Shown: piece after piece, positions 1 to 64,000 of the stretch | Layout of the letters: each line of letters starts with the position of its first letter | Numbering within the stretch: the first letter of the stretch is position 1 | Assembly (NCBI RefSeq): GCF_007752535.1 | Contig: NZ_CP036426.1 | Coordinates: 5,456,001-5,520,000, forward strand | Source of the DNA: Tautonia plasticadhaerens | GTDB lineage: Bacteria > Planctomycetota > Planctomycetia > Isosphaerales > Isosphaeraceae | Length of the DNA stretch: 64,000 bases | Direction of reading: 5' to 3' | Notes under the pieces: generated by a model | Told to the model about the DNA's origin: nothing | Seen by the model: only the letters and a program-made list of their open reading frames with translations | The model's database searches: none | Made by a program: the position numbers and the translations under genes

Positions 1-641
1 ACGAGGAGCGGACGCTGACCGTCTTCGGCGTCGACAGCACGCCGGGGTTCCGGGAGCTGGTGACCGCCGCCGGCCCCTCGTACGACCTGTCGATCCGGCC
101 CAATGCCCAGGTCGCGGGCAACAGCGACCACGCCTCCTTCCACGAGAAGGGCGTCCCGGTCGCCTTCCTCTTCACCGGCACCCACCGCGACTATCACCGG
201 CCGAGCGACGACGTGGAGAAGGTGAACTTCGAGGGGATGGCCCGGATCGCCGACTTCGCCGAGGTCCTGCTGCTCGACGTGGCCCGGCGGCCCCAGCGGC
301 CGGCATTTGTGGCCGGCGACGAGCCCGAGCCCCAGCCGAGGGTGGCCGGATCCTCGGCCTCGCTGGGGACGATCCCCGACTACGACGACAGCGTCGAGGG
401 CGTCCGCCTCAACGGCGTCCGGGAGGGCAGCGCCGCCGAGAAGGCGGGCCTCAAGGGGGGCGACGTGATCGTCGGCTTCGGCGGCGCGCCGGTCGGCACG
501 ATCTACGACTTCATGGAAGGGCTGACCACCTCCAAGCCTGGCGACACGGTCGCGATCGAAGTCAGGCGTGGCGAGGAGACGCTGACGCTCGAAGCCGTCC
601 TCGACGCCGCCGCCCCTCGGGACGGGCACAGCGAGGACTGA
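1..641 (+). CDS. M28-family zinc aminopeptidase with C-terminal PDZ domain (5' end outside window)
   Basis: The reading frame is open from base 3, so the gene starts upstream and only about 212 C-terminal residues are visible. The first half carries M28 peptidase features: GNSDHASF and, further on, DYHRPSDD, whose histidine is the usual last zinc ligand of the family. The second half, from about base 390, is a PDZ domain (GSAAEKAGLKGGDVIVGF). M28 enzymes remove N-terminal residues from peptides, and M28-PDZ fusions are normally exported; the signal peptide would lie outside the window. The next gene starts about 110 bases downstream and looks unrelated. The fold is clear; the substrate is not. 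Confidence 0.9.
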   Translation, partial: EERTLTVFGVDSTPGFRELVTAAGPSYDLSIRPNAQVAGNSDHASFHEKGVPVAFLFTGTHRDYHRPSDDVEKVNFEGMARIADFAEVLLLDVARRPQRPAFVAGDEPEPQPRVAGSSASLGTIPDYDDSVEGVRLNGVREGSAAEKAGLKGGDVIVGFGGAPVGTIYDFMEGLTTSKPGDTVAIEVRRGEETLTLEAVLDAAAPRDGHSED

Positions 642-749
642 GCCGCCTCGCCCCCACGAATCCCGGCACCGATCCCCCACGTGGAGGGGCCCTCCCGCCC
701 CCTCGACGGGGACCCCCGAAGCTCGACGAACGCATCGGATTTTCCGCAC

Positions 750-1838
750 GTGACCCGATCTGGAGCCCGAACCCTGATCTCGGCGATCGCCTCGGGCATC
801 CTGGCCGGCCCGGGGTGCTCCGACGATCGGGCGCTGGTCGTCGCCACGACCTGGGATCGGCCGACCTGCCGGGCCGTCCGGTCCCGGCTCCTGGCCGAGG
901 GCGAGGCGTTCTCCTCGCCGGTCCGGTGGCTCCGGCTCGACCCCTGGGACGACCCGGGCCGGGTGATCGGCCCCGGGTCGGGCGTCGACGTCCTGCTCGG
1001 CTGGCACGGGCCGACGCTCAGGTCGCTCGATCGCCGGGGCCTGCTCGCCGATCCCGGGGACGGGTGGGTGTGGGCGCCCCGGGTCGAGGGCGACGGGGAT
1101 GCGGGCCCCGGCGAGGACCGGCCCGGGATCCCCTTCGCGTCCGCCGACCCTCGGATCGACCCGGGGGCGGGGTGGTCGGCCTCGGAGGTCCTGGGGCGGG
1201 GGGACTGGGCCCGGGGCTATGCACTCCTTCTCGGACGCGGGGCGGCACGGCCGGATCCGCAACCGGGGATCGAGGCCGGGGGTTGGGCCGCCCTCCCCGC
1301 CGGGTCGGACCACCCGGACGCCCCCCGGTTCCTGGCGGCCGTGGCTGCCTTGGCCGGGGGGCCGGGACCGGGCCCGTCGCCGGTCGAGGCGATCGAGCCG
1401 GGCCTGGTTGTCCTGCAGGCGGAGCTGATCGGCGCGACGGTCATCGACGCGGCCCCGGAATTGAGGGACGCCTGGGATGCGGTCGGGCGGTCGCCCGACC
1501 CGGGGGCGCTCCGGGCCGAGCTGGTCGAGCCGCCGCCATGGCCCCCGGCCTCGATCCAGGCGCTCCGATCGGATCCGACGCGTCGTTCATTGCTGGGGAC
1601 CCTCGCCGGGGCGCTGGTCGACGACGAAGAGGCGAGGGGCTGGCTGCTCGACTCCTGGGGACGCCCGGCGAGGCCGATCGATCGCGCCACCCTGATCGAG
1701 CTGGCCAGGGTCGCCGACGGCCGGATGCTCGACGAGGCGCAGTTCCTCCCCTGGCTCCGGGCCGAGTGGACGGCCTGGGCCCGCCAGCGTTACGCGAGGG
1801 TCGTCCGGCCCGGGCCGTCGGGTGGGGGTGAGTCGTGA
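750..1838 (+). CDS. Putative ABC transporter substrate-binding lipoprotein
   Basis: A 362-residue protein starting at GTG 750. This start is preferred over an in-frame start at 681 because it gives a clean lipoprotein-type leader, a hydrophobic stretch ending AGPGC at about residue 23. The rest contains recognisable pieces of a periplasmic binding protein, such as VDVLLGWHG near the N-terminus, but no family-diagnostic motif. The function is inferred mainly from context: its stop overlaps the start of an ABC ATPase gene, which is followed by a fused permease. It would capture the ligand outside the inner membrane. Iron, thiamine, sulfate or molybdate are all possible and the sequence does not decide between them. 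Confidence 0.6.
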   Translation: MTRSGARTLISAIASGILAGPGCSDDRALVVATTWDRPTCRAVRSRLLAEGEAFSSPVRWLRLDPWDDPGRVIGPGSGVDVLLGWHGPTLRSLDRRGLLADPGDGWVWAPRVEGDGDAGPGEDRPGIPFASADPRIDPGAGWSASEVLGRGDWARGYALLLGRGAARPDPQPGIEAGGWAALPAGSDHPDAPRFLAAVAALAGGPGPGPSPVEAIEPGLVVLQAELIGATVIDAAPELRDAWDAVGRSPDPGALRAELVEPPPWPPASIQALRSDPTRRSLLGTLAGALVDDEEARGWLLDSWGRPARPIDRATLIELARVADGRMLDEAQFLPWLRAEWTAWARQRYARVVRPGPSGGGES

Positions 1839-2953
1839 TGAGCCGGCTCCTCTGCGAAGGGCTGGTGAAGCGGTACGACCGGGTCGCCGCGGTGGACGAG
1901 GTGAGCCTCGACGCCCGGGGGGGCGAGTGGCTCGCCGTGCTCGGCCCTCCCGGCGCGGGCAAGTCGACCCTCGCCCGGCTGATCGTCGGCCTGGAGTCGC
2001 CCGATCGAGGCGAGATCTTCCTGGATGACCGGCTGGTGCAATCGACCCGCCCCGTCGATCGGGGGTTCGGCCTGCTCAGCCAGGGGGAGGCCCTCTGGCC
2101 CCACCTGTCGATCGCCGAGAACGTCGCGTACGGCATGAAGGGGAGGGGCGTGCCCCGGAAGGAACGCCGGAAGAAGGTCGAGGAGGCGCTGGGCTCGATC
2201 GGCATCGAGGCGATCGCCGACCGCAAGCCCGGCGACCTAGACGACCTCCAGCGCCGCCGGGCCGAGCTGTCGAGGGCGATCGTCGACGACCCCGACCTCC
2301 TCATCCTCGACGAGCCGACCGGCCTGCTCGACCCCCGCAATCGCCCCGCCTTCCGGGAGGATCTCAGGAGGCTCCGGGTCGAATCGGCCCGGACGGTGGT
2401 CCTCCTCACCCACCACCGGGACGACGCCCTCGCCCTCACCGACCGCCTGGCGATCATGGACCTGGGGAAGGTGGTCCAGGTCGGCGCCCCGGTCGAGGTC
2501 TACGAGGCCCCGGCCGACGCCTTCGTCGCTCAATTGCTCGGCCCGACGAACCTGCTGCAGGGGCAGGTGGCCGGCGCATCGACCGGCGGCGAGCTGTTCG
2601 TGAGGACGACCATCGGCCGGCTCGTCGGCCGGCTGTCGACGAGGGGGGAGCCGCCGCCCGGGACCCCGGTGACGGTCGCCATCCGGCCCGAGTCGATCCG
2701 GCTCGGCCCGAGCCTGCCGGCCGACGCGAACCGGTTCACCGCGACGGTCGAGCGGCAATCGTTCCAGGGTCCGTTGCGGTCGATCGAGCTGCGGGGGCCG
2801 GGGGAATGGCCGCTGGTCGCCTCGGCCCTGCATCCCCAGGCGCCGGAACTCCGGGAGGGGCAGTCGCTGACCGTGGCCGTCTCCCCCGAGCACGTCGTCG
2901 TGCTGCTCGGCCGGTACGCGACCGGCCCGAGGGCCGCGGAGCCGGCGTCGTGA
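1838..2953 (+). CDS. ABC importer ATPase with degenerate signature motif
   Basis: A 371-residue ATPase of the CysA/FbpC/PotA type. Walker A is GPPGAGKST (36-44), the Q-loop glutamine is Q82, Walker B is LLILDEP (154-160) with catalytic E159, and the switch histidine is H192. A TOBE-like C-terminal domain begins near GPTNLLQG. The LSGGQ signature is replaced by LDDLQ (134-138): the serine and both glycines that contact the gamma-phosphate of the opposite ATP are gone, while the following R/A/L pattern is kept. ATG 1838 shares its A with the upstream stop, so translation is probably coupled. It should energise the permease encoded 16 bases downstream. Confidence 0.9.
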   Translation: MSRLLCEGLVKRYDRVAAVDEVSLDARGGEWLAVLGPPGAGKSTLARLIVGLESPDRGEIFLDDRLVQSTRPVDRGFGLLSQGEALWPHLSIAENVAYGMKGRGVPRKERRKKVEEALGSIGIEAIADRKPGDLDDLQRRRAELSRAIVDDPDLLILDEPTGLLDPRNRPAFREDLRRLRVESARTVVLLTHHRDDALALTDRLAIMDLGKVVQVGAPVEVYEAPADAFVAQLLGPTNLLQGQVAGASTGGELFVRTTIGRLVGRLSTRGEPPPGTPVTVAIRPESIRLGPSLPADANRFTATVERQSFQGPLRSIELRGPGEWPLVASALHPQAPELREGQSLTVAVSPEHVVVLLGRYATGPRAAEPAS

Positions 2954-2969
2954 CGAACCGGGGGGGGCG

Positions 2970-4619
2970 ATGATCCGGATCTCCAGGGGCCTGGGCGTGT
3001 TGCTCGCCGTCTCCCTGATCCTCGGACCATTGGTCGGCCTGGCGACGGGGCCGGTCGCCGAGTTCGGGCCCTCGGGGGGGGGCCGTGTCTCGGTCGTCCC
3101 TTGGGGCCTGACGCTCTCCGACCCGTTCGTCCTCACCTGCGCCCGGAACAGCGTGGCGGCGGCGGTCGGGTCGGTCGGGCTGGGGACGGTCGTCGGGGTG
3201 TCGATCGGTCGGGTCGTCCGGGCCGGGGTCGGCCGTCGCCGGGGGGCGGCGATGGTCCTCGTCCGGCTGGCGGCCGGATGCCATCCGGGCTTCTCGGCCG
3301 TCGGCGTCGTGCTGCTGGCCCCGATCGTGCTGGGGATCGCGGGGGATGGGCCGGGGGCGGTCGATCGCCGGGGCGGGGAGGCCTGGCGGTGGTTCGGGTT
3401 GGTCCTATCGCAATTCGGGTTCGCCTCGGCCTGGGTCGCCTGGTGGACGGCCCGGGGGCTGGGCCGCATCCGGGGGGACTGGTTGCTCGTCTCGGCATTC
3501 TCCGGCGCGAGTCGTGGCCGGATCTGGCGGTCGTCGACCTGGCCCCTGGTCCGGCCGACGGTGGCGAGGGCGGCGGCCTCGGCCTTCGCGGTCGTCCTGA
3601 TCGAGCCGGGGGCGCCGATCATTCTCGGCTTGCGGCGGACGCTGGGTGCGCAGGTCGTCGCCTCGACCTGGATGTCCTCCCGCCTGGACTGGCCCCGGGC
3701 GGTCGCCCTGGCCTGCCTCGGGCTGCTCCTCGCCGGGCTGGCCCGGTCGGTCCTGGTCCGATGGGGAGGGCCCGACGCCCTGGGGACGTCGGATCCGCCG
3801 GATCGGCCGCCTCCCGGGCCGGTCGACCGGGGGGGGCGGCTCCTCCGGGCGGCCGCGGCGGCATGGTTCGGGGCCTGGCTGCTGGTCTGTCTGGCCCCGG
3901 CGCTGGCGGTCTTCGGCTCGATCGGCGGATCCGGGGGCGCGGTCCCGATCCGGGATCTCGCACTGCCCGTCGGGTGCTCGGCGGCGCTGGGTGCGGCGGC
4001 GAGCGTCCTGGCGATGCTGACGGCCTGGCCGCTCTCGTCGGGCCGGTGGGCGAGATCGGCCTCCGCGGTCGTGGAGGTGATGCCCCCGCTGGCGATCGGG
4101 CTGGGGCTGATCGGGCTGGTCGAGGTCGTCGGGGCCGTCTCGGGGTCGATCCCCGTCCCGACGGGGATCCCGGGGGGGGGGCGGGGGTTCGACCCGCACC
4201 GGGCCCCCTGGCTGCTCGCCTCCTGGGGGACGGCGGTCGCGCTGCTGCCCTGGGCGATCGAGGGGGCGAGGAAGGCCCGACGGGTCGAGGCCGGGGCGTT
4301 GCAGGATCTGGCCCGGCTCCGGGGCGATCGGCGGTCGAGGAGCCGGACGCTCCTGCTGGCGCCGATTCGAATCCGGCGCTGTGCCCGGGCGGCCCTCGGA
4401 GTGGCCCTGCTCGCCGCCTCGGGGCCCTCGCCGGGGGTCGTCCTCGTGCCGATGGAAGCCTTCCGGCCGATCGGGGCCTGGATCCTCCGGGAGCCTGGCC
4501 TCGGCTCCGGGACGGTGACTAGTCTCGCGGCGGCGGGGCTGGCCTGCCAGATGCTCGGCGTGCTCCTGCTGCTCGGGTCGGGGAGGGATGAGGGGACGAT
4601 CTCGGTGAGCCGGGGCTGA
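2970..4619 (+). CDS. ABC transporter permease, two fused membrane halves
   Basis: A 549-residue, very hydrophobic protein with about twelve predicted membrane segments, as in single-chain permeases of the FbpB/ThiP class where two six-helix halves are fused. Loops resembling the EAA motif, which docks on the ATPase, lie after the middle of each half (around ASRGRIWRSSTWPLVRP and LARLRGDRRSRSRTLLLAP); both are degenerate. The gene follows the ATPase by 16 bases, so binding protein, ATPase and permease form one operon. The ligand is unknown. No substrate-specific regulator or second periplasmic protein is adjacent. Confidence 0.82.
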   Translation: MIRISRGLGVLLAVSLILGPLVGLATGPVAEFGPSGGGRVSVVPWGLTLSDPFVLTCARNSVAAAVGSVGLGTVVGVSIGRVVRAGVGRRRGAAMVLVRLAAGCHPGFSAVGVVLLAPIVLGIAGDGPGAVDRRGGEAWRWFGLVLSQFGFASAWVAWWTARGLGRIRGDWLLVSAFSGASRGRIWRSSTWPLVRPTVARAAASAFAVVLIEPGAPIILGLRRTLGAQVVASTWMSSRLDWPRAVALACLGLLLAGLARSVLVRWGGPDALGTSDPPDRPPPGPVDRGGRLLRAAAAAWFGAWLLVCLAPALAVFGSIGGSGGAVPIRDLALPVGCSAALGAAASVLAMLTAWPLSSGRWARSASAVVEVMPPLAIGLGLIGLVEVVGAVSGSIPVPTGIPGGGRGFDPHRAPWLLASWGTAVALLPWAIEGARKARRVEAGALQDLARLRGDRRSRSRTLLLAPIRIRRCARAALGVALLAASGPSPGVVLVPMEAFRPIGAWILREPGLGSGTVTSLAAAGLACQMLGVLLLLGSGRDEGTISVSRG

Positions 4620-4701
4620 TCGGCGGGGTCGCGTCGCCGAGGGGGGGATGGCGACCGGCCCGTCCCCGGCCCAACTCCCCTGGCCTCCCGGGTCCGAAGC
4701 C

Positions 4702-4710
4702 TGCTACGAT
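4702..4710 (+). promoter_or_regulatory. Extended -10 promoter candidate for carA
   Basis: TGCTACGAT reads as an extended -10 element (TGn followed by TACGAT) about 67 bases before the carA start. No convincing -35 element lies 17 bases upstream, which is tolerated by extended -10 promoters. Several intergenic regions here show a similar TAnnnT word just before a G-rich stretch. Confidence 0.4.
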
Positions 4711-4776
4711 GGGCCGGATCCGACCGCAGCGTATCACCTAGCCTTCGAATGCCAGCCGGGGAGCGTCGAGACGGAG

Positions 4777-5928
4777 ATGGGCATCGCGAAACTGGCCTTG
4801 GAAGACGGCACGGTCTTCACCGGACGATCGTTCGGCGCGACCGGGGAGATCGACGGCGAGGTCGTCTTCAACACGAGCATGACGGGCTACCAGGAGATCC
4901 TGACCGACCCGTCCTACCACGGCCAGATCGTGGCGATGACCTACCCGCTCATCGGCAACTACGGCGTCAATCCCGAGGACGAGGAGAGCGCCCGCCCCTG
5001 GGTCCGGGCGTTCGTCGTCCGGGAGCTGAGCCGACTGGCCAGCAACTTCCGGTCGAACGAGGAGTTGTCCGCCTACATGGCCCGACACGGCGTCCTCGGC
5101 GTGCAGGGGATCGACACCCGGGCCCTGGTCCGCCGAACCCGGGAAGTCGGCGCCATGAAGGGGATCGTCTCGACGGCCGACCTGGACGACGAGAGCCTCG
5201 TCGACAAGGCCCGCCAAAGCCCCGGCCTCGTCGGCCGGGACCTGACCCTGGACGTGATGCCGGCCGGGGTCGCTCGCTGGGCGCGGGGCTTCGAGGGTCC
5301 GACGGCCGAGGTCCTCCGGTCGACCCAGGTCGGCCCGGTCCCCGAGGGCGGGCGTTGTCACGTCGTCGCCCTGGACTTCGGGATGAAGCGGAACATCCCC
5401 CGCTTCCTGGTCGAGAGCGGCTGCGACGTGACGATCGTCCCCGGCTCCGCCCCGAGCGGGCAGATCCTCGACCTGGAGCCCGGCGGCATCTTCCTCTCCA
5501 ACGGCCCCGGCGACCCCGGGGCCCTGGGGGAAGCGGTCGAGTCGCTCCGCTCCCTCGTCCGGCTGGCGAGCGACGAGCGGGGGATCCCGATCTTCGGCAT
5601 CTGCCTGGGGCACCAACTCCTCGGCCAGGCGCTGGGGGCGAAGACCTTCAAGCTGAAGTTCGGCCACCGGGGGGCGAACCACCCGGTCCGGGACGAGCGG
5701 ACCGGGAAGGTCGAGATCACGACCCAGAACCACGGCTTCGCCGTGGACGCGGCCTCGCTGCCGCCGGACGTGGAGGTCTCCCACGTCAACCTCTACGACG
5801 GCACGCTCGAAGGGCTTCGGCACACGCGACTGCCGGTCTTCGCCGTGCAGTACCACCCCGAGTCGTCGGCCGGGCCGCACGACAGCGGGCACCTCTTCGG
5901 CGAGTTCCGGCGCCAGATGGGCCGGTGA
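4777..5928 (+). CDS. carA: Carbamoyl-phosphate synthase small (glutaminase) subunit
   Basis: A 383-residue protein of normal CarA length. The N-terminal CPSase domain carries the family motif NTSMTGYQEI. The C-terminal class I glutamine amidotransferase domain has the nucleophile in GICLGHQ (C276) and the catalytic pair in QYHPE (H360, E362). It hydrolyses glutamine and passes ammonia to CarB for carbamoyl phosphate, which feeds arginine and pyrimidine synthesis. ATG 4777 was chosen because the family N-terminus (GIAKLALEDG) begins there; the frame is open upstream without similarity. carB is not in this window, so the two subunits are not encoded side by side. Confidence 0.97.
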   Translation: MGIAKLALEDGTVFTGRSFGATGEIDGEVVFNTSMTGYQEILTDPSYHGQIVAMTYPLIGNYGVNPEDEESARPWVRAFVVRELSRLASNFRSNEELSAYMARHGVLGVQGIDTRALVRRTREVGAMKGIVSTADLDDESLVDKARQSPGLVGRDLTLDVMPAGVARWARGFEGPTAEVLRSTQVGPVPEGGRCHVVALDFGMKRNIPRFLVESGCDVTIVPGSAPSGQILDLEPGGIFLSNGPGDPGALGEAVESLRSLVRLASDERGIPIFGICLGHQLLGQALGAKTFKLKFGHRGANHPVRDERTGKVEITTQNHGFAVDAASLPPDVEVSHVNLYDGTLEGLRHTRLPVFAVQYHPESSAGPHDSGHLFGEFRRQMGR

Positions 5929-5967
5929 TCGACCCGGGGAGGGGCGCCCCGGACCCCGCCGGCCGTC

Positions 5968-5996
5968 TTGACGGGCCCGATCGGCGGCCGTATCGT
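5968..5996 (+). promoter_or_regulatory. Sigma-70-type promoter for purA
   Basis: TTGACG (5968-5973) and TATCGT (5991-5996) are separated by 17 bases, giving good -35 and -10 matches. Transcription would start near 6003, about 43 bases before the purA start codon. Confidence 0.6.
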
Positions 5997-6045
5997 ATTC
6001 CTTTTGTCCGAAAACAGTTACGAGAAGACTCTCGGGAGAACGGCC

Positions 6046-7338
6046 GTGCCATCGACGTGCGTCGTGGGGCTGCAGTGGGGTGACGAGGCCAAGGGGAAGA
6101 TCGTCGACGCCCTTTGCGACCGGCATGACATGGTGGTCCGCTATCAGGGGGGGGCCAACGCCGGCCACACGGTGGTGACCGGCGGGAAGACCTACAAGCT
6201 TTCGCTGCTGCCCTCGGGTGTGCTGCGGCCCGACATCACCTCGGTGCTCGGCAACGGCCTGGTGATCCACCCGCCGACCCTGCTGGAGGAGATCGGGAGG
6301 ATCGCCGGGCAGGGGGTCGACGTGACCGGCCGGCTGATCATCAGCGACCGGGCCCACGTGATCATGCCCTGGCACCTCGTCGAGGAGCGGCTGACCGAGG
6401 AGTCCAGCGAGGCCGCCGAGCAGCTCGGCACCACCCGGAGGGGCATCGGCCCCTGCTACCGGGACAAGGTGGGCCGGGCCCACGGCATCCGGATCGCCGA
6501 CCTGTATTACCCCGACCGGTTCCGGGAGCAGGTCCGCCGCGCCGTCGACTTCAAGAATCGCTACCTGTCCGCCTTGCTGGCCGATTTCTCCCCCCTGGAT
6601 GCCCGGTCGATCGCCGAGGAGTACCTCGCCCTGGCGGACGCCATGAAGCCGTACGTCGGCGACGCGACCGACCGGCTGCACCGCTCCCTGGAGGAGGGGA
6701 GTCGCCTCCTGTTCGAGGGGGCCCAGGGTTCCCTGCTGGATGTCGACCACGGCAGCTACCCCTACGTCACCAGCTCCAACAGCAGCGCGGCGGGGGTCTG
6801 GGCGGGCTCGGGGGTCCCGGCGTCGCGCGTCGACCGCTGGATCGGCGTCGTCAAGGCGTACACGACCCGGGTGGGCGAGGGCCCCTTCCCGACGGAGCTG
6901 CACGACGACACGGGGGAGCGGATCCGACGCGTCGGCAAGGAGTTCGGCACCGTCACCGGCCGCCCCCGTCGGTGCGGCTGGTTCGACGCCGTGGCGGCAC
7001 GGTATACGGTGAAGGTCTCGGGCGCGACCGAGCTGGCCGTGATGCTGCTCGACGTCCTGAGCGGGATCGACCGGCTGAAGGTGGCCGTGGCCTACGAGGA
7101 CCAATCCGGCCGTCCCGTGCCGAGCTTCCCCGCCCACCTGGACCGCCTCGCGCAATGCCGGCCGGTCTTCGAGGAGTTGCCGGGCTGGTCGGAGGACGTC
7201 TCCGGGGCCCGGGCCTGGTCCGACTTGCCGCCCAACGCCCGGGATTACGTCCGGTTCCTGGGCGAACAACTGGGTGTCCCGGTGCGAATCGTCTCCGTCG
7301 GCCCGGACCGCGATCAGACGATCTGGACGGATTCGTGA
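6046..7338 (+). CDS. purA: Adenylosuccinate synthetase
   Basis: A 430-residue protein, the usual PurA length. It joins IMP and aspartate using GTP in the first committed step to AMP. The N-terminal GTP-binding loop reads QWGDEAKGKIVD, with alanine where the common form is GDEGKGK. NAGHTVV and the IGPCYRDK segment are further family landmarks. GTG 6046 was preferred to the upstream ATG 5968 because the family N-terminus starts here and a good promoter lies inside the longer version. The gene stands alone, with its own promoter and a hairpin cluster behind it. Confidence 0.97.
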   Translation: MPSTCVVGLQWGDEAKGKIVDALCDRHDMVVRYQGGANAGHTVVTGGKTYKLSLLPSGVLRPDITSVLGNGLVIHPPTLLEEIGRIAGQGVDVTGRLIISDRAHVIMPWHLVEERLTEESSEAAEQLGTTRRGIGPCYRDKVGRAHGIRIADLYYPDRFREQVRRAVDFKNRYLSALLADFSPLDARSIAEEYLALADAMKPYVGDATDRLHRSLEEGSRLLFEGAQGSLLDVDHGSYPYVTSSNSSAAGVWAGSGVPASRVDRWIGVVKAYTTRVGEGPFPTELHDDTGERIRRVGKEFGTVTGRPRRCGWFDAVAARYTVKVSGATELAVMLLDVLSGIDRLKVAVAYEDQSGRPVPSFPAHLDRLAQCRPVFEELPGWSEDVSGARAWSDLPPNARDYVRFLGEQLGVPVRIVSVGPDRDQTIWTDS

Positions 7339-7368
7339 GGCGAGTCGGGCTGATCGGGCCCGATCGAC

Positions 7369-7415
7369 CGGACGGCGCCCGTCCGTCTCCCCACCCCGGA
7401 CTCGGGTCCGGGGTG
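7369..7415 (+). terminator. Tandem hairpins after purA
   Basis: Two stem-loops follow the purA stop: CGGACGG/CCGTCCG with a 3-base loop (7369-7385), then a perfect 10-bp stem CACCCCGGAC/GTCCGGGGTG with loop TCGG (7392-7415). A 14-base palindrome (7352-7365) lies just before. There is no U-tract, so this is a GC-type terminator or RNA 3'-end stabiliser; termination efficiency is unknown. Confidence 0.55.
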
Positions 7416-7461
7416 CGACCCGAGTGAGCACCGCGACCGCGCCTCGGAGGCGACCCGGACC

Positions 7462-8235
7462 ATGACCGACCCCAAGGGACTGCCGCCCGAGCTGCGTCCC
7501 CGGCACGTCGCCATCATCATGGACGGCAACGGCCGGTGGGCCGAGGCCCAGGGCCTCCCCCGGATCTTCGGCCACCGCTCCGGCATCCGGAGCGTCCGGG
7601 CGGTGGTCGAGGAGGGCTGCCGCCTGGGCCTCCAGCAGATGACCCTCTACTGCTTCTCCAGCGAAAACTGGAAGCGGCCCCCCCGGGAGCTTCGCTTCCT
7701 CTTCCGGCTGCTCCGGCACTTCCTCGTCGTCGAGCGGGCCGAGCTGATGGAACAGGACGTCCGCCTGACGATGATCGGCCGCCGGGACGGGCTGCCCGAG
7801 GACGTGCTGGCCGAGTTCGACCGCACGGCCGAGCTGACCGCCCCCAACGGCGGCATGACCCTCTGCCTGGCCGTCAACTACGGCGCCCGGGCCGAGATCG
7901 CCGAGGCCGCCCGGCGGATCGCCCGGGACGCAGCCGCCGGCAAGCTCGACCCCGAGGCGGTCGACGAGTCGACCTTCGCCTCCTACCTCTCGACGGCAGG
8001 GATGCCCGACCCGGACCTCCTGATCCGCACCGCCGGCGAGCTTCGGCTGAGCAATTACCTGCTCTGGCAGGTTTCCTATGCCGAACTCTACGTGACGGAC
8101 GTGCTCTGGCCCGACTTCCGGGCGGAGCACCTGCAGCGGGCCGTGCTCGACTACGCCCGGCGGCATCGCAAGTTCGGCGGCCTGCCGGGCCGGGCCCCGG
8201 CGTCCCCCCCGGCCCCCTCCCCGACGGCCGGGTGA
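7462..8235 (+). CDS. uppS: Isoprenyl (undecaprenyl) diphosphate synthase
   Basis: A 257-residue cis-prenyltransferase. IIMDGNGRWAEAQG contains the catalytic aspartate (D21) and diphosphate-binding residues. SSENWKRP, the NYGARAEI segment and PDLLIRTAGELRLSNYLLWQ are the remaining family signatures. It condenses isopentenyl diphosphate onto farnesyl diphosphate to build the lipid carrier for cell-wall and LPS precursors. cdsA follows, the standard uppS-cdsA order, but dxr and rseP, which often come next, are absent. The last 15-20 residues are a proline-rich tail of no known role. Confidence 0.97.
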   Translation: MTDPKGLPPELRPRHVAIIMDGNGRWAEAQGLPRIFGHRSGIRSVRAVVEEGCRLGLQQMTLYCFSSENWKRPPRELRFLFRLLRHFLVVERAELMEQDVRLTMIGRRDGLPEDVLAEFDRTAELTAPNGGMTLCLAVNYGARAEIAEAARRIARDAAAGKLDPEAVDESTFASYLSTAGMPDPDLLIRTAGELRLSNYLLWQVSYAELYVTDVLWPDFRAEHLQRAVLDYARRHRKFGGLPGRAPASPPAPSPTAG

Positions 8236-8405
8236 GGCGAGCACCGCTCGGACGGCCGGCCCCGTGCGGCCGCCCATTCGGGACGATAGGCTGGGATGCC
8301 GTACCGCCCCGAGTCGGGGGCGGGCCCCCAATCGCGGGCCGATGATCCGCCGCCTCGGTCGTCGAGCGGTCGAACGATCGGCGCGAGGTCGACCCCGGTG
8401 GAATC

Positions 8406-9305
8406 ATGCTCCTGACCCGGTTGCTGATCGGCATCCCCCTGACGGCGGCCTTCGTGCTCGTGCTGTTCGTCGACACCTACGCCTTCGAGCCGTGGTTCCC
8501 GCTCTGGCTGGTGACGATGCTGGCCGGGCTGGGCCTGGGCGCCAGGGAGGTGGCGAACCTCTTCCAGCAGACCAGCGCCCGGCCGGATCGGGCGCTGGTG
8601 ATCGGGGGGGTGCTGGCGATCGTGCTCTCGAACTGGGGGCCGCACGTCACCGCCCACCTGATCGGGGCCGACGACCGGCCGGGGGGGGCGGTCGAGGCCC
8701 TGGCCTGGCCTCTCTGGGCGTTCGTGGCGGTGGTGATGATCAGCTTCATCGCCCAGAGCACCCGGTTCGAGCACCCGGGCGGCACGATGGCGACGATCGC
8801 CGGCACGGTCCTGGCGGTCGCCTACGTCGGCCTGCTCGGCAGCTTCCTGGTGCAGTTCCGGTGGCTGGAGAGCCCCTACCGGGGCCTGGTGCCGCTGGCG
8901 GCCCTGGTGGCCACCGCGAAGGGGGCCGACATGGGAGCCTACTTCGCCGGCCGGGCCGCCGGGAGGCACAAGCTCTGGCCCCGGTTGAGCCCGAACAAGA
9001 CGGTCGAGGGGGCCGTCGGCGGGCTGATCCTGGCGACCGCCTTCGCGGTGATCGTCTTCGGCCTGGCCCGGCTGATCTTCCACGCCCAGGTGCTGGGCTG
9101 GGCCCAGGTCGTCGGCTTCGGCCTGGTCGTCGGCTCGGCGGCGCAGCTGGGGGACCTGATGGAATCGATGATCAAGCGGGATTGCGAGCGGAAGGACGCC
9201 TCGGCCGCCCTGCCCGGCTTCGGGGGCGTGCTCGACGTGCTCGACTCGCTGCTCTTCGCCGGGCCGGTGGCCTACGGCTACTGGCTGGCCTTCGCCCCGG
9301 CCTGA
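8406..9305 (+). CDS. cdsA: Phosphatidate cytidylyltransferase (CDP-diacylglycerol synthase)
   Basis: A 299-residue integral membrane enzyme with about eight hydrophobic segments. It makes CDP-diacylglycerol from phosphatidic acid and CTP. The C-terminal family region is present (GDLMESMIKRDCERKD, then PGFGGVLDVLDS), as is SPNKTVEG in the middle. The classical PGHGG..DR form of the signature is replaced by PGFGG..DV; the aspartate-rich metal-binding residues remain. It lies 170 bases downstream of uppS on the same strand. Confidence 0.93.
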   Translation: MLLTRLLIGIPLTAAFVLVLFVDTYAFEPWFPLWLVTMLAGLGLGAREVANLFQQTSARPDRALVIGGVLAIVLSNWGPHVTAHLIGADDRPGGAVEALAWPLWAFVAVVMISFIAQSTRFEHPGGTMATIAGTVLAVAYVGLLGSFLVQFRWLESPYRGLVPLAALVATAKGADMGAYFAGRAAGRHKLWPRLSPNKTVEGAVGGLILATAFAVIVFGLARLIFHAQVLGWAQVVGFGLVVGSAAQLGDLMESMIKRDCERKDASAALPGFGGVLDVLDSLLFAGPVAYGYWLAFAPA

Positions 9306-9326
9306 GGGCCCGGGGCCCAGGAGCCG

Positions 9327-9356
9327 TTGCCTTCGCCCCCCCGGGGTCCCAATAAT
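9327..9356 (+). promoter_or_regulatory. Weak promoter candidate for the phoH operon
   Basis: TTGCCT (9327-9332) and AATAAT (9351-9356) are separated by 18 bases. The AT-rich AATAATA stretch stands out in otherwise GC-rich sequence, about 70 bases before the phoH start. Confidence 0.35.
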
Positions 9357-9427
9357 ACGGGGGTCGACGGCGGGCGACTCGGGCATGTGCCCCCGTCGCC
9401 GTCGTTCCGGGCCTTGCGGTGTGTTGC

Positions 9428-10477
9428 ATGCAGGCAGTGACGATTCGCCTGGCCGACCACGACGAGGAGCTGGCGATCTTCGGCAGCCGTGACCAGTTCC
9501 TCCGGCAGGTCCGGGACGCCCTGGGGGTGAAGGTGCTCGCCCGGAACGGCGAGATCCGGGTCGAGGGGGAATCCGACCGGGTCGACCGGGCCTCCCGGGT
9601 CTTCGAGGGGCTCAGGCGCCGGTATCGCCGGCAGCGGATGATCTCCTCCCAGGATGTGATCGACGCGATCGAGGCCGTCTCCCCCCTCGAGGAGGGCCCC
9701 CAGGGGCCGTCGATCGAGATCCGGGAGGGGAACCGGGTCGTCCGGGCCCGGACCGACGGCCAGGCCCGCTACCTCAGGGCGTTGCGGGACAACGCGCTGG
9801 TCTTCTGCATCGGCCCGGCCGGCACCGGGAAGACCTACCTGGCGGTCGCCGCGGCGGTGGCGATGCTCCGCAGGGGGGAGATCAAGAAAATCGTCCTGGT
9901 CCGGCCGGCGGTTGAGGCGGGCGAGCGGCTGGGGTTCCTCCCCGGCGACCTGGAGGCGAAGATCAACCCGTACCTCCGCCCGCTGCTGGACGCCCTCCGG
10001 GACCTGATGGACTATGATCAACTGCGACGCTACATGGGCAACGACCTGATCGAGATCGCCCCGCTGGCCTACATGAGGGGCCGCACCTTGAACGAGGCGG
10101 TCATCATCATGGACGAGGGCCAGAACGCCACCGTCAGCCAGATGAAAATGTTTTTGACCCGAATGGGGACCGACGCGAGGATCGTCGTGACCGGGGACGT
10201 CACCCAGGTCGACCTCGACCCCGGCACCCCCGACGGCCTCTCCGACGCCGTCCGCCGGCTCGACGGGATCGGGGGGATCGGCGTGGTCCGGCTGGACCGC
10301 GCCGACATCGTCCGGCACCCGCTGGTCCAGGCGATCGTCGACGCCTACGAGCGGACCGGCTCGCCGATCGCGCCGGACCTGATGGCCTCGCCGATCCCGG
10401 GCGCCGAGCCCGCCTCGGCCCCGCCACCCTCACCCTCCCCGACCCCCGAGCCGGGCATCGCCCCGGAGCGACCGTGA
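9428..10477 (+). CDS. phoH: PhoH-family ATPase
   Basis: A 349-residue P-loop ATPase. Walker A is GPAGTGKT (129-136) and the Walker B region is VIIMDEGQNATVSQMK. A short N-terminal region precedes the ATPase core, and the tail after about residue 325 is proline-rich and probably disordered. ATG 9428 was chosen over GTG 9419. PhoH proteins are linked to RNA metabolism and are regularly encoded next to ybeY, as here. The exact biochemical role is not settled for the family. Confidence 0.93.
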   Translation: MQAVTIRLADHDEELAIFGSRDQFLRQVRDALGVKVLARNGEIRVEGESDRVDRASRVFEGLRRRYRRQRMISSQDVIDAIEAVSPLEEGPQGPSIEIREGNRVVRARTDGQARYLRALRDNALVFCIGPAGTGKTYLAVAAAVAMLRRGEIKKIVLVRPAVEAGERLGFLPGDLEAKINPYLRPLLDALRDLMDYDQLRRYMGNDLIEIAPLAYMRGRTLNEAVIIMDEGQNATVSQMKMFLTRMGTDARIVVTGDVTQVDLDPGTPDGLSDAVRRLDGIGGIGVVRLDRADIVRHPLVQAIVDAYERTGSPIAPDLMASPIPGAEPASAPPPSPSPTPEPGIAPERP

Positions 10478-10526
10478 TCCAGGTAGGAGGCGCCTCGCCG
10501 GTTCCCCGGCGGAGGACCGCTCACCG

Positions 10527-12764
10527 ATGACCCCCGGCAAACGCAAGCCCAAGGCCGCGCGCGCCCAGCTGCGCGGCTCGGAGCTGATCGACATCCGCAA
10601 GGGCCGCCTGGCCCGCCAGCGGAGGCGGGTCGCCTGCCTGGTTCCCGCGATCCTCGCGGCCCTGGTCAGCGCCGCCATCGTCAGCGGCTCCGGGCCCCCG
10701 TTCCCGTACCGACTGGGCCAGCGGGCCGCGCAGGACCTCCGCGTCAACGTCCCGGAGTTCCAGCGCCTGAATCTGGTCCAGACCAACCTCCTGCGCGAGC
10801 AGGCCGCCCGGCAGGTCCCGCCGATCTTCTCCAACGACCCGGCGCCGATCCTGGAGCTGCAGAAGCTCTTGGAGGATCTGATCGAGACGGTCGCCAACGC
10901 CCGGAGGGAGACGATGTCGGCCCTCGCCCCCGACGTGGTCGAGGCCTGGGACCTCGACGAGGAGATCTTCGCGGACCTCCGGGAGGCCAGCGACACCCCC
11001 GAGCGCCGGGACGACCTCCGGCGTTCGGTCGCCGAGGCCTTCGCCCCGATCATCCGCCACGGCGTCCTCGGCCGGGGACTGCTGCCGCTGGACGAGGAAT
11101 CGGGGACGATGATCCAGGTGCTCCGGGACGACTCCTTGTTCTCGGTGAGCCGGGACCGCGTCCTCCCCGACCGCCTCGTCCGCCCCGACGGCCCGGTGGC
11201 CGAGGAGTTCGCCGCCTCGTTCAATTCCACGGGGCTGGGCAAGACGCTCTTCGACCTGGTCTCCGGGCGGCTCGCCCAGACGACCACCCTGCACTTCGAG
11301 AAGGAGCCAACCGCGCTGGCCCGGCAGCGGGCCCGGGCCCGGGTCGACGACTGGTACGACACGTATTCCCGGGGCCAGTTGCTCGTCGAGAAGGACCGGA
11401 CGATCACCGAGGATCAGCTCGAATTGCTCCGCCTGGACTTCCAGGCCACGCTCGACTCCCGGTCGGCCTTCGAGCGGGTCGGCCGGGCCGGCGCGTTCCT
11501 CGTGATCGTGCTGGCGCTGTACGCCCTGATCGGCGCCTACATCGACCGCTACGAGCCGAGGATCGCCCGGGATCCGGCCCGGGTCGCGGCGCTCTGCCTG
11601 GTCGGCGTCTCGGCCCTGGGCCTGGGCCGCCTGATCGCGCTGCAGCCTTGGGGCGCGGAGCTGATCCCGATCGCCCTGGCGGCGATGCTGCTGGCCGTCG
11701 CCTACACGCCGATGACCGCCCTGGTCTTCACCCTGGGGGCGAGCCTGCTGGTGAGCCTCGCGTTGGGGGCGGGGCTGGGCTATTTCATCATGCTGCTGGG
11801 CGGGACCGCCTCGGGCGTGCTCCTGCTGGGGGACGTGCGGACGAGGACCAAGCCGATCCAGGTGGGGCTGGCGGCGGCGCTCGGCTACGCGGTGCTCTCG
11901 GTGGCCTCGGGCCTCTGGCTGGACCAGCCGATCGAGCTGATCGGCACCGAGAGCGGCCTCCGGGCCGGCTGGGGCCTGCTCACCGGGTTCCTGCTCGGCG
12001 GCAGCCTGCCGTTCGTGGAACGCGGGTTCGGCATCGTCACCGGCATCAGCTTGCTGGAGCTGGGGGACGTGAACCACCCCCTCCTGCAGGAACTGGTGAG
12101 GCGCGCCCCCGGCACCCACAACCACTCGATCACCGTGGGGACGATCGCCGAGGCGGCGGCCGAGAAGATCGGGGCCGATGCGCTCCTGGTGCGGGTCGGG
12201 TCGTACTTCCACGACATCGGCAAGATGCTCAAGCCGCACTACTTCGTGGAAAACCAGGCCCCCGGCGCGATCAACCGGCACGCCAACCTCGCCCCGGCCA
12301 TGAGCACACTGATCATCATCGGCCACGTCAAGGACGGCGCCGAGCTGGCCCGGCAGCACGCCCTGCCCGCCCGGATCATCGACCTGATCGAGCAGCACCA
12401 CGGCACCACCCTGGTGGAATACTTCTACCACGAGGCCAACCGACGCCGGGACGGCGACCCCGACGCGCCGATGCTGCTGGAGAGCACCTTCCGCTACCCC
12501 GGCCCCAAGCCGCTCTCCAAGGAGGCCGCCATCCTGATGATGGCCGACGCCTCCGAGAGCGCCAGCCGGACCCTCTCCGACCCCACCCCTTCCCGGCTCG
12601 AAGGGCTGGTCAGCGAGCTGATCGACAAGCGGCTCCGCGACGGCCAGTTCGACCAGTGCGACCTGACCCTCCGGGAGATCGCCGCCGTGCGGGAGAGCAT
12701 CATCAAGTCGCTCATCGGCATCTACCACGGCCGGGTCAAGTACCCCGAACAGCGGACGGCCTGA
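10527..12764 (+). CDS. pgpH: 7TM-HD phosphodiesterase, PgpH type
   Basis: A 745-residue membrane protein. After one membrane segment near residue 40 comes a large extracytoplasmic region, then a cluster of membrane segments from about 325 to 500, then a cytoplasmic HD domain with HNHS near 531 and FHDIGK near 562 followed by KPHYFVENQ. This is the 7TMR-HD architecture; characterised members (PgpH) hydrolyse cyclic di-AMP. No diadenylate cyclase is in the window, so the nucleotide substrate is inferred from the family. It sits between phoH and ybeY, the usual order in many bacteria, with 49 and 5 bases of spacing. Confidence 0.9.
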   Translation: MTPGKRKPKAARAQLRGSELIDIRKGRLARQRRRVACLVPAILAALVSAAIVSGSGPPFPYRLGQRAAQDLRVNVPEFQRLNLVQTNLLREQAARQVPPIFSNDPAPILELQKLLEDLIETVANARRETMSALAPDVVEAWDLDEEIFADLREASDTPERRDDLRRSVAEAFAPIIRHGVLGRGLLPLDEESGTMIQVLRDDSLFSVSRDRVLPDRLVRPDGPVAEEFAASFNSTGLGKTLFDLVSGRLAQTTTLHFEKEPTALARQRARARVDDWYDTYSRGQLLVEKDRTITEDQLELLRLDFQATLDSRSAFERVGRAGAFLVIVLALYALIGAYIDRYEPRIARDPARVAALCLVGVSALGLGRLIALQPWGAELIPIALAAMLLAVAYTPMTALVFTLGASLLVSLALGAGLGYFIMLLGGTASGVLLLGDVRTRTKPIQVGLAAALGYAVLSVASGLWLDQPIELIGTESGLRAGWGLLTGFLLGGSLPFVERGFGIVTGISLLELGDVNHPLLQELVRRAPGTHNHSITVGTIAEAAAEKIGADALLVRVGSYFHDIGKMLKPHYFVENQAPGAINRHANLAPAMSTLIIIGHVKDGAELARQHALPARIIDLIEQHHGTTLVEYFYHEANRRRDGDPDAPMLLESTFRYPGPKPLSKEAAILMMADASESASRTLSDPTPSRLEGLVSELIDKRLRDGQFDQCDLTLREIAAVRESIIKSLIGIYHGRVKYPEQRTA

Positions 12765-12769
12765 CCCCG

Positions 12770-13285
12770 ATGACCGCCACCCACCGGCCCTCGCCGGAGA
12801 TCGATCTCAGCGACGCGCAGTCCCACCTGCGACTGGACCACGACCTCGTCCGGGCGATGGCGCGCCGAGCCCTGGAGCTGGAGGGGATCCGCGGCGGCTC
12901 GCTCTCGATCGCCGTGGTCGACGACCGGGCGATCCTCGAGGTCAATAGGGCCCACCTCGACCACGACTGGCCGACCGACGTGATCAGCTTCCTCTTCTCC
13001 GAGCCGGGCGACCCGGGGGACTTCTCCGGCGAGGTCGTCATCTCGGCCGAGATGGCCGCCTCGGTCGCCTCGAGATGCGGGCTTGACCCGATTTCGGAAT
13101 TCGCGTTGTACTTGGTCCACGGCGTGCTCCACCTCTGCGGTTACGACGACCTGACCGACGAGGGGCGCGCCCGGATGCGGGAGCGGGAGGACGAGGTCCT
13201 CTCGGCCCTCGGCATCTCGCCCCCGCCCCGGGGGGATGACCAGGAGGCCGGCACCGCGCCGTCGGGATGGGAGGGAGGTCTTTGA
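12770..13285 (+). CDS. ybeY: Endoribonuclease YbeY, third metal ligand replaced
   Basis: A 171-residue YbeY, slightly longer than the family norm because of a C-terminal tail. It is a metal-dependent RNase acting in 16S rRNA 3' processing and ribosome quality control. HGVLHLCGYDD contains H117 and H121 of the H-x3-H-x5-H metal site, but the third ligand position is D127 rather than histidine. ATG 12770 starts 5 bases after the upstream stop, implying coupled translation. The upstream frame is open for over 1 kb, but only this start gives the family N-terminus. Confidence 0.92.
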   Translation: MTATHRPSPEIDLSDAQSHLRLDHDLVRAMARRALELEGIRGGSLSIAVVDDRAILEVNRAHLDHDWPTDVISFLFSEPGDPGDFSGEVVISAEMAASVASRCGLDPISEFALYLVHGVLHLCGYDDLTDEGRARMREREDEVLSALGISPPPRGDDQEAGTAPSGWEGGL

Positions 13286-14580
13286 GCGCGTTGACCCTCG
13301 GGGCGATCGGCCTCGCCACCCTGGCGGTGGCCGCCTGGAACATCCTGGCGGTCCTCGTCTCCCGGGCCCTGCTGACCTACTCCCGGAGCCAGCTCGAAGC
13401 CGTCTGCGAGGCACGGGGCCGCCCCGACCTCGCCGACGAGATCGAGGGGGACTGGGAGCGGGCCGAGCGCTCGACCTCCGTCCATGCCACCGTCTCCGGC
13501 CTGCTCCTGCTCGCGCTGCTCGGCCTCGCCGCGTCGAAATGGCCGGCCGGGGCCGGGGCCTCGGGGATGATCGCCGCCTGGGTCGTCGTCGGCCTCACGC
13601 TGCGGGTCGGCGCCGGGGTGGCGGGGCGGGTCTTCGCCGAGTCGCTGCTGGAACGGGCCTGGCCGGCGGCCCGCCTGCTCATCCGGTCGGCCTCCCCGGC
13701 GCTGCTCGCCGGCTCGGCGTTGGAGTCGGCCGTCAAACGCCGACGCCGGGGCCCCCGCAGGCTCGACCGGCCCCGGCCGGTGAGCGTCGAGGTCGAGATC
13801 CGCTCCCTCGGCGCCGAGCACGACGCCGAGCACGAGCTGACCGAGTCGACCCGGGAACGCCTCGAACGCCTCGTCGAGCTGGACCGCCGGGACGTGGGAG
13901 AGCTGATGGTCCCCCGCTCGGCCATGATCGCCCTGCCCGCCTCCTCGCTCGCCCCCGAGGCCGCCCGGGCCATCGTCGGTTCCGGCCACAGCCGCATCCC
14001 GCTCTTCGGCGAGAGCCGGGACGACATCGTCGGCGTCCTCTACGCCAAGGACCTGTTCACCGAGCTGGTCGACGGCTCCCCGATCGACTCGATCCGCCCC
14101 CGACGCCTCGCCCGGCAGCCCCTCCGCGTGCCCGAGACCAAGCGCGCCTCCGACCTGATCGACGAGATGCGCCGCCATCGCGTCCACCTGGCGATCGTCC
14201 TGGACGAGTACGGCGGGGTCGCCGGGCTGGTCACGCTCGAAGACCTGCTCGAGGAGATCGTCGGCCCGATCGACGACGAGTACGACATCCCCACCCCCGA
14301 GGACCCGCTGGTCTCGATCTCCGACTCGCTCTTCGAGGTCGACGCCGGCATGAGCCTCGAAGACGTAAACGACCGGCTCGACCTGGACCTGCCCACCGAC
14401 GCCGACTACCAGACCATCGGCGGCTTCGCCTTCAACGCCCTGGGACGCCTGCCCGAGCCGGGCGTCTCCTTCGTCGACCGGGGGGTCGAATTCACGGTCG
14501 TCGAGGTGGGCGACCACTCGATCCGCCGGGTCCGGATCGACCTGAGGCCGGGCGCAAGCCTGGAGAAGTCGGTCGGCTGA
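13267..14580 (+). CDS. HlyC/CorC-family CBS-domain membrane protein
   Basis: About 437 residues. The N-terminal third has three or four membrane segments (DUF21-like, degenerate). It is followed by a tandem CBS pair (around MVPRSAMIALP and VLDEYGGVAGLVTLEDLLEEIVG) and a C-terminal CorC/HlyC transporter-associated domain. CBS pairs usually bind adenine nucleotides; relatives affect Mg2+/Co2+ movement. The gene overlaps the ybeY 3' end. ATG 13267 has no good ribosome binding site, while TTG 13282 is preceded by AGGGAGG and overlaps the ybeY stop as TTGA, so the true start may be TTG. Confidence 0.85.
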   Translation: MGGRSLSALTLGAIGLATLAVAAWNILAVLVSRALLTYSRSQLEAVCEARGRPDLADEIEGDWERAERSTSVHATVSGLLLLALLGLAASKWPAGAGASGMIAAWVVVGLTLRVGAGVAGRVFAESLLERAWPAARLLIRSASPALLAGSALESAVKRRRRGPRRLDRPRPVSVEVEIRSLGAEHDAEHELTESTRERLERLVELDRRDVGELMVPRSAMIALPASSLAPEAARAIVGSGHSRIPLFGESRDDIVGVLYAKDLFTELVDGSPIDSIRPRRLARQPLRVPETKRASDLIDEMRRHRVHLAIVLDEYGGVAGLVTLEDLLEEIVGPIDDEYDIPTPEDPLVSISDSLFEVDAGMSLEDVNDRLDLDLPTDADYQTIGGFAFNALGRLPEPGVSFVDRGVEFTVVEVGDHSIRRVRIDLRPGASLEKSVG

Positions 14581-14643
14581 CGGGGGCCCCGAGGGTCCAA
14601 GCCTCGGAGTTCCTCCCCGGGGACAAGGAGGAAGATAGATCTT

Positions 14644-15057
14644 ATGAATGTGCGAATGCGCATCCGCATCTGGATGGTGCTCGTCCTGCTCGTGTTGGTC
14701 GGCTTGATCCTCTCCCCGTTCGCGGCCGACCGGCGGGAGGCGTCCCGGAGGAAAGCGGAGAAGGATCGCTGGAACCTGAGGATCGCCCGGGCCGAGCGGA
14801 TCGCGCGGGAAGTCCTGGAGCGGAAGGGGTGGGACGTGGATTGGCAGGCCGTGGATGGTTATCCCGGAGGCGCCGATTCCTGTCACGTCTACATCCAGTC
14901 CGTCGGGGGCGGCGTGGAGCGGGTCATCGTACCCCATGTCGAGGACGAACCCTTGATAGTCCTTCTCCATGAAATCGGTCCCCGATCGGGCGATCGGTCC
15001 CGCGTGCGGATCGCCCGGGATGATCTGAGCATCATTGGGCGCCACAGGGCCGAATAG
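14644..15057 (+). CDS. Small membrane-anchored protein of unknown function
   Basis: A 137-residue protein with one N-terminal membrane segment (residues about 9-26), then a charged helical stretch of about 35 residues and a C-terminal part with no recognised domain. A strong ribosome binding site, AAGGAGG (14625-14631), lies 12 bases before the ATG. The gene occupies the position between the HlyC homologue and recO where era or dgkA is often found, but resembles neither. recO starts 2 bases after its stop. It looks like a lineage-specific insertion in a conserved cluster. Confidence 0.7.
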   Translation: MNVRMRIRIWMVLVLLVLVGLILSPFAADRREASRRKAEKDRWNLRIARAERIAREVLERKGWDVDWQAVDGYPGGADSCHVYIQSVGGGVERVIVPHVEDEPLIVLLHEIGPRSGDRSRVRIARDDLSIIGRHRAE

Positions 15058-15059
15058 CC

Positions 15060-15803
15060 GTGGCCGCCATCCGGACCCTCGCCCTGGTGATCCGCTCGGT
15101 CGACGTCTTCGAGACCAGCCGGGTGCTCACGCTGTTCACCCGGGAGCTGGGCAAGGTCTCGGCGCTGGCGAAGGGGGCGAGGCGGCTCAAGTCGCCGTTC
15201 CAGTCCGGGCTTGACCTGCTGAGCGTCTGCGATATCGTACTGCTCCACAAGGCGTCCGATGCGCTCGACCTGCTGACCGAGGCGGTCCTGGACGAGCGTT
15301 ACGAGGCCCTCCACCGCGACACGGCGGCCCTCTACGCCGGCTGCTACGTCGCCGAACTGCTGGACGCCCTGACCGATCGCCACGACCCGCACCCGAGGCT
15401 CTTCGACGCGACCCGGGTGACCCTGCGTCACCTGGGGGACCCCGTCTCTCGCCCGAGCCGAGTCATCCGGTTCGAGCTGGCCTGTCTCCGGGAGTTGGGT
15501 TTGATGCCGGCCCTCGACACCTGCGTCCACTGCGGTCGAGTCCCCTCGCCCGACCGGGGCGACCGGGTCGCCTTCGGCCTGGCCACCGGGGGCGTGCTCT
15601 GCCCCGAGTGCCGCCCGGGCCAGCCCCACGTCGCGACGCTCTCGGGCCCGACGCTCCGGGCCATCCGCGCCCTCGCCTCCCCCGGCGACGCCTGGAAGGC
15701 CACCTGGGGGGACCCGGAGGGCCTGGCCCCGGTCCGGGCCACCGTGGGGGCGGTCATCAGCCACCTCATCGGCCGGAGGCCGAGGCTCTTGCCCTTCGTC
15801 TGA
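15060..15803 (+). CDS. recO: DNA repair protein RecO
   Basis: A 247-residue protein of normal RecO length. The N-terminal OB-fold region holds RVLTLFTRELGKVSALAKGA, the classical family motif. The helical middle is followed by a zinc site formed by CVHCG and CPEC. RecO loads RecA onto SSB-coated single strands with RecR. GTG 15060 follows the previous stop by two bases and gives the family N-terminus, so translation is probably coupled. Confidence 0.95.
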   Translation: MAAIRTLALVIRSVDVFETSRVLTLFTRELGKVSALAKGARRLKSPFQSGLDLLSVCDIVLLHKASDALDLLTEAVLDERYEALHRDTAALYAGCYVAELLDALTDRHDPHPRLFDATRVTLRHLGDPVSRPSRVIRFELACLRELGLMPALDTCVHCGRVPSPDRGDRVAFGLATGGVLCPECRPGQPHVATLSGPTLRAIRALASPGDAWKATWGDPEGLAPVRATVGAVISHLIGRRPRLLPFV

Positions 15804-15946
15804 CCGGCCGGATCGCGACGCGGCCCCCCCCGCGTCCCCGACCTCCCCGGGACGACGGATCGATCCCGGGCCCAGCCCGGACGAGGCGAGGCCACGTCCG
15901 AGGGCGCCGGCCCCGAGGCGAACCAATCAGTCGGAGCGAGACACGG

Positions 15947-17293
15947 ATGTCCGAGCCCCTGAATCGATCCCGAGCCCTCCGGGCACTCCTCGGCCTGCTG
16001 ACGATGGCCCTGGCGTCCACCGGATGCCAGGGCGGGTCGTCCCCCGGGCTCCGGGGCGCCCTCGGGTCCATCCCCCCGTTCGCCTCGAAGGCCCCGGACG
16101 AAGGCGAGAGCCGCACCCTTCTCTCCCGATGGATCGGCGAGCCGAGGGCCGACGGCCAGGTCGCCCGGACCGGGGGCCTGGTCCTCCGCCCCGACGGCTG
16201 GGCCCGCAAGGACGACGACGCCCCGGGGGACGACGCCCGGGCCGCCGAGTTCGAGGCCGCCGAGCAGCTCTACCTCCAGGGCGACCTCGACGCCGCCGAG
16301 CGCGCCTTCGCCCGGATCGCCCGCAAGGAACGCCGATCCGACGGCCTGACCCTCTTCAAGGACACCATGTCCTCGATCCCCGGACTGGAGGACTACGACC
16401 GCCGCAGCTCCTCCTGGGGGATGAGGGCGCTCTACTACCTCGGCGAGATCCGGTTCCGCAAGGGGAACTACGTCGGCGCCCATGACACGTTCGAGGAGCT
16501 GGTCAAGGACTACCCCGGCACCCCGAACCTGGACGACGCCGTGGCCCGGGAGTTCGAGATCGCCCAGATCTGGCTCAACCAGGCCCGCCCCGCCGACGAC
16601 CGCGAACCCCTGCCCTGGCACTCCCGGATCAAGGGCGGCCTGCCGCTGATCGACTCCGGCGGCCATGCCGTCGCCGTGCTGGAGCACGTCCGCCAGAACG
16701 ACCCGACCGGGCCGCTGGCCGACGACGCCGTCAAGCTGATCGCCGACCACTACGCCGCCTCCGGAGACCACGAGACGGCCGCCTTCTACTACGACCAGCT
16801 CGCCAGCGACCACCCCAAGAGCCCGATGCTGCACGACGCCCTGGTCTCCAGCGTCGACTCCAAGATCAACGCCTACATCGGCCCCGAGTACGACTTCTCC
16901 GGCCTCGCCGAGGCCCGAGAGACCGCCCGACGGGCCATGCAACTCTTCCCCGAACGCCGGACCAGCACCGAGGACGGCGACGACCTCTACCACACGCTCG
17001 ACCTGATCGCCGACCAGGACGCCGAGCGCGACTTCAAGTACGGCGAGTACTTCCGGAGCGCCGGCTACGTCATCTCGGCCGAGTACTACTTCGGCGGGAT
17101 CGTCCAGAAGTGGCCCAAGAGCCCCTGGGCCGAGAGGGCGAAGGCCCAGCTCGCCGAGCTGGCCGAGATGCCCCGGGAGGAGTCGAAGCCGCTGAAGATG
17201 ATGACCCAGCCCGGCGCCACCGACCCCTTCTCCCAGGGGATCAGCTCCGGCAACTCCGGCTCCGTCGGGCCCGGCGGCGGCATCGGGCCGTGA
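15947..17293 (+). CDS. BamD-like TPR lipoprotein
   Basis: A 448-residue exported protein with a signal peptide ending LASTGC (lipidated C27). From residue about 100 it carries TPR-type helix pairs (YYLGEIRFRKGNYVGAH, then DTFEELVKDYPGTP) characteristic of BamD/YfiO-like outer-membrane assembly lipoproteins. It is about twice the length of E. coli BamD (245 residues), with a long N-terminal linker and extra repeats. The next gene is an LptE homologue, so the pair fits outer-membrane biogenesis. The C-terminal tail is glycine- and serine-rich. Confidence 0.8.
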   Translation: MSEPLNRSRALRALLGLLTMALASTGCQGGSSPGLRGALGSIPPFASKAPDEGESRTLLSRWIGEPRADGQVARTGGLVLRPDGWARKDDDAPGDDARAAEFEAAEQLYLQGDLDAAERAFARIARKERRSDGLTLFKDTMSSIPGLEDYDRRSSSWGMRALYYLGEIRFRKGNYVGAHDTFEELVKDYPGTPNLDDAVAREFEIAQIWLNQARPADDREPLPWHSRIKGGLPLIDSGGHAVAVLEHVRQNDPTGPLADDAVKLIADHYAASGDHETAAFYYDQLASDHPKSPMLHDALVSSVDSKINAYIGPEYDFSGLAEARETARRAMQLFPERRTSTEDGDDLYHTLDLIADQDAERDFKYGEYFRSAGYVISAEYYFGGIVQKWPKSPWAERAKAQLAELAEMPREESKPLKMMTQPGATDPFSQGISSGNSGSVGPGGGIGP

Positions 17294-17369
17294 GCCCGGC
17301 CTGACGGATCGGCTGCACGTTGCTCGCCCCCCGAGGCGACCGGCCCCCGGCCGGCGCAGGAGGCCCCAG

Positions 17370-17897
17370 ATGGCTCGACCCGGCCGCTTCGCCCTTTTCG
17401 CCGCGATCGCCTGCCTCTCGGCGGGGACGACCGGCTGCGGCTACTCGCTCCGCGCCCCCTACGACGAGACGATCCGGACGGTCTACGTGCCGATCTTCCG
17501 CTCCTTCTCCTTCCGGGAGGATATCAACATCCGCCTCCAGGAGGAGGTGGTCAAGGAGATCGAGCGGCGGACCCCGTACCGCGTGGTCGACTCGATCGAG
17601 CAGGCCGACACCGTCCTCTCGGGCACCGTTCTGTTCACGACCAAGTACACGACCGTCGTGAACCCGAACAACCTGCCCCGCCAGCTCTTCGCCGACCTGA
17701 CCGTGGAGGCGAGCTGGGAGGACGTCCGCCCCGAGGCCCAGCTCGACCGGGACGAGGACTACGAGCCCCCCAAGGTCCAGATCTACCAGTCGGTCCCCTT
17801 CTTCATCGAGCCCGGCGAGACGACCTTCCTCGCCTACCAGGAAGCGATTCGCCGGACGGCGGTCGACATCGTTAACATGATGGAGGAGCCCTGGTGA
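17370..17897 (+). CDS. lptE: LptE-family LPS-assembly lipoprotein
   Basis: A 175-residue lipoprotein with a signal peptide ending in TTGC, followed by GYSLRAPYDETIRTVYVPIF, the GY(S/R)L start typical of LptE. LptE plugs the LptD barrel and helps insert LPS in the outer leaflet. AGGAGG lies a few bases before the ATG. It follows the BamD-like gene by 76 bases. Its presence supports a diderm, LPS-making organism. LptD is not in the window. Confidence 0.85.
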   Translation: MARPGRFALFAAIACLSAGTTGCGYSLRAPYDETIRTVYVPIFRSFSFREDINIRLQEEVVKEIERRTPYRVVDSIEQADTVLSGTVLFTTKYTTVVNPNNLPRQLFADLTVEASWEDVRPEAQLDRDEDYEPPKVQIYQSVPFFIEPGETTFLAYQEAIRRTAVDIVNMMEEPW

Positions 17898-17982
17898 GCC
17901 ACCGGGATGCCCCGAATCGGCCGACCGCCGTCGGCCGGGGGGGCCCGGCGCCGGGGCGGTCGATCGCGAGGCGGGGCGAGCG

Positions 17983-18867
17983 GTGTCGGGACTCGTCGTG
18001 TTGCTCGGCTTCGTGCTGATCTGCGCCTTCCTCGGCCTGGCCGACTGGACGCTCCCCGATCGGGTTGTCCGACGCCCGGCGGTGATGGGCATTCTTAACC
18101 TCACCCCCGACAGCTTCTCCGACGGCGGCCTCGACGACGGGCCCGAGGCGGCGGTCGCCCGGGCCGAGTCGCTCGTCGCCGAGGGCGCCGACCTGCTCGA
18201 CCTCGGCGGCGAGTCCAGCCGCCCCGGCGCCGATCCGGTCGCCGTCGACGAGGAGATCCGCCGGGTCCTCCCCGTGGTCGAGGCGCTTGCCGGCCGGGTC
18301 GGGGTCCCGCTCTCGATCGACACGACCAAGGTGCAGGTGGCCGAGCGGGCCCTCCGCGCCGGGGCCTCGGTCATCAACGACATCCGGGGGATGTGGGGGG
18401 ACGACGCCCTGGCCCGGCTCGTGGCCGAGTCCGGCGCCGCCGTCGTGCTGATGCACATGAAGGGCACCCCGCGGACGATGCAGCGCGACCCGTCCTATGC
18501 CGACGTGGTCGCAGAGGTCTACGACGGGCTCGCCCGACGGGTGGAGCGGGCCGAGTCCTTCGGCATCGACCGCTCCCGGATCGCCGTCGACCCCGGCATC
18601 GGCTTCGGCAAGACCGCGGCCCACAACTGGGAACTGCTCCGGCACCTCGGCCGCTTCGCCGGGCTCGGCTGCGCGGTGCTGGTGGGCACCTCCCGCAAGC
18701 GGTTCCTCGGCGACCTGACCGGCCGATCCGCCTCCGAACGTGCGACGGCCTCGGTCGTGTCCTCCCTGCTGGCGATCGAGGCCGGGGCCGACGTCGTCCG
18801 GGTCCACGACGTCGCCCCGATGGCCGACGCCGTGAAGGTCTGGTCCGCCGTCCGGGCGTCCTCCTGA
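17983..18867 (+). CDS. folP: Dihydropteroate synthase with hydrophobic N-terminal extension
   Basis: A TIM-barrel DHPS of 294 residues. Signatures are MGILNLTPDSFSDGG, LDLGGESSRPGADPV, SINDIRG in the form VINDIRGMW, DPGIGFGKT and GTSRKRFLG. It condenses dihydropterin diphosphate with p-aminobenzoate in folate synthesis. In front of the conserved start lies a hydrophobic stretch (GLVVLLGFVLICAFLGLA) that resembles a membrane anchor. The possible GTG starts (17983, 17998, 18013) all retain some of it. The extension may be real or may reflect mis-assignment of an unusual start. Confidence 0.95.
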   Translation: MSGLVVLLGFVLICAFLGLADWTLPDRVVRRPAVMGILNLTPDSFSDGGLDDGPEAAVARAESLVAEGADLLDLGGESSRPGADPVAVDEEIRRVLPVVEALAGRVGVPLSIDTTKVQVAERALRAGASVINDIRGMWGDDALARLVAESGAAVVLMHMKGTPRTMQRDPSYADVVAEVYDGLARRVERAESFGIDRSRIAVDPGIGFGKTAAHNWELLRHLGRFAGLGCAVLVGTSRKRFLGDLTGRSASERATASVVSSLLAIEAGADVVRVHDVAPMADAVKVWSAVRASS

Positions 18868-18900
18868 ATCACCGAACCCCCCTCCGACGGAATTCGAACG

Positions 18901-20178
18901 ATGCACGCGCAGGTTGCCCAGGATTCGTTGCTCGACCAGTGCCGCTCCCTCGCCGAGCGGGCCAGGCGCGCCTCCCGGTCCCTCGCCACGGCGAGCGGTG
19001 CCGCCAAGGACCGCTGGCTGCGGTGTTCGGCCGATGCCCTCCGCTCCCGGGTCGACGCCGTCCTCGACGCCAACGACCGGGACGTCGCCGCCGCCCCCGA
19101 GTTCGGCCTGACCGCCGCCGCCACCGACCGCCTGCGGCTGAACCCGGATCGCGTCAACCAGATCGCGACCGCCCTGGAGGAGGTCGCCGCCCTGCCCGAT
19201 CCGGTCGGCGAGGTGATCGAGGGGTATCGGCGGCCGAACGGGCTGGAGGTGACCAAGCTCCGGGTCCCGCTCGGCGTCATCTTCATGATGTACGAGAGCC
19301 GCCCGAACGTGACGGCCGACGCCGCCGCCCTCTGTGTCAAGAGCGGCAACGCCGCCATCCTCCGGGGCGGCAAGGAGGCCCGGCACACGAACCTCGCCCT
19401 GCACGGGGTCCTCGCGGAGCATCTCGAACTCGCCGGCCTGCCCCGGGACGCCGTCCAGTACGTCGGCGTGCCCGACCGGGAGGCAGTAGGACAGCTGCTC
19501 GGCATGCCCGAGTTCATCGACCTGGCCATCCCCCGGGGGGGTGAAAGCCTGATCCGCCGGGTCGTGGCCGAGGCGAAGATGCCGGTGCTCAAGCACTACC
19601 AGGGGAACTGCCACGTCTACGTCGACGCCTCCGCCCAGCGGACGATGGCCGTCTCGATCGTCGTCAACGCCAAGGCTCAGCGACCCGGCGTCTGCAACGC
19701 CGCCGAGACCTTGCTCGTCCATCGCGCCATCGCCCCCCGCTTCCTGCCCGAGGCGGCCCAGGAATTGAAGGACGTGGGAGTCGAGCTGCGAGGCGACGAG
19801 GCCGCCCGTGCAATCGTCCCCTCCATGAAGCCCGCCGCCCCCGAGGACTGGGACACCGAGTACCTCGACAAGATCCTGGCCGTCGCCGTCGTCGACGACC
19901 TCGACGGCGCCGTCTCCCACATCGCCCGCCACGGCTCCGGCCACACCGAGGCGATCGTCACGTCCGACCTCGCCGCCGCCCGACGCTTCGTGGCCGAGGT
20001 CGACAGCTCCGCCGTCCTCGTCAACGCCAGCACCCGGTTCAACGATGGCGGCCAGCTCGGCCTCGGCGCCGAGATCGGCATCAGCACCGACAAGTTCCAC
20101 GCCCGGGGCCCCTGCGGTCTCCGGGAGCTGACCACCACCAAGTGGGTCGTCTACGGCGACGGCCACGTCCGGGGGTGA
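18901..20178 (+). CDS. proA: Glutamate-5-semialdehyde dehydrogenase (gamma-glutamyl phosphate reductase)
   Basis: A 425-residue ProA of normal length. It reduces gamma-glutamyl phosphate with NADPH in proline synthesis. Family landmarks are [30 protein letters not shown] and the catalytic cysteine C265 in [31 protein letters not shown] near the C-terminus is the ProA form of the aldehyde-dehydrogenase core. The gene follows folP by 33 bases. proB is not here. Confidence 0.97.
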
Positions 20179-20311
20179 TCGAGTGCCGGATCAGGCCTGC
20201 TCGCCCGGCCGACCGATCCATCATGGTCGAGTTCCGTGACCTCCGATCGCCTGTCGGCCCCGACTCGACGAAGGCCGGGTGTCCGGTCGGATCGTGTAGG
20301 GAGGATAAGGG

Positions 20312-21034
20312 ATGAGGTTGGCCCCCGCGACACCCAGGCTCTGGCATCTGATGGCGTTCGTCGCGGCCGTCGCCGGGGTGTTTGCGATCATTCGCCAGAT
20401 TGGCCCGGGGCCAAGCATGTTCATCGGCATCGGCCTCTTCCCGGGGGTGCTGGCCTGGCTCGCGTCTCGACGTCGTCGCAAGGCGGCCGCCGTGGCCTTC
20501 GCCGCGTCGGTAGGGCTGGCCGCTGCCCCGATCATATTACTCTGCGCCTATTGGCTGAACATCGCCGGGGTCGCCCTCGCCGTCCTCTGGGCGATCCTCA
20601 CCGTACCCCCGACGATCGGCTTCGGGATCGCCTGGGCGTCCGAGTTCCGTCAGGAGGGCGGACCGGGCTGGCGAGCCTCGGTGCCCCCGTGGACCCTGGT
20701 GCTTGCCTCGGCGGCCCTCCTGATCTCGATGATCCCGACCCTGTGGCCCCTCCGGCTCGCCTTCCTGGCGTCGAGGCCGTCCCTGGACCGCCTCGCCGAT
20801 CGGGTCGCCGCCGGCGAGACGCTCGTCAGGCCGGCGCGAGCGGGCCTCTACCGGATCGTCGCGAGCAGGCTGGAACCACGGAGCGGCAGCGTTGCGCTCC
20901 TCACCGACGACCATCTGGCAGGGGGCTCGGGCTTCGTGAGGCTCAGCACACGCCTGCCGCAACATTCGCCGATGTCCAACCTGAATTTTAACGTGCACCT
21001 GGGACGACGCTGGCGCTATCAGGACGAAGATTGA
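20312..21034 (+). CDS. Membrane protein of unknown function
   Basis: A 240-residue protein with about five membrane segments between residues 10 and 155, then a soluble C-terminal part of about 85 residues containing RLADRVAAGETLVRPARAGL. No family is recognised. The gene has a strong ribosome binding site (GGGAGGA) and slightly more A/T than its neighbours, like the orphan gene at 14644. It probably represents lineage-specific content. It faces the next gene convergently across a hairpin. Confidence 0.6.
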   Translation: MRLAPATPRLWHLMAFVAAVAGVFAIIRQIGPGPSMFIGIGLFPGVLAWLASRRRRKAAAVAFAASVGLAAAPIILLCAYWLNIAGVALAVLWAILTVPPTIGFGIAWASEFRQEGGPGWRASVPPWTLVLASAALLISMIPTLWPLRLAFLASRPSLDRLADRVAAGETLVRPARAGLYRIVASRLEPRSGSVALLTDDHLAGGSGFVRLSTRLPQHSPMSNLNFNVHLGRRWRYQDED

Positions 21035-21089
21035 GCCGGACCCCGGTGGGTTAGCCAGCGGGGTCGCCGGTGCGCGACGCCCATCGGGA

Positions 21090-21113
21090 TCGGGGTCCCC
21101 GCCGGGGACCCGA
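21090..21113. terminator. Bidirectional hairpin between convergent genes
   Basis: TCGGGGTCCCC pairs with GGGGACCCGA across a GCC loop, ten base pairs with one bulged G. It lies 56 bases after the plus-strand stop and 25 bases from the minus-strand stop. No U-tract follows on either strand. Confidence 0.5.
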
Positions 21114-21137
21114 CGAGGATCGACTCGGGAGGCCGGG

Positions 21138-22016
21138 TCACCGGAGGCATCGCTCCAGGCCCCCTTCCAGCGTCGGGCGGTCGAGGGCCGGCAACCATTC
21201 CTCGAGCCGACTCGTGTCGAGCGAGACGTCCGACGGCCTCGGCTCGGGGCCGGGGGCGTCGTCCTGTCGATTTCCCCGGAGGAGGTTGACGGGCAACCCG
21301 GCGTGGGCGGCCAGGCGGCGGAGCATCTCGAACCGGGAGACGCGCTCGACGCCGCCGACGTGGAGGATCCCGATGATCTCGGGCGACTCGACCAGTCGGG
21401 CGAGCGCCTCGGCCGCGGTGGCGTAGTCGAGCGGGGTGCGGAACTCGTCCAGGAACAGGGAACGTGACTCTCTCCGGCGGAGGGCGTCGATGATGGCGTC
21501 GAGGAAGGTGGGACGGCCGCATCGCGAGGGGCCGTAGAGGAGGCTGAGCCGGGCGACGAGGTGGGACGGATGGCGGAGCACCCGGCGTTCCCCCTCCTGC
21601 TTCGACCGGCCGTAGCCCAGGATCGGCCGGGGCGAGTCGTCCTCGCGCCACCAGGCCCGAGAGCCGTCGAAGACGAGGTCGGTCGACGTGAAGACGAGGC
21701 GTCGGGCGTTGGAGGATGCCCAGTCGGCGATCGTCCCGCTCGCGTCGGCGTTGACCGTCGAGGCGAGGGCCGGGTCGGCGAGCACCCGGTCGACCCGGCT
21801 GATCGCGGCCAGGTGGAGGATGGCGTCGGGGTTGGTCCGGTCGAGGGCGGCGGCCAGGGCGTCCGGGTCGATCAGGTCGACGGGCTCGATCGGGGTCCGG
21901 CCCCGGGAGCCGCCCGTCGATCGGCTCCAGCCGATCACCTCGTGACCGGACCCGTCCAGCCGGTCGAGGACATACGACCCGAGTTGCCCGCTCGCGCCGG
22001 TCACGACGATCCGCAT
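21138..22016 (-). CDS. RmlD-like sugar-nucleotide reductase (extended SDR)
   Basis: A 292-residue extended short-chain dehydrogenase. The NAD(P)-binding loop is VVTGASGQLGSYV at the N-terminus and the catalytic motif is YGRSK (YxxxK), preceded by TSTDLVFDG. It most resembles dTDP-4-dehydrorhamnose reductase (RmlD), which makes dTDP-rhamnose. No other rml genes are adjacent, so a different nucleotide sugar or a general reductase is possible. A divergent ParB-like gene starts about 145 bases away. Confidence 0.8.
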   Translation of the reverse strand: MRIVVTGASGQLGSYVLDRLDGSGHEVIGWSRSTGGSRGRTPIEPVDLIDPDALAAALDRTNPDAILHLAAISRVDRVLADPALASTVNADASGTIADWASSNARRLVFTSTDLVFDGSRAWWREDDSPRPILGYGRSKQEGERRVLRHPSHLVARLSLLYGPSRCGRPTFLDAIIDALRRRESRSLFLDEFRTPLDYATAAEALARLVESPEIIGILHVGGVERVSRFEMLRRLAAHAGLPVNLLRGNRQDDAPGPEPRPSDVSLDTSRLEEWLPALDRPTLEGGLERCLR

Positions 22017-22160
22017 GAGGTCGGCCCCCCGTTCGGGTTGCGGTTCACAGCAGGGGGATCATGCGATAGAGTCCCCCTCGTGTCGACCCCGCCGCCGGTC
22101 GCTCGGCGAAGGCGGGGCCCGAGGGACCCGCGATGCCCGAGCGGCCAGGGAGGGCCGCCC

Positions 22161-23066
22161 ATGGACGTCCGAGAGCTGCCGGTCGACGAGATCGTCCTCG
22201 ACCCGGGACTGAACCTCCGGGACCGGCTCGACCCCGAGGCGATCGAGCGCTACGCCGAATCCTGCGAGGATCTGCCCCCCGTCACCGTCTTCGACGTCGA
22301 CGGCCAGTGGCTCCTCGCCGACGGCTTCCACCGCCACGCCGCCTTCATCGCCCGGAACCGCCCGAAGATCCCGAGCAAGGTCGTCGAGGGCAGCTATGCC
22401 GAGGCCCTCCAGTTCGCCGCCGGGGCGAACATCACCCACGGCCTCCCCCTGCGGCGTCAGGAACGGCGTCGGGCGGTCGAGGTCCGGCTCCGGGTCGACC
22501 CCGATCGCTCCGACCGCCAGCTCGCCCGGGAACTCGGCGTCAGCCGCGACCTCGTGGCCAGGGTCCGGCACGACCTCGTCGGCGCCGGGCAGATCGGCCC
22601 CGGCGAGGGCCGGGTCGGCGCCGACGGCAAGTTCTACCCGAGTCCCGGCCTCGGGAAGGACCCCAACGAGGTCCTCCCCGGACGGGGAGACATGCCCCCC
22701 GAACCCCGGGAACGCCGACCCACCGACGAGGACGGCGACGACGACGGCCGGGGCCGCCCCAGTGGCGGCCGGGACGCGAATGGCCCCGGGGTCGCCGATG
22801 GCCCCCCCCCCGCCGACGGCTTCCCCCCCGGCTTCCCCGGCGCCGAGCTGCGAGACCTCGCACGGTCCGGCCCGGTGCCGGTGGCGACGCCGACCATCGA
22901 CGAGATGCTGGAGCTGATGGCCCGGCAGGTGATGGAGCTGGTCTGCTGGATCGAGGGAGACGACTTCTCCCCGGCCTATGCCGTCGCCGGCGACCAGGCC
23001 CGGCAGCGATTCCGGGTGGCCGTCCGCACGCTGGCCGAGGCGGTGGAGACGCTCGACCAGGGCTGA
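22161..23066 (+). CDS. ParB-like (ParB N-terminal fold) protein
   Basis: A 301-residue protein. Residues about 1-100 are a ParB/sulfiredoxin-like domain (LPVDEIVLDPGLNLRDRL, then LLADGFHRHAAFIA). A helix-turn-helix follows (SDRQLARELGVSRDLVARV). Residues about 170-230 are a low-complexity Gly/Pro/Asp linker, and the last 60 are helical. The GERR-type CTP-binding motif of chromosomal ParB is replaced by DGFHR, so this is not the segregation protein but a relative of the accessory DNA-binding or nuclease type. No ParA is nearby. ATG 22161 starts the conserved domain. Confidence 0.75.
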   Translation: MDVRELPVDEIVLDPGLNLRDRLDPEAIERYAESCEDLPPVTVFDVDGQWLLADGFHRHAAFIARNRPKIPSKVVEGSYAEALQFAAGANITHGLPLRRQERRRAVEVRLRVDPDRSDRQLARELGVSRDLVARVRHDLVGAGQIGPGEGRVGADGKFYPSPGLGKDPNEVLPGRGDMPPEPRERRPTDEDGDDDGRGRPSGGRDANGPGVADGPPPADGFPPGFPGAELRDLARSGPVPVATPTIDEMLELMARQVMELVCWIEGDDFSPAYAVAGDQARQRFRVAVRTLAEAVETLDQG

Positions 23067-23088
23067 ACATGACTCGGGATCGGCAATC

Positions 23089-24744
23089 GTGAATCCGAAT
23101 TCGTCCTTCCAGAGCGCCCCGCCCGGATCGCCCGACGCCGACCCGCGGGACCGCCTCGCGCGCTGGGCCCTCGGGTTCGTGGCGCTGGGGGTCGTGCTCC
23201 GGCTGGTCCGGTTCCTGCTGCGCTACCCACTCTGGCACGACGAGGCCTTCATCGCGGTCAACTTCATCGACCGCGGCTATCGGGGACTCGCGCAGCCGCT
23301 CGATTATCTCCAGGTCTGCCCGATCCTCTTCCTCTGGGTCGAGCTGACGATCGTCAAGCTCCTCGGCTTCAACGAGTGGTCGCTCCGGCTGTTCCCGACG
23401 CTCTGCGCCGTCGGCGGGCTAGTCCTGTTCGATCGGCTGGCGAGGAGGACGGTTTCCGGCTGGGCGTATCCTATCGCGGTCGGGATCATGGCCGTCGCCT
23501 ACTCGCCGATCCGGCACGGCAACGAGGTGAAGTCGTACGCGACGGACCTGCTCGCGGCGACGGCGCTGCTGCTGCTCGCGAGCCGATGGCTGGAGGAGCC
23601 GGGTCGGTCGCGGTGGCTCTGGTGGCTGGCGGCGGCGGTGCCGTTCGCGCTGGCCGGGTCGCTGACGGCGGTGTTCGTCGTCGGGGCGGTCGGCCTGGCG
23701 ATGGTGCCGGGGGTCTGGAGGGCGAGGAGGCCGGCCGTCTGGGCCGCTTACGGGGCATTCGGGGTCGCCTCGGCGGCCACCTTCCTGCTCCTCTACCGCT
23801 TCCACCTGGCGACGGCCCGGAGCGAATGGCTCCGGTTGGAGTACCTGCTCCCCTACTGGGCCGGGTCCTTCCCGCCGTTCGAGGACGGGGCGATCGCCAC
23901 GATCTTCTGGTTGCTCCGGATCCACGCAGGGAACATGCTCTCCTATCCCGTGGGCGGGGACGACGGCGCGAGCGGCTTGACGCTGCTCTGCGTCGTCGTC
24001 GGCCTGGCCTTCCTGGCGAGGTCGGGGCGGTGGGCGTTCGCCGCGCTGCTGGCGTTGCCGTTCGCCCTGAACCTGGTGGCCGCGGGGGTGCACCGCTACC
24101 CGTACGGCGGCGAGGCGAGGATCGCCCAGCACCTGGCGCCCTCGGCCTGCCTGCTGGCGGGGATCGGCGCGGCCCGGCTGATCGATCGCGTCCGATCCCG
24201 GGCCAGGGCCGATCGGCTGAGGAGGTTGGCGATCGGCGGGCTGCTGCTCGTCGGGGTCGGGAACCTGACGCAGGCGGTCGTCTCTCCTCATCACATGATC
24301 AGCGCCGAGAGCGATCGAGCCTTCGCCCGGTGGTTCTGGGACCAGCAGTCCCGGGAGGCCGAGGTCTCCTGCATGAAGGCCGACCTCGGCCTCGATTTCG
24401 AGCCCCGCCAGTGGGTCACCGGCATCTCGGCCAGCTACCTCTGCAACCGGGCCATCTACCGCCCGCCGTCCTCGGCCCGGCATTCGGACGGATCCCGGCC
24501 GCTCCGCTTCGTCCTCTTCCAGGTCGACAGCTACCCGTCGCCGCTCAGGTCGCCGGGCTTCCGGTCCTGGTTCGAGGAGATGAGCGGTGGCCACCGGTTC
24601 CGTCGCGTCGACGACTACGTCGTCAATGCCGGTCGCGGCCTCACCGACTGGAAAGTCGGCCGCTACTGGGTCGTCGAGTTCGAGCCGGGGGAGGGGACGG
24701 CTCAGGTCGGGTCGAATTCCAGGCCGCGGTCGGTGATCCGGTAG
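23089..24744 (+). CDS. GT39/ArnT-type membrane glycosyltransferase
   Basis: A 551-residue multispanning protein starting at GTG 23089, 22 bases after the ParB-like gene. The first periplasmic loop carries LWHDEAFIAVNFIDRG, the acidic metal-binding region of GT-C glycosyltransferases that use polyprenyl-phosphate sugars. About eleven membrane segments follow, then a soluble C-terminal domain of about 140 residues. It probably glycosylates a protein or lipid on the outer face of the inner membrane. Its last 43 bases overlap the 3' end of the convergent RAD55-like gene, so the final 14 residues are encoded on both strands. Confidence 0.8.
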   Translation: MNPNSSFQSAPPGSPDADPRDRLARWALGFVALGVVLRLVRFLLRYPLWHDEAFIAVNFIDRGYRGLAQPLDYLQVCPILFLWVELTIVKLLGFNEWSLRLFPTLCAVGGLVLFDRLARRTVSGWAYPIAVGIMAVAYSPIRHGNEVKSYATDLLAATALLLLASRWLEEPGRSRWLWWLAAAVPFALAGSLTAVFVVGAVGLAMVPGVWRARRPAVWAAYGAFGVASAATFLLLYRFHLATARSEWLRLEYLLPYWAGSFPPFEDGAIATIFWLLRIHAGNMLSYPVGGDDGASGLTLLCVVVGLAFLARSGRWAFAALLALPFALNLVAAGVHRYPYGGEARIAQHLAPSACLLAGIGAARLIDRVRSRARADRLRRLAIGGLLLVGVGNLTQAVVSPHHMISAESDRAFARWFWDQQSREAEVSCMKADLGLDFEPRQWVTGISASYLCNRAIYRPPSSARHSDGSRPLRFVLFQVDSYPSPLRSPGFRSWFEEMSGGHRFRRVDDYVVNAGRGLTDWKVGRYWVVEFEPGEGTAQVGSNSRPRSVIR

Positions 24745-25589
24745 GGGACGATCGCGTCGGAGCAGGCGCTGCCCCGGTGCTTGGCGACGTAGAGGGCACG
24801 GCCCATCCGCCCCTCGTGCCGGGTGCGGCCCATGAGGATGATGGTATTGGCGTTGGAGAAGACGTCCCCCTCGCCGATGGGGCGGGTCATCAGGTCGTCC
24901 AGCAGGACGTGGGGCGTGGTGTAGAGGTAGAGGCAGCCGACCGAGGCGTGGTCGTAGCGGTGGGCCATCACCCGGGGCTCGTTGGCCCGGTAGTGCTCCC
25001 GGAAGAGCTCCCGGGCGGCCCAGTCGTCCTCCTTGCGGAGGACTTGGTGGTAGAGGTACTCGAAGAACTCGAACTGGATCGACTCGCTCATGCGGTCGGT
25101 CGGCTCGATGCCGTCGACGACCACCCGGCGCGAGCCCCGGACGAAGTTGGCGTAGAAGAACTCGACCGACTTCCGCAGGACTCGGGCCAGGTCCGTCTTC
25201 CAGGCGTGCCAGTCGTCGTGCTCCAGGTCGCGACGGGTGACGCGGCGGCCGGCCCGGGAGAACGGGTGGAAGTAGTCGCCGATCGGGCGGTCGAGGTCCC
25301 AGACGGCACCGAGGTCGAGGTTGGCGTCGGCGGGATAGGGGGCGATCTCCCAGCCGGACTGGTCCCGGGCGTACGAGGCGTGGTTCTGGGCGTCCCCCCG
25401 GCTGGTGAGGTCGCAGAGGACGCCCCGGCGTCCCTCGCCCTCCCGGCCCCGGTCGGCCCATCGCAGGCCGAGCTGCGTCTTGCCGACGCCGGTGGCGCCC
25501 GCGATCACGGTGAGGGTGCCCGGCAGCAGGCCGCCGCCGAGCAGCCCGTCCAGCGCGTCGATCCCGAACCCGAGCCGCTGACCCGTCAT
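24702..25589 (-). CDS. RAD55/KaiC-like RecA-fold ATPase
   Basis: A 295-residue RecA-superfamily ATPase. It begins GFGIDALDGLLGGGLLPGT, as in KaiC/RAD55 proteins, followed by Walker A GATGVGKT and a Walker B-like VVVDGIEP. The centre has an unusual aromatic and charged insertion (FFYANFVRGS, then EFFEYLYHQVL). Only one RecA domain is present, unlike KaiC's two. Members often regulate signalling or gene expression, but no function is assigned. ATG 25589 was chosen because the family N-terminus starts there. Confidence 0.75.
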   Translation of the reverse strand: MTGQRLGFGIDALDGLLGGGLLPGTLTVIAGATGVGKTQLGLRWADRGREGEGRRGVLCDLTSRGDAQNHASYARDQSGWEIAPYPADANLDLGAVWDLDRPIGDYFHPFSRAGRRVTRRDLEHDDWHAWKTDLARVLRKSVEFFYANFVRGSRRVVVDGIEPTDRMSESIQFEFFEYLYHQVLRKEDDWAARELFREHYRANEPRVMAHRYDHASVGCLYLYTTPHVLLDDLMTRPIGEGDVFSNANTIILMGRTRHEGRMGRALYVAKHRGSACSDAIVPYRITDRGLEFDPT

Positions 25590-25847
25590 CGATGTTCCTG
25601 CGTTTCTGGGGCGATTATGGCCGTCGATCCCCGACCAGGCCCGATCGGTCGCCCGATCGGGCCTGGCATTGTCGCCATCGGGTAGCCGATCGGGCAAGTC
25701 GGCCGCGTCAATTCAAGTCGCCGGCGGGGCGGGCCGATGCTTAAGAACGAGTCGCCGGCCTAACCGGCGCGATCGGCAAGACAACTCCAGCCGGCCCCGG
25801 TCGTCGCCGATCGGGGGTTTTTCCCTGGGGCGATCGGAGGGGATCGG
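25590..25847. promoter_or_regulatory. Divergent intergenic region with long palindrome and GATCGG array
   Basis: The gap between the RAD55-like gene (minus) and the secretin gene (plus). A perfect 14-bp inverted repeat with a 4-base loop lies at 25635-25666 (CCAGGCCCGATCGG arm). The word GATCGG occurs seven times: 25643, 25655, 25688, 25771, 25809, 25832 and 25842. A second smaller hairpin (25807-25813 with 25831-25837) ends just before the secretin ribosome binding site GGAGGGG. No standard sigma-70 pair is obvious. It may hold an operator or a leader structure. Confidence 0.5.
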
Positions 25848-27839
25848 GTGTTCCAGCCGAGACGCAGCACAGACCGGACGCAACCGGGCCGAGGGGCCGG
25901 GGTCCTCGGCATCTTCCTGCTGGCCGGCCTGGCCGGGGCGTTGGCCTCCGGACCCCCCGGCCTGGTGGCCCAGGAGCTGGGGCCCGGGGCGGGCCTCCCG
26001 CAGGAGGAGGTCCCGACGCCCCCCGAGCCCGGGGCGGTCTTCCCGCAGCAGGGTGGGCCGGAGGGGCCGGAGATCCCGCCGCCGGTAATGCCGCCCGGGG
26101 CCGAGCCGTCGGTCCTCATCCCGCCCCCGGGGAGGCCGATCGGACCCCGGCCCGACCCGTCAGGGCCGCCGACCGGAGGGGTCATCCGGTTCGGCCCGCA
26201 GGGCCCCCCGGGGCCCGGGGCCGAGGAGGCCGGGCTCCCCCCCGCCATCGCTCCCCCCGGTGGGGACGCCGAGGAGGGGGAAGAGGAAACCTACCCCGCT
26301 CCCGAGTCGGGGGTCCTGATCGAGGCGGTCGACCTGCCCGCCGCCGAGGTCGAGTTGATCATCGGCCGGTCCCGCCTCTTCCGGCTGACCCGCCCGCTGT
26401 CGGCCGACACGGTGATCTCGTACGACAACGAGAACATCGTCGAGGTCCAGCCCCTGACCAATCCCCAGGCCGAGGATCTGCGCTTCATCAACGTCGTCGG
26501 CGTCGGCTTCGGCCGGGCGACCGTCCGCCTGATCGATCAGGAGCGGAACGAGGTCCAGACGATCGAGGCGGTCGTCGCGATCGACGAGAAGGCCCTGGAG
26601 CGCCGGATCCACACCATCCTGCCCGGTGCCGACGTGACGGTGCTCCAGGTGGCCCAGAATGTCGTCCTCGAGGGCCAGGTGCCCAACGCGAAGGTCATGG
26701 CGGACGTGCTGGAGCTGGTCCGCTCCGAACTCCGGCTTAGCGGCCAGACTTCCGTCGGCAGCCTGGCCGGCAGCCTCGGCTACGGCGGCGGCGGGGGGGA
26801 GGCGCCTCCCGGCGGGATCGGCACCCCGGTGCCCCCCTCGGCGGCCAGCCCCGCCGGGGCGCAGCCGGGCCTGATCGTCGTCAACCGGGTGAAGGTCCGG
26901 GGCCCCCGGCAGGTGATGCTCAAAGTCAAGATCGCCGAGATCAACCGCACGGGGCTCCGCCAGCTCGGCGTGAACTTCCAGAGGCTGACCGACGGCGACA
27001 ACGTGGCCTCGATCATCGGCAGCATCGCCGGCGTGGGCCAGGGCGGCCTGGAGGCCGAGCAGCTGCTCTTCGCCGACCCGCTGGACACCCAGCTCTTCGG
27101 CATCTTCGACGAGGGGGACTTCCGCCTGTTCCTCAACGCCCTGAGGCAGAACGACCTGGCCCGTATCCTCGCCCAGCCGACGTTGATGACGCTCGACGGC
27201 CAGCCCGCCCGCTTCCTGGCCGGCGGCAGCTTCCCGTTCCCGGTGCCCCAGATCAGCGTCGGCGGCGTCTCCACGATCACCATCCAGTTCCGGGACTTCG
27301 GCGCCCTGCTGGAGTTCCTGCCGATGATCCTGGAGGACGACACGATCCGGCTGGACGTCCAGCCGGTCTTCAGCGAGCTGAACCCGGCCACCGGCGTGGC
27401 GGTCTCCGGCACCGCGGTCCCCGGCCTGACCGAGCGGAGCGCCCGGACGGTCGTGCAACTCCGGGAGGGACAGACGCTGGCCATCGCCGGCCTGTTCTCG
27501 ACCCGGACCCAAGGCAGCACGGTGCGGGTCCCGCTGCTGGGAGACCTGCCGATCGTCGGCCCGGCGTTCAGCAAGAACACGATCACGACCAACGAGACGG
27601 AGCTGCTCGTGCTGGTCACCCCGGAGCTGGTCGAGCCGCTCGAGGAGCAGGCCGCCCCCGCCCCGGGCGAACTCTACCAGGAGCCCAACGACCTGGAATT
27701 CTTCTTCCTGGGACGGCTCGAGGGGAAGACCCGGCATCCGCACCGGTCGACCACCAACTACCTCGATCCGTTCCACGTGATGAAGCACTTCCGGAGCGAG
27801 GACCAGTGGGTCGTCGGGCCTCACGGCTTCGCCGACTGA
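25848..27839 (+). CDS. CpaC/RcpA-like outer-membrane secretin
   Basis: A 663-residue protein from GTG 25848. After a signal-like N-terminus comes a Pro/Gly-rich region to about residue 145, then the N-terminal pilus-secretin domain (LPAAEVELIIGRSRLFRL near 160), a BON-like segment, and the secretin core from about 345 (VKVRGPRQVMLKVKIAEIN) to VPLLGDLPIVGPAFSKN near 560. This is the CpaC type found in Flp/Tad pili. It would form a multimeric outer-membrane channel. A TPR lipoprotein gene downstream recalls TadD, but the Tad motor, platform and pilin genes are absent here. The C-terminal 90 residues extend beyond the usual secretin end. Confidence 0.88.
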   Translation: MFQPRRSTDRTQPGRGAGVLGIFLLAGLAGALASGPPGLVAQELGPGAGLPQEEVPTPPEPGAVFPQQGGPEGPEIPPPVMPPGAEPSVLIPPPGRPIGPRPDPSGPPTGGVIRFGPQGPPGPGAEEAGLPPAIAPPGGDAEEGEEETYPAPESGVLIEAVDLPAAEVELIIGRSRLFRLTRPLSADTVISYDNENIVEVQPLTNPQAEDLRFINVVGVGFGRATVRLIDQERNEVQTIEAVVAIDEKALERRIHTILPGADVTVLQVAQNVVLEGQVPNAKVMADVLELVRSELRLSGQTSVGSLAGSLGYGGGGGEAPPGGIGTPVPPSAASPAGAQPGLIVVNRVKVRGPRQVMLKVKIAEINRTGLRQLGVNFQRLTDGDNVASIIGSIAGVGQGGLEAEQLLFADPLDTQLFGIFDEGDFRLFLNALRQNDLARILAQPTLMTLDGQPARFLAGGSFPFPVPQISVGGVSTITIQFRDFGALLEFLPMILEDDTIRLDVQPVFSELNPATGVAVSGTAVPGLTERSARTVVQLREGQTLAIAGLFSTRTQGSTVRVPLLGDLPIVGPAFSKNTITTNETELLVLVTPELVEPLEEQAAPAPGELYQEPNDLEFFFLGRLEGKTRHPHRSTTNYLDPFHVMKHFRSEDQWVVGPHGFAD

Positions 27840-27860
27840 GACCGGTCCCCGGGCGTTAAC

Positions 27861-27892
27861 CCCCGGTGCGGTCTTACCCGCCCGCACCGGGG
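27861..27892 (+). terminator. Hairpin after the secretin gene
   Basis: A perfect 11-bp stem, CCCCGGTGCGG with CCGCACCGGGG, and a 10-base loop, 21 bases after the stop. There is no U-tract. It could stop or attenuate transcription into the next genes. Confidence 0.55.
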
Positions 27893-28029
27893 CGAGTCGA
27901 TTGAGACCGATCTGATCCGATCCGACCCGATCGGCGGGGCCGCCTCCCGAGGGCCCGCCACGCCGGGCGGGATCTCTTCCAGGTGGGAGCCGGCAGGGGC
28001 CGGTCCCGAGGCTCGGGGGGGGGGACGCG

Positions 28030-28827
28030 ATGCGAGTCGACAGAAGATGGCTCCGGGCTGCGGTGTTCGCCGCGGCGATGGCCCCGGCCGGGGCCGTCGG
28101 CCGGGCCCGGGGCCAGGAGATCCCGATCCCGCCGCCGGTCATCCCGCCCCAGGCGGCCCCGGCGCCCGCCTTCGCCCCGCCGGAGGCGGTCCCCGGGGCG
28201 ATGATCCCCGGGCACCCGGCCCCGCCCCCCCCGGCGATGGTCGCCCCGCCTCCCCCGGCGATGGTCGCCCCGCCCCCCCCGACGATGGTCGCCCCGGGCG
28301 GCCCGGTGCATGTGCACCAGCCGGGGCCGATCGGCCGGGCCTTGCACCACGCCGGCTTCTTCATCCACGACCGGATGGTGGGCGAGCCCGAGCGGTTCGA
28401 CGAGCCCCCGCTCGGCTGGTCGATCGGCCAGAACTTCTCGGCGCAGGCGGCCAGGGCCTCGCAGCACCGCTACACCCTCTACCGTTCCGACTTCTTCGCC
28501 GGGACCGAGCGGCTCACCCCCGACGGGATCCGCCGCCTCGGCCGGATGATGTCCTACCTGCCCCGTTGGGGGGGGCCGGTGCTCATCGAGGAGGACCCGA
28601 ACCGCCCCGGGCTGGCCGAGTCCCGCCGGCTCGCGGTGATGGAGCTGGTCGCCTCCAACGGCAATGCCATCGACCCGGGCCGGCTGATCGTCGGCGGGTC
28701 GCCCTACCTCGGCGGCCGGGGAGATCTGTCGGAGACGTACGAGGGTATCCTGCTCGACCGGTCGTTCCGGGCGCCCGCCACCTATCCGCTCAACCCGATC
28801 CCGAACGCCGACTTCGGGGCCAACTGA
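28030..28827 (+). CDS. Exported proline-rich protein of unknown function
   Basis: A 265-residue protein with a signal peptide (cleavage near GRARGQ). Residues about 30-95 are Pro/Ala-rich and include three near-repeats of APPPPAMV. The remainder is a compact domain; PDGIRRLGRMMSYLP and later ESRRLAVMELV give a weak resemblance to OmpA-like peptidoglycan-binding folds, which I do not regard as proven. It lies between the secretin and a TPR lipoprotein with 22 bases to the latter, so the three may act together in the envelope. Confidence 0.6.
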   Translation: MRVDRRWLRAAVFAAAMAPAGAVGRARGQEIPIPPPVIPPQAAPAPAFAPPEAVPGAMIPGHPAPPPPAMVAPPPPAMVAPPPPTMVAPGGPVHVHQPGPIGRALHHAGFFIHDRMVGEPERFDEPPLGWSIGQNFSAQAARASQHRYTLYRSDFFAGTERLTPDGIRRLGRMMSYLPRWGGPVLIEEDPNRPGLAESRRLAVMELVASNGNAIDPGRLIVGGSPYLGGRGDLSETYEGILLDRSFRAPATYPLNPIPNADFGAN

Positions 28828-28848
28828 ACCTGAACCGAGGCCCGACCC

Positions 28849-29805
28849 ATGGACCGAGCTGACCCCCCATCGTCGCCCGACGCCGGGAGACACCGGATCG
28901 AAGGGGCCCGGGGCCCGGGCCCGATCGGCCGGGCCCCGCGGCCGGGACGCCGGTCGACCCTGCTGGCCGTGGCGTTGCTGCCGCTGGCGGGGGCATTCGG
29001 CTGCCGGTCGATGCCCCGGGTCGGGCCGGAGGCGCCGGAGCCGATCATGCCGTCGGTCCAGGAGACCTCGGCGAGTTCGCCGATGCCGTTCGGCTCGCCC
29101 CCGGTCTCGAGCACCCAGCCGACGGATCCCGAGCCCCTCCCCGAGTTGACCGCCGACCGGAGCGTGAACCTCTACCTCGACCTCGGCCGGGTCTTCGAGT
29201 CCAAGGGTCAGCTCGAGGCCGCCCAGGCCGAGTACGCCCGGGCCGTGGAGGCGATCGACCGCAAGGTGGACCGCCCGACCCGGGCCCTCGCCCATCGCCG
29301 GCTCGCCTCGGTGCTCGACCGCCAGGGCAAGTTCGGCGACTCCGAGGCCCACTACCAGGCGGCGGTCGAGCTGGCCCCCAGGGACGCCCGGATCTGGAAT
29401 AATTACGGCTACAGCGCCTATCTCCGAGGAGACTGGGAGCAGGCCATCGCCCGCCTCCGCAAGGCGGAGAAGCTCGACCCGGGGGATCCCCGGACCCTGA
29501 CCAACCTGGGCCTCGCCCTCGCCGCCTCCGGCGCGCAGGACGAGGCGCTCGACGCCTTCACCCGGGCCAACGGCCCGGCGGCGGCCCAGGCGAACCTGGC
29601 CTACATCCTCGCCGCCACCGGGCGGGACGAGCAGGCGAGGGACCGCTACGAGCAGGCATTGCTGCTCAACCCGAAGGACCAGCGCTCCCGGGCCGCGATC
29701 GACCGGCTCGACGCCGGCCCCGATGGGGCCGAGGCCCTCGCCGCCGGGCCTTCCCCGGTCGACCCGGCCGTCGTCCCCGCCTCGTTCGAGGCGACACCGC
29801 CTTGA
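28849..29805 (+). CDS. TPR lipoprotein, TadD-like
   Basis: A 318-residue protein with a basic N-terminus, a hydrophobic segment and a possible lipobox ending FGC. TPR repeats run from about residue 105 to 290 (LYLDLGRVFESKGQLEAAQ, WNNYGYSAYLRGDWEQA, ANLAYILAATGRDEQARD). In Tad loci a TPR lipoprotein (TadD) assists pilus assembly, and this one follows a CpaC-like secretin by two genes. The role is inferred from that context only. Confidence 0.75.
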   Translation: MDRADPPSSPDAGRHRIEGARGPGPIGRAPRPGRRSTLLAVALLPLAGAFGCRSMPRVGPEAPEPIMPSVQETSASSPMPFGSPPVSSTQPTDPEPLPELTADRSVNLYLDLGRVFESKGQLEAAQAEYARAVEAIDRKVDRPTRALAHRRLASVLDRQGKFGDSEAHYQAAVELAPRDARIWNNYGYSAYLRGDWEQAIARLRKAEKLDPGDPRTLTNLGLALAASGAQDEALDAFTRANGPAAAQANLAYILAATGRDEQARDRYEQALLLNPKDQRSRAAIDRLDAGPDGAEALAAGPSPVDPAVVPASFEATPP

Positions 29806-29890
29806 TCGGCCGTCGGCCGAGGCCGGAGCCCGCCGGGCGACGAGGCCAGGGGCCCCGGCCGACCCGACGCTTTCGCGGGCCCCCCGAGGC

Positions 29891-29899
29891 TGCTAAGGT
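29891..29899 (+). promoter_or_regulatory. Extended -10 candidate upstream of the oxidoreductase
   Basis: TGCTAAGGT resembles an extended -10 element and is preceded 17 bases earlier by a poor -35 (TTTCGC). It lies in the 235-base gap before the Gfo/Idh/MocA gene, about 140 bases from its start. Confidence 0.3.
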
Positions 29900-30040
29900 G
29901 AGGGCAGGCCGGTGTCCCCGAGGCCGGTCCCCGATCGACCCGGGTCGGCGGGGGGCCTGCCCCGGGTCCACGGGGTCCGTCCCTCGGGAGCGACGGCGTC
30001 CCGATCCGGCCTCCCGCCCCCATCCACGGTGACGACGCTT

Positions 30041-31351
30041 ATGAGCTACGGCAACTGGTCGCGACGCGGGTTCCTCCGGGCTTCGACCGCCGCGATGGCC
30101 GCCGCCGGCCTGCCGGCCTGGTACGCCCGGGAGGTCGTCGCCTCCCAGGACGAGGAGGCCGCCTCGAGGCCGAAGGCGAAGGGGCCGAACGACGCGATCG
30201 TCATGGCCGCCATCGGCGTCGGCGGCCGGGGCACCGGCATCATGAAGGACGCGGCGAGGCGGGACGGGGTCAAATTCGTCGCCGTCTGCGACGTCGACCG
30301 CCGGCACGCCGATCGGGCCGTCCAGGAACTGGGCGGCGGGGACGTCACGATCTACGACGACTTCCGGGAGCTGCTCGACACCGAGGAGCTGGATGCCGTC
30401 ACCATCGGCACGCCCGACCACTGGCACGCGATCCCGGCCCTGACCGCCATCAAGGCCGGTCTGGACCTCTACTGCGAGAAGCCGCTGACGCTCTGGCTCG
30501 ACGAGGGCAAGGCGCTGGTCAAGGCCGCCCGGGGGCGCGACACCGTCTTCCAGGTCGGCAGCCAGCAGCGTTCCGACGCCCGGTTCCGCCTCGCCTGCGA
30601 GCTCGTCCGCAACGGCCGGATCGGCAAGGTCGTCGAGGTCGAGGCCCGGATCGGCCGCAACGACCAGGGCGGCCCGTTCAAGGAAGCCCGGGTCCCCGAC
30701 GCGCTGGACTGGGACTTCTGGCTCGGCCAGACACCCGAGGTCGCCTACGTACCCGAACGCTGCCACGACACCTTCCGCTGGTGGCGGGCCTACTCCGGCG
30801 GCAAGATGACCGACTGGGGCGCCCACCACAACGACATCACCCAGTGGGCCCTCGGCTACGACGGCTCCGGCCCCGTCAAGGTCGACGCCGACGGCGACGC
30901 CTGGCCCGTCCTGCCCCATTGCTTCGACATGCCCGAGCGGTTCGTTTGCACCGCCACCTACGACAACGGCACCGTGCTCAAGACCATGAGCGACGGCGAG
31001 AACGGCATTCTCTTCACCGGCGAGGAGGGCTGGATCTTCGTCAATCGCTCCCGGATCGACGCCAGCGACACGGCCCTGCTCGACGAGCCCCTCGGCGACG
31101 GCGCCGTCCGCCTCTACGTCTCCAACGACCACATGGGCAACTTCCTCGACTGTGTCCGCAGCCGGGAGACCCCCATTTGCGACGTCGAGGTCGGCCACCG
31201 CTCCGCCTCCGTCTGCCACCTGGAGAACATCGCCCTGAACCTCCGACGCCCCCTGGCCTGGGATCCGAAGGAGGAGGAGTTCGTCGGCGACGAGCAGGCC
31301 AACTCCCTGCTCCGTCGCGAGATGCGCTCCCCCTGGACGCTCGACATCTGA
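30041..31351 (+). CDS. Tat-exported Gfo/Idh/MocA-family oxidoreductase
   Basis: A 436-residue protein with a twin-arginine signal (WSRRGFLRAS) and a hydrophobic stretch. The NAD(P)-binding fold begins MAAIGVGGRGTGIM. CEKPLTLWLDEGKALV holds the EKP motif with the conserved lysine, and GGKMTDWGAHHNDITQW the active-site region of the C-terminal domain. Such enzymes are greatly expanded in planctomycetes and act on sugars or sugar-derived alcohols, often in polysaccharide use. The substrate is not predictable. ATG 30041 was preferred to GTG 30029 because it places the RR motif normally. Confidence 0.92.
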   Translation: MSYGNWSRRGFLRASTAAMAAAGLPAWYAREVVASQDEEAASRPKAKGPNDAIVMAAIGVGGRGTGIMKDAARRDGVKFVAVCDVDRRHADRAVQELGGGDVTIYDDFRELLDTEELDAVTIGTPDHWHAIPALTAIKAGLDLYCEKPLTLWLDEGKALVKAARGRDTVFQVGSQQRSDARFRLACELVRNGRIGKVVEVEARIGRNDQGGPFKEARVPDALDWDFWLGQTPEVAYVPERCHDTFRWWRAYSGGKMTDWGAHHNDITQWALGYDGSGPVKVDADGDAWPVLPHCFDMPERFVCTATYDNGTVLKTMSDGENGILFTGEEGWIFVNRSRIDASDTALLDEPLGDGAVRLYVSNDHMGNFLDCVRSRETPICDVEVGHRSASVCHLENIALNLRRPLAWDPKEEEFVGDEQANSLLRREMRSPWTLDI

Positions 31352-31437
31352 GCCCGGGTCCCGGCCCGGGGCGGCCCGAATCCGTCCCGCGTCCCGCCCC
31401 GGACGGGACCCCATCGACCGTCGCCCCGAGGTGACCC

Positions 31438-31863
31438 ATGGACCAGGACGAGGCCCCCGCCCCCGCCCCCGGGCCCGAACGCTTCGAGTTCGCCGAGGAG
31501 CACGGCCGGCTGATCGGCGACCTCGGCACGAAGATGCATTTCGTCGGCCTGCTGACGACCATCCTCGGCGTCGTCGCCCTGCTCTCGGGGCTGTTGAGCC
31601 GTCCCGAGGAGGGCCTGACCGGCGCCTCGGTCGTCTCGATCCTCTCGGCCCTGTTCCTCGGGGCCGTCGGCTTCTGGTCGATGCGGAGCGGCCGGGAGTT
31701 CGTGCTCGTCTCCCGGACCGAGGGGGCCGACATCCCCCACCTGATGCGGGCGTTGCAGAACCTCCGACGCCTCTTCGGCCTGCAATATGTGCTGGCCTGG
31801 ATCGGGCTGATCCTGCTGGTCGTCGCGATCCTCTTCGGCTACTTCGTCGACCAGGCCCACTGA
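31438..31863 (+). CDS. Small membrane protein, three predicted helices
   Basis: A 141-residue protein with an acidic Pro/Ala-rich N-terminus, a pair of hydrophobic segments around residues 37-80 and a third near 118-137. No family is recognised. It follows the oxidoreductase by 86 bases and precedes another small membrane protein by 170 bases. Function unknown. Confidence 0.6.
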   Translation: MDQDEAPAPAPGPERFEFAEEHGRLIGDLGTKMHFVGLLTTILGVVALLSGLLSRPEEGLTGASVVSILSALFLGAVGFWSMRSGREFVLVSRTEGADIPHLMRALQNLRRLFGLQYVLAWIGLILLVVAILFGYFVDQAH

Positions 31864-32033
31864 GGCGCGCCCCGCCCTCCCGGGCGTCGACGATTTGCCT
31901 CCCGTCGAGGTCGGTCGCAGTTCCATCCGCACGTTGTCGCGTCGTAGGATGTTCCCGGGTACACCCTTCGATGATGGGGGCCGGCCGAGGGTCGTCCGCC
32001 CCCGATTCGGCCCGAGACCAACCGGGAAGACCG

Positions 32034-32690
32034 ATGGACGCGCTCATCTGGCACAAGTCCGAGGAGAAGTTCGCCAACGTCCTCACGCTCCGCGGCCACG
32101 AGGTCCACCGCCTCAAGGTCACCGGCAACGTGTTGACGCTCAAGAAGAAGCTCCAGGGGGTCCTGGAGGGGTTGCAGCAGGGCAAGGCCCCGACCGAGGT
32201 GGGGGCGAAGTCGATCGAGACACTCGACGCCCGGACGATCGGCAAGGCCCAGGTGAGCCCGGGCAACGGCTCGCTCACCCTCCAAGGCGGGGAGGACGGG
32301 GCGAAGTCGCTGAGCTTCTCGACCGGCGACGGCAACGCCGACGAGATCCTTCGGGAGATCCTCGCCCAGTCCGGGAAGGAGTTCCGACCGGCCCAGGAGG
32401 ACATCGGGGTCGTCGAGGCCCTGCTCCCCGCCGTGATCGCCGGGGGCGTGGGGGGGCTGCTCTGGATGGGGGTCTATCAGGCGGCCGGCACCCTGGCGTC
32501 GGGAGGCGACGTCGAGGTCTCCGGCCGTCGCCGGGGGATGAAGCGGCTCCTGGCCGGCGTCGCCGAGGTCCTGGGGACCACGGGCACGATCGCGGTCGGC
32601 GTGCTGCTGCTCGTGCTCGTCATGGGATGGGCGTACCGCCGCCTCTCGAAGCGTCCCCAGCGGACGGTCTGGCTGCCCGAGTCGGCCTGA
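32034..32690 (+). CDS. Membrane protein with soluble N-terminal domain, unknown function
   Basis: A 218-residue protein. Residues 1-115 are soluble and beta-rich (HEVHRLKVTGNVLTLKKK, then IGKAQVSPGNGSLTLQG), possibly PH-like, followed by two membrane segments near 128-150 and 175-197 and a basic tail. ATG 32034 begins the domain; the frame is open upstream without similarity. No function is assigned. Confidence 0.6.
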   Translation: MDALIWHKSEEKFANVLTLRGHEVHRLKVTGNVLTLKKKLQGVLEGLQQGKAPTEVGAKSIETLDARTIGKAQVSPGNGSLTLQGGEDGAKSLSFSTGDGNADEILREILAQSGKEFRPAQEDIGVVEALLPAVIAGGVGGLLWMGVYQAAGTLASGGDVEVSGRRRGMKRLLAGVAEVLGTTGTIAVGVLLLVLVMGWAYRRLSKRPQRTVWLPESA

Positions 32691-32701
32691 CCCCGGGCCG
32701 A

Positions 32702-32749
32702 GGCGCCTCCCCGCCGGCGTCCCCTCGTGGGCCCGGCGGGAGGGGTGCC
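32702..32749 (+). terminator. Hairpin after the 32.0-32.7 kb gene
   Basis: CCTCCCCGCCGG pairs with CCGGCGGGAGG (one bulged C), extended outward by GGCGCC against GGTGCC, with a loop of about 14 bases. It lies 12 bases after the stop and before a separate -10 element. Confidence 0.5.
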
Positions 32750-32798
32750 GTCCCGACGTCGAGCTTCTCCCCGAACCCTCCCCCCTTGGCCCCCCTCC

Positions 32799-32804
32799 TA
32801 GAAT
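32799..32804 (+). promoter_or_regulatory. -10 element for the MFS gene
   Basis: TAGAAT matches five of six bases of the -10 consensus, 38 bases before the start codon. No clear -35 is present at the right distance. Confidence 0.4.
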
Positions 32805-32841
32805 GGGCGGGAGACCTAGGATCCAGGGAGGTCGCACGACC

Positions 32842-34422
32842 ATGGCAGCGGACGAGGGCGGGGCGTCGGGGTCGAATTCCAGTCCTGGGGCGAGCGGGGA
32901 GGGAACCTCGAATCGCCGGATCGTGACCGTCGCCCTGATGATGGCCATGGCCGTCGCGGCGATGGAGCAGACGGTGGTCTCGCCGGCGATGCCGACGATC
33001 ATCGCCCGGCTCAAGGGGGTGGAGATCTACGCCCTGGTCTTCTCGGCGTACCTGCTCGCCTCGACGATCACCACGCCGCTCTACGGCAAGCTGGCCGACC
33101 GCCACGGCCGCAAGCGCGTGCTGCTCTTCGGCCTCGGGCTGTTCGGGGTCGGCTCGATGCTCTCGGGGCTCTCCCGGAGCATGCCCGAGCTGATCGCCAT
33201 GCGGGTGGTCCAGGGGCTCGGCGCCGGGGCGGTGGCGCCGATCGTCCTGACGATCCTCGGCGACCTCTACACGCTGGAGGAGCGGGCCCGGGTCCAGGGC
33301 CTCTTCAGCGGCGTCTGGGGCGTCTCCAGCATCGCCGGCCCGGCGCTGGGGGGGGCCTTGACGGACCAGCTCTCCTGGCGGTGGGTGTTCTTCGTCTCGG
33401 TCCCGTTCGGCCTGATCGCCATGCTGATCCTGGCCGTCGGCGTGAAGGAGACGGTGGCCGAACGGGAATCGAGGCCGCTGGACCTGGCCGGGGCCGCCTG
33501 GCTGACCGGGGGCACGGCCGCCTTGCTGCTGGCGGTGATCGGCGGCGAGGGGAGGCCCTGGGAGCTGGAGGTGGTGCTGCTGGGCCTGGCGGTCGGGTTC
33601 CTGGTGCTGTTCGTCCGCCAGGAACGTCGGGCGGCGGACCCGGTCCTGCCGATCGACCTGCTCGCCCAGCCCGCCCTGGCGGCCTCGATCGCCGGGAGCT
33701 TCATCATCGGCGGCCTGCTGATCGCCATCGACACCTACGTCCCCCTGTTCGTCCAGGGGGTCCGGGGCGGCTCGGCCACGGCGGCGGGGCGGTCGATCAT
33801 GCCCTTGTTCGCCTCCTGGTCGGTCAGCGTCTTCATCGCCGCGAAGCTGGTCCCCCGCTGGGGGTTCCGCAGGACGGCGGTGGTCGGCTCGGTCCTCATC
33901 ACGGGCGGCTCGACCGGCCTGGTCGCCGGGGCCCTCGTGCCGGAGTGGAGCCGCCCGGCCTTCTTCCTGGGGATGGGGGTGATCGGCCTCGGCATGGGGC
34001 CCACCTCGCTGAGCTACATCCTCGGTGTGCAGAACGCCGTCGCCTGGGACCGCCGGGGGGCGGCGACCGGCTCGGTCATCTTCTCCCGGATGATCGGCGG
34101 CGCGGTGATCGTCGGCCTGCTGGGCGCGGTGCTCGGCCACGCCCTGGCCTGGCGGCTGGGGACGAGCTCGGGCGTCGACATCGCCGCCGCGCTCCGGCCC
34201 GAGACGCACGGCCAGTTGACCGCCGCCCAGCTCTCGGCCGTCCGGGACGCCCTGGGCTCCACCCTCCGCGACATCTTCCTGCTGATCTCGGCGATGGCCG
34301 TCCTCGGCCTCGCCTGCGCCGCCCGGGTCGCCGGGGGACGGGCCGTCGACCGTCCGGACGCCCCGGCCTCGGCCAGGGGCCGGGGAGACGCGGAGTTGCT
34401 CCCCGCCGCCCTGGAAACCTGA
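32842..34422 (+). CDS. DHA2-type MFS drug exporter
   Basis: A 526-residue, 14-helix major facilitator. The loop 2-3 motif reads GKLADRHGRKRVLLFG, and the TM5 antiporter motif appears as GVWGVSSIAGPALGGALTD, both typical of drug:H+ antiporters of the EmrB/QacA class. AGGGAGG lies 11 bases before the ATG. No EmrA-type adaptor or TetR-like regulator is adjacent, so it probably works alone in the inner membrane. The substrate is unknown. Confidence 0.9.
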   Translation: MAADEGGASGSNSSPGASGEGTSNRRIVTVALMMAMAVAAMEQTVVSPAMPTIIARLKGVEIYALVFSAYLLASTITTPLYGKLADRHGRKRVLLFGLGLFGVGSMLSGLSRSMPELIAMRVVQGLGAGAVAPIVLTILGDLYTLEERARVQGLFSGVWGVSSIAGPALGGALTDQLSWRWVFFVSVPFGLIAMLILAVGVKETVAERESRPLDLAGAAWLTGGTAALLLAVIGGEGRPWELEVVLLGLAVGFLVLFVRQERRAADPVLPIDLLAQPALAASIAGSFIIGGLLIAIDTYVPLFVQGVRGGSATAAGRSIMPLFASWSVSVFIAAKLVPRWGFRRTAVVGSVLITGGSTGLVAGALVPEWSRPAFFLGMGVIGLGMGPTSLSYILGVQNAVAWDRRGAATGSVIFSRMIGGAVIVGLLGAVLGHALAWRLGTSSGVDIAAALRPETHGQLTAAQLSAVRDALGSTLRDIFLLISAMAVLGLACAARVAGGRAVDRPDAPASARGRGDAELLPAALET

Positions 34423-34428
34423 CGCGAC

Positions 34429-34489
34429 ACGCCGGGCCGCGGCCCGGCGTCCGGCCGCGGCTCGAAGGCGGTTCACCGTCCTTCGAGCC
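34429..34489. terminator. Two tandem hairpins between convergent genes
   Basis: A perfect 22-base palindrome (34429-34450) is followed by a stem of GGCTCGAAGG with CCTTCGAGCC (34459-34489), extended inward by CGG/CCG around a TTCA loop. Both fit in the 75-base gap between the MFS and mrp stops and could end transcription from either side. Confidence 0.6.
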
Positions 34490-34497
34490 CGGCTCGA

Positions 34498-35586
34498 TCA
34501 GCCCAGGATTTCCAGCTTCGGCATCTTCGGCGCCTTCATGTTCCGGATGCTGATCTGCTGGGCCAGCGCCTCGACGACGCCGAGCAGGTAAGTCCTCGAC
34601 GGCGACTCCTCGACCATCACCTCGTGGAGCTTGCCCACGTCCCCCTTCTCCCGGATGGGGAAGCCGAAGGGGACTTCGCCCAAGAAGGGGACGCCCAGCT
34701 CCTCGGCCTTGCGGCGGGCGCCGCCGTGGCCGTAGGGATAGAGCCGCTCGCCGCCGCCGGGGGGGTCGAGGAAGCTCTTGTTCTCGACGATCCCCAGCAT
34801 CGGCACCTTCAGCTGCTGGAACATCGCCACGGCCCTCGTCGCGTCGAGCAGCGCGACCTGCTCCGGGGTGCAGACGACCACGCCCCCCGTCAGCGGCAGG
34901 CTCTGGGAGAGGGTCAGCGGCACGTCCCCCGTGCCGGGGGGCAGGTCGATGACGAGGTAGTCCAGCTCCCCCCAGTCGACCTGGTGGAGGAACTGGTTGA
35001 CGATGCCGTGGAGCATCGGCCCCCGCATGATGACCGCCTGCTCGGGCTTCACGAGGAAGCCGATCGACATCAGCTTCAGGCCGTTCGCCTCGATCGGCTG
35101 GATCCGCTCCCCCTTCGCCATCGGCCGGCCCGAGGCGCCGACCAGGTGCGGGATCGACGGCCCGTAGACGTCGGCGTCCATCAGGCCGACCTTCGAGCCG
35201 TAGGCCTGCAAGCCGAAGGCGATCGCCGCCGCCAGGGTCGACTTGCCCACGCCCCCCTTGCCCGACCCCACGGCGATCACGTTCCTCACGCCGGGGATGT
35301 CCCCCTTCTCGATCACCCCCTTGCCCCGGACGTCGGAGGCCATGTGGACGCGGACCTCCCGGTCGTGGCCGAGGACCCGGCCCAGGGCCTCCCGGACGTC
35401 GGCCTCGATCTTCCCCTTCAGGGGGCAGGCCGGGGTGGTGAGGTTGACCGTCAGATCCAGCGTGCCCTCGCCGATCCGGACGTCCTTGATCATGCCCAGG
35501 TCGACGAGGTCACGCTTGAGGTCCGGGTCCTGGACCCCCTTCAAGGCGGCCAGCACGTCCTGCTCGGACAGGTGGGAGGCGGACAT
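34498..35586 (-). CDS. mrp: Mrp/ApbC-type ATPase lacking the CxxC motif
   Basis: A 362-residue protein: an N-terminal MIP18/DUF59 domain (about 5-85) and a deviant Walker P-loop ATPase (GSGKGGVGKS, 107-116; MDADVYGPSIPHL; VIDLPPGTGD). Mrp/ApbC proteins carry or assemble Fe-S clusters, using a CxxC in the segment after GIVENMS. Here that segment reads GIVENKSFLDPPGGGERL, with no cysteine. The following GHGGARRKAEELGVPFLG is conserved. The ATPase should function, but cluster binding by the usual cysteines is excluded. Confidence 0.92.
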   Translation of the reverse strand: MSASHLSEQDVLAALKGVQDPDLKRDLVDLGMIKDVRIGEGTLDLTVNLTTPACPLKGKIEADVREALGRVLGHDREVRVHMASDVRGKGVIEKGDIPGVRNVIAVGSGKGGVGKSTLAAAIAFGLQAYGSKVGLMDADVYGPSIPHLVGASGRPMAKGERIQPIEANGLKLMSIGFLVKPEQAVIMRGPMLHGIVNQFLHQVDWGELDYLVIDLPPGTGDVPLTLSQSLPLTGGVVVCTPEQVALLDATRAVAMFQQLKVPMLGIVENKSFLDPPGGGERLYPYGHGGARRKAEELGVPFLGEVPFGFPIREKGDVGKLHEVMVEESPSRTYLLGVVEALAQQISIRNMKAPKMPKLEILG

Positions 35587-35672
35587 CGGGCGAATCCTCT
35601 CGGGCAAGTACGCGGCGGTTCGGTCGGGGGGTGAGCGATCGGAGAACTCGGTCGGGTCGGCGGGCGGTCGTC

Positions 35673-36128
35673 TCAGGGGCCGAGCAGGGCCAGGGGGTCG
35701 TCGCTCGGGTCGGGCTCGTATCCGGGGAGGGCGGCCCGGCCGGCCCGGGAGGCCCGGAGGCGGGCCACGTCGATCCAGCGGTCGACCAGGGCGGCCACGT
35801 CGGGAGGGGGCGCGAAGCCGGACCAGAGCATCGAGGCGCCCGCGGGGCGGGCGAGGTGCCGGACCTCGGGTCGGTCCTCCGGGTCCAGGGCCAGGATCAG
35901 GGCCGAGGGGGCCCTCGCCGACGCCCGGACCAGCCGGTCCAGCCCCTCGGCCGCCCGGGGGCCGACGTCCAGCACCAGGATCGGGCAGGGCGAGCCGCCG
36001 AGGGCGTCCAGCAGGCCCTCCGTCCCCCTCGTCTCCCGCCATCGCACGGGGCGGTGGTGCAGGCGGCCCCGGAGTTGCGCGGCCCAGGAGCCGCGACGTT
36101 CGTGGATGACGACGAGCTGGCGATCCAT
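35673..36128 (-). CDS. Degenerate receiver-like protein
   Basis: A 151-residue soluble protein with alternating beta-alpha pattern (RQLVVIHERRGSW at the start; CPILVLDVGPRAAEGLDRL; SALILALDPEDRPEVRHLA) resembling a response-regulator receiver fold. The aspartate in LVLDVGP is at about the phosphorylation position, but the N-terminal acidic pair and the conserved lysine are not evident. No output domain is present. It lies 86 bases upstream of mrp on the same strand. Assignment is tentative. Confidence 0.5.
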   Translation of the reverse strand: MDRQLVVIHERRGSWAAQLRGRLHHRPVRWRETRGTEGLLDALGGSPCPILVLDVGPRAAEGLDRLVRASARAPSALILALDPEDRPEVRHLARPAGASMLWSGFAPPPDVAALVDRWIDVARLRASRAGRAALPGYEPDPSDDPLALLGP

Positions 36129-36273
36129 CCGGCGACCGGCCCCCGGGGTGATCCGCGACTCGGACCCGACCGTCGGGCCTGCCGATCTCCCATTCTAGCG
36201 CATCGGCCGCCCGCTCGGCGAGGTCGTCCCCCCTCGGGCCCGTCGGCAAACCCCGGTGTCGCCCCGGCCTCGC

Positions 36274-36303
36274 TTGAACTCGGCGGCGGGGACGACCTAT
36301 CAT
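36274..36303 (+). promoter_or_regulatory. Promoter for the J-protein operon
   Basis: TTGAAC (36274-36279) and TATCAT (36298-36303) are separated by 18 bases. The predicted start site lies about 70 bases before the J-protein start. No CIRCE-type inverted repeat or clear HAIR element was seen nearby. Confidence 0.55.
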
Positions 36304-36379
36304 GGGGGCATCCGACGCCCGAGCCGCGGGCGTCCCCCCCACACCCTCCTCGACCCGGCCCCCCGGGGCCGGCACCCCG

Positions 36380-37375
36380 ATGCCCCAACGCGACTTCTAC
36401 GAGGTGCTGGGCGTGGACCGGGGAGCCTCCGCCGAGGAGCTGAAGCGCTCCTACCGCTCCCTCGCCCGCAAGCACCACCCCGACCTCAACCCCGACGACA
36501 AGACGGCCGCCGAGCAACGCTTCAAGGAGGTCCAGGAGGCGTACGACGTCCTCTCGGAACCCGAGAAGCGGAAGCTCTACGACCTCTACGGCCACGCCGC
36601 CTTCCAGGGGGCCGCCGCGGGGCCCCGGGCCGGCGGCGCGGAGTGGTCGGCCCGACAGGGATCGGGCTTCGAGGACGTCGACTTCTCCCAGTTCTTCGGC
36701 GGTGGGGCCGGCGTCCACCCCGGCGCCGGCTCGGCCGAGGGGTTCGACGTCGGCGGCGGCCTCTTCGAGGAGATCCTCGGCCGGGTCCGGGGGGGCCGTC
36801 GGGGGGGCCGCGCCGGCGGCCACCGGGCCGGAGGGGGAGACGTCGAGTCTTCCCTCCGCATCCCCTTCCTCACCGCCGTCACCGGGGGCGAGCAGCCGAT
36901 CGTCGTCTCCCGGCCCGACGGCTCGGCCGAGACCCTCAACGTCAAGATCCCCCCCGGCGTCGCCGACGGCTCGAAGATCCGGCTCAAGGGGAAGGGGAAC
37001 CCCGGCTTCGGCGGCGGCCCGGCCGGCTCGCTGGTCATCACCGTCCAGGTCGACCCGCACCCCTACTTCCGCAGGGAGGGGCGGGATCTGCTCGTCGACC
37101 TGCCGATCTCCGTCGGCGAGGCCATCCTGGGGGCCCGGGTCGACTGCCCCACCCTCGCCGGGATGAAGACCCTGACGATCCCCGCCGGCAGCTCGACCGG
37201 CCAGAAGCTCCGCCTCAAGGGCCAGGGCGTGCCCGCCCGGGGGGAGGCCCCGGCCGGGGACCTCTTCGCGGTCCTCAAGGTCGTGGTGCCGAAGTCGGTC
37301 GACGAGGAGAGCCGTCGCCTCATCGAGCAGTTCGCCGACCGCAACCCCTCCGACCCGCGCCGGGGGCTCTGGTGA
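36380..37375 (+). CDS. CbpA-type J-domain co-chaperone
   Basis: A 331-residue protein. The J domain (1-70) has the HPD tripeptide at 33-35 that stimulates DnaK ATPase. A Gly/Phe-rich linker spans about 75-155, followed by two beta-sandwich substrate-binding domains ([38 protein letters not shown]). There is no CxxCxGxG zinc-finger region, so it is the CbpA/class II type rather than DnaJ proper. ATG 36380 starts the J domain; the longer open frame adds an unstructured leader. A MerR-type regulator follows, a common pairing. Confidence 0.93.
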
Positions 37376-37421
37376 GCGTCCCGAGGCCCCCGGGCCTCCC
37401 TCCTCAAGCGGGATTCGAGCG

Positions 37422-37739
37422 ATGAACCCGAACCTCCTGCCCCGAGACCTCGTCGCCCGGCAACTGGCCGTCTCCTCCCGGATCCTCACCTCCTACGAGC
37501 GCCGGGGGCTGATCCGGGCCGTCCGGGACGGGGACGAGGAGGGCTACCCCCCCGCCGAGGTCCGACGGCTCTGGACCGTGGTGAGCCTGCACCGGGACGC
37601 CGGCGTCAACCTCGCGGGGATCGAGGCGATCCTCCAGCTCCAGGCCCAGATGGACGCCCTCTGCCGGAGGCTCCGGGACCTCGCCCGGGAACTCGACGAG
37701 GCGATCCCGGGCGCCGCAGCCGCCCCCCCCGAGGATTGA
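37422..37739 (+). CDS. MerR-family regulator, CbpM/HspR-like
   Basis: A 105-residue protein with a MerR-type winged helix-turn-helix ([19 protein letters not shown], then [20 protein letters not shown]) and a short C-terminal coiled coil. It lacks an effector-binding domain. Encoded 46 bases after a CbpA-type J-protein, it could act as HspR (repressor of chaperone genes) or as CbpM-like modulator of the J-protein. The sequence fits both. Confidence 0.8.
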
Positions 37740-37741
37740 CC

Positions 37742-38017
37742 ATGCGAGACCCCGGCCGGGCCGATCCCCCCGACCGAGCGGCGAACGGCCCCGACCGGCC
37801 GGCGATCGCCGACGTCCCGGCCGCCCGGGATCGACTCGGCCGGGCCTCGGCCCAGCTGCTGGCCGCCGTGCTCGTCGCGGTCTCGGGGCTGGCGGCGCTG
37901 GTCCTCTGGCACCTCGCCCGTCGGGGGCGGCTGATCCGGGACGGGCTCGGCCCCCCCCGGCGGATCCGATGGCCCGAGGATCCCGACGGCCGCCCCGACC
38001 GCACCGAGGAACCCTGA
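37742..38017 (+). CDS. Small single-pass membrane protein
   Basis: A 91-residue protein with a polar N-terminus, one membrane segment (about 35-59) and a basic, Pro-rich tail. The ATG follows the MerR stop by two bases and the rnpA ATG follows its stop directly, so it is embedded in a translationally coupled run. It has no recognised family. rpmH normally precedes rnpA in bacteria; this protein is not L34. Confidence 0.6.
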
Positions 38018-38425
38018 ATGGACCCGATCCCGGCTACCTTCCGCCCCTTCGAACGCATCTCCCGCCCCGAGGACTTCCGCCGGGCCTTCGACCGCCGTCG
38101 GTCGGCCTCGGACGAGGTGATGATCGTCTACGGCGCCGAGAACGGCCTGGAACACCCGAGGCTCGGCATCTCCGTCGGCCGCAAGAAGGTCCGCAAGGCC
38201 ACCGCCCGCAACCGGGTCAAGCGGCTGATCCGCGAGGCCTTCCGCCGGAACAAGGCCGGGCTGCCCCCCGGCGTCGACCTCGTCGTGGTCCCCCGGGGGG
38301 CCGGGCTGACCTTCGCCCAAGCCGACCGTTCCCTGCCCCACCTGGCCCGGGCCGTCGCCGGTCGGCTGGCCCGAGACCGCTCGCGGCCCCGAGATCGCGA
38401 CCGATCGGCCGAGGCCGCGCCATGA
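38018..38425 (+). CDS. rnpA: Ribonuclease P protein component
   Basis: A 135-residue RnpA. The RNR motif region [17 protein letters not shown] binds the 5' leader and [14 protein letters not shown] precedes it. With the catalytic RNA (rnpB, not seen here) it matures tRNA 5' ends. The C-terminal Arg-rich tail is an extension. The ATG directly follows the upstream stop, and its own stop overlaps the yidD start as ATGA. Confidence 0.93.
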
Positions 38426-38664
38426 CCGTCCGCCCCTGGCGATGGCCCGGCCTGGTCGCGGTCGAGGGGCTCTGCCTGCTCATCCGGGGCTACCAGATCC
38501 TGATCGCCCCGCTGATCGGCGACGTCTGCCGGTTCGAGCCCAGTTGCAGCCGGTACATGGTCGGCGCCTTGCGCAAGTACGGGTTCTTCCGGGGATTCTG
38601 GAAGGGGACCGGCCGGCTGCTCCGCTGCCACCCCTGGCATCTCGGCGGCTACGACCCGCCCTGA
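38422..38664 (+). CDS. yidD: Membrane protein insertion efficiency factor YidD
   Basis: An 80-residue Yid[14 protein letters not shown] is followed by [11 protein letters not shown], the conserved cysteine motif, and [12 protein letters not shown] at the end. It assists YidC-dependent membrane insertion. In most genomes yidC follows; here the next gene is convergent and overlaps the yidD 3' end by 16 bases, so yidC lies elsewhere. Confidence 0.95.
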
Positions 38665-39455
38665 TCCCGGTCGCCTCGACTCGTGGAGTAGTCGGCCGGG
38701 GGCCCCCCCAGCCGCTCCCGGAGCCGGGCGTATCGGTCGTTGATCGACCCCCGCCCGGAGAGGATCGGCTCGAACCGACCGGCGTCCTGGGTCAGCACGT
38801 CGGCCGTCAACGAGTCCAGCTCCGAGGTGAGCCGTCCTCGCCAGGTGTCGAGCACGGTCGCCGTCCCGGCCCGATCCGCCCAGGTCGCCTCCCCGAACCG
38901 GGCGAAGGCCTCCGGACGCTCGTCCTGCCAGTACTCGTACCGCAAGGCCACCGGGACGATCCTCAGCCCCCCGGCCCTCCGGAGCAGGAGCCGCAAGCCC
39001 CCCTGGAAGGCCAGCGGCCGGGCGTCGTTGCAGGCGATCACCCCCTGGGGGAACAGCCAGACCCCGGCCCTCGGCCGCCCGAGCAATTCGAGCGTGTAGT
39101 CGAGCGAGGCCCGGACCGATCCCGAATCCCCCCGGTCGACCGAGTAGGCGCCGATCCTCCGGAAGAACCCGAACTTGACCAGGTTCGAGTGCTCGGTCAT
39201 CCCGTACCCGTCGACCGGCACCGCCTCGTTGAGCCAGTGGGCCATGAAGAAATCCCACCAGCTCGAATGATTCGCCAGGAACAGGACGCCGGCCGGGTCG
39301 TCGTCGAGGGCGGCCCGGAGCCGGTCGATCCCCTGGGCGTGGATGCCGTGGAAGTGTTGCCGGAGCTTCCGGCGGATCAACTCCCGGACGGCATGCCTCG
39401 GCCAACCCCGCTTGTGGGCCCTGATCAGCCGCGACGAGGGGCGGGGGGCGGTCAC
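38649..39455 (-). CDS. PlsC-like acyltransferase
   Basis: A 268-residue protein of the glycerolipid acyltransferase superfamily. The catalytic HX4D motif appears as NHSSWWDFF and the acceptor-binding block as VWLFPQGV (compare FPEGT). No transmembrane helix is obvious. It could acylate lysophosphatidate or another membrane acceptor. GTG 39455 overlaps the stop of the upstream epimerase gene as GTGA, so the two are co-translated. Its 3' end overlaps yidD on the opposite strand. Confidence 0.8.
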
Positions 39456-40798
39456 GGGTGCCCCTCGTCCCGGAGCATCCGCACCACGTTGATCATCGCC
39501 CTCGCCGTGTGGTAGTTCGCCTTCCACTGCGAGGCCTTTTGGCCGTCGCCGACCCGTCCCCCGTCGGCCTCGGCCTCGGAGAACCAGCCGCCGAACTCGT
39601 CGTCGAGCAGGTGGTCCTCGATGAATCGCCATTGCAGGGCGAAGGCGTCCCGATAGCGGCCGGTCTCGTCGCCGAAGCGGCGGTGCATGAGCATCAGCGC
39701 GTTCAGCCCCTCGGCCTGGGTCCACCAGACTTTCTTCGGGTCGAGGACGGGTCCGAAGACGTCCCCCTTGTCGAAGAAGCCGCCGTGCTCGGCGTCCCAA
39801 CCGAAGTCGAGCGCGTGGTCGACCAGCGACCGGGCGACCCTCCAGGTCTCCGGGTCGTCGGGGATCCCGAGCACCCCGGCGGCCTCGACGAGCAGGTACG
39901 CCGTCTCCACGTCGTGGCCGAACGAGTCGTGGGCGGGCATGGGCCGCCAGTCCCGGGTGAAGTAGAGGTTCAGGGCACCCGGCTCGACGGCGATCCGGTC
40001 CCGGACGACCCGGTGCAACTCTCCCAGGCGTTCCCGGACGATCGGCCGGTCGTCCACCCTCGCCAGCTCGGCGACCGCCTCCAGCAGGTGGATGTGGGCG
40101 TTCATCGACTTCGTGCCGTAATATTGCGACATCCGGTTGAACTGCCGAGGACGGGGGGCCTCGGGGTCTCGATCGAGGATCGGCGTGCCGTCCCTCCGGG
40201 TCGCCTCGTGGTAGCCGCCGTGCTCGTCGTCGTGGGCGTGGGCGTCGAGCCAGTCGAAGGCGTCCCGGGCGACCTCGAGGGCGCGAGCGTCACCCGAAAC
40301 CTCGTGGACCTTCGCCCCGGCGTAGATGACGAAGCTGGTCGCATAGGCGTGTTTCTCGTCGCCGAGGCGAGGGGCGACCTCGCCGTCGGGGCCGAGGATC
40401 CAGTGGAACCCGCCGTGCTCGTCGTCCCGCATCACCTCGTCGAGGTAGGCGATGCCGTGCCGGGCGTGGTCGAGGTAGGCGTCCCGATGGCCCTCGTCGT
40501 GCTCGGCCATCGCGGCGGCCGTCCAGGCCATCCGGGCCTGGTAGACGAGGAAGCGGTTCGAGTCGGGGGTCGGCGACCAGTCCCGGGCGAAGGACTGGTG
40601 GAACCCGCCACCGGGTACGATGGCCCGGGGATACCAGAGGGCCATCTCGGCCTTCAGCAGGTCGTCGATCCGGTCGGCGAGCCGGGACTCGTCGAGCGAG
40701 GGGGGCTCCTGGGCGGACGAGGGCCGGGAGGCCGACGCGACCAGCGCGGCGAGGATGAGGGCACGGGCCGGAGCCGACCCGAAGAACGTCCTGAGCAT
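39452..40798 (-). CDS. Secreted AGE-family epimerase/isomerase
   Basis: A 448-residue (alpha/alpha)6-barrel protein of the N-acylglucosamine 2-epimerase/cellobiose epimerase group. Catalytic histidine regions are visible in TKSMNAHIHLLEAVAE, SFGHDVETAYLL and WKANYHTARAM. It has a signal peptide (cleavage near PSSAQEP), unusual for a family that is mostly cytoplasmic. It probably isomerises free sugars or oligosaccharides in the periplasm. The overlapping downstream gene is an acyltransferase. Confidence 0.87.
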   Translation of the reverse strand: MLRTFFGSAPARALILAALVASASRPSSAQEPPSLDESRLADRIDDLLKAEMALWYPRAIVPGGGFHQSFARDWSPTPDSNRFLVYQARMAWTAAAMAEHDEGHRDAYLDHARHGIAYLDEVMRDDEHGGFHWILGPDGEVAPRLGDEKHAYATSFVIYAGAKVHEVSGDARALEVARDAFDWLDAHAHDDEHGGYHEATRRDGTPILDRDPEAPRPRQFNRMSQYYGTKSMNAHIHLLEAVAELARVDDRPIVRERLGELHRVVRDRIAVEPGALNLYFTRDWRPMPAHDSFGHDVETAYLLVEAAGVLGIPDDPETWRVARSLVDHALDFGWDAEHGGFFDKGDVFGPVLDPKKVWWTQAEGLNALMLMHRRFGDETGRYRDAFALQWRFIEDHLLDDEFGGWFSEAEADGGRVGDGQKASQWKANYHTARAMINVVRMLRDEGHP

Positions 40799-40931
40799 TG
40801 GGGTTCCCCCTGGCGACGTGTGGCCCTCCCCCGGGGAGTCATGGCCGTTCCGAGGCGCTTCGGGCGCTGATTTTGCTCCCCAAGGCCCCTCGATTCAATG
40901 CCCCGGCCGCCGGGGAGGACGGAGGAGGCCG

Positions 40932-41294
40932 ATGCCGATCGACTACCGGAGGGACGGCGACGTGGTGATCATCGGCAACGTGGCCGGGGTCATCAGCGAC
41001 GCGAGCACCTTCGACGCCGCCCGGGACCTCGACGCCCTGCTCGACCTGGGCCATCGCCGGTTCGTCCTGGAGCTCTCCGGCGTCGGCACCCCGGGGCCGA
41101 CCGCCCTGGGTGCGCTGATGACCCTCGCCCGGCAGGTCCGCCGGAGGGAGGGGGAGGTCGTCTTCTCCCGGGTCGGCCGGTCGACGTTGCGACTCTTCGA
41201 GGAGATGCAGCTCGACGCCCACGTCGACCTGTTCCGCTCCACCCCCGAGGCGCTGGCCTTCCTCCGGAGGTCCGACCCGGGCCTCGACGACTGA
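40932..41294 (+). CDS. STAS-domain (anti-sigma antagonist-like) protein
   Basis: A 120-residue stand-alone STAS domain (DGDVVIIGNVAGVISDAS, then FVLELSGVGTPGPTALG). In SpoIIAA-type anti-sigma antagonists a DSSG motif carries the phosphorylated serine; here that position reads GPTA (55-58), with proline at the phospho-serine site and Thr57 next to it. GGAGGAGG gives a strong ribosome binding site. No anti-sigma kinase is adjacent. Confidence 0.82.
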   Translation: MPIDYRRDGDVVIIGNVAGVISDASTFDAARDLDALLDLGHRRFVLELSGVGTPGPTALGALMTLARQVRRREGEVVFSRVGRSTLRLFEEMQLDAHVDLFRSTPEALAFLRRSDPGLDD

Positions 41295-41347
41295 ACCTAG
41301 CCGAGCGGCCCTCTCCACCCGACCGATCCGCTCCGGAGACCCTCCCG

Positions 41348-41671
41348 ATGGCCTTCGAGTATTCCTCGGCCGAGCCGACCCGAGCCGAGGTGGACCGGAT
41401 GCCCGGCCCCGTCCTCCTCGAGTTCGGGGCCGGCTGGTGTGGCCACTGCCAGGCCCTGGCCCCGGCGCTCGACGCCCTGCTGGAGCACCGCCCTGAAATC
41501 CGGCACCTCGCCGTCGCCGACGGCCCCGGCCGCCCCCTCGGCCGTTCCTTCCGCGTCAAGCTCTGGCCGACGCTCGTCCTGCTCCGGGACGGCGAAGTCC
41601 TCCGCACCCTCGTCCGGCCCCGGCCCGACGAGGTCCGCGAGGCCCTCGACGCCTTTTCGCAATCCGGGTGA
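41348..41671 (+). CDS. Thioredoxin-fold protein
   Basis: A 107-residue cytoplasmic thioredoxin-like protein. The redox motif is WCGHC and the cis-proline loop is KLWPTLVLLRDGE. WCGHC, rather than WCGPC, suggests a higher redox potential than classical thioredoxin. No signal peptide is seen. It lies 53 bases after the STAS gene. Confidence 0.88.
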   Translation: MAFEYSSAEPTRAEVDRMPGPVLLEFGAGWCGHCQALAPALDALLEHRPEIRHLAVADGPGRPLGRSFRVKLWPTLVLLRDGEVLRTLVRPRPDEVREALDAFSQSG

Positions 41672-41731
41672 TCGCGCCCCTGCTCGGCGACCGTCATCAG
41701 TCGTCCGCCCCCATCGATCGAGGCCCTCCCC

Positions 41732-43003
41732 TTGGACGCCATCTCCACCCGGGAAGCCGACGCCCTGGCCGGGATCGACCTCCCCCGGCTCGTCCGCTTC
41801 CTCGCCGACTTCGTGAGGATCCCGAGCATCACCGGCTCGGTCGATGAGGTCCGCGCCCAGCGTCTGGTCGCCGACGAGCTGGCCGGGCTCGGATTGGGGG
41901 TGGACCTCTGGCCGATCGACCTCGACGCGCTGAAGGCCGACCCCGAGTTCCCCGGCCTGGAGGCCCCCCGCTCCGAGGCCTGGGGGCTGGTCGGCTCCCT
42001 GCCGGGCGAGGACGGGCCGACCCTGATCCTGAACGGACACGTCGACGTGGTCCCCCCCGGGGACCCCGGCCAGTGGACCGTGGGCGACCCGTTCTCCGGC
42101 CGGGTCGAGGGCGGCAAGGTCTTCGGGCGAGGGACCTGCGACATGAAGGGCGGCCTCGCCTGCGCCCTGTTCGCCCTGCGGACGGTCCGGGAGGCGGGGA
42201 TCACGCTTCGAGGCTCGGTGCAGGTCCAGAGCGTCGTCGGCGAGGAGGACGGCGGCCTGGGCACGTTCGCCACCCTGCGGCGAGGCCACCGCGGGGACGC
42301 GGCGATCATCCCCGAGCCCACGAGCCTGGCCATCGTCCCCGCCAACGCCGGGGCGCTCACCTTCCGGCTCACGGTCCCCGGCCGGTCGGCCCACGCCAGC
42401 ATGAGGAAATCGGGCGTCAGCGCCATCGACGCCTTCTGGCCAATCTGGCGGGCCCTTTCCGACCTCGAAGCCCGGATCAACGCCGACCCCGACCCGCTCA
42501 TGGCCCGGTTCGACCCCCCCTACCCCCTGAGCCTCGGCGTCTTCCGGGCCGGAGACTGGCCCAGCAGCGTCCCCGACCGGCTCGTCGCCGAGGGCCGCCT
42601 CGGCGTCGCCTTGGGGCAATCGCCCGAGCAGGCCCGTCGGATGTTCGAGTCCGCGATCGCCGACGCCTGCGAGGCCGACCCCTGGCTCCGGGACCACCCG
42701 GTCGTCATCGACTGGTTCGGCGGCCAGTTCGCCGCCGGCCGGACCGACCCGGCCGAGCCGATCGTCGGCCTGGTCCGGTCGGCCCATCGGGACCTGCTCG
42801 GCTCCCCTCCCGACCTGCACGGCGCCCCCTACGGCAGCGACCTCCGCCACCTCGTCAACCTCGGCGGCATCCCGACCCTCCAGTACGGGCCCGGGGACAT
42901 CCGCCTCGCCCACGCGCCGGACGAGCACGTCGAGGTCGACGCCCTGCTGAAGGCGACCCGGACGCTGACCCTGGTCATCCTCCGGTTCTGCGGCGTGCGA
43001 TGA
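41732..43003 (+). CDS. M20-family metallopeptidase (ArgE/DapE/CPG2 group)
   Basis: A 423-residue di-zinc peptidase. LNGHVDVVPPGDPGQW carries the first zinc histidine and catalytic aspartate, GRGTCDMKGG the bridging aspartate, and VVGEEDGG the catalytic glutamate pair. The dimerisation domain lies between about 190 and 300. The family removes N-acyl or amino-acid groups; the exact substrate (acetylornithine, succinyl-diaminopimelate or a peptide) is undecided. The only plausible start is TTG 41732. Confidence 0.9.
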   Translation: MDAISTREADALAGIDLPRLVRFLADFVRIPSITGSVDEVRAQRLVADELAGLGLGVDLWPIDLDALKADPEFPGLEAPRSEAWGLVGSLPGEDGPTLILNGHVDVVPPGDPGQWTVGDPFSGRVEGGKVFGRGTCDMKGGLACALFALRTVREAGITLRGSVQVQSVVGEEDGGLGTFATLRRGHRGDAAIIPEPTSLAIVPANAGALTFRLTVPGRSAHASMRKSGVSAIDAFWPIWRALSDLEARINADPDPLMARFDPPYPLSLGVFRAGDWPSSVPDRLVAEGRLGVALGQSPEQARRMFESAIADACEADPWLRDHPVVIDWFGGQFAAGRTDPAEPIVGLVRSAHRDLLGSPPDLHGAPYGSDLRHLVNLGGIPTLQYGPGDIRLAHAPDEHVEVDALLKATRTLTLVILRFCGVR

Positions 43004-43009
43004 TCGGCT

Positions 43010-43042
43010 CGGGGCCGGGCTCTCCCGTCGAGCCCGGCCTCG
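43010..43042. terminator. Hairpin between convergent genes
   Basis: A 13-base stem, CGGGGCCGGGCTC with GAGCCCGGCCTCG (one G-U pair), and a 7-base loop fill the 45-base gap between the M20 and YqeY stops. It is strong on both strands and has no U-tract. Confidence 0.65.
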
Positions 43043-43048
43043 CCCGGG

Positions 43049-43447
43049 TCAGCCCCGGATCTCGGCGATCACCGCCTTCACGTCCTCGGCCTCGACGGGC
43101 TTGCCGGCCAGTTGTTTCATGGCGACCCCCATCGCCTGGCCCTCCTTGGGGGCGGCCTTGATCGGTTCGGCGGCGGGGGCAAGCTCCCGGGCGATCTGCT
43201 CCCGGGAGAGGGTGGCCGGCACCCATTCCTCGATCAGGGCCACCTCCTCGGGGCTGAAGGAGGTCTGGCCCCCCCTGGCCTCCTTGAGGATGCCCCGCAT
43301 CTTCTTGATCGCCTGGTCGTCGGGCACCTCCTCGCCGGAGCCGGTAGTGAGCTGGGCGATCCAGTAGCGGAGGAAATTCGTGCGGACGGCGTCCCGGGCC
43401 TTCATCGAGTCCTTCAGCTGGGCTCTCATGCGTTGGACGATGGCCAT
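43049..43447 (-). CDS. GatB/YqeY-domain protein
   Basis: A 132-residue stand-alone YqeY protein. It begins MRAQLKDSMKARDAVRTNFLR after a short leader, and its C-terminal half contains GQAMGVAMKQLAG, as in the tail domain of amidotransferase GatB. These proteins are thought to interact with tRNA; their activity is not established. It is divergent from an RRF-like gene. Confidence 0.9.
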   Translation of the reverse strand: MAIVQRMRAQLKDSMKARDAVRTNFLRYWIAQLTTGSGEEVPDDQAIKKMRGILKEARGGQTSFSPEEVALIEEWVPATLSREQIARELAPAAEPIKAAPKEGQAMGVAMKQLAGKPVEAEDVKAVIAEIRG

Positions 43448-43581
43448 TGCAATTCGCTCCTCGATCGGTTCCGATCACCCCACCGGACACCGACCCGACC
43501 CCGATGGGTTCGCCGGGGACCCGGACCCGACCCTGATTCGATCCCCCAGTGTACCGCCCTCCCTTGGCCCCCTCGACGCCG

Positions 43582-44085
43582 ATGAACGACTGGAAGCCCC
43601 GGATGACCCGGACGGTGCGGCTCCTCGCCGAGCAGCTGGCGACGATCCGGTCCGGCACGGTCGACCCCGGGCTCGTCTCCAGCGTCAGGGCCCGGTCGGG
43701 GGGGAACGCGGTGCCGATCAGGCGCCTCGCCGCCGTGACCGCCCGGGGAGACCGCCTGGTCGTCCGGCCCTTCGACCCGGGCGACGTGCCCGCCGTCGTC
43801 CGGGCCCTGACCGACGCCAACCTCTCCGCGTACGCGATGGACCCGACCTCGATCGCCGTCTCCGTGCCGCCGATCAGCGGGGAGCAGCGGCAGGCGATGG
43901 CCAGACGGGTCAAGGCCCTCGGCGAGGAGGCCAGGGTCGCCGTCCGGATGATCCGCCAGGACGCCCGCAAGCAGATCGCCGCCCGCGGGAGGGGCTCCGA
44001 GCGGGCCGTCCAGGAAGCGACCGACCTCGCCGTCGCCGAGATCGACCGCCTCGTCGCCGCCAAGGTCGCCGAGATCGGCGGCTGA
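43582..44085 (+). CDS. Ribosome-recycling-factor-like protein, divergent
   Basis: A 167-residue protein (from ATG 43582; GTG 43549 would add 11) with the RRF layout: helix 1, a beta domain (VPIRRLAAVTARGDRLVVRPFDP), the ISGEQRQAMARRVKALGEEARVAVR segment of the long helix with its arginine, and a C-terminal helix. It is 15-20 residues shorter than typical RRF because the last helices carry a deletion, and the canonical R-T-G-R-A near residue 24 is R-S-G-T-V. It is probably a second, paralogous RRF; the usual frr neighbours (rpsB, tsf, pyrH) are missing. Confidence 0.78.
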   Translation: MNDWKPRMTRTVRLLAEQLATIRSGTVDPGLVSSVRARSGGNAVPIRRLAAVTARGDRLVVRPFDPGDVPAVVRALTDANLSAYAMDPTSIAVSVPPISGEQRQAMARRVKALGEEARVAVRMIRQDARKQIAARGRGSERAVQEATDLAVAEIDRLVAAKVAEIGG

Positions 44086-44091
44086 TCGGGC

Positions 44092-44114
44092 CCGGGCCCG
44101 GCCCTGAGGCCCGG
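44092..44114 (+). terminator. Possible terminator after the RRF-like gene
   Basis: A 7-bp stem, CCGGGCC with GGCCCGG, and a 9-base loop, 6 bases after the stop. It is short and has no U-tract. Confidence 0.35.
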
Positions 44115-44223
44115 CCGGATTGCCCGCCCGGCATCCGTCGGCGATCATGGTCCCCCGGGCTCCGCTCCCCAACCGGGACGGCCCCGGAACCGATTCGACG
44201 ATCGCCCCGAGGATCTCGACCCC

Positions 44224-46098
44224 GTGCCTACCCCCCTGCTCTCCGTGCTCGCCGCCCTGACGATGACCAACCCCACCCCCGCCGACGACCCCGAGCCGAT
44301 CCGATACACGCTCCGGTTCCCCGAGGCCGCCTCGCATTACGTCGAGGTCGAGGCCGACCTGCCGACCGGCGGCCTCCCCTCGGTCGAGCTGCTCATGGCC
44401 ACCTGGACCCCCGGCTCCTACCTGGTCCGGGAGTACGCCCGGCACGTCGAGGCCGTCTCGGCCCGGGGGCCCGACGGCGGGCCCCTCCCGGTCGAGAAGT
44501 CCCGCAAGAACCGCTGGCGGGTGACGACCGACGGGGGAGATCGGGTCGTCGTCTCCTACCGGGTCTATTGCCGGGAGATGGGCGTGCAGACCAACTGGGT
44601 CGACTCCTCCTTCGCCCTGCTCAACGGCGCCCCCACCTTCCTCACCCCGGCCGACTCCCCCGATCGGCCCCACGAGGTCACGCTCGAACTGCCCGAAGGC
44701 TGGGAGCGGTCCTTCACCGGCCTGCCCGAGGCCCCCGCAGGCGCCCCGCATCGCTACGTCGCCGAGCACTTCGATGCGCTGGTCGACTCCCCGATCTACG
44801 CGGGCAGCCCGAGCGTCTACGAGTTCGAGGTCGACGGCAAACCCCATGTCCTCGTCAACGAGGGGGAGGCCGGCGTCTGGGACGGCCCGAGGTCGGCGAA
44901 GGACGTGGAGGCGATCGTCCGCCGGCAGCTCGAATTCTGGGGAGAATTGCCCTACGAGAAATATATCATCTTCAACCTCCTCACCGAGTCCGGCGGCGGC
45001 CTGGAACACCGCAATTCCACCGTCCTGATGGCCAGCAGGTGGGCCACCCGGAGCCGGGACTCGTACCTCTCCTGGCTGTTCCTCGTCTCCCACGAGTTCT
45101 TCCACACCTGGAACGTCAAGCGGCTCCGCCCGGTCGAGCTGGGGCCGTTCGACTACGAGGGCGAGGTCCACACGAAAAGCCTCTGGGTCGCCGAGGGGAT
45201 CACGTCCTATTATGATCGCCTCCTGGTCCGTCGCGCCGGGCTCTGCACCGTCGAGGAGTTCCTCGCCGGGGACCCTCCCCGGCCCGGCTCCGGCGACGAC
45301 AAACCGACCAACGACATCGAGCGCCTCCAGGACACCCCCGGCCGCCTCGTCCAGCCGCTCGAAGACGCCTCGTTCGACGCCTGGATCAAGTTCTACCGGA
45401 GGGACGAGAACACCCCCAACACCGGCGTCAGCTACTACACCAAGGGGGCCGTCGTCGCCTTCCTGCTCGACGCCGAGATCCGACGGGCCACCGACGATGC
45501 CAGGAGCCTCGACGACGTGATGCGGCTCGCCTTCGGGCGCCACTCGGGCGCCTCGGGGTTCTCCCCCGAGCAGTTCCGGGCCCTCGCCTCCGAGGTCGCC
45601 GGCATCGACCTCGACCCCTTCTTCGACCGGGCCCTGCGGTCGACCGAGGAACTCGACTACGAGCCCACCCTCGACTGGTTCGGCCTCCGCTTCGCCCCCC
45701 CCGACGCCAAGTCGGAGTCGACGTCCGACACCGACACCAACGCCGAGGACGCCCCGGCGAAGGGCTGGCTGGGGATCGACGCCAAGGCCGAGGGGGGTCG
45801 GCTGGTCGTCTCGCAGGTCAAGCGGGGCACGCCCGGCTTCGAGGCCGGGCTGAACGTCGGCGACGAGATCCTCGCCGTCGGCGACCTCCGGATCCCCCCC
45901 GACTCCTGGAAGCGAAGGATCGGCCTCTATCCCCCTGGCGAGACGATCACCCTGCTCATCGCCCGCCGGGAGCGCCTGTTGCGGCTCGACGCTACCCTCG
46001 CCGCCGAGCCCCCCGACCGCTATCGCCTCGAACTCGACCCCGATGCCACCGAACCGCAGGTCGCCCGCCGATCCCGGTGGCTCGGCGAGGCCGAGTAG
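44224..46098 (+). CDS. M61-family aminopeptidase with C-terminal PDZ domain
   Basis: A 624-residue metallopeptidase. A short hydrophobic N-terminus may be a signal peptide. The zinc motif is HEFFHTWNVKRLRP (HExxH, H290-H294) and the third-ligand region is KSLWVAEGITSYYDRL. The N-terminal beta domain and C-terminal PDZ (RGTPGFEAGLNVGDEILAV) are standard for glycyl aminopeptidase-like M61 proteins. It trims small N-terminal residues from peptides. GTG 44224 is the earliest plausible start. Confidence 0.93.
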   Translation: MPTPLLSVLAALTMTNPTPADDPEPIRYTLRFPEAASHYVEVEADLPTGGLPSVELLMATWTPGSYLVREYARHVEAVSARGPDGGPLPVEKSRKNRWRVTTDGGDRVVVSYRVYCREMGVQTNWVDSSFALLNGAPTFLTPADSPDRPHEVTLELPEGWERSFTGLPEAPAGAPHRYVAEHFDALVDSPIYAGSPSVYEFEVDGKPHVLVNEGEAGVWDGPRSAKDVEAIVRRQLEFWGELPYEKYIIFNLLTESGGGLEHRNSTVLMASRWATRSRDSYLSWLFLVSHEFFHTWNVKRLRPVELGPFDYEGEVHTKSLWVAEGITSYYDRLLVRRAGLCTVEEFLAGDPPRPGSGDDKPTNDIERLQDTPGRLVQPLEDASFDAWIKFYRRDENTPNTGVSYYTKGAVVAFLLDAEIRRATDDARSLDDVMRLAFGRHSGASGFSPEQFRALASEVAGIDLDPFFDRALRSTEELDYEPTLDWFGLRFAPPDAKSESTSDTDTNAEDAPAKGWLGIDAKAEGGRLVVSQVKRGTPGFEAGLNVGDEILAVGDLRIPPDSWKRRIGLYPPGETITLLIARRERLLRLDATLAAEPPDRYRLELDPDATEPQVARRSRWLGEAE

Positions 46099-46130
46099 GT
46101 CGGTCCCCTCGATCCGATCGCGTTCGGGCG

Positions 46131-46273
46131 ACTCCGACCCTCGCCCCCGTCTGCGGGGGAGAGGGTGGCCGGAGGCCGGGTGAGGGGGGATCGGACCGGT
46201 CGCAACGCGCCGCGATCGCTCGAAGACCCCTCACCCCGGCCCTCTCCCCGAGGACGGGGAGAGGGGGACGGAG
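46131..46273. repeat. Pair of inverted REP-like elements
   Basis: Two related palindromic units in opposite orientation, 46131-46190 and 46227-46273, separated by 36 bases. Both share a core reading GGTGAGGG / CCCTCACC next to GGGGAGAGGG / CCCTCTCCCC. Inner stems are CCCCCG/CGGGGG (loop TCTG) in the first and a perfect 10-bp CCCTCTCCCC/GGGGAGAGGG (46240-46265) in the second. The words match the dispersed palindromes found between genes in many high-GC bacteria. They lie between convergent stops and could also end transcription. Confidence 0.65.
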
Positions 46274-46294
46274 CTTGATGTTCTCATTTTTTGA

Positions 46295-47014
46295 TCATGG
46301 GAGTTCCCGGATCCGGAGCCCCTGGAATTCGATCGGCGCGCCTTCGGACTCCAGGCAGAGGTAGCCCGTGGCGGGGTTGCAGTCCTTGCCTCCGGAGACC
46401 TCCTTGCCGTTGACCCAGAGCCGGACCTCGCCGTTGATGGCGCGGATGTAGTAGTGATTCCACTCGCCGGCGTCCTTCACGCGCTCCTCGGTGGGGAAGC
46501 TCCGGGAGCCGTCCGGCGAGGTCGGCTCGAAGGGGGTCATCGTCGAGGTGCCGACGGGGAAGACGTCGCCGTGAGTGGTGAAGAAGTCCCCCTTCTTGCC
46601 GGTGCGCTCCTCGTACTTCGTCGCGAAGCCGTTGTCGAGCACCTGCACCTCGATCCCGCCCCTCGGCAGCTTGCCCCGCTCGATCCCCTCCAGCGCCTCC
46701 GCGGGGGCCCAGACGAAGACGCCCGAGTTGCCGCCCGACTCCAGGTGCCGCCAGCGGACGACCAACTCGAAGTTCGTCACCGGCTCCTTGGTCCGGGTCA
46801 CGCCCACCGGCTGCCCGGTGCAGCGGATCACGTCCCCGTCGAAGGTCCAGGTGTCGGGGTCGGTGTTGACGTTCTCGAAATCCTCGGCGCCCAGGGCCCG
46901 CCAGCCGGGCCCGGTGCCGTCGATGATCGCCTGGGAAGGCTCCTGGGCCCCGGCGGTCGCCGGGGGGGCGAGGGCGGCCAGCAGGCCGACCAGTCCGATC
47001 GTGATGCGGGTCAT
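46295..47014 (-). CDS. Secreted DUF1080 (3-keto-disaccharide hydrolase-like) protein
   Basis: A 239-residue exported protein (signal peptide ending near AGAQEPS) with a single DUF1080 jelly-roll domain: SGGNSGVFVWAPAEALEG, IEVQVLDNG, then WNHYYIRAINGEVRLWVNG. Members hydrolyse 3-keto sugars or bind carbohydrates and are very numerous in planctomycetes. ATG 47014 has GAGG eight bases upstream. Confidence 0.88.
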   Translation of the reverse strand: MTRITIGLVGLLAALAPPATAGAQEPSQAIIDGTGPGWRALGAEDFENVNTDPDTWTFDGDVIRCTGQPVGVTRTKEPVTNFELVVRWRHLESGGNSGVFVWAPAEALEGIERGKLPRGGIEVQVLDNGFATKYEERTGKKGDFFTTHGDVFPVGTSTMTPFEPTSPDGSRSFPTEERVKDAGEWNHYYIRAINGEVRLWVNGKEVSGGKDCNPATGYLCLESEGAPIEFQGLRIRELP

Positions 47015-47370
47015 CGCGGTGGTCCTCAAGGGGGATCGGCGACCGCCGCTCGGGAGGTCGCCGGGGGCGGGGACGATGGGGCGACGGCCGGGGATCGTCC
47101 CCGGGCCATGGCCGATGGTCGCCCGAGTGTCCCCGGTCCCCGGCCCGTCCGCAACCGACCGATCCCCCCGGGCCGTCCCCCTCGTCGGATCGTCCGATGA
47201 AAAAGTGACTGCGACCGGGCCGTTTCGCGATCATATTGGATGGAGGAACGAGATGGCCGGGCCGGTGCCCGGCGGTTGATGGACCGGAGGAGCCGCCTTC
47301 GCAAGGGCCGACCGCCCCTCGACCCGGGGGACGGCCCGCCGATCACCCCCCGACCCGCGAGGCGAACCCC
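47015..47370. other. Divergent intergenic region, no gene seen
   Basis: 356 bases between two oppositely oriented genes for secreted proteins. It contains a short hairpin (CCGGGGA/TCCCCGG, 47088-47104) and a relatively A/T-rich patch at 47197-47240 (GATGAAAAAGTGACT, later ATCATATTGG) where promoters for one or both genes may lie. No convincing -35/-10 pair could be fixed. Open frames crossing it have no recognisable homology. Confidence 0.5.
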
Positions 47371-48480
47371 ATGCGTCGTGCCCGATTCCACCTGCTCGCG
47401 CTCCTGTTGGCGCTGTCGATTGCCCCCGGCCGGGCGACGGCCCAGCCCGGGGGGCCGATCGCCGTCGGGTCGCTGAACCTCGAATGGTTCGGGGACTCCC
47501 TCAACCCCCGGGACCCGTCCGAGATCGCCGCGCTGGCGCGGTACATCCGGTCGCTGGAGCTGGATGTCCTCTGCTGCCAGGAGATCAACCCCTCCGGGGA
47601 CCGCTCCGGCGACGGATCCCCCGACTGGGGGGACCTGCTCGACGCGCTCGGACCGCCCTTCGAGGGCTTCGTCGGCACCACCGGATCCCGACAGCGGCTC
47701 GGCCTCATCTGGGACGGAGGCCGGGTCGCCCTCACCGACCTCGGCGAACTCCGGGGGATCGACCGCCTCCCGGTCCGATCGGCCGAGACCTTCCCCCGGA
47801 TGCCGATCACGGCCTTCGTCCGGCCCCTGGGGGGCGGGCCCGACTTCCGGCTGATCACCGTCCACCTGTTCTGGACCTCCGACCCCGCCCGGCGCCGGGA
47901 GGCGGAGCAGCTCCGGGACTGGCTCGTCTCCTACCTCTCGACCGGGTCCGACCCCGACGTCCTGATCCTCGGCGACTTCAACACCAAGGCACTGTCGCTC
48001 GACGACCCGAGGCCCTCGCAGACGGTCGCCAATCTCGAACTCGGCGGCTGGTTTACGGCCGTCTCGACCGACCACCCCGAGGCCACCACCCCCACCACCG
48101 GGGAGCGCTACGACCACGCCTTCCTGTCCCCCTCGATGCTCCTCGGGGGCGCCTACGAGCCCGGCTCATGGGACGTCCGACGCGAGGCCTGCGAGGCCTT
48201 CCCCGAGGCGTACCTCGACCGGATCTCCAACCACTGCCCCGTCTCGATCCGCCTGATCGGCCCCGACCTCGACCTCGCCCCCCCCGACGACTGGGGATTC
48301 GGCCCCGGGGACGATTCCCCCCTCGCCCGACGGCTGGCCTTCGAAGCCCCCTCGGCCGTCTTCCCCTTCCCGATGGCCGCCGTCCCGACGCCGACCGGAC
48401 CGATCGAGCCCGGCCCCCGCGTCGCCGCCGGCCCGAGCCCGCCCTTGCCCTCCAAGTCCCTGCCGATGCCCGGCTTCTGA
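47371..48480 (+). CDS. Secreted endonuclease/exonuclease/phosphatase-family protein
   Basis: A 369-residue protein with a signal peptide ending GRATAQP. The EEP fold is indicated by GSLNLEWFGD (start of the domain), CCQEINPSG (metal-binding glutamate), LITVHLFW, LILGDFNTKALS (catalytic D and N) and ISNHCPVSIRL (final histidine). It could cleave nucleic acids or phosphoesters outside the cytoplasm. The last 65 residues form a proline-rich tail. ATG 47371 begins the signal peptide. Confidence 0.88.
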   Translation: MRRARFHLLALLLALSIAPGRATAQPGGPIAVGSLNLEWFGDSLNPRDPSEIAALARYIRSLELDVLCCQEINPSGDRSGDGSPDWGDLLDALGPPFEGFVGTTGSRQRLGLIWDGGRVALTDLGELRGIDRLPVRSAETFPRMPITAFVRPLGGGPDFRLITVHLFWTSDPARRREAEQLRDWLVSYLSTGSDPDVLILGDFNTKALSLDDPRPSQTVANLELGGWFTAVSTDHPEATTPTTGERYDHAFLSPSMLLGGAYEPGSWDVRREACEAFPEAYLDRISNHCPVSIRLIGPDLDLAPPDDWGFGPGDDSPLARRLAFEAPSAVFPFPMAAVPTPTGPIEPGPRVAAGPSPPLPSKSLPMPGF

Positions 48481-48865
48481 CGCCGAACACTCGGGAGGCC
48501 GGGAGGATCGCGGGCCCCCGAAACGAACCCCGACGCTCTTTGACAACCAGAATCAGGGATGGGACTTGTGGCGAGCGTTCCCGGCGCACAATGGCGCACC
48601 GGAGGCGCACCCCGGCAGCCCTCGACCGGCCTCCGGGACGAGGTCCCGACGACCCGAAGCGGGCCTCGGGGCCGAGCGGCCGGATTCCCCGACCGGGTTC
48701 GGCCGAGAGGAGTGCCGCCGGATGCCGCGACTCCCCGGATTCCCGAAACGAAGCCGCCATCTCGTCGCATATCCCAGGAAACTTCTAGACTTACGGAACC
48801 GGGCCTCGGCGCACCGGGGCGCACCAGGCCGGATCGCACGCCGTCCCGGCAGGGCATCCGTCCGG
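48481..48865. other. Convergent intergenic region with phased GGCGCAC repeats
   Basis: 385 bases between convergent stops and longer than usual here. The word GGCGCAC occurs five times on the plus strand, at 48583, 48593, 48604 and again at 48808 and 48818. Spacing within each group is 10 or 11 bases, about one DNA turn. TTGACA at 48539-48544 is a perfect -35 hexamer, but no good -10 follows. The stretch 48765-48795 is unusually A/T-rich for this genome. No gene or RNA is recognised. Confidence 0.5.
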
Positions 48866-50527
48866 TCAACGCGAGGCCGGTTCGACGACGTGGATCGGCC
48901 CGGCCGGTGGGGTGCGGCCGATCGTCGAGGGGGGGAGCGAGGCCGGCCGGCCGAGGGCGTGGTAGAGGCGGAACTGGGACCGGTTGTAGGCGATCACGGA
49001 GTCGAGGTACGCCTGCCGGGCGGTCGCCAGCGCCTGGATCGGCTGGAGGACCTCGATCGGCCGGGTCGCGCCCGGGAGGCCGGCCCCGCGCCGGATGTTG
49101 ATGAAGTTCAGATCGAGCGAGGCGATGGCGTCGGGCACGGCCCGCTCGGACTGCTCGATTTGCCGGGAGGCGGCCAGCCGCATCTTGTCGGCCCGGACGA
49201 CCTCGGAGGCCACGCGGTCCTGGAGTTTGAAGACCTCCAGCTTCGCGGCCTCGCTCCTGGCCCCGGCGATCTTCGCGTAGGCGAGGTCGGCCACGCCGAG
49301 CCCCTGGAGTTCCCAGAACAGGTTGACGTCGGCGTCCTGCCGGCCGTCGAAGTCGCCGAAGAAAGCGTTCGTGCCGCCGCCGAAGCCGCCGGCGGAGTAA
49401 CGGAGGGCCACGCTGGGGATGAACGGCCGGAGCCGGGCCTGCTTGAGGCGGACGAGGGTGGCCTCGACCACCGCGCGCCGGGAGGCCAACTCGGGGCGGT
49501 TGAGCAGGGCCGTGATGATCAGGTCGTCGGGCGGCCCCCCCTCGGGGACGAGCCGGACGATCGCCTCGGGGGGCTCGACCGGGGCGACGATCACCCGGGG
49601 GTCGAGCCGGGTGCGGCGGACGACCTCGGCGGAGGCCATCTCCAGGTCGCCGACCGCCTCGGCCACCTCCCGGCGCCGGAGGTCGCGCTCGGCCAGGCTC
49701 CGGCGGTGGTCGGCCTCCAGGCCGGCCCCGGTCCGGGCGAAGGAGCCGGTGACCTCGGCCAGGGTCCCGGCGTGCCCGGCCGCCTCCCGGGCGATGGCGA
49801 GGCGTCCGGCGGCGAGCTGGAGGTCGAAGTAGGCCTCGGAGAGCCCGAGCAGGGCGTCGTTGGTCGCCGAGGTGACGGCCGCCCGATTCGCCTCGACCTC
49901 CTGCCGGGCCGCCAGCGGGTAGAAGATCGCGTCGGAGAGACGCAAGACCGAGGTCAGCGACCCCAGCGGCGCCGGCCCCCCTGCCGGGATCGGGCCGGTC
50001 ACGCCGTTGCCCAGCGCGAGCGTCCCCCCCATGAACAGGGAGCTCTTGCTGATCTGACGGACCGGCCCCTCAACCACCTGGGCGGTGCCGTCGTGCCGGA
50101 TCCAGTTCGGGCCGAAGAAGAGGCTGGGGAGCCAGAAGGAGCGGGCGAGCTGGAGCTCTCCCAGGGCCTCGGCCACCCGCTGCCGGGCGATGGCGATGTC
50201 CAGGTCCCGGGCCCCGGCCAGTCGGAGGGCGGCCGGCAGGTCGATCGGCAGGATCGACTGGCCGGGCACCAGCGGGGTGCCCGGGTCGCTCGCCGGGACC
50301 GACTCCATCGAAGGGGGAGGGGGAAGCTCGGCCGCCAGGCCGAGCCGGTCGGGGAGGATCGGCGGCGGCACGTCGGTCGCGGACGCCGCCGGGAGGGGAC
50401 AGGCCCCGTCGCCCTCCCGGCCCGAGGCCCGGTCATCGACCGGGACCGGGCCGAAGGCGAGGAGCATCGCCCCCGCGATCAGATCGAGGCGTCGCCTCCG
50501 CGCTCGTCGCCCTGGCCGATCCAACAT
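48866..50527 (-). CDS. TolC-family outer-membrane efflux protein
   Basis: A 553-residue outer-membrane factor. Two repeated halves contain long coiled-coil helices (ALLGLSEAYFDLQLAAGRLAI; DRVASEVVRADKMRLAASRQ) with amphipathic beta hairpins between them. About 75 N-terminal residues ahead of the TolC fold are low-complexity and Pro-rich. AAGGGAGGG lies just before ATG 50527. It is divergent from the adaptor and RND pump genes and should form the outer channel of that tripartite system. Confidence 0.87.
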   Translation of the reverse strand: MLDRPGRRARRRRLDLIAGAMLLAFGPVPVDDRASGREGDGACPLPAASATDVPPPILPDRLGLAAELPPPPSMESVPASDPGTPLVPGQSILPIDLPAALRLAGARDLDIAIARQRVAEALGELQLARSFWLPSLFFGPNWIRHDGTAQVVEGPVRQISKSSLFMGGTLALGNGVTGPIPAGGPAPLGSLTSVLRLSDAIFYPLAARQEVEANRAAVTSATNDALLGLSEAYFDLQLAAGRLAIAREAAGHAGTLAEVTGSFARTGAGLEADHRRSLAERDLRRREVAEAVGDLEMASAEVVRRTRLDPRVIVAPVEPPEAIVRLVPEGGPPDDLIITALLNRPELASRRAVVEATLVRLKQARLRPFIPSVALRYSAGGFGGGTNAFFGDFDGRQDADVNLFWELQGLGVADLAYAKIAGARSEAAKLEVFKLQDRVASEVVRADKMRLAASRQIEQSERAVPDAIASLDLNFINIRRGAGLPGATRPIEVLQPIQALATARQAYLDSVIAYNRSQFRLYHALGRPASLPPSTIGRTPPAGPIHVVEPASR

Positions 50528-50876
50528 CACTGCCCTCCCTTGCCGGTCCCGCCCCCCGGGGGACGGGTCCCCGAGGCCCCGAACCCGCTCCCCTCGCCCA
50601 CAATGGTCGGCCCGCCGGCCGGGCGATCGCCAGGGGCGTGCGACCCCTCCGGCTCGGAGCTTCGGGACCATCGGCGCGACCCGCAAGGCCGCCCCATCCT
50701 CCCCCCGCCTCGCTTGCGGAGGAGATCCCGGGCGGAATACGATCGTGCGACCGAACCATCGACGACCGTTCTCGCCCGCCTCCCCGGGAAGCGGCCCGGA
50801 GCATCCCGGCCCGACCGCCGGGGATCGGGAGGGCACCCAGGCCGGTCGGGCCGACTCCCATCGAGGTGCCGATCAC
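50528..50876. promoter_or_regulatory. Divergent promoter region of the efflux system
   Basis: 349 bases between the TolC-like gene and the adaptor gene. On the plus strand TTGCGG (50714-50719) and TACGAT (50738-50743) are 18 bases apart, a moderate promoter about 125 bases before the adaptor start. No regulator gene or clear operator palindrome was seen. Open frames across the region show no homology. Confidence 0.4.
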
Positions 50877-52220
50877 ATGCCGAGGACCCGACACGCCATT
50901 TCCTGGAGCCCGCTCGCCCTGGCGATCTTCGGCGCCTTGGCCGGCTGCGGGGGCCCCGAGTCTCCGGCGATCGCGGCCGACTCGGGGGTCGGGGGCGATG
51001 ACGTCGTGACCGTCCCGGTCGTCCGGCCCGAGCGGGCCGAACTGGAGGTCTCGACGACCCAGCCGGCGACCGTGCACCCCGACTACCAGGCGGAGATCCA
51101 CGCCAAGGTCTCCGGATATCTGTCCGAGCTGAAGGCCGACATCGGCGACCGGGTGGAGGCCGGGCAAGTGCTCGGCGTCATCGACGTGCCCGAGCTGGAC
51201 CGGGGCCGGGAGCGACAGCAGGCCACCATCGCCCGGCTGGAGGCCGACGAGCGGAGGGCCGCCGCCGAGGTCGAGCTGGCCGGGGCCGACGTCGAGGCCG
51301 CCGCAGCCATGCTCGATCAGGAGCAGGCCGACATCGCCTCCGCCCGGGCCGCCCTCGACGCCCAGCGGGCCGAGTTCGATCGGGTGCAGGGGCTCGTCTC
51401 CGAGGGGGCCGTCACCGGCCAGTTGCTCGACGAGGCGACCGAGCGCCTCGAATCCGCCGAGGCGAGCCTGGGGTCGGCCGACGCCGCCTCGGCCACCGCC
51501 CGGGCCAACGTGGACGTGGCCAACGCCAAGCTGGCCGCCTCCCGGGCCCGCCGGGAGACTTCCCTGGCCGAGACGGAGGTCGCCCGCAAGGAGCTGGGGG
51601 AGCTGGACGCGATGCTCTCCTACGCGATCCTGACGTCGCCGTTCGACGGCACCGTCATCCGGCGGAACGTCGACCCCGGGGACCTCGTCCGGAACATCCA
51701 GGGGGCATCCGGCGGGCTGCCCGAGCCGCTCTTCGTGGTCGCCAAGCTGGACACCGTCCGCGTCCGGGTCCCGCTGCCCGAGGACGACTCCCCGGTCGCC
51801 GACGTCGGCGACCCGGCCCGGGTCGCCTTCCGGTCGACCCGGGGCGGGCCGATCGAGGGCCGGGTCTCCCGAATCTCCCGCGGCCTCGACCCGAGCACCC
51901 GGACGATGCTCGTCGAGGTCGACCTGCCCAACCCGGACCTCGCCCTGCTGCCCGGGATGTTCGGCGAGGCCACGGTCATCCTGGAGCGCGCCGAGGGGCT
52001 GGTCCTGCCCGCCGGGTCGGTCCGGTTCGACGAGAAGGGACGCGGACATGTCTACGTCATCGGGGATGGCGAGGTGATCCGGGTCGTCGACGTCACCACC
52101 GGCCTCGACGACGGGAACCGCATCCAGATCGTCTCCGGGCTCGACGGCTCGGAGCGGGTGGTCGCCCCGACGATCGACCGCCTCGCCGAGGGCCAGCGCG
52201 TCCGGATCGCCGACGAGTGA
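50877..52220 (+). CDS. RND efflux periplasmic adaptor lipoprotein
   Basis: A 447-residue membrane-fusion protein. The lipoprotein signal ends LAGCGGP (lipidated cysteine near residue 24). The lipoyl half-motifs flank a long coiled-coil hairpin (about 105-225), followed by beta-barrel and membrane-proximal domains (YAILTSPFDGTVIRRNVDPG; LVEVDLPNPDLALLPGMFG). It bridges the RND pump and outer channel. An IS element lies 37 bases after its stop, between it and the pump gene. Confidence 0.92.
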   Translation: MPRTRHAISWSPLALAIFGALAGCGGPESPAIAADSGVGGDDVVTVPVVRPERAELEVSTTQPATVHPDYQAEIHAKVSGYLSELKADIGDRVEAGQVLGVIDVPELDRGRERQQATIARLEADERRAAAEVELAGADVEAAAAMLDQEQADIASARAALDAQRAEFDRVQGLVSEGAVTGQLLDEATERLESAEASLGSADAASATARANVDVANAKLAASRARRETSLAETEVARKELGELDAMLSYAILTSPFDGTVIRRNVDPGDLVRNIQGASGGLPEPLFVVAKLDTVRVRVPLPEDDSPVADVGDPARVAFRSTRGGPIEGRVSRISRGLDPSTRTMLVEVDLPNPDLALLPGMFGEATVILERAEGLVLPAGSVRFDEKGRGHVYVIGDGEVIRVVDVTTGLDDGNRIQIVSGLDGSERVVAPTIDRLAEGQRVRIADE

Positions 52221-52354
52221 ACGGCCCCAGCCCGGGGATCCCCGACACCCGACCCGAGGGTGGGCGTCTCGAAAGTAGGTGGGAAATCCCGTACAACAGG
52301 GGTGGCTGATGGGATCGACGGATTTCACCCACAACCTCGCACGGACATCCCGCC

Positions 52355-52603
52355 ATGCGCACCCCCGATTCGGGCCTGACCCCGGAGCAGGCCGCCGACG
52401 CCGAGCGGATCTACCAGGCCCTCCACGCCGCCTCCGAGGAGGACCATTGGCGGATCGCCCAGCTCCTCGCCTCGCGGGGCGACGACCGACTCTTCGGGCA
52501 GACCGAGCACGAGGTCCGCGACCTCGTCCACAAGACCGGGGCCAAGGCGATTCAGGCCGCCCTCGACGGGCGGAAAAAGGGGGGTACCGGGGGTCGAGCG
52601 TGA
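52355..52603 (+). CDS. ISKra4 transposase N-terminal part (orfA)
   Basis: An 82-residue product matching the short helical N-terminal region of ISKra4 transposases (TPEQAADAERIYQALHAA). Its stop overlaps a GTG of orfB as GTGA. Just before the end is A5G6 (52574-52584), which includes the heptamers A AAG GGG and G GGG GGT in frame for -1 slippage. A ribosomal frameshift there would join orfA to orfB into one transposase of about 467 residues. Confidence 0.75.
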   Translation: MRTPDSGLTPEQAADAERIYQALHAASEEDHWRIAQLLASRGDDRLFGQTEHEVRDLVHKTGAKAIQAALDGRKKGGTGGRA

Positions 52604-53757
52604 GCTGCCCGACCTGCCTCGAGCCGGCCAAGTTCATGGGCCACCGTCCCCGCCGGGTGGTCAGCCTGCTCGGGGCGGTACGGGTCACCCGGGCGTACTA
52701 CCACTGCCCCCACTGCCACGGCGGCTTCGCCCCCGGCGACGCCGTGATGCGGGTGCCCGAGGCGGCGCTGACCCCGGCGGCCTACGAGGTCGCCTGCCTG
52801 GCCGGGGCGCTCTCGGCGTTCGCCGAGGCGGCCGAGGTGACCTTGCCGAAGATGGCCGGGCTGCGCCTGGCCGAGTCGACGGTCGAGCGGGCCGCCGAGG
52901 CGGCCGGGGCCGAGGTCGGCCGGCGGCTGGCCGCCGGGGAGGTCTTCGGCGGGGCCCGCGCCTGGCACTGGCACAAGGACGCCGAGGGCAAGACCTGCGC
53001 GTACGTGGCGGCGGACGCGACCGGGGTCGGGCAGCAGGGCGAGGGCGGGTCGTCGGCCGAGGGGCGGATGGCCACCGTGGCGATGGTCTACAACCCGGTC
53101 CCCGAGGTGTCCGCCCGCCGGGCGCGGCCCGACGGCCCGCCGCCCCGGTTCCGGGCCCGCTACGTGGCGGGGCTGTGCGGCGTGGCCCCCCTGGGCGAGC
53201 CGCTCCGGCGGCAGGCGGCGCAGGTGGGGATGGACCGGGCCGAGCGGTGGATCGCGCTGACCGACGGGGGCAGCGGGCTGGAGGGCTGGGCGCGTGCCAA
53301 CTTCGGGAGGGTCGAGGCGGTGATCCTCGACTTCTACCACGCCGCCGAATACCTGGGGGGCCTGGCCCGCGCCCTGTTCCCGGGCGACGACGAAGCGCGG
53401 GAGGGCTGGCTGGGCGACTGGTGCCACCGGCTGAAATACGAGGGCGGCCCGACCGTACTCGAGGCGTTGCGAGGCCTGGAGGTGCGCGGCCACGCGGCGA
53501 AGGAAGCACGAGCGGAGGTGGTGCGGTACTTCACCAACCAGGCGCACCGCATGGACTACCCGGGCTACGTGGCCAAGGGTTGGGCGATCGGCTCGGGGCC
53601 GGTGGAGGCGGCGTGCAAGACGGTCATCGGGCAGCGGATGAAGGGCTCGGGGATGAGGTGGGGCGCCGACGGGGCCGACGCCCTGAGCCACTTGCGGGCG
53701 TTGTTCAAGAGCGGAGATCGGCAGTGGGACGCCTTCTGGTGCCCCACACCGAACTGA
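52600..53757 (+). CDS. ISKra4 transposase catalytic part (orfB)
   Basis: 385 residues from GTG 52600; the frame is open further upstream, allowing fusion with orfA by -1 frameshift near 52577-52584. An N-terminal zinc ribbon (CPTC ... CPHC) is followed by the DDE-type core: YVAADATGVG, IALTDGGSGLEGW, ILDFYHAAEYL and the C-terminal GPVEAACKTVIGQRMKGSG, diagnostic of the family. No stop or deletion disrupts it, so the element may be active. Confidence 0.92.
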   Translation: MSCPTCLEPAKFMGHRPRRVVSLLGAVRVTRAYYHCPHCHGGFAPGDAVMRVPEAALTPAAYEVACLAGALSAFAEAAEVTLPKMAGLRLAESTVERAAEAAGAEVGRRLAAGEVFGGARAWHWHKDAEGKTCAYVAADATGVGQQGEGGSSAEGRMATVAMVYNPVPEVSARRARPDGPPPRFRARYVAGLCGVAPLGEPLRRQAAQVGMDRAERWIALTDGGSGLEGWARANFGRVEAVILDFYHAAEYLGGLARALFPGDDEAREGWLGDWCHRLKYEGGPTVLEALRGLEVRGHAAKEARAEVVRYFTNQAHRMDYPGYVAKGWAIGSGPVEAACKTVIGQRMKGSGMRWGADGADALSHLRALFKSGDRQWDAFWCPTPN

Positions 53758-53809
53758 TTCCACCTACAAACGAGACGCCCTCCCCCGACCCGACCCATCG
53801 AGCACGACG

Positions 53810-56953
<3,144 letters not shown>

Positions 56954-57084
56954 ACCCGAAGCCTCGACCTCCCGGTCCCGCTCTTGACCGGCGACCGAGG
57001 GTGAGGCGAAAATCCGACTCGCAGGCTCCGCCCGTCGCGCATTCGTCGTATCCATGGGCGTTTGCCAGGTAATTCGGGGGTTGA

Positions 57085-57963
57085 ATGATGGATCTCGTCT
57101 CGCCGCTCCTGGCCCTCTGCTCGATGATCGCGACCCCGCAGGGAGACCAGCCCGCCCGGCTCCTGTCGTTCGACCGGCTCGAGGCCCGGCTCGACGACCC
57201 CGACCTCCGGATCCTCGACGTCCGGCCCCGCGATTCTTATGACGCCGGCCACATCCCCGGCGCGCTCTGGGTCGACGCCTCGGCGGTCGAGGCCACGGCC
57301 TCTGTGCCGGGGGCGCTGGAGGATCCGAAGGCCTGGGGGGACTGGGCGGCCGGCCTCGGCCTGGGGCCCGACACCGCCGTCTACGTCTATGACGCGAACC
57401 GTCAGAAGGACGCGGCGCGGTTCTGGTGGCTGCTCTCCTACCTCGGCGTGGAGGAGGTCGGCTTGATCGATGGCGGCTTCCCCCTCTGGCAGTCGGAGGG
57501 CCGGCCCGTGTCGACCGACGAGCCCGAGGTGGACCCCCGACCGTTCCCAGTCCGGCTGCGGCCCGACCGCTACGCGAGCCGATCGGACGTGCTCGACGCC
57601 ATCGAGTCCGGCTCGGCCCAGGTCGTGGACGCCCGCAGCGAGGCCGAGCATCTGGGCGAGGAGGCCCGATCGACGAGGGGGGGCCGCGTCCCGACCGCCT
57701 GCCACCTGGAGTGGGCCACCCTGGTCGACGAGCAGGGCCGGTTCCTCCCCGAGGAGGCCATCCGCCCCCGCCTGGAGGCGATCGGGCTGGAGCCGGGTCG
57801 TCCGGTGATCACCCACTGCCAGGGGGGCGGACGGGCCTCGGTCGACGCCTTCGTCCTCCAGCGTCTCGGGTTCCCGAGCCGCAACTACTACCTCGGCTGG
57901 TCCGACTGGGGGAATGCGGGGGAGACCCCCGTCGAATCGGGGGCCGCACCGCGCCGCCCCTGA
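57085..57963 (+). CDS. Two-domain rhodanese (sulfurtransferase)
   Basis: A 292-residue tandem rhodanese. The N-terminal domain (about 30-140; ILDVRPRDSYDAGHIPGA) lacks a catalytic cysteine. The C-terminal domain has the persulfide cysteine C245 in THCQGGGRAS. The first 20 residues are hydrophobic (LVSPLLALCSMIATPQG) and may be a signal peptide, which would place the enzyme in the periplasm. It transfers sulfur from thiosulfate or mercaptopyruvate to an acceptor. The loop is not the CG[S/T]G type of 3-mercaptopyruvate sulfurtransferase. Confidence 0.9.
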   Translation: MMDLVSPLLALCSMIATPQGDQPARLLSFDRLEARLDDPDLRILDVRPRDSYDAGHIPGALWVDASAVEATASVPGALEDPKAWGDWAAGLGLGPDTAVYVYDANRQKDAARFWWLLSYLGVEEVGLIDGGFPLWQSEGRPVSTDEPEVDPRPFPVRLRPDRYASRSDVLDAIESGSAQVVDARSEAEHLGEEARSTRGGRVPTACHLEWATLVDEQGRFLPEEAIRPRLEAIGLEPGRPVITHCQGGGRASVDAFVLQRLGFPSRNYYLGWSDWGNAGETPVESGAAPRRP

Positions 57964-58170
57964 TCGCCCGGCCGCCGGGGAGGGGAGGGTCGACGCGGGG
58001 CCCCGCGACGCGTCCGCGACCGCCCCGATCGAGCCGGTCGCGATCCCAGCCGCGGCGGCGTCCGGGGGGGGATGGATGCGCGACCGGGGGCCGGCCCCGA
58101 CGACCGACGGGTGGGCAGCCCGAGGCGACGGGGTCTTCGGCAGGCGTATCCGGGGTCGCGGTGCATCCGG

Positions 58171-58176
58171 TATAAT
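58171..58176 (+). promoter_or_regulatory. Consensus -10 upstream of the phosphofructokinase gene
   Basis: TATAAT is a perfect -10 hexamer, 47 bases before the start codon, in a GC-rich context. No -35 match is present at 16-18 bases, so an activator or weak -35 contact may be used. Confidence 0.5.
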
Positions 58177-58222
58177 CCCCGATTGGACTTTGAATTGACC
58201 CTGAAAGCGACCTGGAGCACCC

Positions 58223-59557
58223 ATGAGCGCGCAGACCTCGCGCAGCGACGATCCCTCCCCGGTCCGACGCGTGGCCATCCTCTTCGCCGGCGGCCCGGCC
58301 CCGGCGGCGAATGCCGTGATCTCGACCGCCGCCGCCTCCTTCCTCCGAAACGGGATCTCGGTCGTCGGCATCCTGAACGGGTATTCCCACCTCGTCGAGT
58401 TCGGCCCCGGCCGCCCGTTGGTGGAGGGGAAGGATTATATCGTCATCGATTCACAGCGGCTCCGCCGCACCCGGAACAGCCGGGGGATCATGATCGGCAC
58501 GGCCCGGACCAACCCCGGCAAGCACGTCAACAGCCCGGCGGATCTGGCCGACGAGAAGAGCAACGCCCCGCTCCGGACCGCCCACGCCGCGCTGGCCTCG
58601 CTGGAGGTCGACGCGCTGGTCTCCATCGGCGGGGACGACACCCTCAAGACGGCCAACAAGCTGAGGATGGTGCAGGCCCACCTGCCGGAGGGCTCCCGGC
58701 GGATCCGGGTGGTGCACGTCCCCAAGACGATCGACAACGACTACCTCGGCATCGACTTCACCTTCGGCTACTTCACCGCCGTGGAGACCCTGGCCGGGGA
58801 GATCCGCAACCTGCTGGCCGATGCCGAGGCGACGCAGGGCTACTACCTGGCCGAGACGATGGGGCGGTCGGCCGGCTGGCTCGCCTACGGCGCCGCGATG
58901 GCCGGGGAGGCCAGCCTGGTGCTCAGCGTCGAGGACGTCACCGGCCGGTTCGAGGCGAAGGAGCCGGTGATCGACCCCGAGACGAAGCAGCCGGTCGTCG
59001 ACCCGGCGACCGGCGAGCCGAGGCAGCGGAAGGTCATGAACCTGCCCGAGGTCGTCCGCTACATCGTGGCCGCGATGCGGGCCCGGGAGCGGGACGGCAA
59101 GGAGTTCGGCGTGATCGTCGTGGCCGAGGGGCTGGCGGAGTTCCTCCCGTCGGACTACCTCAAGGGCGTCCCCCGGGACGAGCACGGCCACATCTCGATC
59201 GCCCAGGTGGACCTGGGTCGGAGTTTCGCCCGGCTGGTGTCGAGCGAGTACGAGAAGGCGACCGGCAAGCAGAGGAAGGTCACCGGGTTGCAGCTCGGCT
59301 ACGAGTCGAGGTGCGCCGCCCCGCACGCCTTCGACGTAATGCTGGGCAGTCAGCTCGGCGTGGGGGCCTATCGGGCCCTGGTCGAAGAGGGGCACGACGG
59401 CGTGATGATCTCGGCCGCCGGCCAGCTCGACCTGAACTACGTGCCGTTCGACAACCTGATCGACCCGCAGACGCTGGTCACGGTGGTCCGGTACATCAAG
59501 CCGAAGTCCGACTTCCACCGCCTGGCCCGCTTCCTGGAGACCGAGGTCGGCGAGTGA
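58223..59557 (+). CDS. pfp: Pyrophosphate-dependent 6-phosphofructokinase
   Basis: A 444-residue PFK. The phosphoryl-donor loop is GGDDT (136-140); the second aspartate blocks ATP binding and marks the PPi-dependent enzymes. PKTIDND (167-173) holds the catalytic base and the lysine typical of PPi-PFK, and MGRSAGW (213-219) binds sugar phosphate. It interconverts fructose 6-phosphate and fructose 1,6-bisphosphate reversibly, so it can serve glycolysis and gluconeogenesis. The gene is monocistronic, with its own -10 element and terminator. Confidence 0.95.
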   Translation: MSAQTSRSDDPSPVRRVAILFAGGPAPAANAVISTAAASFLRNGISVVGILNGYSHLVEFGPGRPLVEGKDYIVIDSQRLRRTRNSRGIMIGTARTNPGKHVNSPADLADEKSNAPLRTAHAALASLEVDALVSIGGDDTLKTANKLRMVQAHLPEGSRRIRVVHVPKTIDNDYLGIDFTFGYFTAVETLAGEIRNLLADAEATQGYYLAETMGRSAGWLAYGAAMAGEASLVLSVEDVTGRFEAKEPVIDPETKQPVVDPATGEPRQRKVMNLPEVVRYIVAAMRARERDGKEFGVIVVAEGLAEFLPSDYLKGVPRDEHGHISIAQVDLGRSFARLVSSEYEKATGKQRKVTGLQLGYESRCAAPHAFDVMLGSQLGVGAYRALVEEGHDGVMISAAGQLDLNYVPFDNLIDPQTLVTVVRYIKPKSDFHRLARFLETEVGE

Positions 59558-59574
59558 CGTGAACCCCGGCCGGG

Positions 59575-59604
59575 CCGGCCCCCCGGCCTCGGCCCGGGGG
59601 CCGG
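59575..59604 (+). terminator. Strong hairpin after pfp
   Basis: CCGGCCCCCCGG pairs with CCCGGGGGCCGG (11 of 12 pairs) across loop CCTCGG, 18 bases after the stop. There is no U-tract. Confidence 0.6.
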
Positions 59605-59691
59605 GACGCCCCGCACCGACCCGCCGGCCCCCGCGGACCCTCGAATCCCGCGGCCGATCGACTCCTCGACCCCACTGCCCACGGTTCTCCC

Positions 59692-60249
59692 ATGGACACG
59701 GATCTCCGAGCCGAGAATCCGGGGGCGACGGAGCCCCCCCCGATGGCCGAGTTGCCTGTCTCCCTGGAGCGGGATGGGTTCCTGCGGTCGCTCATCCGGG
59801 AGCTCTCGGGCACCCTCCAGGACGTGGTCGGGCTGGAGCAGGCGTCGGGCTTCATCAGCGTCGTCGGCCAGCGGATCGGGGAGGGGATCGACTCCGAGTA
59901 CCGGGCGGCGCTGGGCGTCCGATCGCTGACCAGGGAGCAGGTGGCCGAGGTGCTGGTCGACCTGAAGCGCCGCATCCGGGGCGACTTCTACGTGATCGAG
60001 CAGGACGACTCGAAGATCGTCCTCGGCAACCGGGCCTGCCCGTTCGCGGAGAAGGTCGACGGGCGGCCCGCGTTGTGCATGATGACCTCCAACGTCTTCG
60101 GCGTCATCGCGGCCGAGAACCTGGGGTATGCGAAGGTCTCGCTGGAGGAGACGATCGCCCGGGGGGCCCCCGGCTGCCGGGTCGTCGTCTACGTGCAGCC
60201 GACGCCGGAGGCCGACCTCGCCGAGGGTCGCGAATATTTCAAGGGGTGA
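59692..60249 (+). CDS. MOD1-type (methanogen output domain 1) sensory protein
   Basis: A 185-residue soluble protein. After a helical N-terminus, the region from about 65 to 172 resembles the MetOD1 domain: NRACPFAE with C116, then [19 protein letters not shown] with C129, and PGCRVVVYV with C162. The three cysteines suggest metal, heme or redox sensing. It ends 9 bases before a hybrid histidine kinase, so the two probably form one signalling module. The ligand is unknown. Confidence 0.7.
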
Positions 60250-60258
60250 GACCCACTC

Positions 60259-62253
60259 GTGGACGGCGACGACTTCCTCAGGGCGTCGGACCCGCTCCCG
60301 GAGGCCATGCTCCTGGTCGACGGCGAGGGGGAGATCGTCTCGGCCAATCGGGCCGCCCGACGGCTACTCGGCGAGGACCCGGGGGCGCTCCGGGGACGGC
60401 CTCTGGCCGGGATCGCCGCCGACCCTCCCGGGGAGATCGCCCGGTTCCTCCGCGAGTGTTCCCGGACCCGGCAGCTCCTCCCCGGCCTGCTGACCATCCC
60501 GGACGCGTCCGGCGGGCCGGCCCGGTTTCGGGCCGAGGGCGCCGTCTACCGCCCGAGGACCGAGTCGGAGGGTCCGTTGGTCCTGCTCCGGCTCATTCCC
60601 AGGGACGAGGCCGTCTCCCGCTTCCTGGCCCTGGACGAGAAAATCGAGCAGCTCTCCCGGGAGATCCGCAGCCGACTCGAGGCCGAGCGGGAGCTCCGGC
60701 AGCAGCGGGAGTGGTTCCAGGTCGTCCTCTCCAGCATCGGCGACGCCGTGATCGCCACCGACGACCGGGGCCGCGTCCTGTTCATGAACGCCGTCGCCGA
60801 GGCCCTGACCGGCTGGCCGCTGGCCGAGGCCGGGGGTCGGCCGCTCGGCGAGGTGTTCCACATCGTGAACGAGGAGACGAGGCGGCCGGTCGGGTCCCCG
60901 GTCGACCGGGTGCTCCGGGAGGGGGTCGTCGTCGGCCTGGCCAACCACACTATCCTGCTCGGCCGCGACGGCACGGAACGGGCGATCGACGACTCCGCGG
61001 CCCCGATCCGGGGGCACGACGACCGGCTCCGGGGCGTCGTCCTGATCTTCCGGGACGTCGCCGAGCGTCGGGTGATCGAGCAGCAACTGGTGGAACGTTC
61101 CCGGATGCTGGCCGAGGAAGCCCGCCGCAAGAACGAGTTCCTGGCGATGCTCTCCCACGAGCTGCGCAACCCCCTGGCCCCGCTCCGCAACGCCCTCCGG
61201 GTGCTCCGGTTCCCCGACCGGTCGGGCGAGGAGGTCGCCTGGGCGACGGGGATCATGGAGCGGCAGGTCGCCCACCTCTCCCGGCTGGTCGACGACCTGC
61301 TCGACCTCTCCCGGGTCATCCACGGGAAGATCGAGCTGAAGACCGAGCCGGTGGGGCTGGACCTGATCGTCACCCGCGCCGTCGACGCCGCCCGACCGCT
61401 CATCGACGCCCGGGGCCACGAGCTGACCCTCTCGCTGCCGGGCCGGCCGATCCGGCTCCGGGTCGACCCGACCCGGCTGGAGCAGGTGCTGGTCAACCTG
61501 CTGCTCAACGCCTCGAAGTACACCGAGCCGGGCGGGCGGATCCGGCTGGAATGCCGACGGTCGGGCGACCGGGCGGAGATCCGGGTCCGGGATAACGGCA
61601 TCGGAATCGACGCCGGACTGCTCGACTCGGTCTTCGACCTGTTCACCCAGGCCGACCAATCCCTCGCCCGATCCCAGGGCGGCCTGGGGATCGGCCTGAC
61701 GCTGGTCCGGACGATCGTCCTGCTGCACGGCGGCACGGTCGAGGCCACCAGCCCCGGGCCCGGGCTCGGCAGCGAGTTCGTCGTCCGGCTCCCCCTGGAG
61801 GCCGAGCCGGACGCATCGACCGCCCCCCCGGCGGCGGGGCCGGCGACGGCGCCCCCGGAGGCCCGTCGGGTCCTGGTCGTCGACGACCTGGTCGACTCCG
61901 CCCTGACGCTCGGCAAGCTGATCGGGCTGATGGGCCACCAGGTCCGGATCGCCCACGACGGCCCTTCGGCCCTGGAGGCGGCCCGGGACTACCGGCCCGA
62001 CTTTGTCCTGCTCGACATCGGCCTGCCCGGGATGGACGGCTACGAGGTCGCCCGGGAACTGCAGCGGCGCGGCGACCATGACGCGGGGGTCCTGATCGCC
62101 CTGACCGGGTACGGCCAGCAGTCCGACCGGGAGAATTCCCTCCGGGCGGGGTTCGCCCACCACCTGGTCAAGCCGGTCGACCTGGACCGGCTCCAGGAGA
62201 TCCTCGACCACCCTCCTCCCCCGGGTCGAGACCCGGGCCCGACCCTCCGCTGA
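60259..62253 (+). CDS. Hybrid sensor histidine kinase (PAS-PAS-HisKA-HATPase-REC)
   Basis: A 664-residue cytoplasmic kinase without membrane segments. Two PAS domains (about 5-110 and 150-270), joined by a coiled coil, are followed by HisKA with H300 in LSHELRNPLAPL, HATPase (N box LLLNASKY; VRDNGIGI; SQGGLGIGLTL) and a C-terminal receiver with D586 in LLDIGLPGMDGYEV and a conserved lysine in LVKPVD. The output partner (Hpt protein or response regulator) is not encoded nearby. The upstream MOD1-type protein may supply the signal. Confidence 0.93.
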   Translation: MDGDDFLRASDPLPEAMLLVDGEGEIVSANRAARRLLGEDPGALRGRPLAGIAADPPGEIARFLRECSRTRQLLPGLLTIPDASGGPARFRAEGAVYRPRTESEGPLVLLRLIPRDEAVSRFLALDEKIEQLSREIRSRLEAERELRQQREWFQVVLSSIGDAVIATDDRGRVLFMNAVAEALTGWPLAEAGGRPLGEVFHIVNEETRRPVGSPVDRVLREGVVVGLANHTILLGRDGTERAIDDSAAPIRGHDDRLRGVVLIFRDVAERRVIEQQLVERSRMLAEEARRKNEFLAMLSHELRNPLAPLRNALRVLRFPDRSGEEVAWATGIMERQVAHLSRLVDDLLDLSRVIHGKIELKTEPVGLDLIVTRAVDAARPLIDARGHELTLSLPGRPIRLRVDPTRLEQVLVNLLLNASKYTEPGGRIRLECRRSGDRAEIRVRDNGIGIDAGLLDSVFDLFTQADQSLARSQGGLGIGLTLVRTIVLLHGGTVEATSPGPGLGSEFVVRLPLEAEPDASTAPPAAGPATAPPEARRVLVVDDLVDSALTLGKLIGLMGHQVRIAHDGPSALEAARDYRPDFVLLDIGLPGMDGYEVARELQRRGDHDAGVLIALTGYGQQSDRENSLRAGFAHHLVKPVDLDRLQEILDHPPPPGRDPGPTLR

Positions 62254-62268
62254 CCCGCCTGGGGCTCG

Positions 62269-63357
62269 TCAGCGGGATCCCCCGGCCCGGCCGCCCGGCC
62301 CGAGGGCGTTCGCCTCGATCCTCCAGGCGGCGGCGAGGTCGACCAGGCCGACCGAGGCGCACAGCTCGGCCAGGTCCCGCATCGACCCCGGGTCGTCCGG
62401 GTCGCGGAGGTCCCGAGCGAGCCGGGGGCCCAGCCGGTCGGGGTCGAGCCGCTCCCGGAGCCGGTCGACGAGCGCCGCCTCGCGGCGGGCGCCCCGCTCG
62501 TCGCCGGCCATCTCCAGCGCCCGGGCCAGTCGGGCCCGGAGCCTCCAGTCGTGGGGGACCGAAGCGATCAGTCCCCCGATCTCCTCGGCGGCCCGATCGG
62601 GCCGGTCCCCGTGGTCGAGGTCGATCCGCGCCCGGAGCCGTCGCCGTCGGGGGTCGTCGAGCCGGTCCTCGGGCCAGGCGTCGAGGGCCGTTCGGGCCCG
62701 GTCGACCCGGCCGAGGTCCAGCAACAGCCCGACCAGGGCCTCCCGGGAGCCGAGGTGGCCGGGGGCCTCGACGAGGATCGATTCCAGCTCGGCCACCGCG
62801 TCCGGCACCGTCGAGGAGGGCCGGCCCACCCGGGGGCGGTCGGCGGCCGGGTCGCCTTCGGCCCGAATCGAGCGTCGGATGAGGGCGACCCGGGCGTCGA
62901 GGTCCCCCGGGTCGGCGTCGAGCCGGGCCCTGAGCGATTCGACCGCCTGGGCCTCGGGGACGTCGGCGAGCATCGCCAGGGTGAGGGCCGCGAGCACCCC
63001 GGGACGGTCGGGAGGGGGCACCGCCGCATAGGCCCGACGGCCGACCTCCAGCGCCTCGATCGGCCGGTCCTCGACCCGGAGCCGGTCGATCCGGAGAAGC
63101 CACCCCCGGGCGTCGGTCGGGTCGGCCGGCGTCGGGGGTGCCGCGACTTCGAGATCCCGGCGGCCCGACTCCCGATCGGTCGACGGGCGGGACGCTCTCC
63201 CCCACACGGCGAGGGCCAGCACCATCCCGACACCGACCAGGCCGGCCGCCGCCAGCAGGGCCCGGGCCCGGGCCGGGGGCAGGGCCAGGCCTCGCCGGTG
63301 CCCGGGGGCGGGGCGGGCCCGTCGTCGGGGCCGGGCTCTGGGGGGACGTCTCGGCAT
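62269..63357 (-). CDS. Membrane-anchored TPR-like protein
   Basis: A 362-residue protein with a very basic N-terminus (about 28 residues rich in Arg/Pro), one membrane segment near 30-50 and a helical repeat region to about residue 345 (WLLRIDRLRVEDRPIEALE; SREALVGLLLDLGRVDRAR). It resembles TPR scaffolds but no catalytic domain is seen. It converges with the kinase gene, with a 15-base gap. It is followed in orientation by a second minus-strand gene 53 bases upstream. Confidence 0.65.
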   Translation of the reverse strand: MPRRPPRARPRRRARPAPGHRRGLALPPARARALLAAAGLVGVGMVLALAVWGRASRPSTDRESGRRDLEVAAPPTPADPTDARGWLLRIDRLRVEDRPIEALEVGRRAYAAVPPPDRPGVLAALTLAMLADVPEAQAVESLRARLDADPGDLDARVALIRRSIRAEGDPAADRPRVGRPSSTVPDAVAELESILVEAPGHLGSREALVGLLLDLGRVDRARTALDAWPEDRLDDPRRRRLRARIDLDHGDRPDRAAEEIGGLIASVPHDWRLRARLARALEMAGDERGARREAALVDRLRERLDPDRLGPRLARDLRDPDDPGSMRDLAELCASVGLVDLAAAWRIEANALGPGGRAGGSR

Positions 63358-63410
63358 GGCGGGGAGGGGTGAGGTCGATCGCGATCGCTAGGGCGCCGGG
63401 ACGGTCCTAC

Positions 63411-63878
63411 TCAGTCGAATTCATCCAGGTCGATGGCGTCGGGGGCCTCGGCGAGGCAGCGGTCGAGGAACCGGGGGAGGAACCGGGTGACGAAGGCCGA
63501 GACGGCGATCTGCGTGTTCGGGTTGTCCATCCCCCAGATGCTGACCTTCAGCTCGTTGAGGTCCGGGTCCATCTGGATGAAGTACTGTTCCTCGACGGCC
63601 AGCGAGAGCGGAAGCTCCTCCAGCCATCGGTGGGACAGCAGGTTCACCCCCGGGCCGCCGACGGAGACCGTCGGCTGCTCCTGGAAGGTCTCGTCGTGCA
63701 GCCACCTCAGGTCGGAGACGACCCGGACCTGGAACCCGGCCTGGTCGTCCCCCCGGCGGCCGAGCTGCTCCTCGACCTGCTTGCGGAGGTAGTAGGCGAG
63801 CGGCCGGTCGACCTCCTCGGCCCTCAGGGCGCTGCCGGTGACGATCAGGATCAGTCGGGCGGCGGAAGGATCGGCCAT
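63411..63878 (-). CDS. Conserved-type hypothetical protein
   Basis: A 155-residue soluble protein without signal or membrane segments. The N-terminus (AARLILIVTGSALRAEEV) starts an alpha/beta fold, and the C-terminal half has IWGMDNPNTQIAVSAFVTRFL. The acidic end (AIDLDEFD) is distinctive. No family is recognised. ATG 63878 is preferred; the 122 bases upstream to the window end contain nothing recognisable. Confidence 0.6.
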   Translation of the reverse strand: MADPSAARLILIVTGSALRAEEVDRPLAYYLRKQVEEQLGRRGDDQAGFQVRVVSDLRWLHDETFQEQPTVSVGGPGVNLLSHRWLEELPLSLAVEEQYFIQMDPDLNELKVSIWGMDNPNTQIAVSAFVTRFLPRFLDRCLAEAPDAIDLDEFD

Positions 63879-64000
63879 GGTGGTCCCCGGGACGGATCGG
63901 GTCGGGCCCGGCCGGGCCGGGGTCGGTCGCCCCCGGGGTCCGGGATGCCCGATCGGTCGGCCGGGACGCGGGGGCGAACCCGGTTCGGGCCCCGGACTTC

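Follow-up and report, generated by a model that had tools for sequence, protein, structure and literature searches.

RRF-B, a divergent ribosome recycling factor paralogue coexisting with canonical frr in the Isosphaeraceae

The genome of Tautonia plasticadhaerens encodes two ribosome recycling factors (RRFs), a protein that is normally single-copy and strongly constrained. The divergent paralogue, here termed RRF-B (167 aa), is encoded at positions 43582–44085 (+ strand, stop codon included) of the 64,000-nucleotide stretch of DNA analysed, hereafter the window, and was recovered as 19 copies in 18 genomes. Its status as a second copy is certain for practical purposes. We tentatively propose, giving the idea slightly less than even weight, that RRF-B is an RRF derivative that docks on the large subunit and is not an ordinary EF-G-coupled recycler, probably acting as a ribosome-occupying or ribosome-guarding factor or a stress factor beside the canonical RRF.

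Membership of RRF-B in the RRF family is firm. The protein matched the Pfam RRF profile (PF01765) with 102.4 bits (cut-off 29.7; E 3e-29) across profile positions 2–163 of 164, a score and span that rule out a chance match. The first-pass annotation had described a divergent RRF homologue, and both the homology and the divergence are real: against the NCBIfam frr equivalog TIGR00496, RRF-B scored 90.6 bits, under the curated cut-off of 149.1, and the best E value among the 19 copies was 1.1e-28, versus 187 bits and E 2.2e-55 for the canonical copy in the same genome. The AF2 model (pLDDT 86.3, pTM 0.58) has the two-domain fold of a three-helix bundle and an alpha/beta domain, with an interdomain angle that is unsure at this pTM. 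All 27 Foldseek matches of the model at E ≤ 0.001 were RRFs or RRF domains (TM 0.38–0.71 by query length), and comparison with 1ek8 gave a VIA Z of 16.8 over 166 residues (rmsd 6.8). The length of 167 aa assumes the ATG start, an in-frame GTG at 43549 giving 178 aa; the ATG position is common to all 19 aligned copies, whose start codons were chosen by script from alignment to P0001.

The Pfam RRF search of the 9.4 Mb genome (6 contigs) returned two genes, one of 197.7 bits at C1:5569737–5570225 and one of 101.7 bits at the window locus. The former is the canonical frr, which lies about 70 kb from RRF-B behind rpsB (ribosomal protein S2), tsf (EF-Ts) and an amino-acid-kinase (pyrH-type) gene; the rpsB-tsf-pyrH-frr slot is occupied by this copy and not by RRF-B, as expected from the earlier remark that RRF-B lies outside that setting. 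The genome search proposed in the first-pass annotation therefore found another frr, and a reading of RRF-B as the sole, divergent RRF is ruled out. Among 45 genomes of the family Isosphaeraceae, a full canonical copy was found in 40 and RRF-B in 18 (two copies in G027); 17 of the 18 RRF-B genomes hold both genes, which bears out the suggested second recycling factor, taken as a second paralogue of RRF. The five genomes with no full canonical match, all drafts assembled into hundreds of contigs, are G003, G016, G021, G025 and G022, the last with a fragment at the end of a contig. One of them, G016 (83% complete), carries RRF-B without a canonical frr, probably through an assembly gap given its roughly 1190 contigs.

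Conserved positions are given in E. coli numbering, the E. coli RRF sequence having been checked against 1ek8. Alpha1 of domain I and the first hinge (residues 1–27 of RRF-B; 43582–43662, + strand), delimited by alignments and DSSP, start six residues shorter than in the canonical protein and carry I-R-S-G-T-V in place of I-R-T-G-R-A; the deviation noted earlier at the R-x-G-R-A motif is correct, the window protein reading R-S-G-T-V. R28, G30, R31 and A32 are each present in 49/49 canonical and other RRFs. All 19 RRF-B copies retain R28 and G30, together with R129 and R132, and none has R31 or A32, the former being replaced by T, A, K, P or S. We take R28, R129 and R132 to be the rRNA-facing, rRNA-binding set of domain I. 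Two further positions changed in every RRF-B copy, R133 to Q and N136 to R, and R99 was lost in 17/19. Residues R31, R133, N136, Y45, T49, R99 and E150/D151 are invariant or nearly so in the 49 other RRFs.

The distal end of domain I has been rebuilt. A new short tip, A-R-G-R-G-S-E (residues 134–140; 43981–44001, + strand), replaces in the alignments the acidic turn carrying E150/D151, which is deleted in all 19 RRF-B copies and present in all 49 compared RRFs, and which is not universal, some RRFs of other phyla differing there. The new turn reads G-R-G-S in 17/19 copies and G-K-R-S in G001 and G002, and the helix end preceding it has a conservation of 0.73 in RRF-B versus 0.57 in canonical copies (8 columns). 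The first-pass annotation had reported part of the C-terminal helical region as missing. Helical sequence is indeed absent, as 10 residues of the alpha2–alpha3 turn and 6 N-terminal residues in 19/19 copies, that is, from the distal domain I tip; the C-terminal helix itself is present. Helices assigned by DSSP in the AlphaFold models span residues 4–21, 100–135 and 140–166 in RRF-B and 3–26, 108–145 and 151–184 in the canonical protein, ends which indicate a bundle shortened at its domain II-distal end. Judging from sequence, a tip some five residues shorter per helix and devoid of the acidic turn should change contact with the peptidyl transferase centre (PTC) and the P-site CCA end.

RRF-B is also strongly basic. 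Its pI ranges from 9.61 to 11.22 (19 copies) and does not overlap that of 39 canonical Isosphaeraceae copies (5.04–5.60) or of 10 others (4.92–7.87). The gain in mean net charge over canonical copies amounts to 5.3 for the N-terminal helix, 2.4 for domain II and 4.1 for the C-terminal part. At the tip (residues 137–160) it is +2.7 (2 to 3) in RRF-B versus −4.5 (−6 to −3) in canonical copies; with narrower borders (139–157) it is +0.8 (0 to 2) versus −3.4, and the turn proper is therefore better described as neutral to basic than as clearly basic. The retained arginines and basic surface make it likely that RRF-B still addresses the ribosome.

Domain II (residues 26–96, E. coli 31–103; 43657–43869, + strand) has lost Y44/Y45 and most of the T-P-L motif, and has gained an A-Y-A insert and a 4-residue loop deletion. 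Y45 is lost in all 19 RRF-B copies; within T-P-L, P is kept in 12/19 and T49 lost in 18/19. Conservation in RRF-B is 0.65 in domain I and 0.50 in domain II (p 0.0006), versus 0.79 and 0.85, respectively, for the canonical proteins encoded by the same 17 genomes (p 0.14, not significant). The interaction between domain and copy type was not equalled in any of 20,000 column permutations, with columns treated as independent; the paired domain and distance tests left out G027a (a second copy) and G016 (canonical copy absent). Much of the second hinge, P-P-x-S-x-E-Q, survives in RRF-B and argues for some residual EF-G contact. Domain II is predicted by AF2 as a complete fold, and with the kept hinge this means that EF-G coupling may persist.

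RRF-B is under purifying selection. The reading frame is open in all 19 copies, without internal stops, 26 alignment columns are invariant across them, and dN/dS in eight pairs is about 0.07–0.27 (dN 0.02–0.22, dS 0.24–1.42), versus about 0.01–0.12 for the canonical gene in six of the same eight pairs. Mean protein distance is 0.41 for RRF-B versus 0.19 for the canonical copy, and about three to six times the canonical value in the five closest pairs. For these comparisons, duplicates (L001, L002, L052) and a copy ending at a contig end (L011) were excluded from the canonical and RRF-B sets, leaving 39 of 40 canonical copies, and alignment A1 omits the C-terminal extensions of RRF-B copies L044, L047 and L049. 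In the tree, RRF-B forms a single clade (100/100) placed outside on a long branch; an AU test did not reject its union with the Isosphaeraceae canonical copies (p 0.16). Distances of RRF-B and the canonical protein correlate across 17 genomes (Mantel r 0.50, p 0.0002), which is better explained by ancient vertical inheritance plus losses than by recent spread, and leaves room for transfer within the family. The best reading is an old, family-restricted RRF paralogue, mostly inherited vertically. In G027 (77% complete), the two RRF-B copies L042 and L046 are sisters in the tree (dN 0.075, dS 0.32) and represent either a later, second duplication or a mixed assembly.

Among the sampled planctomycetes, a second RRF copy is found only in the Isosphaeraceae. 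The comparison across planctomycetes that had been suggested with the annotation gave RRF-B in 18 of the 45 family genomes and no second RRF elsewhere among some 390 sampled. Specifically, no second RRF outside the family was found in a phylum sample of 392 genomes searched with P0001, in which at most nine candidates were scored per genome and 25 genomes (about 24 outside the family) gave no match; G000 and G022 belong to the family itself. Two genomes outside the family with two matches each (G069 and G348) hold a single Pfam RRF apiece. An RRF-B profile searched at E ≤ 1e-30 against a class sample of 397 genomes gave 19 high matches (264–299 bits), all in the Isosphaeraceae, followed by 124 bits, a gap that arises partly by construction since the profile was built from Isosphaeraceae copies. 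A GTDB scan with two peptide patterns returned, among the best 80 of 178 matches, 12 RRF-B loci at 51–79% identity, named Tautonia, Singulisphaera, Aquisphaera, Isosphaeraceae or planctomycete MAGs, below which came canonical RRFs at ≤35%. No RRF-B was found in viral contigs, and L133, a suspected short RRF of a Clostridiales MAG, proved to be a normal RRF. Within the family, presence is patchy: RRF-B occurs in 4/4 genomes of the window's genus, 1/6 in g18 and 1/2 in g20, with 11 changes of presence on the canonical tree (39 genomes), a pattern indicating that a lineage can dispense with it. G006 additionally holds a third, partial RRF match (C498:477–653; 59 profile positions, 71 bits) besides its canonical copy and RRF-B.

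Turning to the genomic neighbourhood, genes were sought in a stretch around each RRF-B locus, seven of the stretches ending at contig ends and five being under 8.2 kb, with gene calls made by GC pattern, which missed RRF-B in L048. A YqeY-family protein (132 aa; 43049–43447, − strand) is encoded divergently from RRF-B with 134 bp between, and matches Pfam YqeY (PF09424) with 38.4 bits (cut-off 27). Its presence agrees with the first-pass annotation; the implied functional unit with RRF-B is not supported, as YqeY adjoins RRF-B in 5/19 loci (four of the window's genus and G005) and is found in 17 of the 27 genomes without RRF-B. The gene probably lies outside any conserved unit. Upstream in the window are genes for a SpoIIAA-like STAS-domain protein (40932–41294, + strand), the best homologue of which adjoins RRF-B in two other genera, and for a thioredoxin with C-G-H-C (41348–41671, + strand), the counterpart of which, in Singulisphaera acidiphila (G038), shares four overlapping bases (ATGA) with RRF-B. 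Farther away, consecutive ORFs at 38018–38664 resemble by eye an RNase P protein (rnpA) and then a YidD-type membrane insertion protein.

A STAS gene lies near RRF-B in 7/19 loci, upstream in the four Tautonia-group genomes and in G008, G001 and G002. In the last three it is directly upstream (46 nt in G008 and 6 nt in G001 and G002, the G008 and G002 gaps being taken from coordinates) and is the genome's only STAS homologue at E ≤ 1e-9, so abundance of STAS genes does not account for the adjacency. Seven other RRF-B genomes have a STAS homologue away from RRF-B, and four have none at E ≤ 1e-9. Six of the seven STAS proteins keep Ser/Thr at what is presumably the SpoIIAA phosphorylation site. 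In the window and two congeneric relatives, the STAS gene is followed by the thioredoxin gene, with a partial match in a third; the thioredoxin gene lies 2.7 kb upstream of RRF-B in G027, and in G020 the two genes are about 3.3 kb apart without RRF-B. Neighbours at the remaining RRF-B loci vary (sulfatase, glycosyl hydrolase, glycosyltransferase and others), and a STAS/thioredoxin/RRF-B unit is accordingly loose. The thioredoxin co-occurs with RRF-B in 12/18 genomes versus 4/27 without it. Fisher p values are 0.001 for thioredoxin, 0.065 for STAS and 0.19 for YqeY across 45 genomes, and 0.027, 0.028 and 0.12, respectively, in the 32 genomes of ≥90% completeness; once relatedness was taken into account, co-occurrence was not significant for any of the three among five pairs, too few for significance.

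The functional proposal draws on how RRF works elsewhere. Passages of PMC9067457 describe domain II as crucial for recycling, presumably through EF-G, which moves it against bridge B2a in normal recycling, and describe domain I as overlapping the acceptor end of P-site tRNA; on ribosomes with P-site peptidyl-tRNA, RRF binds weakly and no splitting follows with EF-G. The same text places the mitochondrial RRF tip near the PTC, and a section of PMC8203779 locates mitochondrial EF-G2 contacts on the hinges and domain II. We propose that domain I of RRF-B would dock in the A/P-site cleft of the large subunit through its retained R28/R129/R132 face and strongly basic surface, while the cut-back tip without the acidic turn would alter contacts near the PTC and the CCA end in the P site. 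Domain II, having lost most of the constraint seen in normal RRFs, would have left ordinary EF-G-coupled recycling; together, the domain II and tip changes suggest a departure from normal recycling. RRF-B could then be a regulated, tighter RNA-bound factor that occupies or guards idle, stalled or stressed ribosomes alongside the canonical RRF. A stress or hibernation role would agree with the charge reversal, the lost domain II conservation and the STAS and thioredoxin neighbours. A more elaborate version, in which an acidic, transient EF-G partner became in the Isosphaeraceae a basic, short-tipped occupant that guards ribosomes (or splits them while tolerating peptidyl-tRNA) under the control of a STAS/thioredoxin stress circuit, is speculative and on balance unlikely.

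The main rival is a specialised alternative recycling factor, with RRF-B working with one of several EF-G-type proteins on particular ribosome states; for example, P-site tRNA might be kept and tolerated by the shorter tip, in a division of labour like that of EF-G1 and EF-G2. We regard this as a doubtful but serious possibility. It would account for the retention of R28/R129/R132 and of much of the second hinge, has a parallel in Borrelia EF-G2, which according to passages of PMC9067457 acts only in recycling, and could draw on the EF-G-type proteins of the family, in which three strong EFG_III matches per genome are usual (≥90 bits, counted by eye; 30/45 overall). However, conservation within RRF-B is lowest in domain II, the part that faces EF-G, and EFG_III number is not raised with RRF-B: three matches occur in 13/18 genomes with it and 17/27 without, two in 4 versus 8, four in 1 versus 1 and one in 0 versus 1, many of these being drafts. 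This by-eye count across 45 genomes gave no sign of an extra EF-G gained with RRF-B.

The higher charge could alternatively reflect another nucleic-acid target. A neofunctionalised RRF fold of this kind, a basic RNA-binding descendant whose target lies outside the ribosome (mRNA, tRNA, the nucleoid or a partner protein), would fit a pI of ~10.4, a mean charge raised in every part of the protein and the loss of conserved domain II motifs, but R28, R129 and R132 are invariant in 19/19 copies, which would be unexpected had the rRNA site been abandoned, and we consider this reading improbable. Far less credible still is a decaying duplicate without function. The patchy presence of RRF-B and its evolution, faster than that of the canonical copy in both distance and dN/dS, would be in keeping with decay, yet the substitution pattern contradicts it, with an open frame in every copy, dN well below dS in all eight pairs and the 26 invariant columns. 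Equally remote is a two-protein translation module of YqeY and RRF-B, as the divergent neighbours in the window's genus (4/4 genomes) and in G005 might have suggested: 14/19 RRF-B loci have no YqeY nearby, and 3/18 RRF-B genomes have no YqeY match at all.

RRF-B resembles RRF (frr; PF01765, TIGR00496) in full-length homology, predicted two-domain fold and retention of R28/G30/R129/R132, and differs in falling under the equivalog cut-off, in its short tip without the acidic turn, in the loss of R31 and most domain II motifs, in a pI of ~10 versus ~5, and in lying outside the frr operon and coexisting with canonical frr. Mitochondrial and chloroplast RRFs are likewise divergent with the same fold, and their structures 6nu2, 7nsh and 6eri are among the PDB matches of RRF-B; by the accounts in sections of PMC9067457 and PMC8203779, however, mitochondrial RRF has a tip lengthened by an N-terminal extension, opposite to the shortening in RRF-B, and is that ribosome's own recycler. 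EF-G1 and EF-G2 offer another bacterial case of a duplicated recycling component (passages of PMC9067457), and the Isosphaeraceae also have several EF-G-type genes, but there it is the GTPase that is duplicated, whereas the duplication described here affects the RRF side and, among the samples searched, was confined to the Isosphaeraceae. If the ribosome-guarding reading were true, RRF-B would act similarly to HflX and hibernation factors. To our knowledge, these have folds unrelated to RRF, and Pfam, NCBIfam and further database searches of RRF-B gave no sequence link to them. HflX is described in part of PMC9067457 as an alternative factor under stress.

Searches of the open-access literature (titles and abstract starts, with subscription journals mostly outside) returned no report of a second RRF in a bacterium, and a literature search for RRF residue mutants found nothing. 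RRF-B is a natural variant in which the arginines presumed to face rRNA are kept and the tip, charge and domain II rebuilt, and as such is a ready-made experiment. It could separate the parts of RRF required for large-subunit docking from those required for EF-G coupling and those required for the rejection of ribosomes with P-site peptidyl-tRNA. Should the guarding reading be true, RRF-B would represent a new type of accessory factor for the ribosome.
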